From positions 1 through 56,411 of the IMG/VR virus record IMGVR_UViG_3300003873_000009: DNA of 56,411 nucleotides; one strand, 5' to 3'. Source of the stretch: a virus. Positions 1-56,411 of this stretch are shown piece by piece; position 1 is the first letter of the stretch, and each line of letters opens with the position of its first letter. Position numbers and translations under genes: made by a program. The notes under the pieces were generated by a model, which was not told the origin of the DNA, did not search any database, and saw only the letters and a program-made list of their open reading frames with translations.

Positions 1-2943
1 ATCTACTTCATTAATAGCATTAACTAAACTAGATTGATCTGTAGTTGTTAACGTAGTTAAATCACCTTCTACACCAGTAGCTCTAGTGATTTCATTATTT
101 AGATTAGTTTGTAATGTATTAACTGCAGAGTCTACATATGTAGTTAATGCATAATCATCGATATTATATTGTTCTGTTGTATAGATTCTAAAATCTTTAG
201 TTCCTGGATTTCCATTTCCATCTACATCAGGAAAATATTTTCTTACTACAGGATCTAGTCCATAATTTAAAGCCTCTGTTGAATATAATGCTACTTGAAC
301 ATCTATATCCCCGACTTGAACATCATTATTCATATAGAAAAGGGATGAACTTTGAGTAGCAGTACGTTTAATAAGGTTGACAAATTCAGAAGTATCTACA
401 GGATTTTCTTTTAGAGCTCTAATAGAAAAATTGTTATATAGAAGAATATTATCTATAACTGTTCCTTCTAATTTAATACCCTGATCCGCCTGTGAAATAT
501 TTATGTACTTAACATTAGGAGTAAGTCCAGGAAGATTAATAGCTTCTGTATTCCATTTAATAATATTATTAGATGTAATGCTACCATCATTTATAGTAAT
601 TCCTACATTTTCTACGAAGCTATAGTCAGCCTTAAGATCTAAAGCTAGTTGAGTTAGATTACTTATAGGTTTATCTAAATCTGCGGTATTATCACAATTA
701 CCTAGACCTACATCTGATTTTGTAACATTATGAGGATTTCCTACTACCTGAGCAATATGTACATCTATATGAGAATCGACTTCATTAATAGCATTAACAA
801 TTGTATCTTTAGCATCAGTAGTTAAAGATGTAAGAGTTCCTATATTAGTTGTATTAATATCGGTGTGAGAATCGACTTCATTAATAGCATTAACAATTGT
901 ATCTTTAGCATCAGTAGTTAAAGATGTAAGAGTTCCTACATTACTTTGATTCTGTAGTGCTAAGTCTCTAGTATCATAGTAGTTTTGATAAGTAAATCCC
1001 TCATCAGTATGAATCATAAAATTTGATCCATTTTTTCTTACATAGGGATCTAAGCCTGTTTCAGCAACTATAGCTGTTTTTACACCTAAATCACCTAAAG
1101 TAACCTCATTTGAAGTATCTAGTCTAATAATACTCTTAGTACTACTATATGTAGAATCATATGCGGCTAGTCCTATATTATTAGTAAGATTAATATTACT
1201 ATCTACCGTTCCTAGGATACTAACAGCTCCTGTAGATGCTCCAATTTTAACTTGTGAAATATTAGATGTCTTACCAATGTTAGTTCCGTCTACTATATCA
1301 TAACTAACTATATTTTCTATAACATCTGTATTTTCTGTTACTAAGCTTGCACCTGAATTTAATATATAACTACCTGTTCTACCGGTTCCTCCAATTCTCT
1401 CATTTAGCTTCTGTTGAAGAATACTAGGATTAGTATTTTCGCTACCATTGATATCAATCATCCCGATATCATTAATTTCAATAGTGCTATATTCTAATCC
1501 ATCCTCAGAACTCTTTACTCTAGGAAATTTATATTTTTCGCTTATATAACTATTAGGTACATCGTGTAAATCATTAAATCTTTTTTCTCCTGTAAGAATA
1601 ATTTCTGTATTTAAGTATACACCATTATCCCAAGATGCATTTAGTGAATTTAAATAAGTAATACTTATTTCATAGTAAGAGTTATCACTTCCTTGAGTAG
1701 GAACTGTATTTACTACAAATATCATATATGAACCATCTATAGCATTTCTAAATCCAATCAAGTCATCTTTTTGTAGAGCGGTAATACCTAAAGTTCTATC
1801 ATTAAGATATCTATCTTTGATAGATATATAAAGAATATCTGCTTGACTAGGATCTGTATTATTAATTCTTAATTTTTTCTCATATAAACCACCAGGATCT
1901 ATAGTCTCATTATCAAATATATAGTCAGCAGCTAAAATAGAGTTTCCGGAAGATGGTTCAAATATTAAACCTGTTTCCTCCTCATTTACTGTAGCTCTCA
2001 TTCCTTTATATCCTAGATAAGGCTTTAATGGGTCTTGAGATACTGGAGTATCTTCTAGGGAGATAAATCTAGTTTTATGTGGATTAGATCCATCTCGTAG
2101 ATTAATATGAGTTTGTATTGCTGAATCATAAGGTTCATATTCGATTTCAGAACCATTACCTGGATTATGTGAATGACCTATAAATGATTTTTGATCAAGA
2201 CCTGCTTGTAGAGTTTGCTTGTTAATGGCATCTAGATCATCGGTTGGATCCATCAAATTACGTAGGATATGATTATTAATATCTATATCACCTAACATTT
2301 TAGTAGTACCATCTCTACGTAGATAAGCATCAGGATTAACATTACCAGGAACAAGAAGCCAGCCATTTGTAGAATAAGTTAGTTGATCATTATTAAAAGT
2401 AGTTTTAGATTGAAGCTCACCTGTTTGGAATGTATATCCATTAATTTCATCTACTCCATTAATTAGAAAAAAATCCCCAGTAACTAAACCACTAATATCA
2501 GGATATTCTGCACCGGATTGTGGAGTAAATTGTCCCTTTAATGTATAAGATGTAGACTCAATTAAAGAATTATCTATTAATCCATTACTATTTGTCTTTA
2601 CAGGTCGTCCAGCTAGTCCAGTTTTATGATCTATAAAATCTGTTTTTAAATATCTATTATTTAATTCTGTTGTAAGATTCGTGATATTGTCTATTGTGTG
2701 AGAGTGAACAATATCTGCCTTAAGTGCAAGCGCATCCTTTAGATCAATCTGATCATCTATAAATCCTTGAATTTCACCCCAATTAGTATTATTTACACCA
2801 AGAGTAACCCAGTTAATTGCTTGTCCGTCGGCTGTTACATATCCAAATTCATCTGAATCTGTTGCATAAACTAACTCTCCTTCAATTGGTGGAGTCGCTT
2901 CTAATTCTAATTTAAGACCTCTTCTTAAAACTATTCCTGTCAT
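1..2943 (-). CDS. Large tail-fibre protein (C-terminus outside window)
   Basis: Open reading frame of 981 codons that starts at the ATG complementary to 2941-2943, behind an AGGAAGT ribosome site, and runs off the left edge, so it is partial. The N-terminus (MTGIVLRRGLKLELEATPP, then EGELVYATDSDEFGYVTADG) resembles the fibre N-terminal module of other phage receptor-binding proteins. Near the window edge it carries NPHNVTKSDVGLGNCDNT followed by DLDKPIS, a motif typical of phage tail fibres, and a 32-residue unit containing TLTSLTTDAKDTIVNAINEVD repeated in tandem. I infer a long trimeric fibre involved in host recognition. The reading frame was spot-checked at several places and not read codon by codon. 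Confidence 0.85.
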   Translation of the reverse strand, partial: MTGIVLRRGLKLELEATPPIEGELVYATDSDEFGYVTADGQAINWVTLGVNNTNWGEIQGFIDDQIDLKDALALKADIVHSHTIDNITNLTTELNNRYLKTDFIDHKTGLAGRPVKTNSNGLIDNSLIESTSYTLKGQFTPQSGAEYPDISGLVTGDFFLINGVDEINGYTFQTGELQSKTTFNNDQLTYSTNGWLLVPGNVNPDAYLRRDGTTKMLGDIDINNHILRNLMDPTDDLDAINKQTLQAGLDQKSFIGHSHNPGNGSEIEYEPYDSAIQTHINLRDGSNPHKTRFISLEDTPVSQDPLKPYLGYKGMRATVNEEETGLIFEPSSGNSILAADYIFDNETIDPGGLYEKKLRINNTDPSQADILYISIKDRYLNDRTLGITALQKDDLIGFRNAIDGSYMIFVVNTVPTQGSDNSYYEISITYLNSLNASWDNGVYLNTEIILTGEKRFNDLHDVPNSYISEKYKFPRVKSSEDGLEYSTIEINDIGMIDINGSENTNPSILQQKLNERIGGTGRTGSYILNSGASLVTENTDVIENIVSYDIVDGTNIGKTSNISQVKIGASTGAVSILGTVDSNINLTNNIGLAAYDSTYSSTKSIIRLDTSNEVTLGDLGVKTAIVAETGLDPYVRKNGSNFMIHTDEGFTYQNYYDTRDLALQNQSNVGTLTSLTTDAKDTIVNAINEVDSHTDINTTNIGTLTSLTTDAKDTIVNAINEVDSHIDVHIAQVVGNPHNVTKSDVGLGNCDNTADLDKPISNLTQLALDLKADYSFVENVGITINDGSITSNNIIKWNTEAINLPGLTPNVKYINISQADQGIKLEGTVIDNILLYNNFSIRALKENPVDTSEFVNLIKRTATQSSSLFYMNNDVQVGDIDVQVALYSTEALNYGLDPVVRKYFPDVDGNGNPGTKDFRIYTTEQYNIDDYALTTYVDSAVNTLQTNLNNEITRATGVEGDLTTLTTTDQSSLVNAINEVD
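771..942. repeat. Tandem 96-bp repeat inside the fibre gene
   Basis: Two nearly identical units start at 771 and 867 (first bases GAGAATCGACTTCATTAATA). The 96-bp period keeps the reading frame and encodes a 32-residue fibre repeat. A third diverged copy begins at the window edge (positions 1-24). Such units lengthen or shorten a fibre shaft by recombination. Confidence 0.9.
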
Positions 2944-2957
2944 TTTTACTTCCTTTA

Positions 2958-3536
2958 TTAATTTCCACAATTTGGATTTGGTTCATTTCCGTCTATGATA
3001 TCTAAATTTCCATCAATAAAATTACTATCACCATAAACTCTACAATCTAAAATAATACCATCTCCCCTCTCATTAATGTTGTAATCGGTATTAAAGCTAA
3101 TAGTAAATTCTTTTTTATAACTTTCACAAGTATTTATTACTTCTTGTTTATCATTAAAATCTATGCTAAAAGAACTATCAAATCCTCTAATATATTGTAA
3201 GCACGGATCTTCCTGTTCAATAAAAGAATCAATTGTAATATATCCATTATTACATTTTACTAAGATACCACCAATATGTACTAAATCACCTGATGATAGA
3301 TCTTCATTTATTTGTTTAGTTTCTAATTGAAAGCTTCTTCTAAATACATCAAGATATATATTGATATTTTTATATTCTGTAGGATCTGAATTATCTAAGC
3401 AATCAAATTGTATAATAGAATCGTTAACATATCCTATAACTCTATCTCCCTTAAAAGAACCACCCTTTACAAAAATCTCTCCGAATTGTAAGGATTTATC
3501 TTTATCTATAGAGATCTCACCTGTTAATACATACAT
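2958..3536 (-). CDS. Uncharacterised fibre-cluster protein
   Basis: A 192-residue acidic protein that I do not recognise. It starts MYVLTGEISIDKDKSLQFGE, looks rich in beta strand, and contains cysteines at C-L-D, K-C-N, P-C-L, T-C-E, D-C-R and N-C-G. There is no signal peptide or membrane segment. It lies 14 bp before the large fibre gene and 3 bp after the preceding gene, so it is translated within the fibre operon. A small adaptor or fibre-decoration role is only inferred from position. Confidence 0.7.
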   Translation of the reverse strand: MYVLTGEISIDKDKSLQFGEIFVKGGSFKGDRVIGYVNDSIIQFDCLDNSDPTEYKNINIYLDVFRRSFQLETKQINEDLSSGDLVHIGGILVKCNNGYITIDSFIEQEDPCLQYIRGFDSSFSIDFNDKQEVINTCESYKKEFTISFNTDYNINERGDGIILDCRVYGDSNFIDGNLDIIDGNEPNPNCGN

Positions 3537-3539
3537 AAA

Positions 3540-4052
3540 TTACTCTTTTATTTTCGTAATAATCTCTACTTCATCACCTTTATTAAGAGGAGTAAGCAAA
3601 GTAATAGAGCTTCCTGTATTAGCTACTACTTGAGATTTTTTAATCTTTCTACCGTTAACATATACCTCTACTAGATCTTCTGAGTATTCACATGCAAAAA
3701 CGTTTTGTCCACTATTAGCAGTATATTCAAAATTCTTTTCTATCTCTTTATTTGGAGATATTTTATTAGAAATTTGAGTTAAGAATCTACGCTCTTTAGG
3801 TTGATTTATTTGTGATATATAAAGACCATTCTCTTCAGGAGTTGAATTTGTAATTACTACAAGAGATCCCTCAAAAATATCAGGATTATCTTGTTCCTCG
3901 AATTTATCTAAATTATTAAATTTAGCTATCGATACTTCCTTATCATCAAAGATATCTGTGATAAACTGACGTATAGTAGCAGCAGTAATATTTCCTACAG
4001 TATTATCAGCAAATAATCTTAGTAAAATATCTTTTTTTGTATTATTGGTCAT
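3540..4052 (-). CDS. Fibre-associated protein, duplicated N-terminal module
   Basis: 170 residues. Residues 1-95 (ITAATIRQFITDIFDDKEVS ... EGSLVVITN ... GLYISQINQP) are clearly paralogous to the start of the 285-residue protein at 7789-8646 (ITAADMRIYIEAIFGDKEVV ... EGSLVVIYS ... GLYLSKVNQP). The C-terminal 60 residues (ANSGQNVFACEYSEDLVEVY, VNGRKI, GSSITLLTPLNKGDEVEI) match a beta-sandwich module common in phage fibre and baseplate-tip proteins. A TATAAATA late promoter lies about 25 bp upstream. The role is structural; the exact position in the virion is unknown. Confidence 0.7.
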   Translation of the reverse strand: MTNNTKKDILLRLFADNTVGNITAATIRQFITDIFDDKEVSIAKFNNLDKFEEQDNPDIFEGSLVVITNSTPEENGLYISQINQPKERRFLTQISNKISPNKEIEKNFEYTANSGQNVFACEYSEDLVEVYVNGRKIKKSQVVANTGSSITLLTPLNKGDEVEIITKIKE

Positions 4053-4074
4053 AAATAAGCCTCTATTTTTTATA

Positions 4075-4082
4075 TATTTATA
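4075..4082 (-). promoter_or_regulatory. T4-type late promoter
   Basis: TATAAATA on the minus strand, about 25 bp before the start at 4052. It matches the T4 late-promoter sequence recognised by gp55. Confidence 0.6.
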
Positions 4083-4097
4083 AAGATAAAAGATCTA

Positions 4098-4457
4098 TTA
4101 TAGAGGTGTTTTATATTTTATCCTATGATATAGTCTAACAGCTCTTATCATAATTTTAGTACGAAAACTATCTTCAATAGTAATCAGCATATCTTCAAAT
4201 ATATCATCTGCTAGCTTATATTTCTCTATATCACAAAGATAATCATGAAAAATAACTGCTGGAAGATATTTAGGTTTAAATGGAGGAATAAACCACCAAA
4301 AGATTCTTGGAATATCAGCCCCATTAGTTTTATACCCCTTTGGAACTTTTACTATATTCTTATCAATCTTATAATAAATATTTTTTTGAACTATATATTT
4401 GTTATCTGGTGTAGGTGATATTTTTATTTTATATAGATTATCTTTTTTTAAATACAT
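4098..4457 (-). CDS. DUF1353 family protein
   Basis: 119 residues. The core KGYKTNGADIPRIFWWFIPP followed by KPKYLPAVIFHDYLCD and a KLADDIFEDML stretch is the signature of DUF1353 proteins, found in many phages and prophages. The biochemical function of the family is not established. The protein has an unusually aromatic centre (I-F-W-W-F) and is otherwise basic. It lies between a fibre-accessory gene and a fibre-assembly-like gene, 10 bp after the latter. Confidence 0.8.
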   Translation of the reverse strand: MYLKKDNLYKIKISPTPDNKYIVQKNIYYKIDKNIVKVPKGYKTNGADIPRIFWWFIPPFKPKYLPAVIFHDYLCDIEKYKLADDIFEDMLITIEDSFRTKIMIRAVRLYHRIKYKTPL

Positions 4458-4467
4458 ATCTATATCC

Positions 4468-4977
4468 TTATATAGTGGGAAATGGAGGAAGAGAAGCTAT
4501 TAACTCAGATTGAGTAGGTATAGGACTTGTTCCGTTTATAATATCATTCATACCTTGTATAGAAACATCCCAACAATCTGAACACCACTGAGCAATATCA
4601 ATACACTCTGTCTGAAATTTATTAGTATATCCAGTATATGATCTCACAGACTTTATATCATCATATCCTCTTTCTTGAGCCTTCTGATCTAGGTACTCCT
4701 GTATCCAGTACTCTAGTTCTTTTAGTCTATTTTGAAAAATTATTGATTGAACCGAGGAGTAATCCCCCTGAAGAGATTGATGATTTTCTAAAAGATCATA
4801 TGCTATCTCTTCATTAATAGAATCATCTACTTCAAAATTTATAAATTCTTTATTATCTTCTATACTAGTAAATATATTATATACTAGATGATTATATGGG
4901 AACATTTCTGTATATTTTAAAACATATGTATCTATATCTATATTAAGTGTTTTAATTATTTTAGTTTTTTTAATCAT
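4468..4977 (-). CDS. Tail-fibre assembly-like protein
   Basis: 169 residues. The second half (LKELEYWIQEYLDQKAQERG, YDDIKSVRSYTGYTNKFQTE, then D-I-A-Q-W-C-S-D-C-W and PTQSELIASLPPFPT) has the pattern seen at the C-terminus of phage fibre-assembly or DUF4376-like proteins: a long helix with QERGYD, an aromatic-rich helix, and a final SLPPFP. The N-terminal 85 residues are acidic and unrecognised. I infer a chaperone or adaptor for the fibre genes around it. Confidence 0.6.
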   Translation of the reverse strand: MIKKTKIIKTLNIDIDTYVLKYTEMFPYNHLVYNIFTSIEDNKEFINFEVDDSINEEIAYDLLENHQSLQGDYSSVQSIIFQNRLKELEYWIQEYLDQKAQERGYDDIKSVRSYTGYTNKFQTECIDIAQWCSDCWDVSIQGMNDIINGTSPIPTQSELIASLPPFPTI

Positions 4978-4994
4978 ATCTTATTTCCTATTTC

Positions 4995-5891
4995 TTATAT
5001 ACTATTTATTACTGCATTATCAATACAGAAGTCTGCTTGATATCCTGTAGCCCCACCATATTCGAATTCTATTTCTTCTACATTCATATCAGTTAAATCT
5101 AAACTAACATTATACCAGTTAGTACCTGTAGAGGTTGCAAATGTATACTGAGTCTCCCATGAACCATTTCTATATATATTAAATTTAAAAGTTCCTATAT
5201 TATTTCCCTGCATATTGAAATAAAAAGATACTGTAGTTAATTTTGAAAAATATTTAGTTCTAAGCTTATACGTGTATGCATCTGCCCCAGAAGACATTTC
5301 TGAATATATAAAATAACTCCCATCTTGCGCTGCTGAAGGTCCTGTTCCGTTAGATGGAGTAGTATTTTTTCGTATATTCCACTTCCCTGTAGTAGATGAG
5401 TTTAGTGTATTAGAAATTCCTGGATAATTTATTGGGGTAGTCCAATTTGCTAAAACTTGATTAATATCCTCAAAACTTTCAGTATAAGTACCTGCAGGAC
5501 CTGTACCTGACGGATCAGGATTATATACTAAACCATCGGTACTTATCCACTTATCTCCAACCCATACTACCGAAATACCTAGATCATTAACAAATATAAT
5601 CTCTCCTGGATATACTGCAGTAATATTTTTCATTTCAGTTGAGATAATAGATCGATGAAAGTTTATTCCCGATGAGTTAATTAATAATTCTGCATTATAT
5701 GAATCTAATGCATCTACTCCATAAATAATTAAAATACTCCCATCTTCTAAAAGAGGAAATATATCAGTAGAGTCTTTTAATTTTCCTAGCTTTATAGAAT
5801 CTAGATCAATTACCTCGTTAGGCTGAAATGTAACACCCATATCAGGAATATCTACTATCGAGCTTGTGCTGTTTTTTATTTTAAAGTACAT
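4995..5891 (-). CDS. Fibre/tip protein with MAM-like jelly-roll domain
   Basis: 298 residues. The N-terminal part (VDIPDMGVTFQPNEVIDLDS, then GIVWVGDKW-like wedge motifs) resembles phage fibre modules. From about residue 138 to the end, the pattern SFEDINQVLANWT, W-N-I-R, GTGPSAAQDGSYFIYSE, VSFYFNMQG, WYNVSLDL and a final C-I-D-N matches the layout of MAM-like or carbohydrate-binding jelly-roll domains. I infer a glycan- or receptor-binding tip protein. It ends 1 bp from the next gene in the operon. Confidence 0.6.
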   Translation of the reverse strand: MYFKIKNSTSSIVDIPDMGVTFQPNEVIDLDSIKLGKLKDSTDIFPLLEDGSILIIYGVDALDSYNAELLINSSGINFHRSIISTEMKNITAVYPGEIIFVNDLGISVVWVGDKWISTDGLVYNPDPSGTGPAGTYTESFEDINQVLANWTTPINYPGISNTLNSSTTGKWNIRKNTTPSNGTGPSAAQDGSYFIYSEMSSGADAYTYKLRTKYFSKLTTVSFYFNMQGNNIGTFKFNIYRNGSWETQYTFATSTGTNWYNVSLDLTDMNVEEIEFEYGGATGYQADFCIDNAVINSI

Positions 5892-5892
5892 T

Positions 5893-6600
5893 TTAGACCC
5901 TCCATCTTATTCTTATATCTATTATTGTATCTTGAATGGTAGGACCACCACCACATTTAAGTCTTATTTTCTGTCCTGATTGTATATCTATATCTATACT
6001 ACCATCTATCTGGTAGTCTTCGGAACTAGAACCTGCAAACGAAAAAAGAGTTCCATTATCAACACCGTCTATATATAAGTCTATAGGTTTGCTTGAACTA
6101 CCTGCAGCTGAAGTCTGAGCTGTAAATCCTACTATAGTACAATTCATCGGAGCTACCCAGCCTGATAATTTATCTACAGCTCTTGATAATCCTATCCACT
6201 CAGTACTACTAAGTTTATTTTCAGACCATAATACATTCTGGGTTTCTACAGAAAGAGTCTTATTTCTATTAGAATCGTAGAATACTGGAATATTTTCTCC
6301 GCTAATAGCTCCTATCCATACTTGAGAACTTAATCTTAATCCTGCATTTCCATTAGGATCTATATTACTTGTTATAAGTCCATTTCCTGTAGATAATTTC
6401 TCACTAAGATATCCTGCTGTAGTATCTGTCTGACTAACCTTTACCTTTTCATCGGAGTTTCCTCCGCTAAATTCTATTAGATTTCCAGCACTATCTGCAG
6501 TAAATATTTTTTTGTCCGCTAACTGCCACGCCAATTCTCTCTCGCCGAGACCTGAAGGTATTGCACCTGGAGTTTCACTTCCTTTAAATTTAATTGCCAT
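5893..6600 (-). CDS. Tail-fibre protein
   Basis: 235 residues. The N-terminus (MAIKFKGSETPG, GERELAWQLADKKIFTADS, GNLIEFSGG) is the phage fibre N-terminal module that also starts the neighbouring protein at 6717-7754. The C-terminal half (residues 130-235, WIGLSRAVDKLSGWVAPMNC to DIRIRWRV) looks like a single compact beta domain. It starts at an ATG behind AAGGAAT, with a late promoter about 55 bp upstream. Probably a short receptor-binding fibre. Confidence 0.65.
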   Translation of the reverse strand: MAIKFKGSETPGAIPSGLGERELAWQLADKKIFTADSAGNLIEFSGGNSDEKVKVSQTDTTAGYLSEKLSTGNGLITSNIDPNGNAGLRLSSQVWIGAISGENIPVFYDSNRNKTLSVETQNVLWSENKLSSTEWIGLSRAVDKLSGWVAPMNCTIVGFTAQTSAAGSSSKPIDLYIDGVDNGTLFSFAGSSSEDYQIDGSIDIDIQSGQKIRLKCGGGPTIQDTIIDIRIRWRV

Positions 6601-6655
6601 TTTATTCCTTATGCTTTCGCTATATCCTTTTTAGGATTTCGGATTTAATTTATTA

Positions 6656-6663
6656 TATTTATA
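6656..6663 (-). promoter_or_regulatory. T4-type late promoter
   Basis: TATAAATA on the minus strand in the 116-bp gap before the fibre gene that starts at 6600. Confidence 0.6.
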
Positions 6664-6691
6664 TAATTTTGAGGGGATTTTTTAAGAAGAT

Positions 6692-6720
6692 ATAATATCA
6701 GGAGTAAATCCTGATATTAT
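6692..6720 (-). terminator. Hairpin overlapping the stop codon of the 345-aa fibre gene
   Basis: Perfect 12-bp inverted repeat ATAATATCAGGA / TCCTGATATTAT with a 5-base loop. The stop codon (complement of 6717-6719) sits inside the stem. The downstream minus-strand sequence is T-rich but has no clean run of T, so termination or transcript-end protection are both possible. Confidence 0.6.
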
Positions 6721-7754
6721 GAATATAAACCGTAGTCTACATCAATAGGCATGAAAGATGCATTTAGTTTATTAGCAGACCAAGTTTTAGTAGTATTAGA
6801 AGTTGAGGCTGTATCATCTACTTCTGTTGCAGCTGCAAGACCTGCTTCAATTTTTTGTGATGAATATGTAGTAGTCGATGAGATATTACTATCATCAATT
6901 TTAGTAAATCCCATAGTATTAACATATGTATCTACTCTAGTGTCTGTATAATAAAGATTAGTACTACCTTCAGCAATATCATCAGAATTGAGAACTACAA
7001 CACCCTTTTGACCATTAACAGATTGTACTTCATTACTATTAATAGATCTCTCCCATTTCGCATCAGTACCATCATATATTACAGCATCACCTACATTAAA
7101 TGTAACAGATCCAGATCCTAAATCCTGAGTACCTGCAACAGATACAATATAGTAATCACCATTATTACCTGTACCATCTGCTAAAGAAGGGGTATTAGTA
7201 CTAGCATCCCAATGCCCTTTATATTTAACACCAGAAGTTACAAGAGCTTCAACTTTTTGTGATGAGTATAAAGTTGTAGCTGATGTACTACTATCATCTA
7301 TAGCCGCCTGAACTCTACTATCTGCTCTAGCATCTGTAAAATAAAGATTTGTAGCACCTTCTGCAAGATCATCTGTAGTAGCATTAGCCATCTTATTATC
7401 AAACATAGCCTCACCACGAGCTGTAGTCCAATATAAATTAGCACCTTCTGATAAGTTAGAAGTAGTTTTAGTACTAAACGAATTATCAAATCTTGTTTCT
7501 GTATAGTAGAAATTTGAACTACCTTCTGTAATATTATCGGTACTTAGAGTAACATCTCCATTAGCATCTGGACCTATAGTATTAACAGATAATACTGTTC
7601 CTGCTCCACCTCCTGCAATCTCTACTATATCTGTGCCATCGCTAGATGTGTATATTTTTTTATCGTATATATTTAATGCGATTTCACCTGCAAGCAAAGA
7701 ACCTGCTGCCGGAGCTCCCGTTGCAGACGTCTTTCTTTTAAACTGAATAGCCAT
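6717..7754 (-). CDS. Tail-fibre protein with repeated shaft motif
   Basis: 345 residues. It starts MAIQFKRKTSATGAPAAGSL, followed by LAGEIALNIYDKKIYTSSDG, the same N-terminal module as its downstream neighbour. The shaft carries repeated units of the form D-[ND]-[IL]-[AST]-E-G-[AS]-[ST]-N-[LF]-Y-[YFW]-T-[DET]-[TA]-R (about residues 75-90, 98-113, 128-143, 260-275). These are typical of phage fibres and trimeric neck repeats. Probably a homotrimeric fibre; no chaperone domain is present at its C-terminus. Confidence 0.75.
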   Translation of the reverse strand: MAIQFKRKTSATGAPAAGSLLAGEIALNIYDKKIYTSSDGTDIVEIAGGGAGTVLSVNTIGPDANGDVTLSTDNITEGSSNFYYTETRFDNSFSTKTTSNLSEGANLYWTTARGEAMFDNKMANATTDDLAEGATNLYFTDARADSRVQAAIDDSSTSATTLYSSQKVEALVTSGVKYKGHWDASTNTPSLADGTGNNGDYYIVSVAGTQDLGSGSVTFNVGDAVIYDGTDAKWERSINSNEVQSVNGQKGVVVLNSDDIAEGSTNLYYTDTRVDTYVNTMGFTKIDDSNISSTTTYSSQKIEAGLAAATEVDDTASTSNTTKTWSANKLNASFMPIDVDYGLYS

Positions 7755-7778
7755 ATTCTTCCTTTTTTTATTTTATTT

Positions 7779-7786
7779 TATTTATA
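7779..7786 (-). promoter_or_regulatory. T4-type late promoter
   Basis: TATAAATA on the minus strand, about 25 bp upstream of the 345-residue fibre gene and just before the end of the preceding gene. Confidence 0.6.
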
Positions 7787-7788
7787 AT

Positions 7789-8646
7789 TTAATACTCACC
7801 ATAATCAGCAGTATTAGTCCATGACTTATACTTTCGCCAATAAACTTCTCCATTATCAGGAACATCGTCGAGTAAAATATTTTCCCAGAACGATGGAGAT
7901 ATATCTGGTTGATTACCTGAATTAGTTTGTAGTGCTCTATACATATATCCATTATACGATACTAAATTACTAGCACTATACATAATATTAGATTGCCACT
8001 CTATAGCACCCGGTATAGTAGGTTGCCACAGCTTACTTCCATCTGTATCTAGAGTTAATACATATCCTGCATTACCTGGGGGTAGTTTATCTTCTTTAAT
8101 ATCATTAAGTTGTTTACCCATACTTGCAGATAACGCATCTGTATCGGAAGAAGAGTTTAAATTATTAATTATGCTAATATTGCCTGAACTAATTAGAACC
8201 CAATATGTACCGTCAAAAGAACCAGCAGGTATAGGTGTATTCTGAATACATATATAAGCATTAGTACCCTTAGATACTATATCACCTACTAAATAATATT
8301 TAATATTATCATATTCTAATCCCCCTCGTTCAAAAGAACCAGCAGCTACGCCGGATATATTAGAGAGTTGAATTAGGTCACTAGGGTTGGTAGGTTGATT
8401 TACTTTAGATAAATATAATCCTATATTATCAGAATTAACATCACTATATATTACTACTAAGGAACCTTCATATATATTACTATTATTTGCAGGAAGATCT
8501 GAAAGATTTCTAATTTTAATTATTACTACTTCCTTATCCCCAAATATTGCTTCTATATATATTCTCATATCTGCAGCAGTGATTTCATAATTATTGTTAT
8601 CCGGAAATAGAGCAAGAATTTGATCTTTTAAATCATTATTAGACAT
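7789..8646 (-). CDS. Fibre protein with CBM5/12-like domains
   Basis: 285 residues. The N-terminal 95 residues are paralogous to the 170-residue protein at 3540-4052. Two aromatic-rich blocks follow: YLVGDIVSKGTNAYICIQNT (to YWVLIS) and IEWQSNIMYSASNLVSYNGY (to PSFWENI). Both have the W/Y spacing of carbohydrate-binding modules 5/12 often found in phage receptor-binding proteins. Between them lies DTDALSASMGKQLNDIKEDK, a small helical fibre module. The product probably contacts host surface glycans. Confidence 0.7.
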   Translation of the reverse strand: MSNNDLKDQILALFPDNNNYEITAADMRIYIEAIFGDKEVVIIKIRNLSDLPANNSNIYEGSLVVIYSDVNSDNIGLYLSKVNQPTNPSDLIQLSNISGVAAGSFERGGLEYDNIKYYLVGDIVSKGTNAYICIQNTPIPAGSFDGTYWVLISSGNISIINNLNSSSDTDALSASMGKQLNDIKEDKLPPGNAGYVLTLDTDGSKLWQPTIPGAIEWQSNIMYSASNLVSYNGYMYRALQTNSGNQPDISPSFWENILLDDVPDNGEVYWRKYKSWTNTADYGEY

Positions 8647-8654
8647 TTATTCTC

Positions 8655-9593
8655 CTACTGAATTTTAAATTTATATAAAAGTTTCTTACCTGTAGGTAAA
8701 TCACTTTGAGGATTTTCTTCTAATCCAAATCTATTGTATAGATTAATATCTATTGATCCTGTATCTGGATTAATAACCTCCTGAATCTGATACTGATATG
8801 GAGCAAAAATCAATGAACTTACGGAATCCTTATCTTTAAGTCCAACATAACAAAAGTCATCATATATAATTTGATCGTCTGCATAATTATTATTAAAATC
8901 ATTATTAAATTGATTTCTATTTAATGGAATAGGATTAATATAAAAATCTGTTCGTCCATATCTTCCAACAAAATAAGTACTTTTATTCTCCCTCTCACTC
9001 AAAACATAGGATGCAGTACCTAAAAAATACTTCGCCCATGTTGGAGATAAAATACAAAAGCTCTCTAATGTTTTAAATGAGTGTTCATTCATCTTAATTA
9101 CACATTCGGCTACTTTAGAAGATATTTGTGAAGTAATCCATCCTGTATTACTAGTATTAATATTAATAGGAGATTCAGTAACAGAGTTATTTCTTAAATA
9201 TTCTATTAGATAGAAGTTTTCTTGATCATCGGAAATACCTCTTAGAATATTAGCAGCTTTCTGTTTCGCATTATTTTTAAAGTTGTTTAATAAATCTTGC
9301 CATACTTCTCTAGTAAAGCCTGTAGGAATTTTAATATTCTGAGTGTAAATATCTTTTCGAAGTACTTCGAAATTACTAGTTCCTGGTTTCCTAAATGTAG
9401 TATATATACTACCCCAAGTACTATTTAATTCTTGAATCTCACATACAGAATATAATAAACTATTATTATATTTTTCATCTATTAGATATGATAGAATTTC
9501 TTGAGTAGGAGAGATATCGAAAGTAGTAGAAGATTCGGTTAATTTAATACCTGAATTTTCTTTTATAGTATCTAAGACCTTATTCAAAATCAT
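8655..9593 (-). CDS. gp23-like (HK97-fold) capsid-family protein, short form
   Basis: 312 residues. The second half aligns by eye with the C-terminal half of the T4 major capsid protein gp23: CILSPTWAKYFLGTASYVLS (like the IIAS..VVSALS segment), TYFVGRYGRTDFYINP (like VFAGVLGGRFKVYID), then FCYVGLKDKDSVSSLIFAPY and a final NRFGLEENP (like FTVGFKG...VFYSPYVPL and TRYGVQVNP). T4 gp23 has 521 residues, so this protein is much shorter. It sits in the sheath/fibre cluster with its own late promoter. It may be a vertex-like, decoration or tail-associated paralogue; this is inference. Confidence 0.5.
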   Translation of the reverse strand: MILNKVLDTIKENSGIKLTESSTTFDISPTQEILSYLIDEKYNNSLLYSVCEIQELNSTWGSIYTTFRKPGTSNFEVLRKDIYTQNIKIPTGFTREVWQDLLNNFKNNAKQKAANILRGISDDQENFYLIEYLRNNSVTESPININTSNTGWITSQISSKVAECVIKMNEHSFKTLESFCILSPTWAKYFLGTASYVLSERENKSTYFVGRYGRTDFYINPIPLNRNQFNNDFNNNYADDQIIYDDFCYVGLKDKDSVSSLIFAPYQYQIQEVINPDTGSIDINLYNRFGLEENPQSDLPTGKKLLYKFKIQ

Positions 9594-9605
9594 ACCTTTT
9601 TTAAT

Positions 9606-9613
9606 TATTTATA
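9606..9613 (-). promoter_or_regulatory. T4-type late promoter
   Basis: TATAAATA on the minus strand, about 15-20 bp before the gp23-like gene. Confidence 0.55.
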
Positions 9614-9617
9614 AGGT

Positions 9618-11291
9618 CTAAGAAAGAATATATACCAGTTGTCCTGAATCATAAATCATTCTATAATTATTTTCTAACATATTCTGAATTTCTGTCTTAT
9701 TCTCATCAAATTTATCTAATTTATTCTTTAATTTATATTTTTGAAATTTTTCTCTAGGATATAATATATTTTCACCTTGTTTAAAGTAACTATAATTAGG
9801 ATATGTTTTATGAGAAAAATTAAATCCTAATTGTTTATATAAATTACCTGTAGACCAGGATCTATTAGCATAACTAATAATAGAACCTTTATACCTACTC
9901 CTAAAATATTTTAATAATTTTGATGCTCCACCTATAATAGAGGTATTTAAACGATTAGAAAATCTTATAATTTCATAATCATATTTCTTATTATATCTGG
10001 ATTTCATAAATGTCATTACAGATACTAATTCGCTTTTATAGAAAAGACCAAGTTTAATAGATGATTTAGCACTACCTTGAAGATGAGTTTCTTCTAGAAA
10101 TTTTCTACTCTCATCTAAAGTAATTTCTCTGATAATACACTTTCTAGCAAATATTCTCTCAGATTTTCCTAGTTTGTTTCTAATTACAGATTTCCAAATA
10201 TCTTTTTTATTTTTCCACGAGTCTTCGTATATATGAAGAAGCTGAATATTATATTTTTCTGCTATTTCAGTTTTAACTAAATGTCTTTCTCTATTTTTTT
10301 TATTATTCTCTTTATTAAATCTAGAGAAACTACTAATACCTATAGAATGATCCATTAACCCATTAAATTCTATCGCTAGATTATAATCTGGTAGATAAAT
10401 ATCAAACTCTTTATTATCAAATCTCTTTCTATATATTATATTATATATATTTAAAGATTTAATGAATTCAGAAATTTCTACCTCATATTTAGAGGATCCT
10501 TTAGCACATAAAGAACAGCCATTACCATTCATATGATTATCTATTCTTTGAGTAAATTCTCCGTGTTCAGGACATATTATTTTAATATTTTCGTCTATTC
10601 TGCTATGAGATATAAATTTTGAGTAATTATACTTATTTCTGTGAGTTTCTCTAAATCTTAAGATAATATCCTCATGTAATAATCTACTATTTTCTGCAGA
10701 TATATCAAAACTACATCTAGGACACCCATACTCTATAAGATCCGGAAGAGATTTATAAAATTTTCCATGTTTTTTACATAATATAGGAAATTTAGTAAGG
10801 TAATTTTCATAATCCTCAAATCTTACTAGAGATAGATCAAAATTAAGTTTTTCTAATTCTTCTATATATTTATTAAAAGTTTTTAATTTTTGATTTTTAT
10901 TAGACTTTATTTTAGAGCATTTAGGACAACCCGATCCAGATATATGACTAGATGGTAGTTGCCAAAAATCACCATGTTCTATACATTTTATCTTTATTTT
11001 TTTATTAAGACCTTTATATGTATCTCTATAATATTCATAATGATCATGAATTTCTTCTGATCTTTTTTTAAATTCATCAAAATCTATTTTTCTAATTTCA
11101 TTAGATCTTTCTGCAGAACATCTCTTACAATCAAAACCCTTTAAATGACTATTAACTCGCTGAATAAATTCTCCATGAATTGGACATATTATAGTGATTT
11201 TATCTGAAACTTTTTTAAAGGATACTTTAGAGTAGTCAAATTTATTATTATGAATATATGATGATTGTTGTATAAATTCTTTTATAGTCAT
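9618..11291 (-). CDS. Homing endonuclease, Vsr/EDxHD-like, with four zinc-ribbon repeats
   Basis: 557 residues. Residues 1-265 hold four repeats of the form I-x-C-x-x-H-G-x-F ... G-C-x-x-C (about 34-59, 101-126, 170-195, 238-263), probably a zinc-dependent DNA-binding array. A nuclease core follows at about 270-350: FDIYLPDYNLAIEFNG, then H-S and QLLHIYEDSW, as in Vsr-like homing endonucleases. The C-terminal 180 residues (HLQG, G-G-A-S-K-L-L-K-Y-F, SYANRSW, LGFNF) are shared with the protein at 49550-51325. It lies between the sheath and gp23-like genes. It has no Shine-Dalgarno site: a TATTAT box lies five bases before the ATG. Confidence 0.85.
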   Translation of the reverse strand: MTIKEFIQQSSYIHNNKFDYSKVSFKKVSDKITIICPIHGEFIQRVNSHLKGFDCKRCSAERSNEIRKIDFDEFKKRSEEIHDHYEYYRDTYKGLNKKIKIKCIEHGDFWQLPSSHISGSGCPKCSKIKSNKNQKLKTFNKYIEELEKLNFDLSLVRFEDYENYLTKFPILCKKHGKFYKSLPDLIEYGCPRCSFDISAENSRLLHEDIILRFRETHRNKYNYSKFISHSRIDENIKIICPEHGEFTQRIDNHMNGNGCSLCAKGSSKYEVEISEFIKSLNIYNIIYRKRFDNKEFDIYLPDYNLAIEFNGLMDHSIGISSFSRFNKENNKKNRERHLVKTEIAEKYNIQLLHIYEDSWKNKKDIWKSVIRNKLGKSERIFARKCIIREITLDESRKFLEETHLQGSAKSSIKLGLFYKSELVSVMTFMKSRYNKKYDYEIIRFSNRLNTSIIGGASKLLKYFRSRYKGSIISYANRSWSTGNLYKQLGFNFSHKTYPNYSYFKQGENILYPREKFQKYKLKNKLDKFDENKTEIQNMLENNYRMIYDSGQLVYILS

Positions 11292-11296
11292 ATATT

Positions 11297-11318
11297 ATAA
11301 TATAATAATAGACTTAAA
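11297..11318 (-). promoter_or_regulatory. TTTAAG-N10-TATTAT promoter for a leaderless gene
   Basis: On the minus strand TTTAAG (11318-11313), a 10-base gap, TATTAT (11302-11297), five bases, then the ATG at 11291. This is the same geometry as the promoter of the homing endonuclease at 49550. Confidence 0.5.
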
Positions 11319-11324
11319 TTAGAC

Positions 11325-11363
11325 TTAAGAACCCGAGGGTTCTTAAAGAACCCGAGGGTTCTT
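11325..11363 (-). terminator. Tandem GC-rich palindromic hairpins after the sheath gene
   Basis: Two copies of AAGAACCC-GA-GGGTTCTT stand back to back (11328-11345 and 11346-11363), the first extended to a 22-bp palindrome (11325-11346). The sheath stop codon is 3 bases from the second. In this AT-rich genome the CCC/GGG stems stand out. They probably stop or protect the sheath transcript before the homing endonuclease, although no T run follows on the minus strand. Confidence 0.65.
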
Positions 11364-11365
11364 AA

Positions 11366-13471
11366 TTATGCACCGATTACGGTAGCGAAAGATCTTGTAC
11401 CTACGTTATTAAAGTTAAGTTTAATAAACTCAGCAGCATACATAGGTTTAATATAGATATCTACAACAAGTTCGTTTCTACTAATAACATCTGGAGTATT
11501 ATTAGTTTCATCACAAACTACTAAGAAATCCGAAATACCTCTACCAGCTTTTACACTAGATAGGAATGGATTAAACATTGCGAGAATAGCGTTGCGAGTA
11601 AAACTATCATTGAATTCAAAAGTCTGAGACTTAGCAGCTTTAGCCATAGCTCTCTCAAGAACATTAAATAAACCACGAACATTAATTCTATCAAAAGAAC
11701 TTGCATAATTAATAAGAGTTTTTTGACCCCATACTAAATTACCTTCTCCTGGAAAATTAACAACTGGATTAATATTATTCGAATAAAGAGCATCTCTCTG
11801 AGCTTGATTAGGACTGAATGAAATTCTATCAATATTTCTTAATCTACCTCTCTTAAGACCTGCTGAAGCCCACCATGAAGCTTGATTAGTATTAGTATTA
11901 GCTCTAAGTCCTGCCATATCACCAGCTAAACTAATCCATCTGAATTTTTTAGCATATCCATCAAAAATTCTAATATAATTTCCAAAATATGATGCAAACA
12001 TAGTTCTAACAAATGGAGGATTATTTTTAATTTTTCTAGTTATAGTATCTACTACTACAGCAGCTTTTTTACCGACTACATCTGAATAGGTAGCTCCTAT
12101 AAATGCTATACAATCTTGTCTTCTATCAGCTAATAAAGAGGCAGCCCTACCTTCATCAGTTTCATTACCGATTACTATATCAATAGGATATAATTCTTTA
12201 TCTTCTACGGTCATATATGCTTGCTCAATAGAATCTAAGTCTTGTACTAATGGAGAAACTCCTCCCCACAATTGTAAAGGACCTTGAACATAATTAGTAT
12301 TAGGAAGAGATGAATCTGCATTTACATCGAATCCCTGTGAATCTTTATATATTGCAGAATATATATAGGACTTGAAAGTTAAAGTAGTAATATCTCCTGT
12401 ATTTTGATCTGGTTGAGAATATACTACTACATCCATTTTACCTAGAGTTTGATTGTTTGTTACATATACAATATTTGAGTTTTCATTAATAACAGTTTCT
12501 ATATATTTAGATTTTCCATTTCCATCCACAGCAGAGATATCAAAAGATACTACATATTTTTCAATAGTATCACCATATCTAATAACAATTCCTACTTCAT
12601 CTTCACCTACTGGAGGATAATCAAAAATATCTAAAACTGATACACCTTTAAATACTTCTGCCGCTGTATTAATCGATTCACTGTACTCCACTTTTTGATC
12701 AGTAAAATCAAAAGAGTTAACAACAGCAATATCAATAGCTCCTAAATTACCAGCAGTTCTAGCAAAGAATCTTAACTTAACTTCGTTTTCGAAACCATAA
12801 AAATCTTTAGAATATTCAAATTCTGTAAAATTTTTAATAAGTTCATACTCTTGATTAAAGCTTGGTTGTTTTACTACTGCAGGATTAGTAATATCTCTAT
12901 AAGCATAAACACCCATATTTTGATGTTGAGCGAATACTATTATTTTACTTCCTGGAAGGATCTCGTATTTTAGTCCTGCATCTTCTTCAGTTTGAGTATC
13001 TTTATTCCATACTACAATTGTAACTGCATATGTTTGTGTAGAACTATCAAAATCTATATTTTTAACCTTATATTGAGCTTGATTTTCTTGTCCTTCAAAG
13101 GTAATAATAGAATTTCTATATATGTCTTTTACAGAACTTAGACCATTAATTAATCTATCGTCTACTGTATGATTTCCTGGAACTTCAATATTTGTTTTTG
13201 TTTTAGTTCCTGTTTCTGAATAAATTCTTGAAATAACTAACTTATCTGCATAGTCTAAAAATTTATAACATTGAAACCATTCATTATAATTTTTATCTGT
13301 AGGTTTTCCAAAGTAGTATTCCAGATCTTTTTTATTAGTAATTAAAAAAGGTTGTTCTATAGGACCTTTATCAAAATTACCAGCAAAGAATGCTACAGAA
13401 GTAGAGACACTAGGTACGATTGCAGAGTTATCAATTTCATTAATATATACTCCTGGGCTTAAATATGCCAT
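11366..13471 (-). CDS. gp18: Tail sheath protein (gp18-like)
   Basis: 701 residues (T4 gp18 has 659). The N-terminus MAYLSPGVYINEIDNSAIVP, with TSVAFFAGNFDKGP and W-F-Q-C-Y-K-F-L-D-Y-A, and the C-terminus YIKPMYAAEFIKLNF with TRSFATVIGA, are diagnostic of contractile sheath proteins. The sheath polymerises around the tail tube and contracts to drive it through the cell envelope. The mRNA has a leader of about 120 bases from the late promoter at 13590-13597. Hairpins and a homing endonuclease lie immediately downstream. Confidence 0.95.
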   Translation of the reverse strand: MAYLSPGVYINEIDNSAIVPSVSTSVAFFAGNFDKGPIEQPFLITNKKDLEYYFGKPTDKNYNEWFQCYKFLDYADKLVISRIYSETGTKTKTNIEVPGNHTVDDRLINGLSSVKDIYRNSIITFEGQENQAQYKVKNIDFDSSTQTYAVTIVVWNKDTQTEEDAGLKYEILPGSKIIVFAQHQNMGVYAYRDITNPAVVKQPSFNQEYELIKNFTEFEYSKDFYGFENEVKLRFFARTAGNLGAIDIAVVNSFDFTDQKVEYSESINTAAEVFKGVSVLDIFDYPPVGEDEVGIVIRYGDTIEKYVVSFDISAVDGNGKSKYIETVINENSNIVYVTNNQTLGKMDVVVYSQPDQNTGDITTLTFKSYIYSAIYKDSQGFDVNADSSLPNTNYVQGPLQLWGGVSPLVQDLDSIEQAYMTVEDKELYPIDIVIGNETDEGRAASLLADRRQDCIAFIGATYSDVVGKKAAVVVDTITRKIKNNPPFVRTMFASYFGNYIRIFDGYAKKFRWISLAGDMAGLRANTNTNQASWWASAGLKRGRLRNIDRISFSPNQAQRDALYSNNINPVVNFPGEGNLVWGQKTLINYASSFDRINVRGLFNVLERAMAKAAKSQTFEFNDSFTRNAILAMFNPFLSSVKAGRGISDFLVVCDETNNTPDVISRNELVVDIYIKPMYAAEFIKLNFNNVGTRSFATVIGA

Positions 13472-13589
13472 TTCATTTCCTTAATTTTTAGTCAATAATG
13501 AAAGTGTAATTCTCGATACCTTTTCTAGGGTTAGGGCTCTTCACCTCTAACAGCATCTCAAAGCCTATCACTACTCACTATTGCTAATT

Positions 13590-13597
13590 TATTTATA
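13590..13597 (-). promoter_or_regulatory. T4-type late promoter of the sheath gene
   Basis: TATAAATA on the minus strand, about 120 bp before the sheath ATG. Confidence 0.55.
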
Positions 13598-13609
13598 AAT
13601 TTATTTGTT

Positions 13610-13632
13610 TTTAAGTTTTATTACACTATAAT
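13610..13632 (+). promoter_or_regulatory. TTTAAG-N11-TATAAT promoter
   Basis: TTTAAG at 13610-13615 and TATAAT at 13627-13632. A leader with AAAGAGAAAAGGATAGAAAG follows directly before the ATG at 13662. The same promoter plus leader occurs at 39871 and 53632. Confidence 0.65.
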
Positions 13633-13661
13633 ATATTATATAAAGAGAAAAGGATAGAAAG

Positions 13662-14033
13662 ATGAGAAAGTCAGACATCAACAAAATGTTAAAAGAGTTT
13701 GGTTATGGTTATGTAAAAGTTGCAACCGGTGATTGGACTAAGCCAGAAAAATGTTATACTGATTTTAATGGTAAAAGAGTAAAAGGTATCAAAGCAACTC
13801 ATAGAGGTCCTCTTGATGTAACAGATGCTGCGGATAGACGCATTGAAGCAGTAAAATCTGATATTAAAGATACTTTTGAAGATGCAGGATTTACTGTTAA
13901 AAATGGTATTTTTGAAGCACCAGATGGAACTCTCAATTTTACATTGATGGAAATGACTTATCCACAATTTACTAGAAGTGCTAATATGGATGATGGTTAT
14001 ACTCAAGTAGTCCTAGTTCCTAACTATCTTTAG
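13662..14033 (+). CDS. Unknown early-type protein
   Basis: 123 residues, not recognised. The N-terminus MRKSDINKMLKEFGYGYVKV looks helical. The centre has HRGPLDVTDAADRRIEAVKS and the C-terminus a small beta region (DGYTQVVLVPNYL). It points against the surrounding sheath and tube genes and uses the early-type promoter and the conserved AAGGATAGAAAG leader, so it is probably expressed earlier than its neighbours. Its position between two late genes suggests a gain by insertion. Confidence 0.75.
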   Translation: MRKSDINKMLKEFGYGYVKVATGDWTKPEKCYTDFNGKRVKGIKATHRGPLDVTDAADRRIEAVKSDIKDTFEDAGFTVKNGIFEAPDGTLNFTLMEMTYPQFTRSANMDDGYTQVVLVPNYL

Positions 14034-14074
14034 AGAGGTTATATGATCTCAAAAAAAGTTGTTAGACATAAAAA

Positions 14075-14103
14075 CCTACTAGTCCTATAATAAAGACTAG
14101 AGG
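14075..14103 (-). terminator. Terminator after the tail-tube gene
   Basis: Stem CCT-(A)-CTAGTC / GACTAG-AGG with a 10-base loop. On the minus strand it is followed by TTTTTATG, a short T run. It lies between the convergent ends at 14033 (+) and 14122 (-). Confidence 0.6.
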
Positions 14104-14121
14104 GTGTATTCGAAGAATATT

Positions 14122-14697
14122 TTAGAGAGCGTTATCGTTTTTAGTAGGATTGATAGAGTCATACTTTCCTACTTCTTCTTTACCTGGTACCCAGTCAGAA
14201 TATGCAAACGTTACATCAAATTCTGCAAGCGTATCTGCACTGTCATCAGCATATGTAACCTCACCTATACTTTGAGGAAAGCAGTTATGTAGAGTATAAG
14301 TTGCTACAGGGTTACCTGCTGAGTCTAACTGTTCTACTCTTAAATCTGCAAAAATAGCTGAAGGATTTCCTGAATGTTTATTTTTTTGAAAATTATCACA
14401 TGCATCAGCCCATTTAATCAGATCTAATCTAAGAGAATGATCTTCTGTTAAATAGAATCCTACATTCCATGCATTATCAAAAGTAGTATCTCCAGGTAGG
14501 ATAAGTTTTCTACCTTGACTCCATACTTCTATTTGTCCTAATTCTTTTCCTGGAGCTGTAGCACTTTTCGCTAAAGCATCTACTGCGTCTAATGGAGTTT
14601 CTCCTGTAACTGCTGTAGGATATGAAAATGTTACTCTATATTTACTTGCTCGAGCTCCTGCTCCTAAAGCTGATGAAAGTTCTCTTATTGTAGCCAT
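14122..14697 (-). CDS. gp19: Tail tube protein (gp19-like)
   Basis: 191 residues (T4 gp19 has 163). MATIRELSSALGAGARASKY and RVTFSY at the start, TAPGKELGQIEVWSQGRKLI, then HNCFPQSIGEVTYADDSADT and FDVTFAYSDWVPG are the hallmarks of the T4 tube family. It polymerises into the rigid inner tube that carries DNA. Of the tube-fold genes here it is closest to the canonical form and ends the operon before a terminator, so it is the best candidate for the main tube subunit. Confidence 0.9.
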   Translation of the reverse strand: MATIRELSSALGAGARASKYRVTFSYPTAVTGETPLDAVDALAKSATAPGKELGQIEVWSQGRKLILPGDTTFDNAWNVGFYLTEDHSLRLDLIKWADACDNFQKNKHSGNPSAIFADLRVEQLDSAGNPVATYTLHNCFPQSIGEVTYADDSADTLAEFDVTFAYSDWVPGKEEVGKYDSINPTKNDNAL

Positions 14698-14721
14698 AAA
14701 GCTGTTCCTTTATTTTTTAAT

Positions 14722-14729
14722 TATTTATA
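14722..14729 (-). promoter_or_regulatory. T4-type late promoter
   Basis: TATAAATA on the minus strand, about 25 bp before the gp19-like gene. Confidence 0.6.
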
Positions 14730-14734
14730 AAATC

Positions 14735-15412
14735 TTAAGAGATTAATCCTCCAAGATTATCTCCTAGAATTGTCTGGAGAGCTGAGCTCTCTACATTATC
14801 TCCTATTTTTACATCTGAGAAGGCAAATGTTACAACCGTAGACGATATTTCAGATGTACTATCGTCTAATTGAATGTCCTCCACATTAATCGGAAATGCT
14901 CCTGTAATATTAACCTCAAATATAGAATCATTATCACCATTTAGTTGCTGTACTTTTATATCTTTTTGATAGTCTGGAGCTCGTCCTGATACTAAAAGCT
15001 GTGAAGGATCCTTTATGATGGATTTTACTTCTTTTACTGCATTTGTTAATGAATTAATCTCATTACCTACAATTCCTGCTAGAGTTCCTAAGTTTCCTAC
15101 AATTCCTGTACTTTTTAACTCCAAGGAATGCATATCCTGCATCCATTGTGTAAAATACTTTCTAGCTATCATATTTGAATCATTATAAAATGTTACTGTC
15201 CATGATCCTGAAAGAGATGTTTCTCCTACTATTTGCGTTTTTCTTCCTTTGACTACCACGTCAACTGGTGTTATAACTCTTCCCGGGATAGAGGTTGCAT
15301 GGCACATAATATCTAAGCTTCTTGTAATCTCTGATGTAGGAATTATTAATCTATATTTATTAGCTCTTGCTCCACTCTTTAAATTATTAATTAAATCATT
15401 TATTTTAGGCAT
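14735..15412 (-). CDS. Second gp19-like tail-tube-family protein
   Basis: 225 residues. The pattern is that of gp19: LKSGARANKYRLIIP at the start, ATSIPGRVITPVDVVVKGRK, SWTVTFYNDSN, then FEVNITGAFPINVEDIQLDD and VVTFAFSDVKIGD. An extra loop of about 45 residues (NLGTLAGIVGNEINSLTNAV and onward) interrupts the middle. Its start overlaps the stop of the upstream gene as TAATG. It may form a specialised ring at one end of the tube, as gp54, gp48 and gp3 do in T4, or a second tube layer. Confidence 0.8.
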   Translation of the reverse strand: MPKINDLINNLKSGARANKYRLIIPTSEITRSLDIMCHATSIPGRVITPVDVVVKGRKTQIVGETSLSGSWTVTFYNDSNMIARKYFTQWMQDMHSLELKSTGIVGNLGTLAGIVGNEINSLTNAVKEVKSIIKDPSQLLVSGRAPDYQKDIKVQQLNGDNDSIFEVNITGAFPINVEDIQLDDSTSEISSTVVTFAFSDVKIGDNVESSALQTILGDNLGGLIS

Positions 15413-16179
15413 TAAAATTCCTTATTAAGAAAATTGCTATATTTTTCTACTATTTCTTTTTTATTAGCAATAATTTTTTCATTAAAATTTGATGTAATTC
15501 CTACATAATCAAGAACAGTACTAGTAGCAGAATTAACAGCAGAATTAACAGCAGAATTAACAGCAGAATTAACAGCCCCTAAAGTTTCATCTACTAATGA
15601 TTCTGCAAGTCCCTTATTAGGTGTAGTGAAATCCTCATCTTTTTGCATAATTAAAAATGCAAATTCTACTTGAACTTCTAAAAAACCCGATGTACTACTA
15701 CTATCTAACTCTATATTTCCTATTTTAATAGGAAAAACATTACTAAATTTATATTTAGAAGAATTATCTCCTCTCCAATTCTTTGATATAATATTAATCG
15801 AACCAAATAAGCTATCCTTATTTTTGTTTTGCATAATTTTTACATCTCCATTAGGTTCTAGGGAGTTTAAATCAAGTCCTCTTTGCCACGTAATAAGATC
15901 CCTAAGTACTTTATGCTCCTCGTCTAAAAGTAGAGTAATGCTTAGCGTTCTTGTATAATCTGCTCTAGATATTGTATGAATAGTAGAGCCTTTAAAGGTA
16001 ATATCGTTATTTTTTGTCTCAGCTTCAGGAATAGAAAATGTTTTACATAATATATCGTATTGAGGTGAGCTTTTTTGAGGTTTTAGATTGCTCGGAAATG
16101 TAAATTCTACGGTAAAATTTGCAGGTCTAGAGAGATTTCCTCCAGCATCATATAGAAGATTCTTGATAGAATTTGACAT
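15412..16179 (-). CDS. Third gp19-like tail-tube-family protein with AVNS repeats
   Basis: 255 residues from the ATG complementary to 16177-16179 (MSNSIKNLLYDAGGNLSRPA), chosen because AGGAAT precedes it; a longer frame upstream lacks a good ribosome site. The tube pattern is clear: NFTVEFTFPSN, KTFSIPEAETKNNDITFKG, FSNVFPIKIGNIELDSSS, VQVEFAFLIMQ. After the domain comes a low-complexity linker of four A-V-N-S units and a helical tail of about 40 residues. A palindromic late promoter drives it together with the divergent gene at 16227. Confidence 0.75.
   Translation of the reverse strand: MSNSIKNLLYDAGGNLSRPANFTVEFTFPSNLKPQKSSPQYDILCKTFSIPEAETKNNDITFKGSTIHTISRADYTRTLSITLLLDEEHKVLRDLITWQRGLDLNSLEPNGDVKIMQNKNKDSLFGSINIISKNWRGDNSSKYKFSNVFPIKIGNIELDSSSTSGFLEVQVEFAFLIMQKDEDFTTPNKGLAESLVDETLGAVNSAVNSAVNSAVNSATSTVLDYVGITSNFNEKIIANKKEIVEKYSNFLNKEF
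15527..15574. repeat. Four exact 12-bp repeats
   Basis: GCAGAATTAACA is repeated four times without mismatch. It keeps the frame and encodes A-V-N-S repeats in the linker of the third tube-like protein. Copy number could vary by slippage. Confidence 0.95.
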
Positions 16180-16196
16180 ATGTATATTCCTATTTT

Positions 16197-16210
16197 TATA
16201 AATATTTATA
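16197..16210. promoter_or_regulatory. Palindromic bidirectional late promoter
   Basis: TATAAATATTTATA reads as TATAAATA on both strands, the two copies overlapping by two bases. It lies between divergent tube-family genes (minus start 16179, plus start 16227), each within 20 bp. Confidence 0.65.
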
Positions 16211-16226
16211 AAAAGTAGGTATTTTC

Positions 16227-16775
16227 TTGAAGATAGATGATATAGTCTCAAAAGCATATAGTACTAATTGGGTCCTGTCTGATGAATTTGTAGTATCAAT
16301 AGATCCTACAAAAGATAATGGAATATCTCAAGAAGAATGGAATATGGCTGTTGTCTCTATGACATCTCCCGAACTATCTGCTCAAGAAGGAGATATAGTT
16401 TTAGGAGGGGCTAGAAGGGTAACCTCCAGAATTCAAGATGTTTTTAGATTTACTATTACTTTTAGAGATTTTGATCAAAATAAATTAAGATCTTATTTTG
16501 AAACAAAATTTGCACTACAACAAAAGCTATATCCTGAAGATATAGAAACAGAGATTACTGTAAGACATTTTACAAATGATGTAGGATCTCCTATATTTAA
16601 TACTAAGGCACTAATTACTAATATATCAGGTGCTAATTTTAATAACTCCGAATCTAGTATTCAAGAATTTACTGTTTCATTTTCTTCAGGATGGATTTCA
16701 TCACCTAATACTCCGTTCTTTGGTACTTCTGGATTTGATGAGTTCGTAGATGACCTAACATTCTATATATCTTAA
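16227..16775 (+). CDS. Tail-tube-fold protein (divergent copy)
   Basis: 182 residues from a TTG start (MKIDDIVSKAYSTNWVLSDE) behind AGTAGGT. The layout matches the tube fold: FVVSIDP at the start, AVVSMTSPELSAQEGDIVLG, FRFTITFRDFDQNKLRSYFE, TKALITNISGANFNNSESSI and EFTVSFSSGW. It lacks the long insertions of its neighbours. As the first gene of the plus-strand baseplate block it is a candidate tube-initiator or tube-terminator ring protein. Confidence 0.65.
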   Translation: MKIDDIVSKAYSTNWVLSDEFVVSIDPTKDNGISQEEWNMAVVSMTSPELSAQEGDIVLGGARRVTSRIQDVFRFTITFRDFDQNKLRSYFETKFALQQKLYPEDIETEITVRHFTNDVGSPIFNTKALITNISGANFNNSESSIQEFTVSFSSGWISSPNTPFFGTSGFDEFVDDLTFYIS

Positions 16776-16797
16776 GGAATAACTAAGCTTTTTTTAT

Positions 16798-16803
16798 TAT
16801 AAT
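16798..16803 (+). promoter_or_regulatory. Possible -10 promoter element
   Basis: TATAAT preceded at 10 bp by CTAAG, a relative of the TTTAAG box. A TAGGAGG ribosome site and the ATG at 16822 follow. Confidence 0.4.
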
Positions 16804-16821
16804 AAGAAAATAGGAGGTATC

Positions 16822-17547
16822 ATGGCAATCATAATAGATAAAGACATATCTAACACAGACAACTCACAAAATAATTCAGATTTTTTAGAATTAAAACTAG
16901 GACCTAATAAATCTGTAGGAATAAAGCCTTGGAAGGCAAAGACTAAAAAAGAATTTGTAAAAATATTTAAAGCTAAGGGTGATAAAGTAACAGAGAGGGA
17001 TGTTTTAGATATTTTAGTATATCCCTATATTGATAATACTAAACAATTTTATTCATCTGCAGAGCTTCAATATATTATGACTAAGATTAGAGAGATTTCT
17101 ATAAAAGATAAGGATACTAGTTTTACTATCGAGTGTTCGACTTGTGGAGAGGACTTCGACGTAAATATGGATATTTATGATCTAGTTCATTATAAGGAAA
17201 CCTTGATTCCTACTACTAAAGAAAATATAGAGTGGATCGATCCTGAATCATCAGATATTATAGAAAAAACTCTTCTAGATAACGAAGAGGAGCCGCCTGA
17301 TGTTATCATGTTAGGATTGAATATTAAAAATATTAATGGACGAGAAATAGAGAATATTAAAGAATTTTTAGAAGTTTATGATGAGCTAGATATGAATGAA
17401 ATATCGAAAATAGAGGATATTTGGAAAGATGTTACCTCATCATTTAGTATATATTCGACATTGAAATGTGATAGGTGTGAAAGTAGTAATGAGTACTACT
17501 TTGATATTATTCCTGGATTTTTTGATCCTTTACTTCCTAAAAACTAA
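16822..17547 (+). CDS. Baseplate hub assembly protein (gp26/gp51 family)
   Basis: 241 residues (T4 gp51 has 249, gp26 has 208). It shows LKLGPNKSVGIKPWKAKTKK, DILVYPYID, and two C-x-x-C pairs (E-C-S-T-C-G-E, K-C-D-R-C-E), followed by FFDPLLPKN, the pattern of T4 baseplate hub assembly proteins. The cysteine pairs suggest a zinc site. It is 2 bp from its paralogue, and both precede the tape-measure-like gene, consistent with a role in assembling the central hub. Confidence 0.75.
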   Translation: MAIIIDKDISNTDNSQNNSDFLELKLGPNKSVGIKPWKAKTKKEFVKIFKAKGDKVTERDVLDILVYPYIDNTKQFYSSAELQYIMTKIREISIKDKDTSFTIECSTCGEDFDVNMDIYDLVHYKETLIPTTKENIEWIDPESSDIIEKTLLDNEEEPPDVIMLGLNIKNINGREIENIKEFLEVYDELDMNEISKIEDIWKDVTSSFSIYSTLKCDRCESSNEYYFDIIPGFFDPLLPKN

Positions 17548-17549
17548 AA

Positions 17550-18182
17550 ATGAGCTTTAAAGATAGATTAAATAGTATTAGAAGGTATACAACATTTCAA
17601 GAGAAAGAGTCTCTCTTAGAATCTCTTGAAGATGATGTAGATATTATGAAGGTTTCTAAAATATTGAAGCTAGAACCTAAAAATGAATTAGAAGCAAATG
17701 CTTTTATACTTAAAGCTATATCTAAGTCAGTATCAGAGATACTTGAAATTAACCAGGAATGCCCTAATTGTCAAAAGATTAATATGACAGGAATAAATAT
17801 AGACGATATGTTCTTTAAAGAAGAAATAGATCAATCTATACCTGAAGGATTATTTGAAGATCTTTCACAAGTATCTGATAAATATTTAGATGAGGATTTG
17901 TCACTCGAGGATTATAATCGATTAGAAAGTATAGTGCTAGATAATAATGAAAAAATATTTAGTAATATAGTTCAGGTTTCTTGTATTTACTGCAGCCATA
18001 AATATAATGTAAGAATAAATCCGATAAAATTTATATCTAAATTTTCTCTTACGAATTTATATGAGCAGTATTCTGATATAACCTATCTATCTAATATGAC
18101 AAAAAAGGATATTGATGAAATGTATCCTTTCGAAAGAGAAATATTCCTAGGTCTTCTTCAAAAGAAAGAGGATGAGTCATAA
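17550..18182 (+). CDS. Baseplate hub protein (gp26/gp51 family, second copy)
   Basis: 210 residues. Like its neighbour it has two C-x-x-C pairs (E-C-P-N-C-Q and S-C-I-Y-C-S) and it ends MTKKDIDEMYPFEREIFLGL, the conserved C-terminus of this family. The ATG is preceded directly by the stop of the upstream gene and has no strong ribosome site, so translation is probably coupled. In T4 gp26 and gp51 are separated; here the two act as an adjacent pair. Confidence 0.75.
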   Translation: MSFKDRLNSIRRYTTFQEKESLLESLEDDVDIMKVSKILKLEPKNELEANAFILKAISKSVSEILEINQECPNCQKINMTGINIDDMFFKEEIDQSIPEGLFEDLSQVSDKYLDEDLSLEDYNRLESIVLDNNEKIFSNIVQVSCIYCSHKYNVRINPIKFISKFSLTNLYEQYSDITYLSNMTKKDIDEMYPFEREIFLGLLQKKEDES

Positions 18183-18185
18183 TAA

Positions 18186-18193
18186 TATAAATA
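18186..18193 (+). promoter_or_regulatory. T4-type late promoter
   Basis: TATAAATA, 18 bp before the start of the 694-residue tail gene. Confidence 0.6.
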
Positions 18194-18210
18194 CTTAAAA
18201 AGAAGGTATT

Positions 18211-20295
18211 ATGATTCTAGGGGTATTAAAACTTGCAAGTAGAACTGTTTTAAAATCTACAGGCAAATCCTCTAAATCTGCATTTGGAAAAATTGGAAAA
18301 AATATTGCAAAAATTGCTACTCTAGCAACAACTACTAAAACTTTATCTAATACTAAACCTAAAAATTTTAATCATTCAACTACAGAAATTAAAGAAACAT
18401 CTACATCTAGTAGGAACACTAGGAATACTAAGAACTCTAGCGTTGAATCTAAAAATAATATAAAGCAGAATTCTACAGACCGAAAAATAATAAATGATAA
18501 TACTTTAAATAAATTAGATGCATTATTAGAAATAAATAATGAATTAGGTCCTGAGGGTGTAACTAAGGCCGATAAAAGACAGGAAATCCTAGCTAGACAA
18601 AAATTTAGAGATAATTCTTCTAAAGTTTTAGAAGAAATTAAAGATTCTATAGATAATGAAGAGCCTAAGAATAATGAAGAGTCTATTTCTAAAGATAATA
18701 GTTTAAGTAATGGGACACCCCCTAAAAAATCATTTATATCTAAAGCTATTCCTGGAATAAAACAAGCAATGAATAACACTAGTGGTAAGAACATTATGAC
18801 ATTAGTAGTTCTTTCTATAGGTGAAATATGGAAGATGATTCAGGGTGTATTAGGAGATATAGCGGATGCGGGAGGTTTTATACCTTGGTTAGGTAAAAAT
18901 ATTCCTATTCTCTGGAATAATATTAATGAGATAATACAGAAAGATTATGGAGGTTGGGGAAGTTTTATAATAAGTCAAATAAAAGACACAGCGGAATTTA
19001 TTCTTTGGATATCGGATAAAATTCTTGAATTTCTTTTAGGTAAGGATTGGAAGGCTACTAAAGAGTTTTTGAAATTACAGTTCGGTTATTTTATAGAGTG
19101 GTGGAATAAGACAGGAGAGACATTTAAGGCTTGGTGGGATTATGTACAGGATGTTGGAGTAGGTCAGTATATTCTAGAAAAAATTAAAGAATCTAGCAAG
19201 GACCTATTAGGTCTAATTATCGGAGATTCTGCTTTAAAAAAACTTATGGATTGGTGGGATAAAGTTCAGGCACTTGGGGGAATAACAGGATATTTGAAGA
19301 CTACGATTCCTCTTTATATTCAGGACTGGTGGGTGGATTTTATATCTAAATCTAGTATAAAAAATATTCCAATGATAGGAGAACAGCTCCAAAAGGCCTT
19401 TTTAGGAGGGCAGACTGTAGCAGAAGCTAGAAAATCTATCGATTCTCAAAGAGCTGTAGTAAATAAAACTATATCCGATTATAAAGAAAAAGAGCGAGAA
19501 GATCAGAGAGCAAGAGATAAAAAGACCCAAAAATATGATACCAAAGTAAAAAATATTAATAAAACATATGCAGAGAATAAAAAAGATATACGAAGACAAT
19601 ATGATAAAAATATAGTTAATGTATATTATGGAAAAAATAAAACTCAAAATTCTAATAATATATTAAGAAAGTCTGAAAAGAATCGTTTTACATATGAAGG
19701 AAATAATGCTCAATCATGGATGAAGGTAGTAACGTCTAAATTCGGAGAAAAAGAGTCCTTTAGAAATGGAAGTGGTCATTCAGGTGTTGATTTTAGAGCT
19801 CCTGTAGGAACAGAAATTACATCTATAACAGATGGGATAGTAGATAAAATTTATAATAAGCCTGACAGAGAGGGGTTAGTAGTATCAGTAAGAGGGAAAG
19901 ATGGAGCTAGAACACTATATATGCATCTATCTAAGATACTTGTTAAAAAGGGAGATATTATTAAGAGAGGTCAGCTAATTGCTAAGTCCGGAAATAGTGG
20001 ACAAACTGTCAACGGTAGGCCACTAGCTCCTCATATTCATATACAAGTTAAAAAGAATGGAAGGAATATAGACCCTCTAGTATATGTTAATAATTTAAGT
20101 AATTCTACCAAAAATACAGCAATTGCTAATAATATACAGAAGAATATATCTATTAAGCGAAATAAAAATACTATTAATAACACTACAGATAATAGTAATG
20201 TTTTAGCAGCTATAGATAGTGTAAATAAAAAAGTAGATGAGGTACGATCTAGAAAGGTTAGTTCATCTATTCATGAAACTATAAGAAGAGGTTAG
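18211..20295 (+). CDS. Tape-measure/hub protein with C-terminal M23 peptidase
   Basis: 694 residues. The N-terminal 190 residues are Ser/Thr/Asn/Lys-rich and disordered-looking. About 195-290 is hydrophobic and Trp-rich (IMTLVVLSIGEIWKMIQGVL; WGSFIISQIKDTAEFILWIS). Residues about 415-480 form a charged coiled coil. The end is a LytM/M23 metallopeptidase with HSGVD (H523, D527) and HIHIQ (H608, H610). I infer a gp29-like tape measure that also cuts peptidoglycan cross-links during injection. The gp5-like hub protein here has no lysozyme domain, so this may be the tail lysin. Confidence 0.75.
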   Translation: MILGVLKLASRTVLKSTGKSSKSAFGKIGKNIAKIATLATTTKTLSNTKPKNFNHSTTEIKETSTSSRNTRNTKNSSVESKNNIKQNSTDRKIINDNTLNKLDALLEINNELGPEGVTKADKRQEILARQKFRDNSSKVLEEIKDSIDNEEPKNNEESISKDNSLSNGTPPKKSFISKAIPGIKQAMNNTSGKNIMTLVVLSIGEIWKMIQGVLGDIADAGGFIPWLGKNIPILWNNINEIIQKDYGGWGSFIISQIKDTAEFILWISDKILEFLLGKDWKATKEFLKLQFGYFIEWWNKTGETFKAWWDYVQDVGVGQYILEKIKESSKDLLGLIIGDSALKKLMDWWDKVQALGGITGYLKTTIPLYIQDWWVDFISKSSIKNIPMIGEQLQKAFLGGQTVAEARKSIDSQRAVVNKTISDYKEKEREDQRARDKKTQKYDTKVKNINKTYAENKKDIRRQYDKNIVNVYYGKNKTQNSNNILRKSEKNRFTYEGNNAQSWMKVVTSKFGEKESFRNGSGHSGVDFRAPVGTEITSITDGIVDKIYNKPDREGLVVSVRGKDGARTLYMHLSKILVKKGDIIKRGQLIAKSGNSGQTVNGRPLAPHIHIQVKKNGRNIDPLVYVNNLSNSTKNTAIANNIQKNISIKRNKNTINNTTDNSNVLAAIDSVNKKVDEVRSRKVSSSIHETIRRG

Positions 20296-20299
20296 ATAA

Positions 20300-21181
20300 A
20301 TGGCTCTAAGTAAAAAAAATACATCGTCAAAAAAAGTAGAGACTTATACATATCCTAGGGATCTTTCAGGAAATAGGTATGTAGAATTGGCATTTTTTAT
20401 TCCTAAAACAGAGAATAATATTGAGAGTCTAGTTAGCTCTCTTAAACAGGCAGGAATTACCATATATAATTCTGTAGATGGTCGTGATAAAACTAGTGGT
20501 TCTGTTTCTACTGCATTAAATAATCTAGGTACTAAAATTAAAAATACAGTAGGAGTCGCCACTAAAACTTTAACTGAAGATAAAAGAGAAGCATTTAATG
20601 CTAAGGAGCTTAAAAGTATTTTATACTTACCATTACCTAATAATTTAAATGATACTTCTAATAACTCCTTTTCAGAATCTAGTGGAATTATATCTAATCT
20701 AGTAGGAACATTAAATTCAACTCTTAATAAAGTAAATGAGGTATCTAATAATCTTGGTGCAAGAAATATTATTGCTAATGCAGATTTAAACCTCATGTAT
20801 AAAGGTTCAGGATTAAGAAAAGCTACATTGACATGGACATTTACACCGAGAAATAAAAAAGAAACTGAAGAGATATCTAGAATAATAAAAATCATAAAGA
20901 TGTATTCTAGTCCTGATGCAACTATATCTAGACACTTTTTAAAAGCTCCAGCTTTTGTAGAACTAACATTAAGTAATAAAATTTTGAATGATATACAAAG
21001 ATATAGATATATGGTTATTGATAATGTATCTATAGATTTTGGGGCTGGTGGAAATATGGAAATGTTCTATGATGGTATGATAAAAGAGATTACTATGAGT
21101 GTTTCTCTATCTGAACTTAAAGTTAATACTATGCAAGATTGGTCTGAAGATTTTGATAGAAATTATAAAGGATTAGAATGA
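20300..21181 (+). CDS. Baseplate tail-tube cap protein (gp48/gp54-like)
   Basis: 293 residues (T4 gp48 364, gp54 320). It carries ILYLPLPNNLNDTSNNSFSE in the centre, then MYKGSGLRKATLTWTFTPRN with KKETEEISRIIKIIK and FLKAPAFVELTLS, the typical pattern of tube-cap proteins. It caps the hub and starts tube polymerisation. It begins 4 bp after the tape-measure gene and overlaps the next gene by 4 bp. I cannot decide between gp48 and gp54, and only one such gene is evident. Confidence 0.8.
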   Translation: MALSKKNTSSKKVETYTYPRDLSGNRYVELAFFIPKTENNIESLVSSLKQAGITIYNSVDGRDKTSGSVSTALNNLGTKIKNTVGVATKTLTEDKREAFNAKELKSILYLPLPNNLNDTSNNSFSESSGIISNLVGTLNSTLNKVNEVSNNLGARNIIANADLNLMYKGSGLRKATLTWTFTPRNKKETEEISRIIKIIKMYSSPDATISRHFLKAPAFVELTLSNKILNDIQRYRYMVIDNVSIDFGAGGNMEMFYDGMIKEITMSVSLSELKVNTMQDWSEDFDRNYKGLE

Positions 21182-21702
21182 AAAATACAGTTTATACTTA
21201 CGATTTATTTGATAGAAGTGATTATAGAGTAGTAGATTATACTAGTAGATACTATGGTTCAATAAGTAAATTCTTTAAACAATATAATAATTATTTTACT
21301 GTTTATATATTAGAGGATGATGAAAAGTTAGAAGATGTATCTTACAGACTATATGATACTACGGATTATGCTGATTTAATCCTTGCTATAAATGAAGATG
21401 TATTTCTCTGGAATGTTCCTTATAATCAAGATATAAATTTAGAACAGTCAAATATTTTATCTAAATCTATTATGAATGGTGTAGATACTATAGGAATTGA
21501 TGATAAAAAAAGAAATATAATATCAGAGATAGCTAAAGATAATATAGAGAGATTAAACGAACTTAAAAGAAATATTTTAGTTCCTAAGAATGAATATCTT
21601 TCTACAGTATTAGGATTAGTAGAAAGATATAGATCTCTTTATAATACTAATAATATTCTTTCTGAAGAAGAAGCAAGAGCTAGAATAGGAGAATTAATTT
21701 GA
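21178..21702 (+). CDS. gp53: Baseplate wedge protein gp53
   Basis: 174 residues (T4 gp53 has 196). YFTVYILEDDEKLEDVSYRL, YDTTDYADLILAINE and VFLWNVPYNQD form the LysM-like wedge signature of gp53. In T4 it completes the wedge that is recruited to the hub. It overlaps the upstream gene by 4 bp (ATGA) and the downstream TTG start by 4 bp, so expression is coupled. Confidence 0.85.
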   Translation: MKNTVYTYDLFDRSDYRVVDYTSRYYGSISKFFKQYNNYFTVYILEDDEKLEDVSYRLYDTTDYADLILAINEDVFLWNVPYNQDINLEQSNILSKSIMNGVDTIGIDDKKRNIISEIAKDNIERLNELKRNILVPKNEYLSTVLGLVERYRSLYNTNNILSEEEARARIGELI

Positions 21703-22853
21703 GTAATTTAACTAGTTATGATTTAACTCCAAGAGTAGATGCCTTTAGTGAATATAATACTCTTCAGATATCGGTAAATGGACTAATTATAGACGATAAA
21801 AATATAGTAGATCTTCAAATAAACTATAATAAAGAAGAGAAAGGTTTTTTATCTTTTACAGATTCTATGGGATTTATAGAAATAGCCCCTCTATCATTTG
21901 GAATAATTGAGATACTCTTAATAGATAGTATTAAGAATAAAATAACGAAAAAATACATTATTACAAAAGCAGAAACTATTAGAACAGATAATAATCTCCT
22001 AACAATAGATATAGAGTTCGAAGAGTATGATACTTATAGATTAAAGAATACATTCATTTCAAGATCGTATAAAAAACTTAATATTTTAGAGATAATAGAA
22101 AAAATATTCAATGAGTTGGAAATAGATTCTGAATTCATTGATAAAGATAAGATTGATAAATATGAATATTTTGTAATACCTGGAAATATATCTTTTTATG
22201 ATTTTATACTAAAACACTCAAAAATTGCAGATTTTGACTTCTATGTTGATAGGATTGGCTGGATATTTGGTTCAAAAGATTCTTTTAATTTCAGCAAACT
22301 AAAAGTAATAAAGGAAGATATTTTTAGCTTTACAAGTAAGAATCCTTTTTGGAAAATATTAGAATACAAGGGAGATTTCTCTAATATTAAAGAAGTACGT
22401 AAATGTACAGACATGTATTTAACTAATCCAGATATAAAGGATTTAAAATATAAACCAGATATTATTAAAATTAGTGATATTTACGAAACGCAAAAATTAA
22501 ATAATGGAACTGGATTTAAAGATAAGGTCGTATCAGATCTTATAACTAATATAGGAGAAAAACAAATTAATCATATATATAATACTCCTATAATGGGTAG
22601 TGATATTGATTATAGAGAATATATTAAAAAATCTCAAGATATTAGTATTGCAGTTCAGGGAGTATTAAGTATTAGAATGTACGGTATCATTAATATAGAT
22701 CTTCCAAGATCTAATTCTAGTAATGATAGTAATCCAGATTCTGTATTTAGTGGAAAATTCGTTGTAACAGGTGTTGTAGATAAATTTATGGCTGGTAAAT
22801 ATCTACAAATTTTATATCTAAAATCTTCAGATTATGGAAGTTTTAAAGAATAG
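21699..22853 (+). CDS. gp27: Baseplate hub protein (gp27-like)
   Basis: 384 residues (T4 gp27 has 391). It starts at TTG (MSNLTSYDLTPRVDAFSEYN), which overlaps the gp53 stop. Features that support gp27 are the N-terminal tube-like beta domain, SRSYKKLNILEIIEKIFNEL, and ISFYDFILKHSKIADFDFYV, the latter typical of hub proteins where a bound partner region is read. It is followed directly by the gp5-like gene, its known partner in T4, where a gp27 trimer holds the gp5 spike. Confidence 0.75.
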   Translation: MSNLTSYDLTPRVDAFSEYNTLQISVNGLIIDDKNIVDLQINYNKEEKGFLSFTDSMGFIEIAPLSFGIIEILLIDSIKNKITKKYIITKAETIRTDNNLLTIDIEFEEYDTYRLKNTFISRSYKKLNILEIIEKIFNELEIDSEFIDKDKIDKYEYFVIPGNISFYDFILKHSKIADFDFYVDRIGWIFGSKDSFNFSKLKVIKEDIFSFTSKNPFWKILEYKGDFSNIKEVRKCTDMYLTNPDIKDLKYKPDIIKISDIYETQKLNNGTGFKDKVVSDLITNIGEKQINHIYNTPIMGSDIDYREYIKKSQDISIAVQGVLSIRMYGIINIDLPRSNSSNDSNPDSVFSGKFVVTGVVDKFMAGKYLQILYLKSSDYGSFKE

Positions 22854-22861
22854 GAGGAAAT

Positions 22862-23764
22862 ATGCGATTATATGAATGTGTAGTAGAAGATAATAAAGAT
22901 CCTGATTATTTAGGGAGGGTAAGATTAAGAGTATTAGGTGTTCATAGTCCTAAACTTAAAGATGTAAAAACTGATGAACTACCCTGGAGTAGATGTTTAC
23001 ATCCTTTAGATCAAGGAAATACGTTTGGAACGAGTACGAATATTAAAGTAGGAACCTGGGGTTGGTGTTTTTCGTTAAACGAGACAGATACTGAATTTCT
23101 ATTTATAGGTACATCGAAAGGTATTTTTAATGAAGTAACTACTAATGTAGAAGAAGAAGAGGTAGGATTTAAAGATCCTGATGGTAAGTTCCCTTTAAGA
23201 AAAGGTATTCCCGATAATCCTTTAACCTATGGTAAAAAATTAGATCCAGATATCACAAGAGATAGAGTCAAAGTAGATTCATTTACTGAGGGATCAGATA
23301 CAGCTTCTGACGCTAAATATCCAAATAATAAAGTATATGAGGATTATGAGGGAAATATAATAGAGGTAGATGGTACTAAGAATAATCCGAGAATAAGAGT
23401 ACAACACTCAAGTGGAGCACGTATTGAAATATCTAAAAAAGGTGATATTACAATTCAGGCTTCATCTCAGGGTAATGTATGGGTAGAAACTCCAGGGTTA
23501 TTTGCCTTAGGAGCTGATGGCAATATTATATTAGAGGGTGATTTAAAAGTAGTAGGTAGTATTGAGGCTACAGCTGATATTTCTGATAAGATGGGTACTC
23601 TGGATTCTTTAAGAACACAGCATGATGCTAATGTTAATGCTTTTAATTCTCATACTCATTTATATAACCCTGGAAGTGGTAGTCCTACTCCTACTGTTAT
23701 TCCTAATACTCCAGAATCTCCAGATCCTAAAATTAAATTTGTTTGGTCAGGTACTCCATTATAA
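22862..23764 (+). CDS. Baseplate hub spike protein (gp5-like, no lysozyme)
   Basis: 300 residues against 575 for T4 gp5. The OB-fold start is clear: MRLYECVVEDNKDPDYLGRV, RLRVLGVHSPK, and VGTWGWCFSLNETDTEFLFI. There is no lysozyme domain. The C-terminal part is a short beta-helix spike (SGARIEISKKGDITIQASSQ, GNVWVETPGLFALGADGNII) followed by F-N-S-H-T-H, a metal-binding motif often seen in spike proteins. It forms the cell-puncturing needle base with gp27. The peptidoglycan cutter appears to be the M23 domain in the gene at 18211. Confidence 0.8.
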   Translation: MRLYECVVEDNKDPDYLGRVRLRVLGVHSPKLKDVKTDELPWSRCLHPLDQGNTFGTSTNIKVGTWGWCFSLNETDTEFLFIGTSKGIFNEVTTNVEEEEVGFKDPDGKFPLRKGIPDNPLTYGKKLDPDITRDRVKVDSFTEGSDTASDAKYPNNKVYEDYEGNIIEVDGTKNNPRIRVQHSSGARIEISKKGDITIQASSQGNVWVETPGLFALGADGNIILEGDLKVVGSIEATADISDKMGTLDSLRTQHDANVNAFNSHTHLYNPGSGSPTPTVIPNTPESPDPKIKFVWSGTPL

Positions 23765-23767
23765 ATA
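23760..23767 (+). promoter_or_regulatory. T4-type late promoter
   Basis: TATAAATA about 20 bp before the TTG start of the gp25-like gene; an AAGGAG ribosome site lies between. Confidence 0.6.
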
Positions 23768-23787
23768 TATAAAATAAGGAGTCTTGA

Positions 23788-24201
23788 TTGGAAACACATA
23801 AATTTATAGATATATCTCCTATCAGAGATTCTTCAGGTAGCCTTTATTATGCAAAACAATATGATATTGATGCTATTAATAATGCTATAATGAATCTATT
23901 TTCTATAGAGCTGGGAGAAGTACCTGGTAAGCCCTGGTTAGGAAATCCTCTTTCTATTTATCTATTCGATAATATAGGATATTTTGAGCAGAGATCTATA
24001 GAAATTTCTATAAAAAATACTCTCGAAATATATGAACCGAGAGTTAGAATAGATTATGTAAATGTTGATGTAATTAATGAAGAAAACTCTATTGAGATAG
24101 GTATAGGATACTATGCAATAATAGGATCTCAAGAAGTATTCGAAGATCTAAAGTTTAAATACTCACATAACAATATGACATCTATATCACAAAGAACTTA
24201 A
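23788..24201 (+). CDS. gp25: Baseplate wedge protein gp25
   Basis: 137 residues (T4 gp25 has 132). It starts at TTG behind AAGGAG. YDIDAINNAIMNLFSIELGE, GKPWLGNPLSIYLFD and NTLEIYEPRVRIDYVNVDV match the gp25/W family, the most conserved wedge component of contractile systems, which links the sheath to the baseplate. Confidence 0.9.
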   Translation: METHKFIDISPIRDSSGSLYYAKQYDIDAINNAIMNLFSIELGEVPGKPWLGNPLSIYLFDNIGYFEQRSIEISIKNTLEIYEPRVRIDYVNVDVINEENSIEIGIGYYAIIGSQEVFEDLKFKYSHNNMTSISQRT

Positions 24202-24210
24202 GGAAGATAA

Positions 24211-27200
24211 ATGGCTAATAACCAAGATACTATAAAAGAAATTATACCATTTTCATATGATGAAATAGAACAAAAAGTAAAGGACTTATTAATATCTAAA
24301 GGGTTTAAAGATATTCAATATCCAGGTTCTAATATAAGTCAAATTTCAGATATTATGACATACCTAATACATGTACTTAATACTAATACTGCAATTAATT
24401 TACAAGAGGTTCTTCTTCCATTAGCTACTAAAAGATCTAATGTATTATTTTCTGCTAGACATTTAGGATATGAAGCAAAGAGAAAGACATCTTATAGATA
24501 TAAAATTAAAGTAAACCTTAAGAAGATAGATAGTATTCCTGATACTCAACCATATAATTTTATTTTAGACAAATATACTAAATTTACTAGTAATGGAAAT
24601 GATTATTATTATATGGGTGATCCTATAGTAATAGAGGGTATCACTAATGAAAATAGATTTGATAAATCATTTACTATCGAAGTAAAAGAAGGAACTCTTC
24701 ATAGATATGAAGATGAGGATTTTTTAAATATAAGAGCTTATAATGAAATTACAGATTCAGGAACTTTTACTAAACAAAACTATATGATACCTTATAGAGA
24801 TGTTGAAGAAGATGGAATAGAATTATTTTTAACATATGTAGATGATTATGGAACTCTAATTGAGCAAGAAAAATGGGAAAAATATAATTCTATTATGATA
24901 GATAGTTCCTTTAGTGAAGTTCAGAAAAAATTTATTACTTTAGAGAATATTTTCCTTGAGATGCCTTCTGTATTTTTTGAAATAGGAGGTATAGGAAATC
25001 CTGTAAGAATTAACACACTTATTCAAGCTAATGTACTTACTACAAAGGGCTCTAAAGGAGAAGCAGGAAATAATTTCGAAGTACCCGCTGAACTTAAAGA
25101 TAAAATATCTGTATATATGGAAGATATAGTTCATTATGGTACAGATGAGGAATCTATAGATGAAATAAAAGAAAATGCTATGATCTTTCATAATAGCGCT
25201 AATAGAGCTGTTACTGCACTAGATTATAAGGCTATTGTAAAGAGTCATGAGTCTGTAAGATTCGGAGATGTATGGGGTTCTGAAGATGAGTTCTATGATG
25301 TATTTCTTCCTGGTAATGTTTTATTTAGTTTATTTCCACAAAGAACTAAGAGAGAGATCAATCCTACTGAGTTAAATAGTGACTATAATGAGAAGGATGA
25401 ATATAATGCATATAAGCTACAATTTGACCTTCAGTATATGCCAAGAAGACCTAAAATGAACTTTTTAGCTGATCCTTCAGCTAATCCAGTTAGTAGACCA
25501 GTAAATTATATTCCTAGACCTGTAAATTATATGGATAAACCTGTAGGATGGGATGATTATACTCAAGGAGGGGTTCTACCACCACCACCTGAAGTAAGTC
25601 CAAATCCAGGAGAGAAGCCTCAAATTCAATATCCTCCAGAGAGAGCTAATTATTTTGCAGATCCTACGGCGGGTGGAGGAACACAACCTCAATTACCTAC
25701 TGATTGGATAGAGAATCCTAATATTTCTGGTACATTCGACGGTGTAAATCCAGAACCAGGTCTTGAAATAATTCAAGATAGTACTTTTGTAGAGATTTTT
25801 AATAATTATATAAAAACTATACCTTCAGCCGATGCAAGTATATATATTAATAATGATCAAGCATGGTATGACGATGATAGTACTCATGGATTAAATGATA
25901 GCGCAGCTGGTGGTTCTTTTGGAGGAACTGCTGGTGATGGTACTCTATACAAAGCCTGGTTAGCTAAACCAGAAGTTATTAAATATATTGAATGGATAAA
26001 AGAGGATTATCTTTATAGAAAATCACTAGCAGAATATACTACTTGGGAAAGTAATAGAAATGAATTTCAAGATTATCTTAATTATTTAGAATCTGAAACT
26101 GGAATAGAGTATACTTCATGGTTCAATTCATTAGATTCTGTTCAACAACAGGAAGTCTTAAATTATGAAGGATATCTAACTAATGTTGATAGATATAATG
26201 AAAATAAAAAAGAACAAGACTCATTGCTTGACAATTGGTATTTAAGAGATTCAGAAATATATAAAGATCCTAATATAAAATCGGGAGTTGATGACGGTTC
26301 TATATTCTCATCTTTAAATAAGTATAAAGTTATGACAATGAATCATATGTATAGACAGCCGGCTTATTGCAATTTTGATTTTGAAATTAGAGTTATTAAT
26401 TATGAATTGAGTAGTCAGATTTCAGAAACTAATCAAGCTATATTTGATGTTATTAGTGCATATTTTAAAAATTATATAGAAAAGCTAGGAGCTGAATATT
26501 TTTCATCTAATCTAAAAAGACGAGTAGATGAAATAATAGGAGATTCTTCAGGAGTAGAGATAAACCTAAATACTAATATTAGTCTTCATAGAATAATGTT
26601 TGATGAGTTTACATCTTTATTATATTCTCAAAATATTAATAAAATAATAACTAAACTTGCATTTCCTTTCGAAAATATGTATAGTAATGGAATTGACTTT
26701 GATGGATATAAAGTACTACCTAATATAGATACAAGTAATTTTATTTTAGGAAGAACTAAGTTTACGGTAGAAGAGCCTACTGAATCTGTAATTCTAGGCT
26801 CTGGTGTGACTGTTGCTATTAATACTAATGAAGTAATAATGGTTCAAGATAACTCTGTGTATAAATATTATAAATCGTTAGAGAATAGACCTTCTATTAT
26901 AGTAGATTCTGAGAATTTTGAAGATCCTAATAAGTGGATAGATCTTAATGATAAAGTTGATATAATTAGAAATGATACTGTTAAGGTTCTTAGAAAGGGA
27001 TCTACTAGCTACGAATATTTAAGTGTAAAAGAGGATATGATCCAGGTCAATCTATATTTTGTGTTAGATAGTATTAATAGCGGATATGATTCGACTAAAT
27101 GGAATAATACTTTCAACTTTAACGATATAAATGGAAATGCGGTAGTGTTAAGACCTCTAGATCTTTATGTAAAGAAAAATATTAATGGTGATTATGATGT

Positions 27201-27531
27201 ACCGTCTACATTTAGAACAGTAGATAAGTTTGTGATAATTCCAATATATATGGGTGATCCTCTAGATGCCAATATACCAGATATAGAGGTAGGATCTTAT
27301 ATCATACGTAATGAGAGATTTCAGCATATTGAAGTTCATTTAGAATTCGAAGATCAGAAGCAGGATGGTCAAATTATAGGAGCAGGTAAAATTCCTGCTA
27401 GCTTTACATTTACTGATTATGGATTTGGTTATCTTAATTTATCATATCCAAATCAAGTAGAAGTTAGCTCTGATAATATTCCATTTACTGCAAATACAAT
27501 GCCTAGATTAAGACAGGTTAAATTTTTATAG
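24211..27531 (+). CDS. gp6: Baseplate wedge protein gp6, enlarged
   Basis: 1106 residues; T4 gp6 has 660. The N-terminus (FSYDEIEQKVKDLLISKGFK, LATKRSNVLFSARHLGYEAK) and NRAVTALDYKAIVKSHESV followed by RFGDVWGSE are diagnostic of gp6/J proteins, which dimerise to form the inner baseplate ring. Residues about 410-720 are an insertion that begins with a Pro-rich segment (RPVNYIPRPVNYMDKP, VLPPPPEV). Residues about 886-914 contain a repeat (SLENRPSIIVDSENFEDPNK) also found four times in the next gene. Nine bases separate the two genes. Confidence 0.85.
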   Translation: MANNQDTIKEIIPFSYDEIEQKVKDLLISKGFKDIQYPGSNISQISDIMTYLIHVLNTNTAINLQEVLLPLATKRSNVLFSARHLGYEAKRKTSYRYKIKVNLKKIDSIPDTQPYNFILDKYTKFTSNGNDYYYMGDPIVIEGITNENRFDKSFTIEVKEGTLHRYEDEDFLNIRAYNEITDSGTFTKQNYMIPYRDVEEDGIELFLTYVDDYGTLIEQEKWEKYNSIMIDSSFSEVQKKFITLENIFLEMPSVFFEIGGIGNPVRINTLIQANVLTTKGSKGEAGNNFEVPAELKDKISVYMEDIVHYGTDEESIDEIKENAMIFHNSANRAVTALDYKAIVKSHESVRFGDVWGSEDEFYDVFLPGNVLFSLFPQRTKREINPTELNSDYNEKDEYNAYKLQFDLQYMPRRPKMNFLADPSANPVSRPVNYIPRPVNYMDKPVGWDDYTQGGVLPPPPEVSPNPGEKPQIQYPPERANYFADPTAGGGTQPQLPTDWIENPNISGTFDGVNPEPGLEIIQDSTFVEIFNNYIKTIPSADASIYINNDQAWYDDDSTHGLNDSAAGGSFGGTAGDGTLYKAWLAKPEVIKYIEWIKEDYLYRKSLAEYTTWESNRNEFQDYLNYLESETGIEYTSWFNSLDSVQQQEVLNYEGYLTNVDRYNENKKEQDSLLDNWYLRDSEIYKDPNIKSGVDDGSIFSSLNKYKVMTMNHMYRQPAYCNFDFEIRVINYELSSQISETNQAIFDVISAYFKNYIEKLGAEYFSSNLKRRVDEIIGDSSGVEINLNTNISLHRIMFDEFTSLLYSQNINKIITKLAFPFENMYSNGIDFDGYKVLPNIDTSNFILGRTKFTVEEPTESVILGSGVTVAINTNEVIMVQDNSVYKYYKSLENRPSIIVDSENFEDPNKWIDLNDKVDIIRNDTVKVLRKGSTSYEYLSVKEDMIQVNLYFVLDSINSGYDSTKWNNTFNFNDINGNAVVLRPLDLYVKKNINGDYDVPSTFRTVDKFVIIPIYMGDPLDANIPDIEVGSYIIRNERFQHIEVHLEFEDQKQDGQIIGAGKIPASFTFTDYGFGYLNLSYPNQVEVSSDNIPFTANTMPRLRQVKFL

Positions 27532-27540
27532 GAGTAATAT

Positions 27541-30500
27541 ATGAATAATATAGTAGGAGTATCTGGTGACTATACTCTTTCTTCTTTGAATTTTAAAGAA
27601 GATGAAGTTTTTCGAGGAGTAGTAGAAGCTATTTCTCCAGAAAAGATATTCAAAGAAAATAAAGAAATAATAGACTCCTTTGTAGACTTGTTAGTAGAAG
27701 AATCTCCTATATCACTAAATATTACTGATATATTTAATAAAGATAAAAGTATAGGAAGTCTAGATGCAATTCAAAAACAATTTGCTCAAGTTTATTTAAA
27801 TAATTTCTATGAAGTATGGAATAAGTCTAAAAATGACTATAGATTAAAGAATAAAATTGAAAATTTAATAAAGAAATATCGGGCTGTAGGAATTGAAATT
27901 AGTAGAGAGGGTTCCTTCATAGATTTTTTTCAAAATGAAGAGGAAATGTATACTGCTGATAGATATATGATGGCTAAAACTTTCAATGAGAAAAAAGGCA
28001 CAGAGGTAGCTATAGAATATGCCTATAAGATGGCATGGTTATCAGATATAGAAGGACCCCTTAGAGATGCTTATTATTTCGATATTAAATCTCAGTCATG
28101 CTTAGGATTATCAGAAGGTTTTACAGTATGTGGACAACGGCTAGATGATCCTGTTCCACCAGAACCACCACAAGAGGTACAAGATATGTTTCCTGGGATA
28201 TGGCCTCTTCCTTTTAAAAATCCGTTATTATGTAGTAATTCTGCTGCATCTAGAGTAGGTTCATTCACAATTTCTGATACCGTTTCTAATAATAGCTGTG
28301 TAAAGTTTACCTACGAAGTCGAAGGCTCTTTATTTCCTGAATTTTTTGAAGCATTTGTATTACCATTAGTACATCCTCTAGGATTTGGCTATATATATAG
28401 GAAAGTTACCTCACTATTATTTGAAGACTACTTTAATCTCGAATATATTTATAGATGTGATAGAATAGGCGTTAGATCCTTGTGTCAGGAAGGGGATTGT
28501 TCTAAATCTCTTACAGAAGTATATGCTGAAAGATTATCTGATAATTATACTTCTAATCATAGTATTTCTAGATCTCAATTAAGATATATAGATAAAGGGA
28601 TCGCAGTTAAAGGTTCGTATAAGGATTGGGATTATGAAAAATATACTTTTGATAATGGTAATTATTTAATACAATATACATATGCTCCTCCAATAGGGGT
28701 AATACAGCAAGTAATAGAGTATTTTGATATAATAAAAAATAGATCTACTAATTTAGTTAAAAATCCTTCTTTTGATACATGGTATGATTGGAATATTCAG
28801 TTAAATGGTAATTGGACAGTAGGAAACGGATTTGCAGAGTTTTTAGGAAAAACTACTTCAGGAGAAGAGGATCAATATAAATTAATTCAACCTATATCAC
28901 TATTAAAAGATAAAAATTATGAAATTATAATTAAAATAGATGGATTAGAACTTAATCAAAATGTTATATTTAGAATAAATGAAAGAAAAATTTATGATAA
29001 TAGTGGTAATATTATTGATATTGAATTTGATCAATGGGTTTTATCTGAAAATATAGAATATAATTTAGGATATACGGGATACGGTGGAGAGTTAATTCAA
29101 ATTTTTACAGAAGATCCTGGAGTATCTTTCAAATTAGAGTATGTTAATATTTTTATAAATGAACCTAGTAAGAGATATACTAACGAGAAAGATCAAAGTG
29201 ATATCTTTATAATAAATCTAGATAAACCTATCCTAAATTTATTTACTCATGATGAAATGGTTATTAGAACGGATGTATCTTTATCGGAGGATATGAACTC
29301 TCTATACTATGACCATATATCTGATGAGGATAAATATCCAATAGTAGGTAAAAATATAGTAGTTAATGAATATAGTTTTGGACAAGCAGATATATCTACT
29401 AGTGGATATGATCAATGGGTTAATGTTATAGAGCATATGACAGTAGATTATCTTCTACCTACTAATGGAATAGGTAAGATACGAACTAGATATGAAGCTA
29501 CAAGAGATTTAGGATTAGTAAATCTATTTACAGAGAATTTTGAAGATATTAATAGATGGAGAGTTTTATTTAATAATATAGATTTTAAGACTGAGATAGA
29601 TGAAGGTATCACTAATGAAGGTGGATTTAGAGTAGGATCTAGAACTTCTAATCCTCCAGGCTTAGTGATCCCGAAAGGTTCTGATAATACTACATATATG
29701 ATAGATGAGCTAAGTATAGATAGAGATTTCGAAGAAGAGTGGATTCCGGGTATAAATGATATTTCGTTCTCTAATCCTTCTAAATGGTTTATGACCTCAG
29801 AGTGGAGAATAGAAGAATTTTTTAATATTGAGTCTAATTATGCTGAAATAAAACCAAGAAGTGTAATACAGACAGCTGGAAATACCCAATTAGTAGATGT
29901 TCAGGTAGGTACAAGAATTGAATATATAGAAGATGTTTCAGGACCTGATATAGATAATACACCACCTTTTGGACATAAATATTATATATATGAATCTCTA
30001 GAAAATAGAGGTATCATAGATATTAATAAAGAAGATTTTGCTAGTTCTACAAAATGGAAAAAATCTAGAAGAAGTACATTTGCTATTCTAGAGAGAGAAA
30101 TTGATACTGATACTATTCTAGATAACGAAATTATTAAGATAGATACTATAATTGAGCCTCAAGTTGATTATAATGATATAGATAATTGGATAGAAATGAC
30201 GGTAGGTAATGAGGGAGATTTTACCTACAGATATAGAGAAGATAAAGATTATTGGGTTAATGTTCTAGTTGGAGATTTAGTAACGTATCAATTATATAAG
30301 AATGGCAATCTACAATCTGAAACTCAATATAAAGCATTAGTAGATTTAGGAGAAATTAATCTAAAAAATGAAGATTTTTCTAATATAACAAATTGGGAGA
30401 TTCAGCCTAATACCGATAATGTTCCTAAATATACATATAAGGCAAATGATAATAATGTTATAATAGACATAACCGTTGATATGAGTATTGATATTATAGA

Positions 30501-30765
30501 GGAAAACTACTATACTAAGAGAACTAGGACTAGATTTATTAGTAAAACTAATAGAAATAATATTAATCTAGCTCAGGAAGATTTTACAGATATTAATTTA
30601 TGGATTAAAGAAGATGTAAATGATCCTGTTAGAGTTACATCATATAAACATTTAAAATGGGGTGGAATATATAAACCAGGAGATAAGATATATTTTACTG
30701 CAAGTCCTACATTTAGAGGTAAAGTTACATACTTTAATGTTAGTGTGTTTAATAAAAAAATATAA
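27541..30765 (+). CDS. gp7: Baseplate wedge protein gp7-like
   Basis: 1074 residues (T4 gp7 has 1032). The start (DYTLSSLNFKEDEVFRGVVE) and about residues 150-180 (YMMAKTFNEKKGTEVAIEYA, YKMAWLSDIEGP) fit gp7, the long wedge arm that binds gp6. The C-terminal half holds four copies of a module of the form Y-x-[AS]-x-x-x-x-[GN]-x-[IV]-[ND]-[IL]-x-x-E-[DN]-F-x-[DNS]-x-x-x-W (about 650, 816, 930 and 998), which also appears once in the gp6-like protein. A beta-sandwich domain precedes them (NLVKNPSFDTWYDWN). Confidence 0.75.
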   Translation: MNNIVGVSGDYTLSSLNFKEDEVFRGVVEAISPEKIFKENKEIIDSFVDLLVEESPISLNITDIFNKDKSIGSLDAIQKQFAQVYLNNFYEVWNKSKNDYRLKNKIENLIKKYRAVGIEISREGSFIDFFQNEEEMYTADRYMMAKTFNEKKGTEVAIEYAYKMAWLSDIEGPLRDAYYFDIKSQSCLGLSEGFTVCGQRLDDPVPPEPPQEVQDMFPGIWPLPFKNPLLCSNSAASRVGSFTISDTVSNNSCVKFTYEVEGSLFPEFFEAFVLPLVHPLGFGYIYRKVTSLLFEDYFNLEYIYRCDRIGVRSLCQEGDCSKSLTEVYAERLSDNYTSNHSISRSQLRYIDKGIAVKGSYKDWDYEKYTFDNGNYLIQYTYAPPIGVIQQVIEYFDIIKNRSTNLVKNPSFDTWYDWNIQLNGNWTVGNGFAEFLGKTTSGEEDQYKLIQPISLLKDKNYEIIIKIDGLELNQNVIFRINERKIYDNSGNIIDIEFDQWVLSENIEYNLGYTGYGGELIQIFTEDPGVSFKLEYVNIFINEPSKRYTNEKDQSDIFIINLDKPILNLFTHDEMVIRTDVSLSEDMNSLYYDHISDEDKYPIVGKNIVVNEYSFGQADISTSGYDQWVNVIEHMTVDYLLPTNGIGKIRTRYEATRDLGLVNLFTENFEDINRWRVLFNNIDFKTEIDEGITNEGGFRVGSRTSNPPGLVIPKGSDNTTYMIDELSIDRDFEEEWIPGINDISFSNPSKWFMTSEWRIEEFFNIESNYAEIKPRSVIQTAGNTQLVDVQVGTRIEYIEDVSGPDIDNTPPFGHKYYIYESLENRGIIDINKEDFASSTKWKKSRRSTFAILEREIDTDTILDNEIIKIDTIIEPQVDYNDIDNWIEMTVGNEGDFTYRYREDKDYWVNVLVGDLVTYQLYKNGNLQSETQYKALVDLGEINLKNEDFSNITNWEIQPNTDNVPKYTYKANDNNVIIDITVDMSIDIIEENYYTKRTRTRFISKTNRNNINLAQEDFTDINLWIKEDVNDPVRVTSYKHLKWGGIYKPGDKIYFTASPTFRGKVTYFNVSVFNKKI

Positions 30766-30768
30766 ATA
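30761..30768 (+). promoter_or_regulatory. T4-type late promoter
   Basis: TATAAATA overlapping the end of the gp7-like gene, about 21 bp before the GTG start at 30789. Confidence 0.6.
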
Positions 30769-30788
30769 AATTAAAAAAAAGGTTTAAA

Positions 30789-31460
30789 GTGAAATTAGAA
30801 GATAAAATGAATAAACCTACAGAAGGATATTTTAAATTAGAATGCCTTGATAAGAACGGTAATGTTATTGATTCTTTCGAAGATAAAAATATGATTATGT
30901 TTAATTCAAAACCATCTGTAGCTAATTCTACTATCGGATTTTTTCCACCTGTAGATTTTATTAATAAGATTGTTTTAGGTGATAGAGGTCATGAGGTAGG
31001 AACAGGTAATTTACTAATTGGAAGAGATTTTGGATACCAGAGAGAGTTGCTTTTTGCGGAAGAGGAGTTAGGTAATACTTATGTAATAGTTTTTAATCCT
31101 TTAACTAGAGCAGGTGATGGTTCAATTAGTGAGATAAGATATGAAGCATATCATACAGGAAACTCTCAAAAAGATGTAGTACTACAAAATAAAGCTAAAG
31201 TTAATGCAAAAATAATAAATATAAGTACTATAGAGTATCAAATTGAGATAGATCCGTCTAATGCTAATGGTGCAAATGGAGTTCAGCCTTGGACAGAAGC
31301 AGCACTATTTACAAAAAGAGGAGAGTCTTCTGAATACTGGGATGGAACTGCACCTGTAGGAACTCCTAAAAATGGTAAAATTTTTGCAATGAGGACATTT
31401 CCAGCTAAGATCAAGGAACCAACTACTACGTTCAGAATTACGTGGCGAATAATATTTTAA
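30789..31460 (+). CDS. Baseplate/tail structural protein
   Basis: 223 residues from a GTG start (MKLEDKMNKPTEGYFKLECL). The C-terminal part (IEYQIEIDPSNANG, WTEAALFTKRGES, KIFAMRTFPAKIKEPTTTFR and ITWRIIF) is a pattern found in baseplate-peripheral or fibre-connector proteins of many myoviruses. The N-terminal half contains IVLGDRGHEVGTGNLLIGRD. It follows the gp7-like gene with its own late promoter. An outer wedge or fibre-docking role is inferred from position. Confidence 0.6.
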   Translation: MKLEDKMNKPTEGYFKLECLDKNGNVIDSFEDKNMIMFNSKPSVANSTIGFFPPVDFINKIVLGDRGHEVGTGNLLIGRDFGYQRELLFAEEELGNTYVIVFNPLTRAGDGSISEIRYEAYHTGNSQKDVVLQNKAKVNAKIINISTIEYQIEIDPSNANGANGVQPWTEAALFTKRGESSEYWDGTAPVGTPKNGKIFAMRTFPAKIKEPTTTFRITWRIIF

Positions 31461-31477
31461 AAATTAAGGAGTTATAA

Positions 31478-31870
31478 GTGCCAAGAACAACACTACAACA
31501 GTTTACTGACTACTACGAGATAAAGAATGGTTATATAGGATCCGAAGATTCTCTTAATAAGGCTGTTCATCAAGCTAAATTAGAACTTGATGAACTATGG
31601 AATTGGGCTGCCGGAGGAGTTGATACAATAGACCTACCGGACGGTGGAATCAACTCATATATTATTAATGATAATAAATACAATGATATAGTAGGTGATC
31701 CTGCTAAACTTACTAGATCTGCACAATGGTGTCAAGTAAATTTATTTGATACTACAGCGACTCAAGGTAAAACAGATGCTGAAAGAGGTTGGAGTTCAGC
31801 TACTACATGGAAGGTGATTACAGGAGTATCTGACATGGGTGATACTATATATAATGGTGGTACCTGGTAG
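31478..31870 (+). CDS. Small structural-operon protein of unknown function
   Basis: 130 residues from a GTG start behind AAGGAG. MPRTTLQQFTDYYEIKNGYI starts a helical region; the second half is Trp- and Gly-rich (WNWAAGGVD, GWSSATTWKVITGVSD, YNGGTW). No family is recognised. It closes the baseplate operon 17 bp after the preceding gene, so a baseplate or fibre-attachment role is likely but unproven. Confidence 0.65.
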   Translation: MPRTTLQQFTDYYEIKNGYIGSEDSLNKAVHQAKLELDELWNWAAGGVDTIDLPDGGINSYIINDNKYNDIVGDPAKLTRSAQWCQVNLFDTTATQGKTDAERGWSSATTWKVITGVSDMGDTIYNGGTW

Positions 31871-31905
31871 AATTAAGAGGCATATTAACCTTATTTTAAG
31901 CATAG

Positions 31906-31927
31906 TTTAAGTATAAATTACTATTAT
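31906..31927 (+). promoter_or_regulatory. TTTAAG-N10-TATTAT promoter before gp55
   Basis: TTTAAG at 31906-31911 and TATTAT at 31922-31927, with an AAGGAAG ribosome site before the ATG at 31954. Confidence 0.5.
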
Positions 31928-31953
31928 ATATTATATAACAAATAAGGAAGATT

Positions 31954-32898
31954 ATGTTAACCTCAGACTCTGTAAAAGAGCTAGAAAGAGAACTAGAAAA
32001 AAATCTCAATAAGTATTTACCTGAACCTATAATTAATTCAGAATTAATACTTTTTAATAACTCAAAACTTTTAAAAAACTCTATTTCTAATAATATTAAT
32101 AAACTAACTAAAAATATTACTCCCTACGGAGTAATAAATCCTAATCCAGGTGAAAAAACTATACCTACTTCAAGACTTTCAAAACTTCATAATAAATTAG
32201 TATTTCTTACAGAAATTCCTAAATATAACTCTCAATATATGGATGAAATTAATATTCTGAGAGATAAATATATAGATTTAGAAAAATCTATGGAGAAGGG
32301 TCTTCAGAGAGCTAAAAGAGATGTAAGAAATAGACTAAAGGATCTTAGTTCTAAAACATATATAGATAGAGATCCTAACTATTTTGGAGAGATGATACTA
32401 ATTATTATTAATAATATACTAACACGTCCTAACTTTTCTGGATACTCATATAAAAGTGAAATGAAATCTCTTGCAATTGAACATATCTTAAAATACACCT
32501 GGCGTTTCTCTCCATATAAACAGTCTAAAATATCTGGTCAATATGTATCGGCATTTACATATATTAGTACTATATGTTTTAATGCATTCGTTGCTACTAT
32601 CAATAGTCAAAATAAAGAGATTAAAAAATCTAAAGAAGATTTTATAGAAACTCAAAAAGCAAAATATTCTAGCATTAAGAGTTCTAAAATTACTCCAGAA
32701 TGCTCCTCTATCAGCAAAACAGTAAAAATAGTTAATATAGGAAATAAATTAATAGATGAAATTAAAAAAATCTCACTAGACTCAAGAGATATTTTAGTTC
32801 ATTATCCTAAAGAATATAAAATAGATATGGATGAATATTCAGAGATATCGAATTTTTCCGAATCAAATAATATTAATTTAAGTATAGTGAGATTTTAA
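31954..32898 (+). CDS. gp55: Late-transcription sigma factor gp55-like
   Basis: 314 residues; T4 gp55 has 185, so this form has extra N-terminal sequence. About residues 160-216 (YKSEMKSLAIEHILKYTWRF, KISGQYVSAFTYISTICFNA and FVATINSQNKE) match sigma region 2 as kept in gp55: a helix with many aromatics followed by A-F-T-Y-I-x-x-x-x-F-N-A-F. In T4 gp55 directs host RNA polymerase to TATAAATA promoters, and this window holds many. It overlaps the endonuclease VII gene by one base. Confidence 0.75.
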   Translation: MLTSDSVKELERELEKNLNKYLPEPIINSELILFNNSKLLKNSISNNINKLTKNITPYGVINPNPGEKTIPTSRLSKLHNKLVFLTEIPKYNSQYMDEINILRDKYIDLEKSMEKGLQRAKRDVRNRLKDLSSKTYIDRDPNYFGEMILIIINNILTRPNFSGYSYKSEMKSLAIEHILKYTWRFSPYKQSKISGQYVSAFTYISTICFNAFVATINSQNKEIKKSKEDFIETQKAKYSSIKSSKITPECSSISKTVKIVNIGNKLIDEIKKISLDSRDILVHYPKEYKIDMDEYSEISNFSESNNINLSIVRF

Positions 32899-33428
32899 TG
32901 AGTAATTTAATAGAGATGTCCTATAGTGATATCAAAAAACTTAAAGAAAAATTATGGCTTGAGAATAATGGGAAATGTCCATTATTAGGGATAGAAGTCC
33001 CTTTAGATAAAATAGTTTTAGATCATATTCATAAACTAAAATCGGAAGATCCTTCAGAGCAAAAGGGGACTATAAGAAATGCAATAGAGTTCAGAATAAA
33101 TTCAATTGAAGGAAAGATTTCTAATAACTGGAAGAGATATTTCGGAGCAGATACTAGCAATCATCCTATAGATCTTCCTACATTCTTAAGAAATTTAGCA
33201 GATTATTTAGAAAGGGGTGCATATTCAGATAGAGATGGTAATTATTATGTTCATCCAACAGAGGTTAAAAAAGAACCTAAATTATCTAAAAGGATATTTA
33301 ATAAAATAGCAAAATTATATAGAGAAGAATATCCAAAGAGAAAACCACTTGAATATCCTAAAAGCGGAAAAGCTACTAAAAAAATTAAAGAATTATCAGA
33401 AAAATATAATATAAGTTTGGAGAAATAA
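32898..33428 (+). CDS. gp49: Recombination endonuclease VII (gp49-like)
   Basis: 176 residues (T4 gp49 has 157). NGKCPLLGI followed by IVLDHIHKLK (D42, H43, H45) and RINSIEGKISNNW (around N68-E71) follow the HNH core of T4 endonuclease VII, whose equivalent segments are LDHDH and CNAAEG. The zinc-binding C-x-x-C pairs of the T4 enzyme are missing. It resolves branched DNA before packaging. It sits between gp55 and gp33, so resolution and late transcription are co-expressed. Confidence 0.8.
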   Translation: MSNLIEMSYSDIKKLKEKLWLENNGKCPLLGIEVPLDKIVLDHIHKLKSEDPSEQKGTIRNAIEFRINSIEGKISNNWKRYFGADTSNHPIDLPTFLRNLADYLERGAYSDRDGNYYVHPTEVKKEPKLSKRIFNKIAKLYREEYPKRKPLEYPKSGKATKKIKELSEKYNISLEK

Positions 33429-33429
33429 T

Positions 33430-33675
33430 ATGTTAGATAATAATTTTTTAGAACTATTTAATAAAATTAGTTCTATGTCTGGAGAGAGTTTAGTTGAAAA
33501 AATTCTTGATTACTGTGAAACATATAATAAAGATCCTCAGGAAATTGGGGATTTTTTAGAAGGAAATAAAGAATTTAAGAAAATTTTATATGATGATTGT
33601 ATAACTAATAATATAATTAAAAATCCTGAATATAAACAATTTATTGAGAGAACAGAGGAGATTGAGGAGTGGTAA
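33430..33675 (+). CDS. gp33: Late-transcription co-activator gp33-like
   Basis: 81 residues (T4 gp33 has 112). SLVEKILDYCETYNKDPQEI, GDFLEGNKEFKKILYDDCIT and NNIIK match the core of phage late co-activators, which bridge RNA polymerase to the sliding clamp. The family ends in a short acidic/hydrophobic clamp-binding tail; here the last residues are ERTEEIEEW. The adjacent gp55 gene strengthens the call. Its stop abuts the stop of the convergent gene at 33676 with no base between. Confidence 0.7.
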   Translation: MLDNNFLELFNKISSMSGESLVEKILDYCETYNKDPQEIGDFLEGNKEFKKILYDDCITNNIIKNPEYKQFIERTEEIEEW

Positions 33676-34149
33676 CTACTCTTTCTCCATAAAATCAAAT
33701 TCTAAAGATACTAATACGGATATATTACTATCTTCACTATCTCTTATATCCATCTCTACATCACCTATAGACTGTACTCTACAATTTCTAAACCAGAATT
33801 TTTTAATTGATTTTTTATCTATATTATCATAAATTTCCACCCATACATCAAATACCTTATTATTAGAAAAATTTCCTGTATTAATATTAATAGATTCTAG
33901 AAAGTTTTCAAATAGTTCGTCATATACTTTCCACTCTCTATCTATGATAATATCTAAGTTAAGTACTGAAAACTCTACAGAGTCTGCAGCTAGTCTACCT
34001 CTGGCACCTCCTCTAGCCCCCATTTGAGGATTGCTAAATGATAGACCAGGGATATTAAAAGACTGTGCCAGATAGAATACATTTTTTAGAGAATCAGATC
34101 CCCATCTAAGATCAGTACTAGTAGATAAAGAGTTATTAAAATTGCTCAA
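33676..34149 (-). CDS. Tail-tube-fold structural protein
   Basis: 157 residues from a TTG start (MSNFNNSLSTSTDLRWGSDS). AQSFNIPGLSFSNPQMGARG, VEFSVLNLDIIIDREWKVYD and ELFENFLESI, with VLVSLEFDFMEKE at the end, follow the layout seen in small tube-fold proteins of marine T4-like phages (tube or tail-completion family). It has a late promoter 20 bp upstream. A tail-terminator or completion role is possible; the exact gp number is not clear. Confidence 0.55.
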   Translation of the reverse strand: MSNFNNSLSTSTDLRWGSDSLKNVFYLAQSFNIPGLSFSNPQMGARGGARGRLAADSVEFSVLNLDIIIDREWKVYDELFENFLESININTGNFSNNKVFDVWVEIYDNIDKKSIKKFWFRNCRVQSIGDVEMDIRDSEDSNISVLVSLEFDFMEKE

Positions 34150-34168
34150 GATATTACCTTTTTTTCTT

Positions 34169-34176
34169 TATTTATA
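34169..34176 (-). promoter_or_regulatory. T4-type late promoter
   Basis: TATAAATA on the minus strand about 20 bp before the TTG start at 34149. Confidence 0.6.
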
Positions 34177-34180
34177 TGTT

Positions 34181-34203
34181 TTTAAGCTAGATTATTATAT
34201 AAT
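34181..34203 (+). promoter_or_regulatory. TTTAAG-N11-TATAAT promoter
   Basis: TTTAAG at 34181-34186 and TATAAT at 34198-34203, followed by AAAAGGAA and the ATG at 34227. Confidence 0.6.
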
Positions 34204-34226
34204 ATATTAATAAAAAAAGGAATATT

Positions 34227-34469
34227 ATGAATTATATATATGAACTATCTAACGAAGAAACAGATAATATTGAAAAAATCTCAGAAAACTATGATGAGAT
34301 AAAAGAATTTATTTTAGAGAATGATATTCTAGGGAATATAAAATTATATGAAAAAGATAGTTATAATAAATATTATTCATCTGTAGATGATTATGCAGAT
34401 TTACCAGAAATTCAAGATTCTTGGCGAGCCTGGAAACATCCGGAATGTAATGTTATAATGGAGGGTTAA
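34227..34469 (+). CDS. Small acidic protein, unknown
   Basis: 80 residues, strongly acidic (NEETDNIEKISENYDEIKEF), ending W-R-A-W-K-H-P-E-C-N-V-I-M-E-G. It has an early-type promoter and a good ribosome site, and the next small gene starts 1 bp after its stop. No family is recognised. It lies between late structural genes on the other strand, so it is probably an early or middle regulatory or host-interaction protein. Confidence 0.65.
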   Translation: MNYIYELSNEETDNIEKISENYDEIKEFILENDILGNIKLYEKDSYNKYYSSVDDYADLPEIQDSWRAWKHPECNVIMEG

Positions 34470-34470
34470 A

Positions 34471-34692
34471 ATGAAAAAAATATTAGAATTTAATTATCCT
34501 GAAGATGAAGAACTATTTAAACTTTATCTAAACGGACCTGAAACTACTTGGCTCCTAGATAATCTTCTAGCTAAATTAAAATATGATCAGAATCATAGAG
34601 ATGATATAGTAGAAATAGATGCATCTTCATATATAGACGAATTTAGAGACTGGTTTATAAATGAGATAGAAGAAAGAAAAATTTTTCTTTAA
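34471..34692 (+). CDS. Small protein, unknown
   Basis: 73 residues (MKKILEFNYPEDEELFKLYL), predicted mainly helical and acidic. It ends in IEERKIFL and overlaps the convergent terminase gene by 4 bp. It is co-transcribed with the 80-residue protein. An 18-bp perfect A/T palindrome (34673-34690, AAAGAAAAA/TTTTTCTTT) spans the shared gene end. No function can be assigned. Confidence 0.65.
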   Translation: MKKILEFNYPEDEELFKLYLNGPETTWLLDNLLAKLKYDQNHRDDIVEIDASSYIDEFRDWFINEIEERKIFL

Positions 34693-36623
34693 TAGAATTT
34701 ATTTAAAGTATTAATACTTTCAAACCTATCCTCATCATTAACGGAATTTCGTATAGATTCTAGAATATGTTCTCTACTATACTCATCTTCCGAACCATCA
34801 TCAACTCCTCCGATTCCTTCTAACATCGAATAAAAATCTTCAAGCTCTATAGAATCATCATCTTCATTTAGATCTAAACGTAGTGATTCTAAAAATAAAT
34901 TTAAATCGTCATATGCTTTTAGGTGTAGAAATGGTGCGAAAGATATAGCTAAAGCCATTACCATATCATCATGATATCCGTCATCAGCTTCAAATTTTTT
35001 ACCTGACTTCTTTATAAAATTATAAAATTCTTTAATAGTATCTTCATCATTAATGATCAACTTATTTTCTTCTATAAAAATTCTCATCATATTAATAATA
35101 CTAGGTCTTGATTTAGTAGTTGTTCTAAATCCGGCAAATTTCTTATATGATTTATCTTGGGTATCTCTATCTCTATATAAATTCTCATACTCATATTGAA
35201 AGTGTAACATATCTGCAATAGATTGACCTGCACCTTCATTATTTTCAATAATCATAAAAGCACCATTATAGTAATTTCCTAATTCATTAAGACTTTCGGG
35301 CATCATTAGATAATCAACATCTAATTTAGCGCTAGCTACCTGAATAAATGGAAATTTTGTAATATTAATAACCTGAATAGCAAATGAATCTATACCATCT
35401 TTTGAAGGATCTACAGCTATCACATAGTGATTATTCTCTTTTGGCTCTTCATATATTTTAATACCATTTATTATCGTATTTTCTTTAATAGGTTTTTTAG
35501 CTTGTAGTCTCTTTAAAGTATCACCGCTTAATAATGTATCTGCAGATCCTAGGAATTCATTTTCTTCGGTTTGAGCAAAGAATTTCTCTCCGAATCTTTT
35601 AATAGTCTGAGTTTTATATATCTCTGGTTTTAGGAGTTCACCCTTTTTATTATAATGTGGAACCTCCTCCCAACTATTTTCTAAAAGAGTATATCCATTT
35701 ATTCCAGATCTAGCACCATCTACGATCTGTTTCCAGTGATTCATACCGTTAGCAGTACTAGTTAAAATAGTTTGCTTAAATTGAAGGGAGTTTTGAGTAG
35801 GAAAAATAGAATCAGTAAATTCATCCCACACAGTACTAGGAATATATGCAATCTCATCTCCAAATACCACATTTACTGTAAAACCACGAAATGAATCTGA
35901 ACTCGGAACATCTGTTAATATTCTATTTTCATTTTCTGATTCTATTTGAGTTTTATTCCAGACCTCCATATTAGTCATCATCCAAATAGGTACTTCGAGC
36001 AACATTTTTTTAATCTTATCTAAAACTTCTTTAGAACCTGAAGCCTTATTAGCTACAATACCAATTGTTGTAGGATTTTTTCTAAAATTAAATAACCATA
36101 GGAGGTATGTTCCTACAGAAGTTGTCTTCCCACTCTGTCTCGAGAATAAAACAGCTATATCGCTTTGATTTTTTAACTCTTCTTCTAATTCTTGCTGATA
36201 ACTTCTAGATTCTGGACGACCACGACCATTCTTTGTCATAATAAAACAATAGTTTCGTCTAAAATAAAGAAAGTCCTCTTCACATTTTTTTATTTCTATT
36301 TCATGTAGCTTACTAAGTCCTAGTTCAGTACCAGATCTTTTAAGACTTCTATTTCCATTATATGAAACACCTCTACCATATCTATCTATATAATACCCCG
36401 TTTCGTTTTTTGGAATTTCTAGTAGATTTAGAAGTCCATCATGTTCTTCATGAGTAAGGTCGAAAGTGTTTTCTAAAAATATACAAAATCTATCATCTTC
36501 AGATAAAGCTTCTTGAAGTTCTATTAGAGCTTCTCTATCTTTTATTTTATTTAGCTTTATTAAAAGATTTTTAAACTTTTTAATCTCAGAATCTGTGGGT
36601 AGAAGTGTAGTATTCGAGTTCAT
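34689..36623 (-). CDS. gp17: Large terminase subunit gp17
   Basis: 644 residues (T4 gp17 has 610). The packaging ATPase shows Walker A FSRQSGKTTS (SRQSGKTT at 161-168) and Walker B NVVFGDEIAY (252-257). The RNase H-like nuclease shows VIAVDPSKDG (D405), FMIIENNEGAG (E460) and DDGYHDDMVMAL (D552/D553). It cuts the concatemer and pumps DNA into the prohead. It starts at an ATG behind GGAGGAAA, with the late promoter at 36649-36656 inside the end of the previous gene. Confidence 0.95.
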   Translation of the reverse strand: MNSNTTLLPTDSEIKKFKNLLIKLNKIKDREALIELQEALSEDDRFCIFLENTFDLTHEEHDGLLNLLEIPKNETGYYIDRYGRGVSYNGNRSLKRSGTELGLSKLHEIEIKKCEEDFLYFRRNYCFIMTKNGRGRPESRSYQQELEEELKNQSDIAVLFSRQSGKTTSVGTYLLWLFNFRKNPTTIGIVANKASGSKEVLDKIKKMLLEVPIWMMTNMEVWNKTQIESENENRILTDVPSSDSFRGFTVNVVFGDEIAYIPSTVWDEFTDSIFPTQNSLQFKQTILTSTANGMNHWKQIVDGARSGINGYTLLENSWEEVPHYNKKGELLKPEIYKTQTIKRFGEKFFAQTEENEFLGSADTLLSGDTLKRLQAKKPIKENTIINGIKIYEEPKENNHYVIAVDPSKDGIDSFAIQVINITKFPFIQVASAKLDVDYLMMPESLNELGNYYNGAFMIIENNEGAGQSIADMLHFQYEYENLYRDRDTQDKSYKKFAGFRTTTKSRPSIINMMRIFIEENKLIINDEDTIKEFYNFIKKSGKKFEADDGYHDDMVMALAISFAPFLHLKAYDDLNLFLESLRLDLNEDDDSIELEDFYSMLEGIGGVDDGSEDEYSREHILESIRNSVNDEDRFESINTLNKFY

Positions 36624-36640
36624 ATTTCCTCCTCGATTTA

Positions 36641-37432
36641 TTAATATGTATTTATAGTCACATTTCTAAAATCATCTTTAGTTATATGACCTAAGTACCT
36701 ATATCCTGATTTTTCTATATAATATTGAGCCATTGATTTATCATACTGAAACTTGTTAGCCTCTATAGAATATACTCCAAGGACTTTAAATTTATTCATT
36801 ACGATTTCATTGTGAGTATAATCAGTTTTATTATTTTCTAGAAATTCTTTTATAATATCCATATATGTTTTATTTTGTAAAAGTGTTTCTACATGCTTTA
36901 TATAAAAATCTTTAATATCTTTTTTCTCTTTAGCTTTTAGTTTAGACCAGAAATCACATATGAATTTTTCATCTATATCTTCTTGTGTCATTTCTAAATC
37001 GTATTTATCACTCATATATTTAGCTAGCTTGCCTGTAAATGCATCCCATATAAAATCGTATTTTTTTCTATTATCTTGTATTGTTCTTAGATTAATCCAT
37101 CTCATTCCTGACTTATCTAAGTGAGTGAACGCATCTCTATCAGAGCTTAAGACTACATTACCCTCTAACTTTACCAGAACATCAGGTTTTACATTAACAT
37201 TTCTAATTACAGAACCCATTCCTTTAGTAAAAGTACTAATAGATTTATTACCCTTAATCTTCTTTAAATTAGGAAGAAAATCTAAAGAGGTAAGATGAAA
37301 GGCTTCCTGATTTTTACCTCCACCTAATAATTTTGAAATAGTTGGAGTTAGAGGTAGAAATGCATACTCTAGAAGATTACAATCTTCTCTATAATATGAT
37401 GCTCTTTCTGTAAAAAGTTGTTTAAATGTCAT
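36641..37432 (-). CDS. Tagged protein (MTFKQLFTE N-terminus), ART-like layout
   Basis: 263 residues from the ATG complementary to 37432-37430, chosen because AGGAATC precedes it; the longer GTG start lies inside the previous gene. It begins MTFKQLFTERASYYREDCNL, a version of the tag shared by its neighbours. The S-S-D-R-D-A-F-T-H segment (about 96-104) and scattered aromatics loosely recall small ADP-ribosyltransferase-type or toxin folds, but I cannot assign a family. Probably packaged in the capsid if the tag works as inferred. Confidence 0.7.
   Translation of the reverse strand: MTFKQLFTERASYYREDCNLLEYAFLPLTPTISKLLGGGKNQEAFHLTSLDFLPNLKKIKGNKSISTFTKGMGSVIRNVNVKPDVLVKLEGNVVLSSDRDAFTHLDKSGMRWINLRTIQDNRKKYDFIWDAFTGKLAKYMSDKYDLEMTQEDIDEKFICDFWSKLKAKEKKDIKDFYIKHVETLLQNKTYMDIIKEFLENNKTDYTHNEIVMNKFKVLGVYSIEANKFQYDKSMAQYYIEKSGYRYLGHITKDDFRNVTINTY
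36649..36656 (-). promoter_or_regulatory. T4-type late promoter of terminase
   Basis: TATAAATA on the minus strand, about 26 bp before the gp17 ATG and inside the C-terminal codons of the previous gene. Confidence 0.55.
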
Positions 37433-37440
37433 TAAGATTC

Positions 37441-37671
37441 CTATATCCACTCGTATTCATAAACAGGTGAACTATAATCAGTAGTATTTACATATACTCT
37501 CATTTTACCGTGTTTAGATTTTCTATCATATGTAAATTCAGGTTTAAAATCATCGGTTAAATGTACAGGAAGTTTCTTAAGACCGTATTTCTTTTTAATT
37601 TCTTTCATAAGATCTATTTCTAGAGTCATATCATCGGAATTATATCCTTCTGTAAATAATTTTTTAAACAT
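37441..37671 (-). CDS. Small tagged protein (MFKKLFTE), candidate capsid cargo
   Basis: 76 residues. The first eight (M-F-K-K-L-F-T-E) are identical to the next two genes upstream, while the rest (GYNSDDMTLEIDLMKEIKKK and a beta-rich end VNTTDYSSPVYEYEWI) differs. L-F-T-E followed by G fits the [L/I]-x-(x)-E rule of T4 prohead protease gp21. I infer that the tag directs the protein into the prohead and is then removed. Confidence 0.7.
   Translation of the reverse strand: MFKKLFTEGYNSDDMTLEIDLMKEIKKKYGLKKLPVHLTDDFKPEFTYDRKSKHGKMRVYVNTTDYSSPVYEYEWI
37647..37671. repeat. Tag-coding DNA repeat, copy 1
   Basis: TGTAAATAATTTTTTAAACA on the plus strand (37651-37670), the reverse complement of the MFKKLFTE codons. 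Related copies lie at 37924-37946 and 38211-38234 with one or two changes. Unrelated protein bodies follow each copy. Confidence 0.85.
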
Positions 37672-37680
37672 CTTTTTTCC

Positions 37681-37947
37681 TTAGTAATTAATTGATTTTA
37701 ACCAGTTAAATATCTCTAATTCTGGATCAAATTTTTTAGAGAATTTATTTTTTGAAACCACTATCTCATCAGACATTTTAGATTTACTATATGTTCTAGA
37801 TTCAGCATCAACAGTAAGTTCACTAGCAGGAACTTTAAAATATGCTCTATTTCCTCGCACCTCATAAATGATAGTAATTTCTTTATTATCACTTCTAAGA
37901 TATTTCATAGAGTATTTCTTAGATTCAGTAAATAATTTTTTAAACAC
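37681..37947 (-). CDS. Small tagged protein (MFKKLFTE), candidate capsid cargo
   Basis: 88 residues from a GTG start that shares its G with the TAG stop of the upstream gene. After M-F-K-K-L-F-T-E comes a basic region (SKKYSMKYLRSDNKEITIIY) and a short helix. No family is recognised. The high charge and small size recall internal proteins of T4 (IPI-III), which are injected with the DNA and act on host defences. That role is inference. Confidence 0.7.
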   Translation of the reverse strand: MFKKLFTESKKYSMKYLRSDNKEITIIYEVRGNRAYFKVPASELTVDAESRTYSKSKMSDEIVVSKNKFSKKFDPELEIFNWLKSINY

Positions 37948-38234
37948 TAGAAACCTCCTTTAATTATATCTGCAGATGTGATATCATCATAAGAGATAGT
38001 AATTTTTTCATCAGGATTAAATCTACTCTTAACGACAACACCTTTAGAATCAAATCCTAGAACCTTTCCACCGGAGATACCAGATCTTGATTTCTTATCA
38101 TTATATTGGATATATACTACACTACCGTTTTTTTTACGCTTATCTAATTCTTTAATAGACTTCTCATCATAAGATTTAGTAAGATAGGTGTTTTTTATTA
38201 ATTCTCTGTTTTCTGTGAATAATTTTTTAAACAT
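37947..38234 (-). CDS. Small tagged protein (MFKKLFTE), candidate capsid cargo
   Basis: 95 residues. M-F-K-K-L-F-T-E then NRELIKNTYLTKSYDEKSIK. The C-terminal 55 residues (GSVVYIQYNDKKSRSGISGG, KVLGFDSKGVVVKSR) look like a small basic SH3-like beta barrel, which could bind nucleic acid. It starts behind AAGGAAAAAC and is the first of three adjacent tagged small genes. Confidence 0.7.
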   Translation of the reverse strand: MFKKLFTENRELIKNTYLTKSYDEKSIKELDKRKKNGSVVYIQYNDKKSRSGISGGKVLGFDSKGVVVKSRFNPDEKITISYDDITSADIIKGGF

Positions 38235-38242
38235 GTTTTTCC

Positions 38243-38614
38243 TTATTTAATTTTATTTTCTAACCACTTAATTAGACCTAGGATGCTTTTTTCCTCCGAA
38301 CTAGGTACTTTTCCTACTAGAGATTTAAGTCTTCGAATCTCGTCTAAAACACCTTTATTGTTTCTGAGCCAATCTAATGTTTGCTGATTTCCTTCAGAAA
38401 AAATCTCTAAAAAACTCTCTTGTCCTTCTTGTCCTTCTTGTACTTCAAAATTTTCGTTATATGATTTTCCTGTCTTTTTATTTTTCCAGCCTCCACCTTT
38501 TTTTCTTACCCATCCAGTACTTGATGTACATATAGCATAGGCTTCATCTCTACTTTTACCTTTATCTATAAGATCCTGGACACATTTTTCTAATTGTTTT
38601 GGCATTTCTATCAC
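38243..38614 (-). CDS. Unknown protein of the tagged cluster
   Basis: 123 residues; the functional start may be M4 (MPKQLEKCVQDLIDKGKSRD). That N-terminus, with E-A-Y-A-I-C-T-S-S-T-G-W, is a motif seen at the start of several phage proteins. A basic glycine-rich stretch follows (RKKGGGWKNKKTGKS). It has no N-terminal tag, but an internal E-S-F-L-E-I-F-S-E-G (about 67-76) resembles the tag and may be an inner cleavage site. Its late promoter is shared with the divergent gene at 38668. Confidence 0.65.
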   Translation of the reverse strand: MIEMPKQLEKCVQDLIDKGKSRDEAYAICTSSTGWVRKKGGGWKNKKTGKSYNENFEVQEGQEGQESFLEIFSEGNQQTLDWLRNNKGVLDEIRRLKSLVGKVPSSEEKSILGLIKWLENKIK

Positions 38615-38631
38615 CTTAGATTTTATTATAT

Positions 38632-38643
38632 TATTTATAAATA
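38632..38643. promoter_or_regulatory. Palindromic bidirectional late promoter
   Basis: TATTTATAAATA gives TATAAATA on both strands (plus 38636-38643, minus 38639-38632). It serves divergent starts at 38614 (-) and 38668 (+), each about 20-25 bp away. Confidence 0.65.
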
Positions 38644-38667
38644 AATTAATTAAAAATAGGAATCAGT

Positions 38668-39864
38668 ATGGAATTTAGAGAGTACTTAAAAGTCATGAGA
38701 ATAAATGAGGGAGGAAATACTACAGTTCAAGATAGACAGGGTAATGAAATTACAGCTCAATCTATACCTCTTAAAGATATTGGTAGAGGTACCTTTATCA
38801 GTAAATTTAACGAATTACTTCTTAAAATTAATCAACTATTTAAAAAGGATCATGGACATCCTTTATGGATATCTGATAGTCTAGTTAAAGATGCTATTAT
38901 ATACAATGGAAGCACTTCGTTTATTATGAATACTAAATATGATGATGTTAGTATTGTATCTGCTAAACCTCATGCAGGTGACTTAGATGTAGTTATTAAG
39001 AGAGAAGATGGACCTCTTCTTTATGATACTCTTGAAAAATATGAACATAAAGAAATTGTAAAAGATGCTGTTTATATGGGGACTAATGCTAGAAGTAAAT
39101 CTAAAATAGGAAATACTTTAATTACTGTATTTCTCCTTAAATTTAAAACATCTAAAGGTACTATCCAGGTTCCAGCTCAGGTAGATTTTGAACTTTCTGA
39201 ATTTAAAGAAGATAAACCTACAGATTGGGCTAGATTCTCTCACAGTTCTAGTTTTGAAGATGCACAAGCTGGTTTTAAAGGTGTAGCACATAAGTTTATT
39301 CTAAGAGCTCTAATAGGTGCTAAATCTCAAAGGAATGATATAGTCGTAGCAACTCCAGCTAGCACACCTGATAAAATTAGATTAGAAAAAAATCAAAAAG
39401 ATCTAGTACGACTTTTAGCTTTCGGTGTTGATTCTGGTGTAGGTGAATCTTTTGAGCAAATGATAGATAAAGATGGTAATCCTATTAAAATAGATGGAAA
39501 GTTTGTATATAGAAGAAAGAAAAGCGCTGAAAAAAGTTATAATAAATCTCTAGATAATTTATTTAAAATAGCATTCGGGAAGTACAATAAAAGAGAGGCT
39601 GAAAAACTTTGGTCTTTTGTAGGTGTTATTAATCTAGGTAAAAAATATCTCTCAAAGAAAGAAAAAGAAGATACTGCTAATAGATTTTTTGAGATATTTT
39701 TTGGTATTGGAGGACAAAGTCAATTTATTGATCCAGATCCTCAAAAAGATGTAGCAATTAAATTGTCTGCATATAATAAAATTATAGAAGAGTGGAAATT
39801 AAAACCTAGAAAAAATATGCAAAAAGATATAGATGCATATGTAAAGAGAACTTTCAAAAAGTAA
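38668..39864 (+). CDS. Nucleotidyltransferase-fold protein with tag-like N-terminus
   Basis: 398 residues. PHAGDLDVVIKRED (D105, D107) and IQVPAQVDFELSEF (D173) supply the G-D-x-D and distant Asp of the polymerase-beta-like nucleotidyltransferase fold; TDWARFSHSS followed by AQAGFKGVAHKFILRAL is typical of the related T4-like phage family. The start MEFREYLKVMRINEGG resembles a capsid-targeting tag with R-I-N-E as the cut site. Its substrate is unknown: tRNA, a nucleotide or a protein are all possible. Confidence 0.7.
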   Translation: MEFREYLKVMRINEGGNTTVQDRQGNEITAQSIPLKDIGRGTFISKFNELLLKINQLFKKDHGHPLWISDSLVKDAIIYNGSTSFIMNTKYDDVSIVSAKPHAGDLDVVIKREDGPLLYDTLEKYEHKEIVKDAVYMGTNARSKSKIGNTLITVFLLKFKTSKGTIQVPAQVDFELSEFKEDKPTDWARFSHSSSFEDAQAGFKGVAHKFILRALIGAKSQRNDIVVATPASTPDKIRLEKNQKDLVRLLAFGVDSGVGESFEQMIDKDGNPIKIDGKFVYRRKKSAEKSYNKSLDNLFKIAFGKYNKREAEKLWSFVGVINLGKKYLSKKEKEDTANRFFEIFFGIGGQSQFIDPDPQKDVAIKLSAYNKIIEEWKLKPRKNMQKDIDAYVKRTFKK

Positions 39865-39870
39865 TTTGGT

Positions 39871-39893
39871 TTTAAGCTTTATTATAATATAAT
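39871..39893 (+). promoter_or_regulatory. TTTAAG-N11-TATAAT promoter
   Basis: TTTAAG at 39871-39876 and TATAAT at 39888-39893, then the AAAGAGAAAGAAGGATAGAA leader to the ATG at 39925. Confidence 0.65.
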
Positions 39894-39924
39894 ATAGTAT
39901 ATAAAGAGAAAGAAGGATAGAAAG

Positions 39925-40110
39925 ATGATTAATATAGAAAAAACAACAGAAGCTATTAATAGAGCATTAGATTTTAAAAGAGATTCTGATATCGGATATA
40001 TGTTAAATGATTGTGATCTTATTATGGCTGTTCAATTAGCTGATTATAATGAGAATGTTAGTTTTGAAGATGCAGAAAAATTTGTAGAATTAGTTAAAAG
40101 AAGAAGATGA
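39925..40110 (+). CDS. Small early-type protein, unknown
   Basis: 61 residues, helical and acidic (MINIEKTTEAINRALDFKRD) with a basic end K-R-R-R. It has the same promoter and AAGGATAGAAAG leader as the genes at 13662 and 53684, and a bidirectional terminator follows at once. It forms a single-gene early unit between late genes. No function is assigned. Confidence 0.7.
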   Translation: MINIEKTTEAINRALDFKRDSDIGYMLNDCDLIMAVQLADYNENVSFEDAEKFVELVKRRR

Positions 40111-40138
40111 ATTTGAACTTGTAAAATAGTTCAAATTC
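40109..40138. terminator. Bidirectional terminator between convergent genes
   Basis: 11-bp inverted repeat GAATTTGAACT / AGTTCAAATTC with an 8-base loop, spanning exactly the space between the TGA at 40108-40110 (+) and the TAG complementary to 40138-40140 (-). Confidence 0.75.
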
Positions 40139-41364
40139 TAATGAACCTTAAGATATATACTACTATCTTTAGATTGTTTCATAGCTAGATAATACATATC
40201 TTCTAAAAAGTTTTTATCTTTCTTGATAATATCTTTTAAGGCTTTTACATGAAGTTCTAAGATATCAGGTTTAGATAGACTCGGATCTTTCTCCCAGCTT
40301 AATATATCATATCCATATTTTAGGAATTCTGTAATAAGTGATGCTCTAGAAATAGCTCCTAGCTGTACTTTACTACCTTGCATTCTTCCTTCATAATATA
40401 TATTCTTAGAGCCACTTTTAGCAGTTTTCCCTACGCGAATTCTAAATCCTTCATTAGTATCAACAAAGAAATTCTCCTGTCCATACTTATAATCTATAGA
40501 TTTAAGGGTAAAATTCATAACCTTTCTATTTGAAGGATCTACTATATCTGCATGATATTTTTGATTAATTTTTTTAAGAGAAACTCCTACTAACTTGCTA
40601 GACTCGAAAAGTTTTTTCATAGTATCATTAAATTGAGCTACAGTTTTAGCAGTTCTTAATTCAGTTAAAATTTTATTTCCTGAGTCATTTAAAATCCAAA
40701 AATCTGCAGGATTCCAATTATCTTTTAGATCTCTATATCCTAGATTTTTTAATATCTTAAATAACTCTTTAGCAAATTTAGAAGTAGCATCATGTTCTAT
40801 AACTGTGTTATTAATAGTTATCTTCTTTCCATTAATCCTATAATCTCTTAATTTTTTAGATTCCTCTAGGTGATTACTCCATGAAGTATCAAACTTAAAT
40901 CCTATATAGTTATTAATTTCTTCTATATTTGCTTTAGGGTGTAGAATAGCATATATTGTAGCTAGCTCTTGTTGATCATTAGTTGGAGATTTAGTAGTAT
41001 CTCCATCATATTTTAATACCCCAGAGCCTCTATTTCCTCCTGTAATCTGAAATCTTACAGTAGTTCCATCATATTTAAAATCTACTTTATTACCTCTATT
41101 TTTTAATTTAGAAATATCCTTAAGTATCCCAGCAGCGTTTTTCAAATTAGCATTTATAGAAACCTTAATGAGAAATAGTTTATTTGGATTATTAAAATTA
41201 TAACTTCCAGTAAAGTAAAAATATGTATTTAGATCTTCAGTACTAAAACTTCTTTTTAAGTCACTCCAAAGATCTTTAAAATGATTCTTCTTATCTTTTT
41301 TAATTATTTTATTATATGGAAGCCAACCCACAGGATCTCCTTCTACAAATAGATTATAAAACAT
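40138..41364 (-). CDS. Tagged protein (MFYNLFVE), unknown enzyme-like
   Basis: 408 residues. It starts M-F-Y-N-L-F-V-E-G, another version of the tag with L-F-V-E as likely cut site. DNWNPADFWILNDSGNKILT and SSKLVGVSLKKINQKYHADI recall a segment seen in large phage proteins with nuclease-like folds, where D and K residues are close; this is not firm. It abuts the ligase gene (1 bp), so the two may work together. I infer a packaged protein. Confidence 0.7.
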   Translation of the reverse strand: MFYNLFVEGDPVGWLPYNKIIKKDKKNHFKDLWSDLKRSFSTEDLNTYFYFTGSYNFNNPNKLFLIKVSINANLKNAAGILKDISKLKNRGNKVDFKYDGTTVRFQITGGNRGSGVLKYDGDTTKSPTNDQQELATIYAILHPKANIEEINNYIGFKFDTSWSNHLEESKKLRDYRINGKKITINNTVIEHDATSKFAKELFKILKNLGYRDLKDNWNPADFWILNDSGNKILTELRTAKTVAQFNDTMKKLFESSKLVGVSLKKINQKYHADIVDPSNRKVMNFTLKSIDYKYGQENFFVDTNEGFRIRVGKTAKSGSKNIYYEGRMQGSKVQLGAISRASLITEFLKYGYDILSWEKDPSLSKPDILELHVKALKDIIKKDKNFLEDMYYLAMKQSKDSSIYLKVH

Positions 41365-41365
41365 T

Positions 41366-42943
41366 TTATTCCTTATAAGTTTTTAGATATTCTTCGTAGA
41401 ATTTCCAAGAACATCTAGGTGTATTCTTTTTAAAATATTCGTAATCTTCAAGATTTTCTATTACTTTAGTAGCTGATATATCACCATCTGTTCTAGGGAT
41501 TTCATATACATCCATTCCATAATTTTTTTCTAACATTTTTTTATATCCATCTACTCTATCAGAACCAGCTATAATAGTGGTAATCTCATTTTGAGATTTT
41601 CTCATAATAGTAAAGATATTCCCTGTAGAACTATTAAGAATCTCAATATCCGGAAAGCAATGCTTCATAATTTCATTCCTAAGCTCTTTAGTACCCTTAG
41701 TTTCTTTAGAAGATACTATATTTACTGTTACAGTATCATATTTAGCGGTAGCCTCTTTTATCATATCATAATGAGCTTTAGTAAGAATTCTAAATTTACC
41801 TAAAATTAATGCTCCAGATGCTACATCTTTTGATAATCTCATTCTAAAAGTTAGCGCAATATCGTCCTTAATCTGCTCTTCTGATTTTTTAATATGTTCA
41901 ATAGATATTTTAGTATTTTTCAATTTCTTATTAAAAGATATCACCGCATCTGCAAAATTAGATTTATCTATATCTTTTTGAAATACATCTATAAATTTAT
42001 TTACTTCTTTATAGTAATTATCTTCATACTCTTGATCACCTCTATACTGATCTTTAATTCTATTACGTGCTACTTGATCTGTTTGATATGGTTGTTGAAA
42101 CTTAATTAATCTATCATTAAATTTAACTACAACACCTTCTTCTTTACCACCGTATTTAGACTCCACATCTAGAAACATCTGGGAAATCTTTTCTATAATA
42201 TCTTCTCTAGAATCCCAGTTAATATCGGTACCTCTATAGAGTTTCTTTAGTTCATCGTCAATAATTCCTGATGTAAATGATTTTCTGGTACCTAAAATAC
42301 CTTTAAAAAGTACTGCTGGAACGTCTAATTTCATCTCTTTAGCATATTGATCTCTCTTTTCAGTAAAGAATCCTGAAGGCTTAGTAATTAATCTTCCATT
42401 TTTCTCTGTCCAAGTACTTTTAGAATATCCAATTAAAACCATACCATGTTTTTTAGTATAATTAGAGGATAGTGTAGGTTTTCTCATTAGAAATTCTACA
42501 AATAACTCAGTACCTGTTGGAATTGAATTCTTTCGAAGTTTTCTTAAATGATTCCAGACAAAAGCAAATTGAGAATTTCCTATACTTTTTGTTTTAATTT
42601 TATTTTTAGGAAGATATTCAAACTCATTAGGATATACTATGTCACCTTTATATGATACGATATAGTCCCTTTCTGCTACTCCTGAATTATCCTTCTTAAT
42701 AATAGTTACCTTAACACCATCTGTCTTATGTTCTACTACTACATTAGAGGTAAGAAATTCTTCTTTCTTAGAGTCATTAGTAAGAAATTTTTTAGCATTT
42801 TGAATACTAATATCTAGCTGACCCTTTCCTTCAAGAATATATCTCTTGAATTGTTTTCGAACCTTGCTAACTATTTCATTAGAATGGTTTTCAAAATTAT
42901 CTTTAGTAACATTAGAGGATTTATAGAAATCAGAGAAGCCCAT
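41366..42943 (-). CDS. Ligase-nucleotidylyltransferase fusion
   Basis: 525 residues, two domains. Residues 1-290 carry the motifs of covalent nucleotidyl transfer: EHKTDGVKV (K73-T-D-G), GTELFVEFLM, KEEGVVVKF (268-275) and LIKFQQP (K281), as in RNA/DNA ligases. Residues about 378-500 carry a cytidylyltransferase-like fold: ALILGKFRILTKAHYDMI (382-391 region), AGSDR (459-463) and ISATKV (489-494), similar to NMN adenylyltransferases. The usual H-x-G-H appears as K-A-H. A role in RNA repair joined to NAD/nucleotide metabolism is inferred. Confidence 0.75.
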   Translation of the reverse strand: MGFSDFYKSSNVTKDNFENHSNEIVSKVRKQFKRYILEGKGQLDISIQNAKKFLTNDSKKEEFLTSNVVVEHKTDGVKVTIIKKDNSGVAERDYIVSYKGDIVYPNEFEYLPKNKIKTKSIGNSQFAFVWNHLRKLRKNSIPTGTELFVEFLMRKPTLSSNYTKKHGMVLIGYSKSTWTEKNGRLITKPSGFFTEKRDQYAKEMKLDVPAVLFKGILGTRKSFTSGIIDDELKKLYRGTDINWDSREDIIEKISQMFLDVESKYGGKEEGVVVKFNDRLIKFQQPYQTDQVARNRIKDQYRGDQEYEDNYYKEVNKFIDVFQKDIDKSNFADAVISFNKKLKNTKISIEHIKKSEEQIKDDIALTFRMRLSKDVASGALILGKFRILTKAHYDMIKEATAKYDTVTVNIVSSKETKGTKELRNEIMKHCFPDIEILNSSTGNIFTIMRKSQNEITTIIAGSDRVDGYKKMLEKNYGMDVYEIPRTDGDISATKVIENLEDYEYFKKNTPRCSWKFYEEYLKTYKE

Positions 42944-43255
42944 TTATAATTCTTCCTTCTCTTCTTTATTGTCCTCAGGTTCTACAGATGCAGGAAGAAC
43001 ATCAAATCCTAGAGTATCTAACTCTCCATCTCCAGTACTATCGAACTTTTTCAAATTAAGAGTATATGCATTATCTCCAACAGTAATATCATAGGTCTTT
43101 ACAACATCTCCATCCATATTCATATTTTCTATATGTTTAAAGTTATAGAGATCTTTTCCGTATTTATTTTCCATCCATTTAAGAGCATCTTTTACTGCTT
43201 TATCGAGATTGAATTCCTCATTAATTCGCTTTTTAAATGTTGAGAATCTTATCAT
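42944..43255 (-). CDS. Small protein with tag-like N-terminus
   Basis: 103 residues. It starts MIRFSTFKKRINEEFNLDKA; the I-N-E motif and the aromatic/basic pattern match T4 capsid-targeting sequences (M-x-x-[YF]...E). The rest (VKDALKWMENKYGKDLYNFK, YDITVGDNAYTLNLKKFDST) looks like a small beta-rich domain, ending in acidic EPEDNKEEKEEL. It lies directly upstream of the ligase fusion, whose ATG follows its stop without a gap, and has its own late promoter. Confidence 0.65.
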   Translation of the reverse strand: MIRFSTFKKRINEEFNLDKAVKDALKWMENKYGKDLYNFKHIENMNMDGDVVKTYDITVGDNAYTLNLKKFDSTGDGELDTLGFDVLPASVEPEDNKEEKEEL

Positions 43256-43284
43256 ATTTTGTCCTTAAGAGACTTTATTTTAAA

Positions 43285-43292
43285 TATTTATA
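43285..43292 (-). promoter_or_regulatory. T4-type late promoter
   Basis: TATAAATA on the minus strand about 30 bp before the gene that starts at 43255. Confidence 0.6.
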
Positions 43293-43313
43293 AAATAAAA
43301 ATCTCTCTATTTC

Positions 43314-43658
43314 TTAAGATTTTCTAACGTCTTTTACACGAATTCCATCAATTCTGTCGGATGTAGTCATAAGATAATATGAACCATCTTCTTCTCTCTT
43401 AATCATTCCTAAATCAAAAGAATTTTGAGGTGGAAAATATACAATATTTCCAATTTCTACATTATTAGCTTCAGGTCCCTTAGAGACAACTTCTCCAAAA
43501 TAAGGTCTATCAGACACACTATCTGCTTTTACTGCTAAAACAATTCCGGTATCAGATGTAAGTTTTGTTTCATCAACAGGTGATACTCTGATAACTAAAA
43601 TATTAGATTGTGGTGCAAACTCCCACCATTCAATCCATCCATTATTCACTTCGTTCAA
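43314..43658 (-). CDS. GroES-like co-chaperonin (gp31-like)
   Basis: 114 residues (T4 gp31 has 111) from a TTG start behind AAAGGAG. NILVIRVSPVDETKLTSDTG, IVLAV, then RPYFGEVVSKGPEANNVEIG and NIVYFPPQN follow the co-chaperonin 10 layout, with a mobile-loop-like TSDTGIVL segment. In T4 gp31 replaces GroES so that GroEL can fold the large capsid protein; the same role is inferred here. It lacks the C-terminal features of bacterial GroES. Confidence 0.7.
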   Translation of the reverse strand: MNEVNNGWIEWWEFAPQSNILVIRVSPVDETKLTSDTGIVLAVKADSVSDRPYFGEVVSKGPEANNVEIGNIVYFPPQNSFDLGMIKREEDGSYYLMTTSDRIDGIRVKDVRKS

Positions 43659-43708
43659 TTAAGACTCCTTTTAGTTTTCAATATTATAATAGAATAGTCT
43701 TAAAGATT

Positions 43709-43716
43709 TATAAATA
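43709..43716 (+). promoter_or_regulatory. T4-type late promoter
   Basis: TATAAATA, followed by AAGGAG and the start of a short leader ORF at 43741. Confidence 0.6.
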
Positions 43717-43740
43717 CTAATAAGAATAAGGAGAATATTT

Positions 43741-43776
43741 ATGATAGTTAAAAATATAGGAATAGAGGGAATATAA
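43741..43776 (+). CDS. Possible 11-residue leader peptide
   Basis: ATG with a good AAGGAG ribosome site, encoding MIVKNIGIEGI. Its stop is immediately followed by the ATG of the next gene. Could be a coupled leader or chance; the downstream gene has its own weaker AGAGGGA site. Confidence 0.35.
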   Translation: MIVKNIGIEGI

Positions 43777-44424
43777 ATGGCAGTAAGATTTTCAATTAGA
43801 CAAGGACAGAATGTACCAACAGTATCAGACCTAGAACTTTTAGAATTAGGTGCAGATTTAACAGATGCTAATAATCCTAGAATATATACTAAAACATCGT
43901 CCGGTATTCATCCTATTGGTGTAGGAGATGCTTTAACACTTGGAGAAATTACTCCAGATAATTACGCACGTACTGATATTAATGAAGTATTTAATCAGAA
44001 CGTGACAGTTAATGGTACTCTAGATGCTACTGCAGAACGTGCAAAATATGCAGATATTGCTGAGTATTATGAAACTGATGAGGAGTATAAAGCTGGAGAT
44101 ATCCTAATGGTTGGTAGTGATACAGAAGCTACTATTGCAGATGGTACTAAAATGATTATGGGAGTTTGTTCTACAGCACCAGCTTATCTTATGAATACTA
44201 AAATTCAAAACGAAGAGGTCGAACACTATGCTCCTTTAGCACTTAAAGGAAGAATTCCTGTTAATATTACAGGTTCTGCTAAAAGAGGTGATTATATAGT
44301 ATTAGATAAAAAGAATCCAGGAAAGGGTAAAGCTGTTAAGACATATCCTAAACAAGATATTGAAAAGGTACTCATAGGAGTTTGTATAACTCCAGGAAAA
44401 GGTACATGTGAGGTGAAAGTATAA
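43777..44424 (+). CDS. Virion structural protein with fibre-type autoprocessing-like domain
   Basis: 215 residues. N-terminal fibre module (MAVRFSIRQGQNVPTVSDLE, RIYTKTSSGIHPIG). Then AERAKYADIAEYYETDEEYK, AGDILMVGSD, MIMGVCSTAPAYLMN, LALKGRIPVNITGSAKRGDY and LIGVCITPGKGTCEVKV, a C-terminal domain that recurs in tail and fibre proteins of marine T4-like phages. It is the virion gene nearest to the radical SAM operon and may be a partner or second target. It overlaps a 27-codon ORF by one base. Confidence 0.7.
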   Translation: MAVRFSIRQGQNVPTVSDLELLELGADLTDANNPRIYTKTSSGIHPIGVGDALTLGEITPDNYARTDINEVFNQNVTVNGTLDATAERAKYADIAEYYETDEEYKAGDILMVGSDTEATIADGTKMIMGVCSTAPAYLMNTKIQNEEVEHYAPLALKGRIPVNITGSAKRGDYIVLDKKNPGKGKAVKTYPKQDIEKVLIGVCITPGKGTCEVKV

Positions 44425-44507
44425 TGAAATTTAGAGAATTATTAATAAGAGTTAGAAATAATATAACCCCTCACATCATACAAGAATATATAATAGAAAA
44501 GAACTGA
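44424..44507 (+). CDS. Possible 27-residue peptide with tag-like start
   Basis: ATG overlaps the stop of the previous gene (TAATG). It encodes MKFRELLIRVRNNITPHIIQ and ends IIEKN. The beginning resembles the tag of the cluster at 36.6-43.3 kb and the start MEFREYL at 38668. May be real because of its coupling, but it is short. Confidence 0.4.
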   Translation: MKFRELLIRVRNNITPHIIQEYIIEKN

Positions 44508-44521
44508 TAATTTAAGTCTTC

Positions 44522-44543
44522 TTTAATTTTATTTTTATATAAT
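44522..44543 (+). promoter_or_regulatory. Probable promoter of the radical SAM operon
   Basis: TTTAAT at 44522-44527, 10 bp, then TATAAT at 44538-44543, followed by AAAAGGAGACAT and the ATG at 44562. A full TTTAAG also occurs at 44511. Confidence 0.5.
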
Positions 44544-44561
44544 AAAATAAAAAGGAGACAT

Positions 44562-45695
44562 ATGTCTCAATGTCAATCTTCTTGTAATTCTGATTCAATC
44601 CATATAGATATTAATACTACTTCAATTTGTAATATCGCCTGTACGTATTGTAGTGAAGGGAATGAATGTGGACTCTCTTCTCTATATCTTAAAAATACTC
44701 AAGTCAAAGTTGAAGATTTAATTAATAGGCTTGGAAAAGATCCTGCTAAAGGTAAAACTATTAACTTCTGGGGTGGAGAGCCGTTTGTTAATTTCAATTT
44801 TTGTAAACTAATTATAGAGGAATTTAAAAAAGATTCTTCATTCTCCTTCTTTTTCTATACAAATGGTATTCTTGTTCCTGATCATATAGAGGAACTTAAA
44901 AAATGGAATGAAGAATTTGGAAAAGAATTAGGTTATGACGGACAACCTAGACTTATAATTCAAATTTCTTATGATGGTAAATATCTTACTGATAATATTA
45001 GAATTGATAAGTCTGGAAAGGGTACCTCAGATAGAGTAGAAAAAGCTTTTAAACTTCTTAAAGAAAATGATATAGAAACTTCCTTAAAATCTGTAATTTC
45101 TTCAGATGGTTTTGATTATCTATATGATAGTTTTATAAGTTGTTATAAACTTCAAGGATATTATAATCCTACTCCTGACTTATGGTCCGATAGAACAGAA
45201 GATGAATTTCAAAAAGACTTAGAGGTATTAGAAGATCAACTTTCTAAGATTGCTGCTTATATAATAGCTAGAAACTTAAAGCCAGATGTCTTCTCATGGT
45301 TCGGAAGATCAAGAGCTATTTGTTCTGTAGGTTCTAATATGATTTCTGTAGATTTAGATGGAAAATTATATCCGTGTCATGCTCTCCAATATAAGGGGAG
45401 GGACGAACATGTTGTAGGAACTCTTGATAATTTTACAGAAGTAAAAGAAAAAACAATGAAGGCTTTTAAAATAATTAATTCCCATCTTCCTGAAGAGTGT
45501 CAAAAATGTAATGTTAACTTTTGTATGAAGTGTCAAGCTGCAAATTATGATAAGAGTAATAAAGAATCATATCATGAAAAATTTACAGACTATCAGGCTA
45601 ATTGGCAAGTATGTAGACTATTCAAAATGAATGATAAATATAATAAAACAGTTAATGCAGTACTTAATAATAATATAAATCTAGGAGATATTTAA
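44562..45695 (+). CDS. Radical SAM/SPASM-type protein 1
   Basis: 377 residues. SICNIACTYC (C23, C27, C30) binds the SAM-cleaving [4Fe-4S] cluster, and INFWGGEPF is the second family motif. The C-terminal half has a SPASM-like cysteine set: AICSVGSNM (about C254), LYPCHAL (about C272), EECQKCNVNFCMKCQAAN (about 312-328) and W-Q-V-C-R. Such enzymes modify peptides or proteins (sactipeptide maturases, anSME, QhpD types). It begins the operon that ends with the Cys-rich protein, its most likely substrate; that link is inference. Confidence 0.85.
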   Translation: MSQCQSSCNSDSIHIDINTTSICNIACTYCSEGNECGLSSLYLKNTQVKVEDLINRLGKDPAKGKTINFWGGEPFVNFNFCKLIIEEFKKDSSFSFFFYTNGILVPDHIEELKKWNEEFGKELGYDGQPRLIIQISYDGKYLTDNIRIDKSGKGTSDRVEKAFKLLKENDIETSLKSVISSDGFDYLYDSFISCYKLQGYYNPTPDLWSDRTEDEFQKDLEVLEDQLSKIAAYIIARNLKPDVFSWFGRSRAICSVGSNMISVDLDGKLYPCHALQYKGRDEHVVGTLDNFTEVKEKTMKAFKIINSHLPEECQKCNVNFCMKCQAANYDKSNKESYHEKFTDYQANWQVCRLFKMNDKYNKTVNAVLNNNINLGDI

Positions 45696-45696
45696 T

Positions 45697-46800
45697 ATGT
45701 CATTTGATACCTTTACACTAGAGTTAAAAATATCAGATCAGTGCTCTATGAGATGTCCGTACTGTTATGAAACATTTACAGATAAATATATGACTAAAGA
45801 GATCTTTGATGAATCTTTAGTAAAAATCATAGATATGATGGAACGATCAGGTACTAAAAAGCTTAATGTTAGTTTCTTCGGTGGTGAGCCTATGATGAAT
45901 TGGGATCTAATAGAATATGCTACTAAAGTGTTTAAAAAATTACCTATCGAAGTACAATTAGTAGTTATTTCTAATATGACTCTTATAGATAAGCATAAAA
46001 TTAAATTTCTTAAAGAAAATAATGTCGGTGTATCTTGGTCATTTGACGGTATTTCTTCAAACGAGACAAGACCTTTAGCCACTCAATTTATTAATCCTAA
46101 GGCCGATGGAACTAGATACTCTAACACATTAGAATTATATAACGATAAACTAAGCCTTATTAAGCAAATGACTAACGGATGTAAAGTAATGATATGGCCG
46201 GGTAATTCTCAACAAATGACAGAAAATTTAGAATTTTTCGTAGATAATGGTATTATAGCTCCAGATTATTCACTAGTACGTGACGATGTATGGACTAAAG
46301 ATGATATTATAAATTTTAAAGATGATTTGAGAAAACTAGGAGATAGATATATACAATATATAAAAGATGGAATATATGTAAATGTTGGATTCTTCTCTCT
46401 ATGTATTTTAGATAATGTATTTGGATTAACATTTCAAAAAAGATCTTTCGGTTGTTTTGCAGGAGTTCATGGAGCTGTAATGACAACTGATGGAAAATTC
46501 TATCCATGTGCAAGATTTTCAGATAAAAAGGTAATGGAAATTACTTCCGAATATCAGTTCAAGTACTGGCAAGATAAATTTAACCCTCAAAATTTTGATA
46601 AGTGTAAAGAGTGTGATTTATATAATGTTTGTAATGCAGGATGTACATATTCTCAAATCAGAAATGATAATAAACCTCTAGATAGTGTATGTGAGTTATT
46701 CCATATTATTCAGGAAGAGACTCAAAGAGTAGTACATGAATTGAGAGATGAACCAGTATTTCATGAAGTGATGAAGAACATCTTTAATAATATAGGATAA
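45697..46800 (+). CDS. Radical SAM/SPASM-type protein 2
   Basis: 367 residues, starting 1 bp after gene 1. SDQCSMRCPYCYETF (C16, C20, C23) and VSFFGGEPMM are the radical SAM signatures; SWSFDGISSNETRP is the strand common to SPASM maturases. Auxiliary-cluster cysteines lie at SFGCFAGVHGA, FYPCARF, DKCKECDLYNVCNAGC and S-V-C-E-L-F. It is a distant paralogue of gene 1, not a recent copy. The set is complete, so it is probably active on a protein substrate. Confidence 0.85.
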   Translation: MSFDTFTLELKISDQCSMRCPYCYETFTDKYMTKEIFDESLVKIIDMMERSGTKKLNVSFFGGEPMMNWDLIEYATKVFKKLPIEVQLVVISNMTLIDKHKIKFLKENNVGVSWSFDGISSNETRPLATQFINPKADGTRYSNTLELYNDKLSLIKQMTNGCKVMIWPGNSQQMTENLEFFVDNGIIAPDYSLVRDDVWTKDDIINFKDDLRKLGDRYIQYIKDGIYVNVGFFSLCILDNVFGLTFQKRSFGCFAGVHGAVMTTDGKFYPCARFSDKKVMEITSEYQFKYWQDKFNPQNFDKCKECDLYNVCNAGCTYSQIRNDNKPLDSVCELFHIIQEETQRVVHELRDEPVFHEVMKNIFNNIG

Positions 46801-46804
46801 AAAA

Positions 46805-47026
46805 ATGAGTTGTACAAATTATGATAATATAAGTATATCAGATTTAGAAAATCAGTTAGAAGAAGCTAAAAAAGCATTAGTAGATAAAAAATATAAAAAC
46901 TATTCAGAAATGGAGCATCTTTTTGAGTATAATATAGATTTTAAAATTTTTTTAGAGGATATGTCCTATATTTTAGAGAAATCTAGGAATATAACTTCTG
47001 AGGAAGATTCATATAGGAGAGCCTAA
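46805..47026 (+). CDS. Small unknown protein in the radical SAM operon
   Basis: 73 residues, helical and acidic (MSCTNYDNISISDLENQLEE, AKKALVDKKYKNYSEMEHLF). No family is recognised. It overlaps the next gene by one base and starts 5 bp after radical SAM gene 2, so it is co-translated. It could be a substrate-recognition or adaptor subunit; no PqqD/RRE-like pattern is obvious by eye. Confidence 0.65.
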   Translation: MSCTNYDNISISDLENQLEEAKKALVDKKYKNYSEMEHLFEYNIDFKIFLEDMSYILEKSRNITSEEDSYRRA

Positions 47027-47778
47027 TGAATTTTAAAAATATATTTAGGATTGAAAGAGATTCAGATGGAGAAACTCTCTTTATATTTTTTGATGACTTT
47101 AGGTTTCTAAAGAAAGCTAATTTTTATGATAAGCTAAAGAAAATTGATAGGTGTTATAGGAGATTTAAAAAAATATGTAAAGATCCTAAACTAAATATAG
47201 AATATCCTAAACCTAGCATTCATAGAGCTCTTGAAGCTGTACAATCATCTTATGATGAGGGTATAGGATATGCATATACCTTTGATGAATATGATTTAAA
47301 TACATACATATATCCTAACGTCAGAAGAGACCTTATAGTAAATGCTAAGTTAGTATATTATGATAAGCAGGATAGTAGGGATAAATTCTATTTAAGAGAG
47401 AAGATTATAGAAATATATAATGAAGATAATGATTATTTATCTAGAATTACACTTCTCTATAATTATATAATAAGACAGAAAGATAACTTATATGATATGT
47501 TATTTAATGAAGTAATACATTCAGATACTAGATTATCTTTTCAGTTAATATGGTTATCATACGATATATTAGATATTCAAGATTATAAGAGAATAATTAG
47601 TAGGGTATTTAAAAATTCTTCAGATTCGGAGAAAGAGCTGTTGAAGATGTTTTTAGAGTCTAGGATAGGAAAGTATAAGGATAATCCTAGATTTTTAAAA
47701 GCACAGGATACTGACGAGTCTAAAATAGAAATGGCTAAACAACTTCTTGAAGATATTTGGTATAGTAGAAACCTATGA
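47026..47778 (+). CDS. Unknown protein in the radical SAM operon
   Basis: 250 residues, very rich in Tyr, Asp, Lys and Arg (KKIDRCYRRFKKICKDPK; YAYTFDEYDLNTYIYPNVRR; LLYNYIIRQKDNLYDML). Predominantly helical, with no membrane segment and no recognised motif. Both ends overlap neighbouring genes (1 bp and 4 bp), so it is firmly part of this operon. Function unknown. Confidence 0.7.
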   Translation: MNFKNIFRIERDSDGETLFIFFDDFRFLKKANFYDKLKKIDRCYRRFKKICKDPKLNIEYPKPSIHRALEAVQSSYDEGIGYAYTFDEYDLNTYIYPNVRRDLIVNAKLVYYDKQDSRDKFYLREKIIEIYNEDNDYLSRITLLYNYIIRQKDNLYDMLFNEVIHSDTRLSFQLIWLSYDILDIQDYKRIISRVFKNSSDSEKELLKMFLESRIGKYKDNPRFLKAQDTDESKIEMAKQLLEDIWYSRNL

Positions 47779-48599
47779 ATAAAACTAATATAATCTATTT
47801 TACTACTTATTGTAATTTATCGTGTACATATTGTTATCAGCATATTCAAGGATATCCTCACTATATTCCTTCAAGAGAAGAATTAAAGAAATCTGCAGAA
47901 GATGTGATAAAAAGAGAAGGATTAGATAATCAATCTCTATTTATTTTATTTGGAGGTGAACCTACTACTAGATGGGAAGATGTTAAATTTTTTATGGATT
48001 ATACCTATTCTCTAAAAAAGAATGTTCAGTTTAATATAGTTTCAAATGGTATTAAATTTCTAGATAATGATTTTTTGAGAGATTTTCTAAACAATATTCA
48101 TTATAAAGAAGGTAGAATTCAGCTAGAGATAAGTTATGACGGACAAGTTGGTAATAGAGATAGAATCTATCCTAATGGTAAAAAATCTACAGAAGATGTA
48201 TTAGAGGTGTTATTTAAATTAAAAGAAATTGGTACTAAATATAGAATGAGATATACTGTACATAAAAATAATATCGAAATGTTAGAGTATGATTTAGATA
48301 AAATATGTAGATTTTTTAATCCAGATAGAATAGTATTAAGCGAGTATGAAGAAGATTTAACAGATAAAGAACTAAAAAAATTAGAGAATATTAAGAAATC
48401 TTTAATTAATAAATACTATAATAAAGAAATTATAGTTCCTATATGTATGAAGAATGATGAGATGTGTTCTATTTGTGGATTATGTGAAAAGAATATAGAA
48501 GATTTTTCACTATATTTAGGTAAAAATAATACAGTTAGAAAAAATACTATAGTTGGTAATTTTAATGACTTTAATGAAATGAGAGGAAATAATGAGTAA
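47775..48599 (+). CDS. Radical SAM protein 3, short C-terminus
   Basis: 274 residues. YFTTYCNLSCTYCYQHI (C13, C17, C20) and LFILFGGEPTTRW are present, followed by LEISYDGQVGNRDRIYPNGK as in the other two. The C-terminus has only PICMKNDEMCSICGLCEK (four Cys), less than a full SPASM set, so it carries at most one auxiliary cluster. It starts within the stop of the 250-residue gene (ATGA) and its own end overlaps the next start. It may catalyse a different step from genes 1 and 2. Confidence 0.85.
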   Translation: MNKTNIIYFTTYCNLSCTYCYQHIQGYPHYIPSREELKKSAEDVIKREGLDNQSLFILFGGEPTTRWEDVKFFMDYTYSLKKNVQFNIVSNGIKFLDNDFLRDFLNNIHYKEGRIQLEISYDGQVGNRDRIYPNGKKSTEDVLEVLFKLKEIGTKYRMRYTVHKNNIEMLEYDLDKICRFFNPDRIVLSEYEEDLTDKELKKLENIKKSLINKYYNKEIIVPICMKNDEMCSICGLCEKNIEDFSLYLGKNNTVRKNTIVGNFNDFNEMRGNNE

Positions 48600-48948
48600 T
48601 TTAAGTTTAGAGGAAAGATCTAAAAAATTTTTAGATATTACATTAAAAATTAATAAAATAAGTGAAGAGTATAATGAGATAGATCCTCTAGTAGGATATC
48701 GATTTCAGGGAATGTTTAGAACTTTCATTACTCTGATGAAAGAGTCAGAAGGTAAAGATATGACTAATATAGAGATGCAAATAAAAGTTTTTGAAGAAAT
48801 GTTTGATTTTGATTTCTATAGTGAGGTTGAGAAGAAAGTTCGCGAAGTTCTAGGAAGTCAAGATACTCCTGAAGAAGATATAAATAAAGTAGATGATGAA
48901 ATCTTATCTAGTATTAAGAAAAATATTGCAGAATATCTAAAGGAATAA
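48592..48948 (+). CDS. Unknown helical protein in the radical SAM operon
   Basis: 118 residues (MSNLSLEERSKKFLDITLKI), acidic, with a long helix pattern at both ends and no cysteine. It overlaps radical SAM gene 3 by 8 bp and ends 1 bp before the Cys-rich gene. Its place next to the putative substrate suggests a chaperone or leader-binding helper, but nothing in the sequence proves it. Confidence 0.65.
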   Translation: MSNLSLEERSKKFLDITLKINKISEEYNEIDPLVGYRFQGMFRTFITLMKESEGKDMTNIEMQIKVFEEMFDFDFYSEVEKKVREVLGSQDTPEEDINKVDDEILSSIKKNIAEYLKE

Positions 48949-48949
48949 A

Positions 48950-49519
48950 ATGAGTTATGAGATAGAGATAAATCCTTTCGGTAGTACAGCATGGGATAAA
49001 GTTGTTTATAATATTCCTAGTACTCCTATTGGACAGATCATAGACGATCAAGATTGGAAATCTCTTCAGGATATCTTTAATCAGGAGGTCGCCAGAAGAA
49101 GAAATGAAAGACCTAATTTTGCTTTTTCTGGTGATGTTGGGGTAATTATAGACGATACACATTATAATCAATTTGCTGATGCTATGAATAACTTAAATGC
49201 ATATTATACTGGAGCGGATGGAGGAGCATGGAGTGGAATTTGTAGTGCTAATAACGTTGATGGAGGAATCTGGCATTGTAATAAAAATGCAGATAAGTAT
49301 GTTCCGGCAGTACCTCATGTATCTCCAGGTCAATTAATTACTGCAACTCAGATTAATAAGATTAGAGATGAGTTGATAGCTGCGGGGAATTCATGCTTTT
49401 GTAACTGTAATTACTGCGCCTGTAATTGTAATTTCTGCACATGTAATTGTAACTTCAGCTGTCCTTGTAACTGTAACTACAGCGATGAAAGACTTAAAGT
49501 ACAAATAACTTTTTTATAA
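48950..49519 (+). CDS. Virion-like protein with Cys-rich C-terminal heptads (putative radical SAM substrate)
   Basis: 189 residues. The first 147 look like a small phage structural protein (GQLITATQINKIRDELIAAG). From C149 to Y177 come four heptads C-F-C-N-C-N-Y, C-A-C-N-C-N-F, C-T-C-N-C-N-F and (S)C-P-C-N-C-N-Y: 12 cysteines in 27 residues. SDERLK follows, the motif that opens the intramolecular chaperone (peptidase S74) domain of tail fibres, but the protein ends six residues later. I infer a tail-tip or fibre protein whose cysteines are modified by the enzymes upstream. Spontaneous disulfides or metal binding are alternatives. Confidence 0.8.
   Translation: MSYEIEINPFGSTAWDKVVYNIPSTPIGQIIDDQDWKSLQDIFNQEVARRRNERPNFAFSGDVGVIIDDTHYNQFADAMNNLNAYYTGADGGAWSGICSANNVDGGIWHCNKNADKYVPAVPHVSPGQLITATQINKIRDELIAAGNSCFCNCNYCACNCNFCTCNCNFSCPCNCNYSDERLKVQITFL
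49394..49480 (+). repeat. Cys-rich heptad-coding repeat
   Basis: Four 21-bp units (the last with one extra Ser codon) encoding C-x-C-N-C-N-[YF]. The codons vary between units (TGC/TGT, AAC/AAT), so the peptide pattern is kept by selection on protein sequence and not by recent DNA copying. Confidence 0.9.
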
Positions 49520-49522
49520 TTC

Positions 49523-49544
49523 TTTAAGCTTCCTACTATATAAT
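49523..49544 (+). promoter_or_regulatory. TTTAAG-N10-TATAAT promoter for a leaderless gene
   Basis: TTTAAG at 49523-49528 and TATAAT at 49539-49544; the ATG of the homing endonuclease is at 49550, five bases after the -10. No Shine-Dalgarno site can fit. Confidence 0.6.
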
Positions 49545-49549
49545 ATTAT

Positions 49550-51325
49550 ATGGATGAAAAAAAATTAAAAAATACCCTTAAAAATATAGAAAATAGTAGA
49601 GGAGTTTTAAAAACTCCAGTACTTAAAAAACTTCTTAAAGATCCTGAAGTCACTAGTATTATTAAAGACTTCCCGGGTTCTTCTAATATAGAAAAAATAT
49701 ATAACTTTTATAGAAATATAACAGAGATTCCAAAATGTACCTGCGGAAATTCCAAAAAATTTAATAAGTTCTTTAATTATGTCTCTTGTTCTAAAAGTTG
49801 TGCTAGAAAAGATCCGGATACTCAAAAGAAAATAGAAGAAACTAATCTAAAAAAATATGGAACAAAGATATCTCAACAAGCAGCTACAATTAAGAGTAGA
49901 ACTAAAAGTACTAATCTAGAGAGATATGGTGTAGAAAATCCTAACCAACGTTCAGAAATCAGAGAGAGAATCAAGGAAACTAATCTAGAGAGATATGGAG
50001 TAGAAAATCCTCTTCAGAGTCCAGAAATCAGAGAGAGAATCAGGGAAACTAATCTAGAGAGATATGGGGTAGAATATCCTAATCAGAGTCCGGAAATTCA
50101 AGAAAAGATTAAAGAAACTAATCTAGAGAGATATGGAGTAGAAAATCCTAATCAACGTTCAGAAATTCAAGAAAAGATTAAAGAAACTAATCTAGAGAGA
50201 TATGGAGTAGATAGTATATGGAGAAAGAAACCTTCGAATATCTACTATGAAGAATTAGTAAAAAGAAATAGATCTCATATGAAAAACACAGAAAATCTTA
50301 ATAAAGAATTTATAGTTTCTAATTTTTTTAAAGATGATACTCCAGATATTATAGGAATTTCTGAGTATTTTGGACTAGATAAGAAAAATTTTGCAGGTCA
50401 TATGAGACGACTTGGAATTGAATACAAGAAAAAGTTTGGATTAGTAGAAAAAGAAATATCAAAATTTATAAAAAATCCTGTATTAAATGATAGAACTATA
50501 ATAAGTCCGAAAGAATTAGATATATATTGTGAAGAATTTAAGTTTGCGGTAGAATATGACGGACTTTTATTTCATTCTTTTGGTAAAAGTAAATATGGTA
50601 TGTTTAATAGTTATTCTAAAGAAAAAACAAATAGAAATAGACACCTAGAAAAAACAAATGCTTGTGAAAAACAAGGAATTCAACTATTTCATATTTTCGA
50701 GAATGAGTTTCAGGATAAGACTCTTAGAAGAATTTGGATATCCGTTTTAGAAAATAAGCAAGGACTTAATAAGAGGATAGGTGCTAGGAAATGTCAAATA
50801 AAAGAAGTACCTAGTAAAGATACAATTGACTTTCTTAATGAAAATCACCTTCAAGGATATAGTGTAGCTAAAGTAAATATAGGAATATTTTATGAAGAAG
50901 AATTAATATCCTTAATGACTTTCGGAAAATCAAGATATAGTAAAGATATTGAGTATGAATTAATAAGATTTTGTACGAAGATAGGATATTCAGTTCAGGG
51001 TGGTGCTTCTAAGCTACTGAAATATTTTGAAAGAACTTATAAACCTAAGAGTATTATTAGTTATGCTAATCGTAGATGGTCTGTTGGAGGACTATATGAA
51101 GCAATAGGATTTGATTTTTTAGGTGATACTAAACTCAACTATTTCTATTTTCATCAAAATAAACCAAATATTTTACTTAGTAGGCAGTCTTTTCAGAAAC
51201 ATAAATTAAAAGATAAATTAGAAATATTCGATGAAAATTTAACAGAATCTGAAAATATGTATAATAACGGATATAGAAAAATATACGATTGCGGAAATAA
51301 AAAATATATAAAATATTATAATTAA
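49550..51325 (+). CDS. Homing endonuclease with tandem DNA-binding repeats
   Basis: 591 residues. Residues about 95-225 hold tandem 22-23-residue units (TNLERYGVENP.Q..EI.E.I.E, five good copies), a repeat typical of phage homing endonucleases. C-x-C and S-C-S-K-S-C near 62-85 add a possible zinc site. The nuclease core (CEEFKFAVEYDGLLFHSFGK at about 328-347, then GIQLFHIFENEF) and the C-terminal 180 residues match the protein at 9618-11291; the DNA-binding parts differ. The gene lies directly after the Cys-rich gene and probably inserted into or beside its S74 domain. Confidence 0.85.
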   Translation: MDEKKLKNTLKNIENSRGVLKTPVLKKLLKDPEVTSIIKDFPGSSNIEKIYNFYRNITEIPKCTCGNSKKFNKFFNYVSCSKSCARKDPDTQKKIEETNLKKYGTKISQQAATIKSRTKSTNLERYGVENPNQRSEIRERIKETNLERYGVENPLQSPEIRERIRETNLERYGVEYPNQSPEIQEKIKETNLERYGVENPNQRSEIQEKIKETNLERYGVDSIWRKKPSNIYYEELVKRNRSHMKNTENLNKEFIVSNFFKDDTPDIIGISEYFGLDKKNFAGHMRRLGIEYKKKFGLVEKEISKFIKNPVLNDRTIISPKELDIYCEEFKFAVEYDGLLFHSFGKSKYGMFNSYSKEKTNRNRHLEKTNACEKQGIQLFHIFENEFQDKTLRRIWISVLENKQGLNKRIGARKCQIKEVPSKDTIDFLNENHLQGYSVAKVNIGIFYEEELISLMTFGKSRYSKDIEYELIRFCTKIGYSVQGGASKLLKYFERTYKPKSIISYANRRWSVGGLYEAIGFDFLGDTKLNYFYFHQNKPNILLSRQSFQKHKLKDKLEIFDENLTESENMYNNGYRKIYDCGNKKYIKYYN

Positions 51326-51347
51326 TCTTCTATTAATTTTTTTATTA

Positions 51348-51353
51348 TATAAT
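51348..51353 (+). promoter_or_regulatory. -10 element of a probably leaderless helicase gene
   Basis: TATAAT five bases before the ATG at 51359, the same spacing as at 49550. The upstream box is poor (ATTAAT/TATTAA). Confidence 0.5.
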
Positions 51354-51358
51354 ATATT

Positions 51359-52783
51359 ATGATAAACCCAAAAGATAAAATAATAGATTTATGTATAGAC
51401 TATATAGAAGATAGAGGCTTTGAATTTATAAAAAATTCAGGTACTTTTGCAGAACTTAAAAAAGATGAAGATTCGGATTATTTTTGGAACTCAGATTACC
51501 CATATAAAGTATATCATCGAATCAAAGATAAGTCCGAAGATTTTTTTTCAGTAATAACTAAAGATAAGAGATTTAAACAATACTGGGGAATGGTTTGTGA
51601 TGAAGAACTTGTAAAAGTTTTAAGTGAGGAGGATAAATCTCTATATCAGATTTCTGTTAATACTCCTGTGTTAGACTCAATGTCTAGTGAAGTATCTCAA
51701 TTTTTAGAAAAATATCAAACTCTTAAAATATCCTCTCCTATGGCTACAGGAAAAAGTAATATAATCTCTGAAGTAATTAATCAATCAGCTCAAAAGAATC
51801 TTAGAATTCTATTTATTACTCCGAGAGTTTCTCTTTCATATGATATATATAATAAGTATTTTGAAAAGCTTCCTAACTTCCATCATTATAAAAATAAAAC
51901 ATATAGCTTAGGAGGAAGCTTAGTAGTACAATTTGATAGTCTATTAAGGTTTGATATGGATTATTTTGATGTGGTAATTATAGATGAAAGTACTAGTCTT
52001 ATGATGTATATGAGTGATACATATGAAGGTAAAGAAGATAGATTTAGAAAAAATCTTAAACAACTATACCTATTGAAAGATAAAAAATTTGTATTATCTG
52101 ACGCGTTTATTCTTAAATTTCCTCTAGAGTTCGAAAGCTGTTTAGGAATATTAAATGAATATAGAGAAGATATAAAAATAATAGAGTACATTGACAAGAA
52201 TAATTTTACAGGAAAGATGATAAGAGAGGCTAAAAAAGCTACTATATCTATATCTAGTAATGAAAAGAGATTTCTAGTTAATATGGAAGAAAAGCTATCT
52301 AAACGCGGATTGAGATGTTTAATGCTTAATTCAGATACATCTAATAAAGAGGATGTATATAAAGAATTTGAAAAAAATAAAATAGATTATGATGTGATTT
52401 TATATTCTCCTACTCTTACTGTAGGTGTAAGCATTTTTACAGAAATAGAAAATCATTTTCACTTTGATCTTTCAGGTACTATAGATGTTGTTAGTTCTAT
52501 TCAAATGATTCGAAGAGTACGAAATGCCAAAATAATTCACTATTATATCCAAGGACGCAGAAGTTATCTAAGTACAGATTTAGAATATATTCAAAAGAGT
52601 TTAGGTGATGGATATAAAATAGTTAATGAATTTGGAGAGTCTTTTGGTATTAATAGAATAGGAGAAATCCTAAGTAAAGTAAGAAGGGTTAAAAATAATC
52701 TCATTAATTCACATAAATATGCATTTAAGTACCTCCTTAAGTATCAATTTAAAGAGGTGGATCTTAATGAATTAAGAGTTTAG
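51359..52783 (+). CDS. Origin-binding-type superfamily 2 helicase
   Basis: 474 residues. Walker A SSPMATGKSNII (about 125-135), a DExx-like motif VVIIDESTSLM (about 203-213), and the C-terminal helicase motifs YSPTLTVGVSIF and SIQMIRRVRNAKII. The pattern of P-M-A-T-G-K-S with T-V-G-V-S and Q-M-x-x-R-x-R resembles the herpes-origin-binding-protein helicase family (Herpes_ori_bp), found in several large phages. Probably helps start replication. The ATG follows TATAAT by five bases and no ribosome site fits. Confidence 0.75.
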   Translation: MINPKDKIIDLCIDYIEDRGFEFIKNSGTFAELKKDEDSDYFWNSDYPYKVYHRIKDKSEDFFSVITKDKRFKQYWGMVCDEELVKVLSEEDKSLYQISVNTPVLDSMSSEVSQFLEKYQTLKISSPMATGKSNIISEVINQSAQKNLRILFITPRVSLSYDIYNKYFEKLPNFHHYKNKTYSLGGSLVVQFDSLLRFDMDYFDVVIIDESTSLMMYMSDTYEGKEDRFRKNLKQLYLLKDKKFVLSDAFILKFPLEFESCLGILNEYREDIKIIEYIDKNNFTGKMIREAKKATISISSNEKRFLVNMEEKLSKRGLRCLMLNSDTSNKEDVYKEFEKNKIDYDVILYSPTLTVGVSIFTEIENHFHFDLSGTIDVVSSIQMIRRVRNAKIIHYYIQGRRSYLSTDLEYIQKSLGDGYKIVNEFGESFGINRIGEILSKVRRVKNNLINSHKYAFKYLLKYQFKEVDLNELRV

Positions 52784-52791
52784 GTGAAATT

Positions 52792-53040
52792 ATGATAGGA
52801 GAGGATAAGTCAAATTTATTTAGACATTCAGAGAATATGTTTAGAATTAATAATTTTATTATAGTTTTAGATAATATTCCATATGACCTATATATAGCTG
52901 TATATATTAAGAAGAAAACATTTAGACATAATTATATATTTAAAGATGGAAAATTTATAAGAATTTTTAAGAGAGATCTTAAAAATACTCTTTTAAGTAT
53001 AGAAAATGCTAAGGAGAGATTCCCTCAATATTTTATCTAG
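52792..53040 (+). CDS. Small basic protein, unknown
   Basis: 82 residues (MIGEDKSNLFRHSENMFRIN), rich in Phe, Ile, Lys and Arg (YIKKKTFRHNYIFKDGKFIR). It starts 8 bp after the helicase stop, with a weak GGTGAAA site. It may be a nucleic-acid-binding partner of the helicase; that is inferred only from its charge and position. Confidence 0.6.
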   Translation: MIGEDKSNLFRHSENMFRINNFIIVLDNIPYDLYIAVYIKKKTFRHNYIFKDGKFIRIFKRDLKNTLLSIENAKERFPQYFI

Positions 53041-53041
53041 C

Positions 53042-53064
53042 TTTAAGCTTTATTATATTATAAT
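53042..53064 (+). promoter_or_regulatory. TTTAAG-N11-TATAAT promoter
   Basis: TTTAAG at 53042-53047 and TATAAT at 53059-53064. Five bases later comes ATA (53070-53072), in frame with the leucine-rich-repeat ORF, where the leaderless genes have ATG. Confidence 0.6.
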
Positions 53065-53069
53065 ATATT

Positions 53070-53630
53070 ATAATTAGTGATACAAAATATGGTGACCTAT
53101 CAGGGCAAACTTATGAAGGTAATATAGATGTTTCTGGATTAGAATTAACTTCCCTAGAGGGTTCTCCAGAGGCTGTAAATGGTGATTTTGATTGTGGATA
53201 TAATCAATTAACTTCTCTAGAAGGTGCTCCTAAGGTTGTAAGGGGTAGATTTCTATGTGATAAAAATCAATTAACTTCTCTAGAGGGATCTCCAAAAGTT
53301 GTAAATGGTAATTTTAATTGCTATGATAATCAATTAACTTCTCTAGAAGGAGCTCCTAAGGTTGTAGGTGATTCTTTTGATTGTCGTAATAATCAATTAA
53401 CTTCTCTAGAAGGTGCTCCTGAGATTGTAAGTGGATATTTTGATTGTGGATATAATCAATTAACTTCTCTAGAGGGATCTCCAGAAGCTGTAAATGGACA
53501 TTTTGTTTGTGAAAATAATCAGTTAAATTCTCTAGAATATCTTCCATTTCAAAAATGCAACTATACAGATTTTAGTGATGATATATTTAATGAATATATA
53601 AAAGTAAAATTTCCTCATAAATTAATCTAG
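53070..53630 (+). CDS. Leucine-rich-repeat protein without an ATG start
   Basis: An open frame of 186 codons with no ATG anywhere. It encodes seven repeats of the type N-Q-L-T-S-L-E-G-[AS]-P-x-x-V-x-G-x-F-x-C, about 23 residues each, then a short tail (YLPFQKCNYTDF to PHKLI). If the leaderless rule of its neighbours holds, the start is ATA at 53070, five bases after TATAAT (codons read I-I-S-D-T-K-Y-G-D). Either ATA is used, or the gene was silenced by an ATG-to-ATA change. Such repeats bind proteins or, in fibres, receptors. Confidence 0.65.
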   Translation: MISDTKYGDLSGQTYEGNIDVSGLELTSLEGSPEAVNGDFDCGYNQLTSLEGAPKVVRGRFLCDKNQLTSLEGSPKVVNGNFNCYDNQLTSLEGAPKVVGDSFDCRNNQLTSLEGAPEIVSGYFDCGYNQLTSLEGSPEAVNGHFVCENNQLNSLEYLPFQKCNYTDFSDDIFNEYIKVKFPHKLI

Positions 53631-53631
53631 A

Positions 53632-53654
53632 TTTAATCTTTATTATACTATAAT
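53632..53654 (+). promoter_or_regulatory. TTTAAT-N11-TATAAT promoter
   Basis: TTTAAT at 53632-53637 and TATAAT at 53649-53654, followed by AAAGAGAAAAGGATAGAAAG before the ATG at 53684. Confidence 0.65.
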
Positions 53655-53683
53655 ATATTATATAAAGAGAAAAGGATAGAAAG

Positions 53684-53950
53684 ATGAAATTTAAAAATGC
53701 TGAAGAATTTACAGCAAGTTTACTAAAAAATATTCCTAAGGTTGAATATGATGATTGGTTTGAAGAGTTTCTTCAGTCACATAAAAGTAAACTTAATCAA
53801 TTTTCTAAAAAAGAGATAAAGGAGGAATTTTATTCTTGGATTGAACATTTAAAGGATTTAGAAAGTAGGAATGAGACTAAATTACTTAAGGATCGAGATT
53901 TACACTTAAGTATTAAAAAGTTTATAGACTTAAAAATAAAAGAAATTTAG
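53684..53950 (+). CDS. Small early-type protein, unknown
   Basis: 88 residues, helical and charged (MKFKNAEEFTASLLKNIPKV, EIKEEFYSWIEHLKDLESRN). It has the shared early promoter and leader. It starts a run of small genes on the plus strand that lie 9-20 bp apart. No known family. Confidence 0.65.
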   Translation: MKFKNAEEFTASLLKNIPKVEYDDWFEEFLQSHKSKLNQFSKKEIKEEFYSWIEHLKDLESRNETKLLKDRDLHLSIKKFIDLKIKEI

Positions 53951-53959
53951 GAGGAATAA

Positions 53960-54286
53960 ATGGAATTTATGGTAGGATATTGGTGGTTAGTAAATTTAGT
54001 AATTTTTGGAGTGAATTTTTACTTTCTTTATAGAGCGTTTAAATCATTTAAGAAAACCGGTAAAAAACTTAATGGATGGATGATAGCATTTTTAGTAGGA
54101 GCTACTCTACATATTATATCTCCTATAAAAATTAACGGATCAAATAGTAATGAGGTATTAAGAACTCAGTCATATTCTATAGAGAAAAGTAAAGTACTAC
54201 CCAAAAAAGTAGAAGATAATTCTTTTGAACGAGGATTAAAAACTAGTACGAAAGAAATAACTCACGAAGAAATTTGGAATAAATAG
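53960..54286 (+). CDS. Small membrane protein with two predicted transmembrane helices
   Basis: 108 residues. Residues about 8-27 (YWWLVNLVIFGVNFYFLYRA) and 40-57 (GWMIAFLVGATLHIISPI) look like membrane helices joined by a basic loop; the C-terminal 50 residues are polar. It starts behind AGGAGGAA. Possibly an envelope protein active during infection (lysis control or superinfection exclusion); this is inference. Confidence 0.65.
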   Translation: MEFMVGYWWLVNLVIFGVNFYFLYRAFKSFKKTGKKLNGWMIAFLVGATLHIISPIKINGSNSNEVLRTQSYSIEKSKVLPKKVEDNSFERGLKTSTKEITHEEIWNK

Positions 54287-54296
54287 AAGGATATTG

Positions 54297-54480
54297 ATGT
54301 TAGAAAAATGGCAAATAGATATAAAAATGTAATAATACTAGAGAATGTTTAGAATATTTAGCTAAATCGGATGGGAGTCTGTGTTTTTCGTGTTTAGATT
54401 ACAGGAATTCACAAAAACTGGAAGATTTAAGAGAATATTACTCTTTACATAATACTATTGATGGCTTTGACAAATTTTAA
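54297..54480 (+). pseudogene. Frameshifted small Cys-rich protein gene
   Basis: ATG at 54297 gives MLEKWQIDIKM and then a stop. Dropping one A in the run at 54323-54327 joins this to an open frame that reads CNNTRECLEYLAKSDGSLCF and continues SCLDYRNSQKLED to the stop at 54478-54480. The four cysteines would form a small zinc-ribbon-like protein. Either a sequencing error in the A run or a real frameshift. Confidence 0.5.
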
Positions 54481-54486
54481 CCTGTT

Positions 54487-54509
54487 TGTAAGGTATTTTA
54501 TAATATAAT
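54487..54509 (+). promoter_or_regulatory. TGTAAG-N11-TATAAT promoter
   Basis: TGTAAG at 54487-54492 and TATAAT at 54504-54509; a leader with AAAAGGATAGACA precedes the ATG at 54537. Confidence 0.5.
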
Positions 54510-54536
54510 ACAGAATATGATAGAAAAGGATAGACA

Positions 54537-54791
54537 ATGAAAAAAATTATATTAATGATAACAATGTTAGTTATAACAGTAACTTCTGTAAATGCAGGAA
54601 TGTGGTCGATGGTCTCAGGAATGGCAATGAAGGAGATTAAACCTCAGGCGGCCTATACAGTAGATACTGCTGGAGTTAATCCCAGAGTTTATGAATTTGA
54701 TACAAAAGTTGCTCCGATTAGACATTGTGTTGTTTTAATTGCTAGTTCGTCAAAAATGGCAGCTCCTACAATGCAATGTTATAAAAAATAA
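54537..54791 (+). CDS. Secreted/periplasmic small protein
   Basis: 84 residues. Residues 1-20 (MKKIILMITMLVITVTSVNA) form a clear signal peptide with cleavage after V-N-A. The mature part has two cysteines (H-C-V-V and Q-C-Y-K-K), which could form a disulfide. No family is recognised. The gene sits in a group of envelope-targeted genes near the window end. Confidence 0.7.
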   Translation: MKKIILMITMLVITVTSVNAGMWSMVSGMAMKEIKPQAAYTVDTAGVNPRVYEFDTKVAPIRHCVVLIASSSKMAAPTMQCYKK

Positions 54792-54800
54792 AACACATAA

Positions 54801-54817
54801 ACTTAAATCATTTAAGT
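54801..54817 (+). promoter_or_regulatory. Inverted repeat overlapping a -35 box
   Basis: ACTTAAA-TCA-TTTAAGT (seven-base arms; A and T flank it to make eight). It touches the -35 element at 54817-54822. Could be an operator, or a terminator of the previous gene. Confidence 0.45.
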
Positions 54818-54844
54818 TGAATTTAATAATTGTTATGTTATAAT
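54817..54844 (+). promoter_or_regulatory. Sigma-70-type promoter
   Basis: TTGAAT, 16-base spacer, TATAAT, with TG at the extended -10 position (54836-54837). It differs from the phage TTTAAG class upstream. AAAGGATAGAAA and the start at 54872 follow. Confidence 0.65.
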
Positions 54845-54871
54845 GTTACATAAACAAACAAAGGATAGAAA

Positions 54872-55242
54872 ATGAAAAAATTGTATTAGCATTATCAATG
54901 TTGATTGGAATTAGTGTTGTTGCATCTGCATCAGAAACAAATTATAAATGTGTTATTACGCAAGATATTAATGTCGTTTCTGGCGTTGGTAGGAAACTTA
55001 CATCAGATGAAATGAAAAAGGCAATATATGGATTCGAGTATAATGAAGATACTAGAGTTATTGTTGATGCTGTAGGGGATATTTGGACATACGCTTTTAC
55101 ACAAAGTGATATTGATTATTTTGAAAATAAAACATCAAAGGTTATGTTTCTTATTGGTAAAAAAGATGGCAAATATTTAAATGCTGGAATTTTTAATAAT
55201 ACTAAAAAAACAATATTAAAATCTATTTGTAAAGAACAATAA
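54872..55242 (+). pseudogene. Secreted protein gene with a homopolymer frameshift
   Basis: ATG at 54872 followed by six A (54875-54880) and a stop after five codons. With seven A the frame reads MKKIVLALSMLIGISVVASA, a good signal peptide, into the open frame SETNYKCVITQDINVVSGVG and so on to the stop at 55240-55242. A start at the in-frame ATG 54898 would lose half of the signal. The mature part (about 103 residues) has two cysteines. Sequencing error, slippage, or a real defect. Confidence 0.6.
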
Positions 55243-55419
55243 ATGAAAAATTTTATTGTTCTTTGGGTAGCTTTTATGACTTTTTGGACATTATCTGGTC
55301 TTGCATTAGATTATAGTATTTCTAAAAGGTCTGAATATACGACATTTTTTGGGAATAAAACTTTTGTTCTTAAAACAACTCAAACAACTCAAACAACTCA
55401 AACAACTCAAACAAAATAA
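55243..55419 (+). CDS. Small exported protein with Thr-Thr-Gln repeats
   Basis: 58 residues; its ATG abuts the stop of the preceding gene. Residues 1-21 (MKNFIVLWVAFMTFWTLSGL) form a hydrophobic signal or anchor. It ends with T-T-Q repeated four times plus T-K, coded by 9-bp repeats. Function unknown; probably envelope-associated. Confidence 0.55.
   Translation: MKNFIVLWVAFMTFWTLSGLALDYSISKRSEYTTFFGNKTFVLKTTQTTQTTQTTQTK
55375..55413 (+). repeat. 9-bp tandem repeat (ACAACTCAA)
   Basis: Four copies of ACAACTCAA code for T-T-Q repeats at the end of the small exported protein. Slippage here would change the tail length in frame. Confidence 0.9.
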
Positions 55420-55431
55420 AAAGGAAATAAA

Positions 55432-55503
55432 ATGAAGAAAATTGTATTATATATTATGTTAGCACTTGGTGCTTTAGTTATGACCGGGTGTAATGAAATA
55501 TAA
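55432..55503 (+). pseudogene. Truncated lipoprotein gene fragment
   Basis: Encodes 23 residues, MKKIVLYIMLALGALVMTGC followed by N-E-I and a stop. It has a full signal and lipobox (V-M-T-G-C) but no mature domain. The lipoprotein at 56327 resumes with C-N-E-T-V-P-A-G, so this may be the old 5' end of that gene, separated by the insert between them. Confidence 0.55.
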
Positions 55504-55518
55504 ATAATAATATAAGAG

Positions 55519-55594
55519 GTCTACTATCAAGACTTCGACTCTCTATGCCAACTATGGTTGGAGTCTTGAAATTTTGATAGTAGACATAGTTGGC
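55519..55594 (+). ncRNA. Pseudoknot-like structured RNA
   Basis: Stem 1: GTCTACTATCAA (55519-55530) with TTGATAGTAGAC (55574-55585), 12 bp. Stem 2: GCCAACTATG (55547-55556) with CATAGTTGGC (55585-55594), 10 bp, pairing the loop with the region downstream. A local hairpin CCAAC/GTTGG (55548-55552/55557-55561), with GACT/AGTC outside it, competes with stem 2. It lies before the GIY-YIG gene and may control its expression. The gap 55504-55632 contains no other gene. Confidence 0.6.
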
Positions 55595-55632
55595 GCTTAA
55601 ACTCTTATAATATTATTTTATAGGAGACTTTC

Positions 55633-56337
55633 ATGTCTAAAATTACACAAAAAATTAAAAAATATCATTTTGTATATCGTATTACTAACACATATATAAA
55701 CAAACATTATTACGGGATAAGAACTTCCGAAATAACACCTAAAAAGGATTTAGGTATTACTTATTTTAGTTCAAGCTCTGATAAGGAATTTATAAAAGAC
55801 CAGAAAGAAAATCCACAGAACTACAAATATAAAGTTCTAAAAGTTTTCTCCACAAGAGAAGAAGCTATAGAAATGGAAATAATGCTACATAAGAAATTTG
55901 ATATTGGTATTAATGAAAAATTCTACAATAAAGCTAAACAAACATCTAAAGGGTTTGATACAAGTGGAATTAAATTATCAGAAGACCATAAAAAACATAT
56001 AAGTGAAGGTGTTAAAAAAACAAATTACATACCATCAGAAGCACATAAAAAAATGTTGAGAGAAAAAGCAAAAGGTTCGCTCCCACAACCAAACATCAAA
56101 TGTCCACATTGCGGAAAAGTTGGAGGAGATAGGGCTATGAAAAGGTTTCATTTTGATAATTGCCCTTTAAAAACAGGAATAAAAAGAGAAAGATTGGGTA
56201 AAATGAATAACGAAATGAAACAAAAAATAAAACAGACACTATTGAACAAACCAAAATCGTGTTGTATAATATGTAAAAAAGAATATTATACATATACAAT
56301 AAACACACATTATAAAAGGAAACACAATGAAAAATAA
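55633..56337 (+). CDS. GIY-YIG homing endonuclease
   Basis: 234 residues. YRITNTYINKHYYGIRTSEI (about 14-33) is the GIY-YIG core, with E-A-I-E-M-E-I-M-L-H supplying the catalytic Glu region (about 77-86). Then come NUMOD-like helices (SEDHKKHISEGVKK, PSEAHKKMLREKAKG), a CPHCGKVGGDRAMKRFHFDN zinc-finger region and a C-terminal CCIICKKEYYTYTINTHYKR finger. It starts behind TAGGAG and overlaps the lipoprotein gene at its end. A free-standing mobile endonuclease: no intron core is visible around it. Confidence 0.85.
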   Translation: MSKITQKIKKYHFVYRITNTYINKHYYGIRTSEITPKKDLGITYFSSSSDKEFIKDQKENPQNYKYKVLKVFSTREEAIEMEIMLHKKFDIGINEKFYNKAKQTSKGFDTSGIKLSEDHKKHISEGVKKTNYIPSEAHKKMLREKAKGSLPQPNIKCPHCGKVGGDRAMKRFHFDNCPLKTGIKRERLGKMNNEMKQKIKQTLLNKPKSCCIICKKEYYTYTINTHYKRKHNEK

Positions 56338-56411
56338 AATACTAAAATTATTGTTACTTATAGCAATAACATTAACATTAACAAACTGTAACGAAACGGT
56401 CCCGGCTGGGT
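56327..56411 (+). CDS. Lipoprotein, possibly SPFH/prohibitin-like (cut by window end)
   Basis: 28 codons are visible. MKNKILKLLLLIAITLTLTN with C as the lipobox cysteine, then N-E-T-V-P-A-G. It overlaps the GIY-YIG stop region. C-N-E-x-V-P-A-G resembles the start of phage lipoproteins of the SPFH family, usually followed by [WYH]-V-G-V-K-V, but too little is present to decide. Confidence 0.5.
   Translation, partial: MKNKILKLLLLIAITLTLTNCNETVPAG

Follow-up and report, generated by a model that had tools for sequence, protein, structure and literature searches.

Why would a tailed phage keep several radical SAM enzymes in one operon with a small Cys-rich protein? The question is raised by IMG/VR record IMGVR_UViG_3300003873_000009, the whole 56-kb stretch of which (56,411 nucleotides) is referred to here as the window. 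The window is a fragment of a T4-like, contractile-tailed phage, as judged from its tail sheath, baseplate wedge, baseplate hub, and terminase genes. An original prediction, made from the sequence alone, held that the enzymes mature a Cys repeat in a virion protein.

Organization of the operon

The operon (positions 44562-49519) consists of seven plus-strand genes, which encode three radical SAM enzymes, three helper proteins, and one Cys-repeat protein. Adjacent genes overlap by up to 8 bases or are separated by up to 4, and a clear GGA/AGG-type ribosome site precedes six of the seven starts; the gene inventory and close spacing given in the original prediction were correct in all details examined. 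Promoter-like sites do not exceed their frequency in shuffled sequence. Comparison of the window with a sister phage (L042) gives dN/dS values of 0.08-0.31 for the operon genes, the Cys repeat excepted. Upstream, and mentioned for context only, lies a tail-fiber-like structural gene of 215 aa (43777..44424, plus strand; phrog_19602 tail fiber, 1.1e-12), which has the same position in L042.

Enzymes A (377 aa; 44562..45695, plus strand) and B (367 aa; 45697..46800, plus strand) are radical SAM/SPASM proteins. Enzyme C (274 aa; 47775..48599, plus strand; aligned with 11 orthologues) is without SPASM and carries a short C-terminal Cys cluster. The core and GGEP motifs read CNIACTYC/WGGEP in A, CSMRCPYC/FGGEP in B, and CNLSCTYC/FGGEP in C. 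The three proteins to which C-x3-C-x2-C and GGEP motifs had been ascribed all pass the Pfam Radical_SAM cut-off of 29.5 bits with 51-55 bits (PF04055; 1.1e-13, 1.4e-14, and 1.8e-13 for A, B, and C, respectively), and hence combine the CxxxCxxC core with a domain above cut-off, as expected for members of the superfamily. For the Pfam SPASM model (cut-off 21.5 bits), A scores 25.3 bits and B 14.6 bits, which is below the cut-off. In B, however, seven SPASM Cys are invariant, together with GGEP and the core Cys, across 13 divergent relatives, and the SPASM Cys of A, which have a variant spacing, are invariant in 13 relatives as well. The expectation of two SPASM-type enzymes thus holds, for A by its Pfam score and for B by its seven invariant Cys.

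The chemistry of the enzymes is not fixed by homology, because all NCBIfam scores fall far short of their cut-offs. The PapB thioether maturase is the nearest characterized NCBIfam family and the best profile match for all three enzymes; this ranthipeptide maturase profile (NF047865) gives 80, 134, and 74 bits for A, B, and C, respectively, relative to a curated cut-off of 340. The cyclophane-type and epimerase-type models likewise score under cut-off. The nearest solved structure is 5wgg, CteB of the SCIFF system. Two other identities were considered and rejected, the viperin-type antiviral radical SAM enzymes on the basis of 31-49 bits against the NF038283 cut-off of 180, and the sulfatase maturases by family scores.

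Among the helpers, h1 (73 aa; 46805..47026, plus strand) carries the motif QLEEAKK..VD.KY...HLF.Y.IDF..FL and has conserved counterparts between B and C at many loci, and h2 (118 aa; 48592..48948, plus strand) has 15 homologues directly before the Cys gene. Protein X (250 aa; 47026..47778, plus strand) has a clear homologue in the sister phage only. Both h1 and h2 are conserved across loci, yet match no known family, and the predicted helical model of h2 (mean pLDDT 68) has no fold match. RRE domains had been suggested as something to look for in these 73-, 118-, and 250-residue proteins; h1, X, and h2 have no Pfam match of any kind at E≤1, the low-confidence prediction for h2 is all-helical, and A, B, and C begin at the radical SAM core. 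In place of an RRE, the helpers may guide the substrate.

The last gene encodes the putative substrate, a tail-type protein of 189 aa (48950..49519, plus strand) with the C-terminus CFCNCNY-CACNCNF-CTCNCNF-S-CPCNCNY-SDERLKVQITFL. The fourfold C-x-C-N-C-N-[YF] repeat, anticipated for the last gene of the operon, covers aa 149-177 (49394..49480, plus strand) with starts at aa 149, 156, 163, and 171. More than one repeat appeared in 0 of 100,000 shuffles of the protein. Relative to L042, the repeat carries 14 synonymous and 3 nonsynonymous changes, with dS saturated, a pattern that indicates strong purifying selection on the repeat. The predicted model of the protein has three helices at moderate confidence, with a pLDDT of about 40 in the repeat, and gave no fold match at E≤0.001 in viral or PDB libraries. 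With 189 aa, a tail-type character, and a predicted helical N-terminal part, the protein differs from a short RiPP precursor with leader and core.

Association of the enzymes with the repeat

A tblastn search of phage records with the window Cys protein gave no match, probably as a result of masking of the repeat by the low-complexity filter, and DNA patterns were then used instead. Scanning of IMG/VR with a pattern for two adjacent repeats retrieved 41 stretches for the true codon order and none for the same codons scrambled. The loci yielded 52 non-identical Cys proteins. Over 392 repeats the consensus is C-T-C-[N/D]-C-N-[Y/F/H] with a spacing of 7 or 8 residues, and an extra residue often precedes the last repeat.

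Radical SAM genes are present in the fetched DNA at 34 of the 41 repeat loci and elsewhere in the same record at five more, i.e., in 39 of 41. The remaining two contigs (L015 and L035) end at the Cys gene; their relative L024 has enzyme A directly downstream of it. The original prediction would have been refuted by related phages that keep the repeat and lack any radical SAM gene, and the survey contains no clean case of this kind. In the reverse direction, a search with an enzyme B profile built from 13 members retrieved 57 loci whose B orthologues show ≥29% identity, and at 48 of these loci the repeat lies within 10 kb; many of the contigs behind this count and the repeat count are near-identical copies, and the loci are therefore not independent events. 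Most of the nine exceptions can be accounted for. Three are Campylobacter phages whose repeat lies in another part of the genome, and three (L072, L092, and L116) are cut at contig ends. The others are L064, in which 284 bases are deleted within the Cys gene compared with an otherwise identical contig, L114, with a divergent Cys-rich protein where the Cys gene would be expected, and L101, a fragment of 8.6 kb that lacks the repeat. Hence, the proposed co-occurrence in other phages holds both ways and extends across very divergent phages. As a control, 80 loci with ordinary S74 fibers (707 kb) were picked by the SDERLKxNI motif; enzymes A, B, and C and the repeat are all absent from them, and every S74 tail has at least 26 residues.

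Enzyme A is a nearly universal partner of the repeat, and A and B occur together in nearly all uncut loci. The third radical SAM gene varies between clades, and a large group of loci keeps the order A-B-h1-C-h2-Cys. Comparing A+B loci with A+B+C loci revealed no clear correlation that would tie individual enzymes to positions in the repeat. For a comparison of co-loss, relatives of the window were sought through the terminase, which gave two distant matches only. In the order to which Clostridium rectalis belongs, one of 226 genomes has the repeat, that of C. rectalis itself.

The same enzymes and repeat are found in cultured Campylobacter phages. In the CP220 group the orthologues of A and B are gp136 and gp023, and gp140 (CPT_0180), a protein of 534 aa with six repeats, is encoded next to the RNA ligase/tail fiber attachment gene. 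Enzyme B and a gp140-type repeat protein occur in the same 15 Campylobacter phage records, with phage IBB_35 spread over separate contig records. Another Cys-rich CP220 protein, gp032, was excluded because its repeat (CxxCxNC) differs. The authors of the CP220 paper noted, but did not explain, a 21-bp repeat in the CPT_0180 gene, and the few virion bands that they name do not include gp140 (PMC2853527). The CP220 radical SAM genes were read as metabolic and were not linked to the repeat (PMC2853527). If that reading is extended to the present loci, the radical SAM genes would be metabolic passengers that adjoin the repeat by accident, and the 11-12 radical SAM genes that CP220-type phages carry in all (PMC2853527) are in keeping with it. 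However, the conserved order A-B-h1-C-h2-Cys, the reverse search, and the control loci strongly disfavor such an accident, which we consider extremely improbable. The sharing of one enzyme set by several tandem Cys proteins, in L013 and L017, also speaks for a link between enzymes and repeat. Collectively, these data support the view that the enzymes and the Cys repeat form one functional unit, and the case for the repeat as the probable substrate of A, B, and C is strong but indirect.

The tail-type protein and the divided S74 domain

In four relatives (L007, L018, L034, and L040) an S74 domain that scores above the Pfam cut-off follows directly after the repeat. S74 (ICA) domains trimerize fibers and self-cleave at a Ser that is paired with a Lys five residues on, S911/K916 in endoNF and S587/K592 in MyRF (PMC8326128). 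The cut has been placed just before the dyad Ser (PMC8326128) or just after it (PMC10579305). The window Cys protein has no complete S74 on the same chain, only the first 12 residues, SDERLKVQITFL (49481..49516, plus strand), which were assigned by alignment to full S74 relatives and by the split partners in relatives. The 12 residues include the Ser-Lys dyad, as SDERLK, with the published spacing of five residues (PMC8326128). That this tail is the start of S74 had escaped remark in the original prediction, and the assignment would fix the repeat at the mature C-terminus: because S74 cleavage falls at the SDERLK Ser, the mature Cys protein would end with the repeat. Some relatives have their natural ends at this point, either at CNCNY (L001, L033, and L041) or at CNCNYS (L002).

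At nine further loci, representing seven distinct sequences, the Cys gene halts 12-15 residues into S74, and the next gene supplies the remainder, which aligns with the Pfam model from position 16-20 onward. In L013 a single S74 fragment gene comes after four tagged Cys proteins, and L062 has an S74 partner of 99 aa. The sister phage L042 encodes the fragment on its own, as a protein of 107 aa whose gene is separated from the Cys gene by about 41 kb. The 56-kb window lacks a partner gene though the tag is present, which fits an incomplete genome. In many relatives, and by its tag probably also in the phage of the window, the self-cleaving S74 domain is thus divided between two genes, with the dyad on the putative substrate.

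The genomic surroundings bear on where the protein acts. In a prophage of C. rectalis the gene order is Dit, a 1200-aa minor tail protein, radical SAM, and Cys protein; here one radical SAM gene, more distant in sequence, adjoins the repeat protein. In L035, tail tube, portal, and fiber genes are located upstream. The idea that the Cys protein is of the tail or fiber type gains from the S74 domain in relatives and from its place after the Dit and minor tail genes in the Clostridium prophage. Together, these features point to a putative tail protein with the Cys repeat as its tip. A location in the virion is likely, given S74, the tail-module position, and the fiber neighbors. The product might instead be a secreted RiPP-like toxin or signal that is made during infection. 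Tandem Cys proteins beside one enzyme set (four in L013, three in L017), with differing N-terminal parts and the same repeat, resemble RiPP precursor arrays, and the NCBIfam relatives of the enzymes are RiPP maturases. In this scenario, however, the S74 domain, which belongs to trimeric fibers, the tail-module position in the prophage, and an operon without any exporter or protease gene would all be unexpected, and we regard a secreted product as improbable.

Proposed maturation and relation to known systems

We propose that the operon is a cassette that matures a phage tail protein: the enzymes would cross-link the Cys repeat, and S74 cleavage would expose the tip. We assign this reading a probability of roughly 0.65. 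Enzymes A and B, often joined by another radical SAM enzyme (C in the window) and by small helpers, would target the C-terminal C-x-C-[ND]-C-N-[YF] repeat and introduce covalent cross-links into it, with thioethers between Cys sulfur and carbon in neighboring residues as the likeliest type. The cross-linked repeat would then be a stiff, oxidation-proof rod. Trimerization, followed by cleavage at the Ser of SDERLK, would leave the modified repeat as the exposed C-terminal tip; for the window, the rest of S74 is expected in trans, from another gene.

The thioether is the likeliest single chemistry because PapB and 5wgg are nearest to the enzymes and because Asn or Asp is close to each Cys in the repeat. 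PapB joins the Cys sulfur to the Asp beta-carbon and tolerates varied spacing (PMC9413430). For this step alone we place the odds slightly short of even. The repeat could also be modified by another radical reaction, e.g., C-C or aryl cross-links to Tyr/Phe, epimerization, or a methylation-type reaction. Position 7 is almost always Y/F/H and position 6 is Asn in 89% of the repeats, and the cyclophane-type and epimerase-type models also score, below cut-off, all of which would suit such a reaction. Thioether maturases are nevertheless the top matches, and three Cys are constant in each heptad, a constancy that is not in itself evidence, because the search pattern fixes the three Cys and only the other positions are informative. 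We view a different radical reaction as rather unlikely.

A further alternative leaves the Cys unmodified. The needle of the T4 long tail fiber has HxH iron sites, T4-type fiber tips hold metal ions, and CxC is a typical metal ligand; the repeat might by analogy be a metal- or iron-sulfur-binding tip, with the enzymes used for loading or unrelated to it. Plain metal binding, however, needs no strict two-way link to two or three radical SAM enzymes, which makes this a long shot. Returning to the maturation cassette, the data suggest that many unrelated phages may introduce chemical cross-links at a tail-protein tip, in a manner not previously described. The most specific version, with two or three radical SAM enzymes, a thioether-linked needle at the tip of a trimeric tail protein, and a split chaperone (12-residue tag and trans partner), widespread in phages, is tentative, and we would bet against it in this full form.

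If the proposal is true, viruses build part of their particle by radical chemistry, probably the piece that contacts the host. It would also account for a long-noted oddity, namely that Campylobacter phages and some T4-like environmental phages carry so many radical SAM genes. In addition, enzymes able to stitch Cys-rich protein repeats would become available from these phages, along with a short pair of self-cleaving tags. Our literature search found no published description of the motif, of phage RiPPs, of radical SAM enzymes in a virion context, or of split chaperones; most subscription papers were outside its scope, and absence is not proof. To our knowledge, neither a radical-SAM-matured virion part nor a split fiber chaperone is known.

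Among known systems, PapB/PapA is similar in that a radical SAM/SPASM enzyme acts where Cys recurs along the substrate with Asp/Asn near each Cys (PMC9413430). The PapA substrate, however, is a short, leader-bearing RiPP precursor with CX3D motifs, whereas in the present family two or three enzymes accompany a tail-type protein with a C-x-C-[ND]-C-N-[YF] heptad, and the enzyme scores fall far short of the PapB cut-off. The maturases of the SCIFF/six-Cys (TIGR03974) and quinohemoprotein amine dehydrogenase (TIGR03906) systems are likewise SPASM enzymes that form Cys thioethers, and the latter acts on a protein subunit; the window enzymes are below these cut-offs, however, and such a substrate is absent here. 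We know of no phage virion substrate for maturases of these two types. CP220 has the same enzymes A and B and the same repeat in a cultured phage (PMC2853527). With respect to cleavage, the self-cleaving S74/ICA chaperones of endosialidase and MyRF share the SDxRLK dyad, the GVIAQ core, and the C-terminal coiled coil with the Cys-protein family (PMC8326128), but in many relatives, and probably in the phage of the window, the domain is divided between two genes, with the dyad left on the substrate. Alteromonas phage gp9/gp27 also has a separate fiber chaperone that resembles intramolecular chaperone domains (PMC10579305); there the entire chaperone is separate, whereas here one self-cleaving domain is cut in two. 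The system would thus be a variant of radical SAM protein maturation, with the split S74 chaperone as a second, separate novelty.

Division of the S74 chaperone between two genes

The self-cleaving fibre-chaperone domain S74 is divided over two genes at nine of the related loci (L062:12655-13466, L021:539-1413, L023:9637-10518, L027:2323-3298, L098:12517-13421, L099:9143-9954, L058:2165-3050, L143:869-1767, and L142:1477-1800). At these loci, the gene for the Cys-repeat protein stops after S74 residues 1 to 12-15, which remain on the protein as a tag, and the remainder of S74, with a GVIAQ-type core and a coiled coil, forms a gene of its own, the partner. In L013/L143, a single S74 partner serves four tagged proteins. 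Among the ordinary S74 proteins found by the SDERLKxNI motif, such a split is seen in 0 of 79.

Comparison of L064:12668-13090 with L069, contigs that are identical on either side, reveals a 284-base deletion in L064 that removes the Cys repeat and breaks the frame; this difference is either a true deletion or an assembly collapse.

Genes surrounding the operon

In the window, a homing endonuclease gene (49550-51325; 591 aa), whose product has a Mom-like Pfam match in its C-terminal part, lies between the Cys gene (48950-49519) and the helicase gene. Since the latter two are direct neighbors in the sister phage L042, the endonuclease gene looks like an insertion.

The operon is flanked in L001, L013, L016, L017, and L034 by islands of more radical SAM genes (CQLKCSYC and CNYDCFYC types), together with sugar/glycosyltransferase-like genes.

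Fold of the Cys protein and other Cys-rich proteins

For the Cys protein model (m3839c4aa5b80), the top viral fold matches are all uncharacterised proteins of one virus family, the rudiviruses, and none of the viral matches is significant (E 0.06-0.8; probability up to 0.9).

Campylobacter phages of the CP220 group carry an additional CxxCxNC-rich protein with 27-46 Cys and an unrelated repeat type (L045:15842-16213; L046:15847-16362), its length being 123 aa in CP220 vs 171 aa in F379.

Distant radical SAM genes also adjoin proteins with scattered CxC motifs (L132:11276-12061; also L133-L135) or one CVCNCNF (L129:12178-13590). Moreover, radical SAM genes with 23-25% identity to B, one of the two SPASM-type enzymes of the window operon, adjoin a different Cys-rich protein, ECECTCTCTCTCTCTC (L121, L122, L123, L125, L127, and L128; e.g., L121:7359-7934). 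This arrangement raises the possibility that CxC-repeat substrates constitute a wider class than the repeat of the Cys gene.
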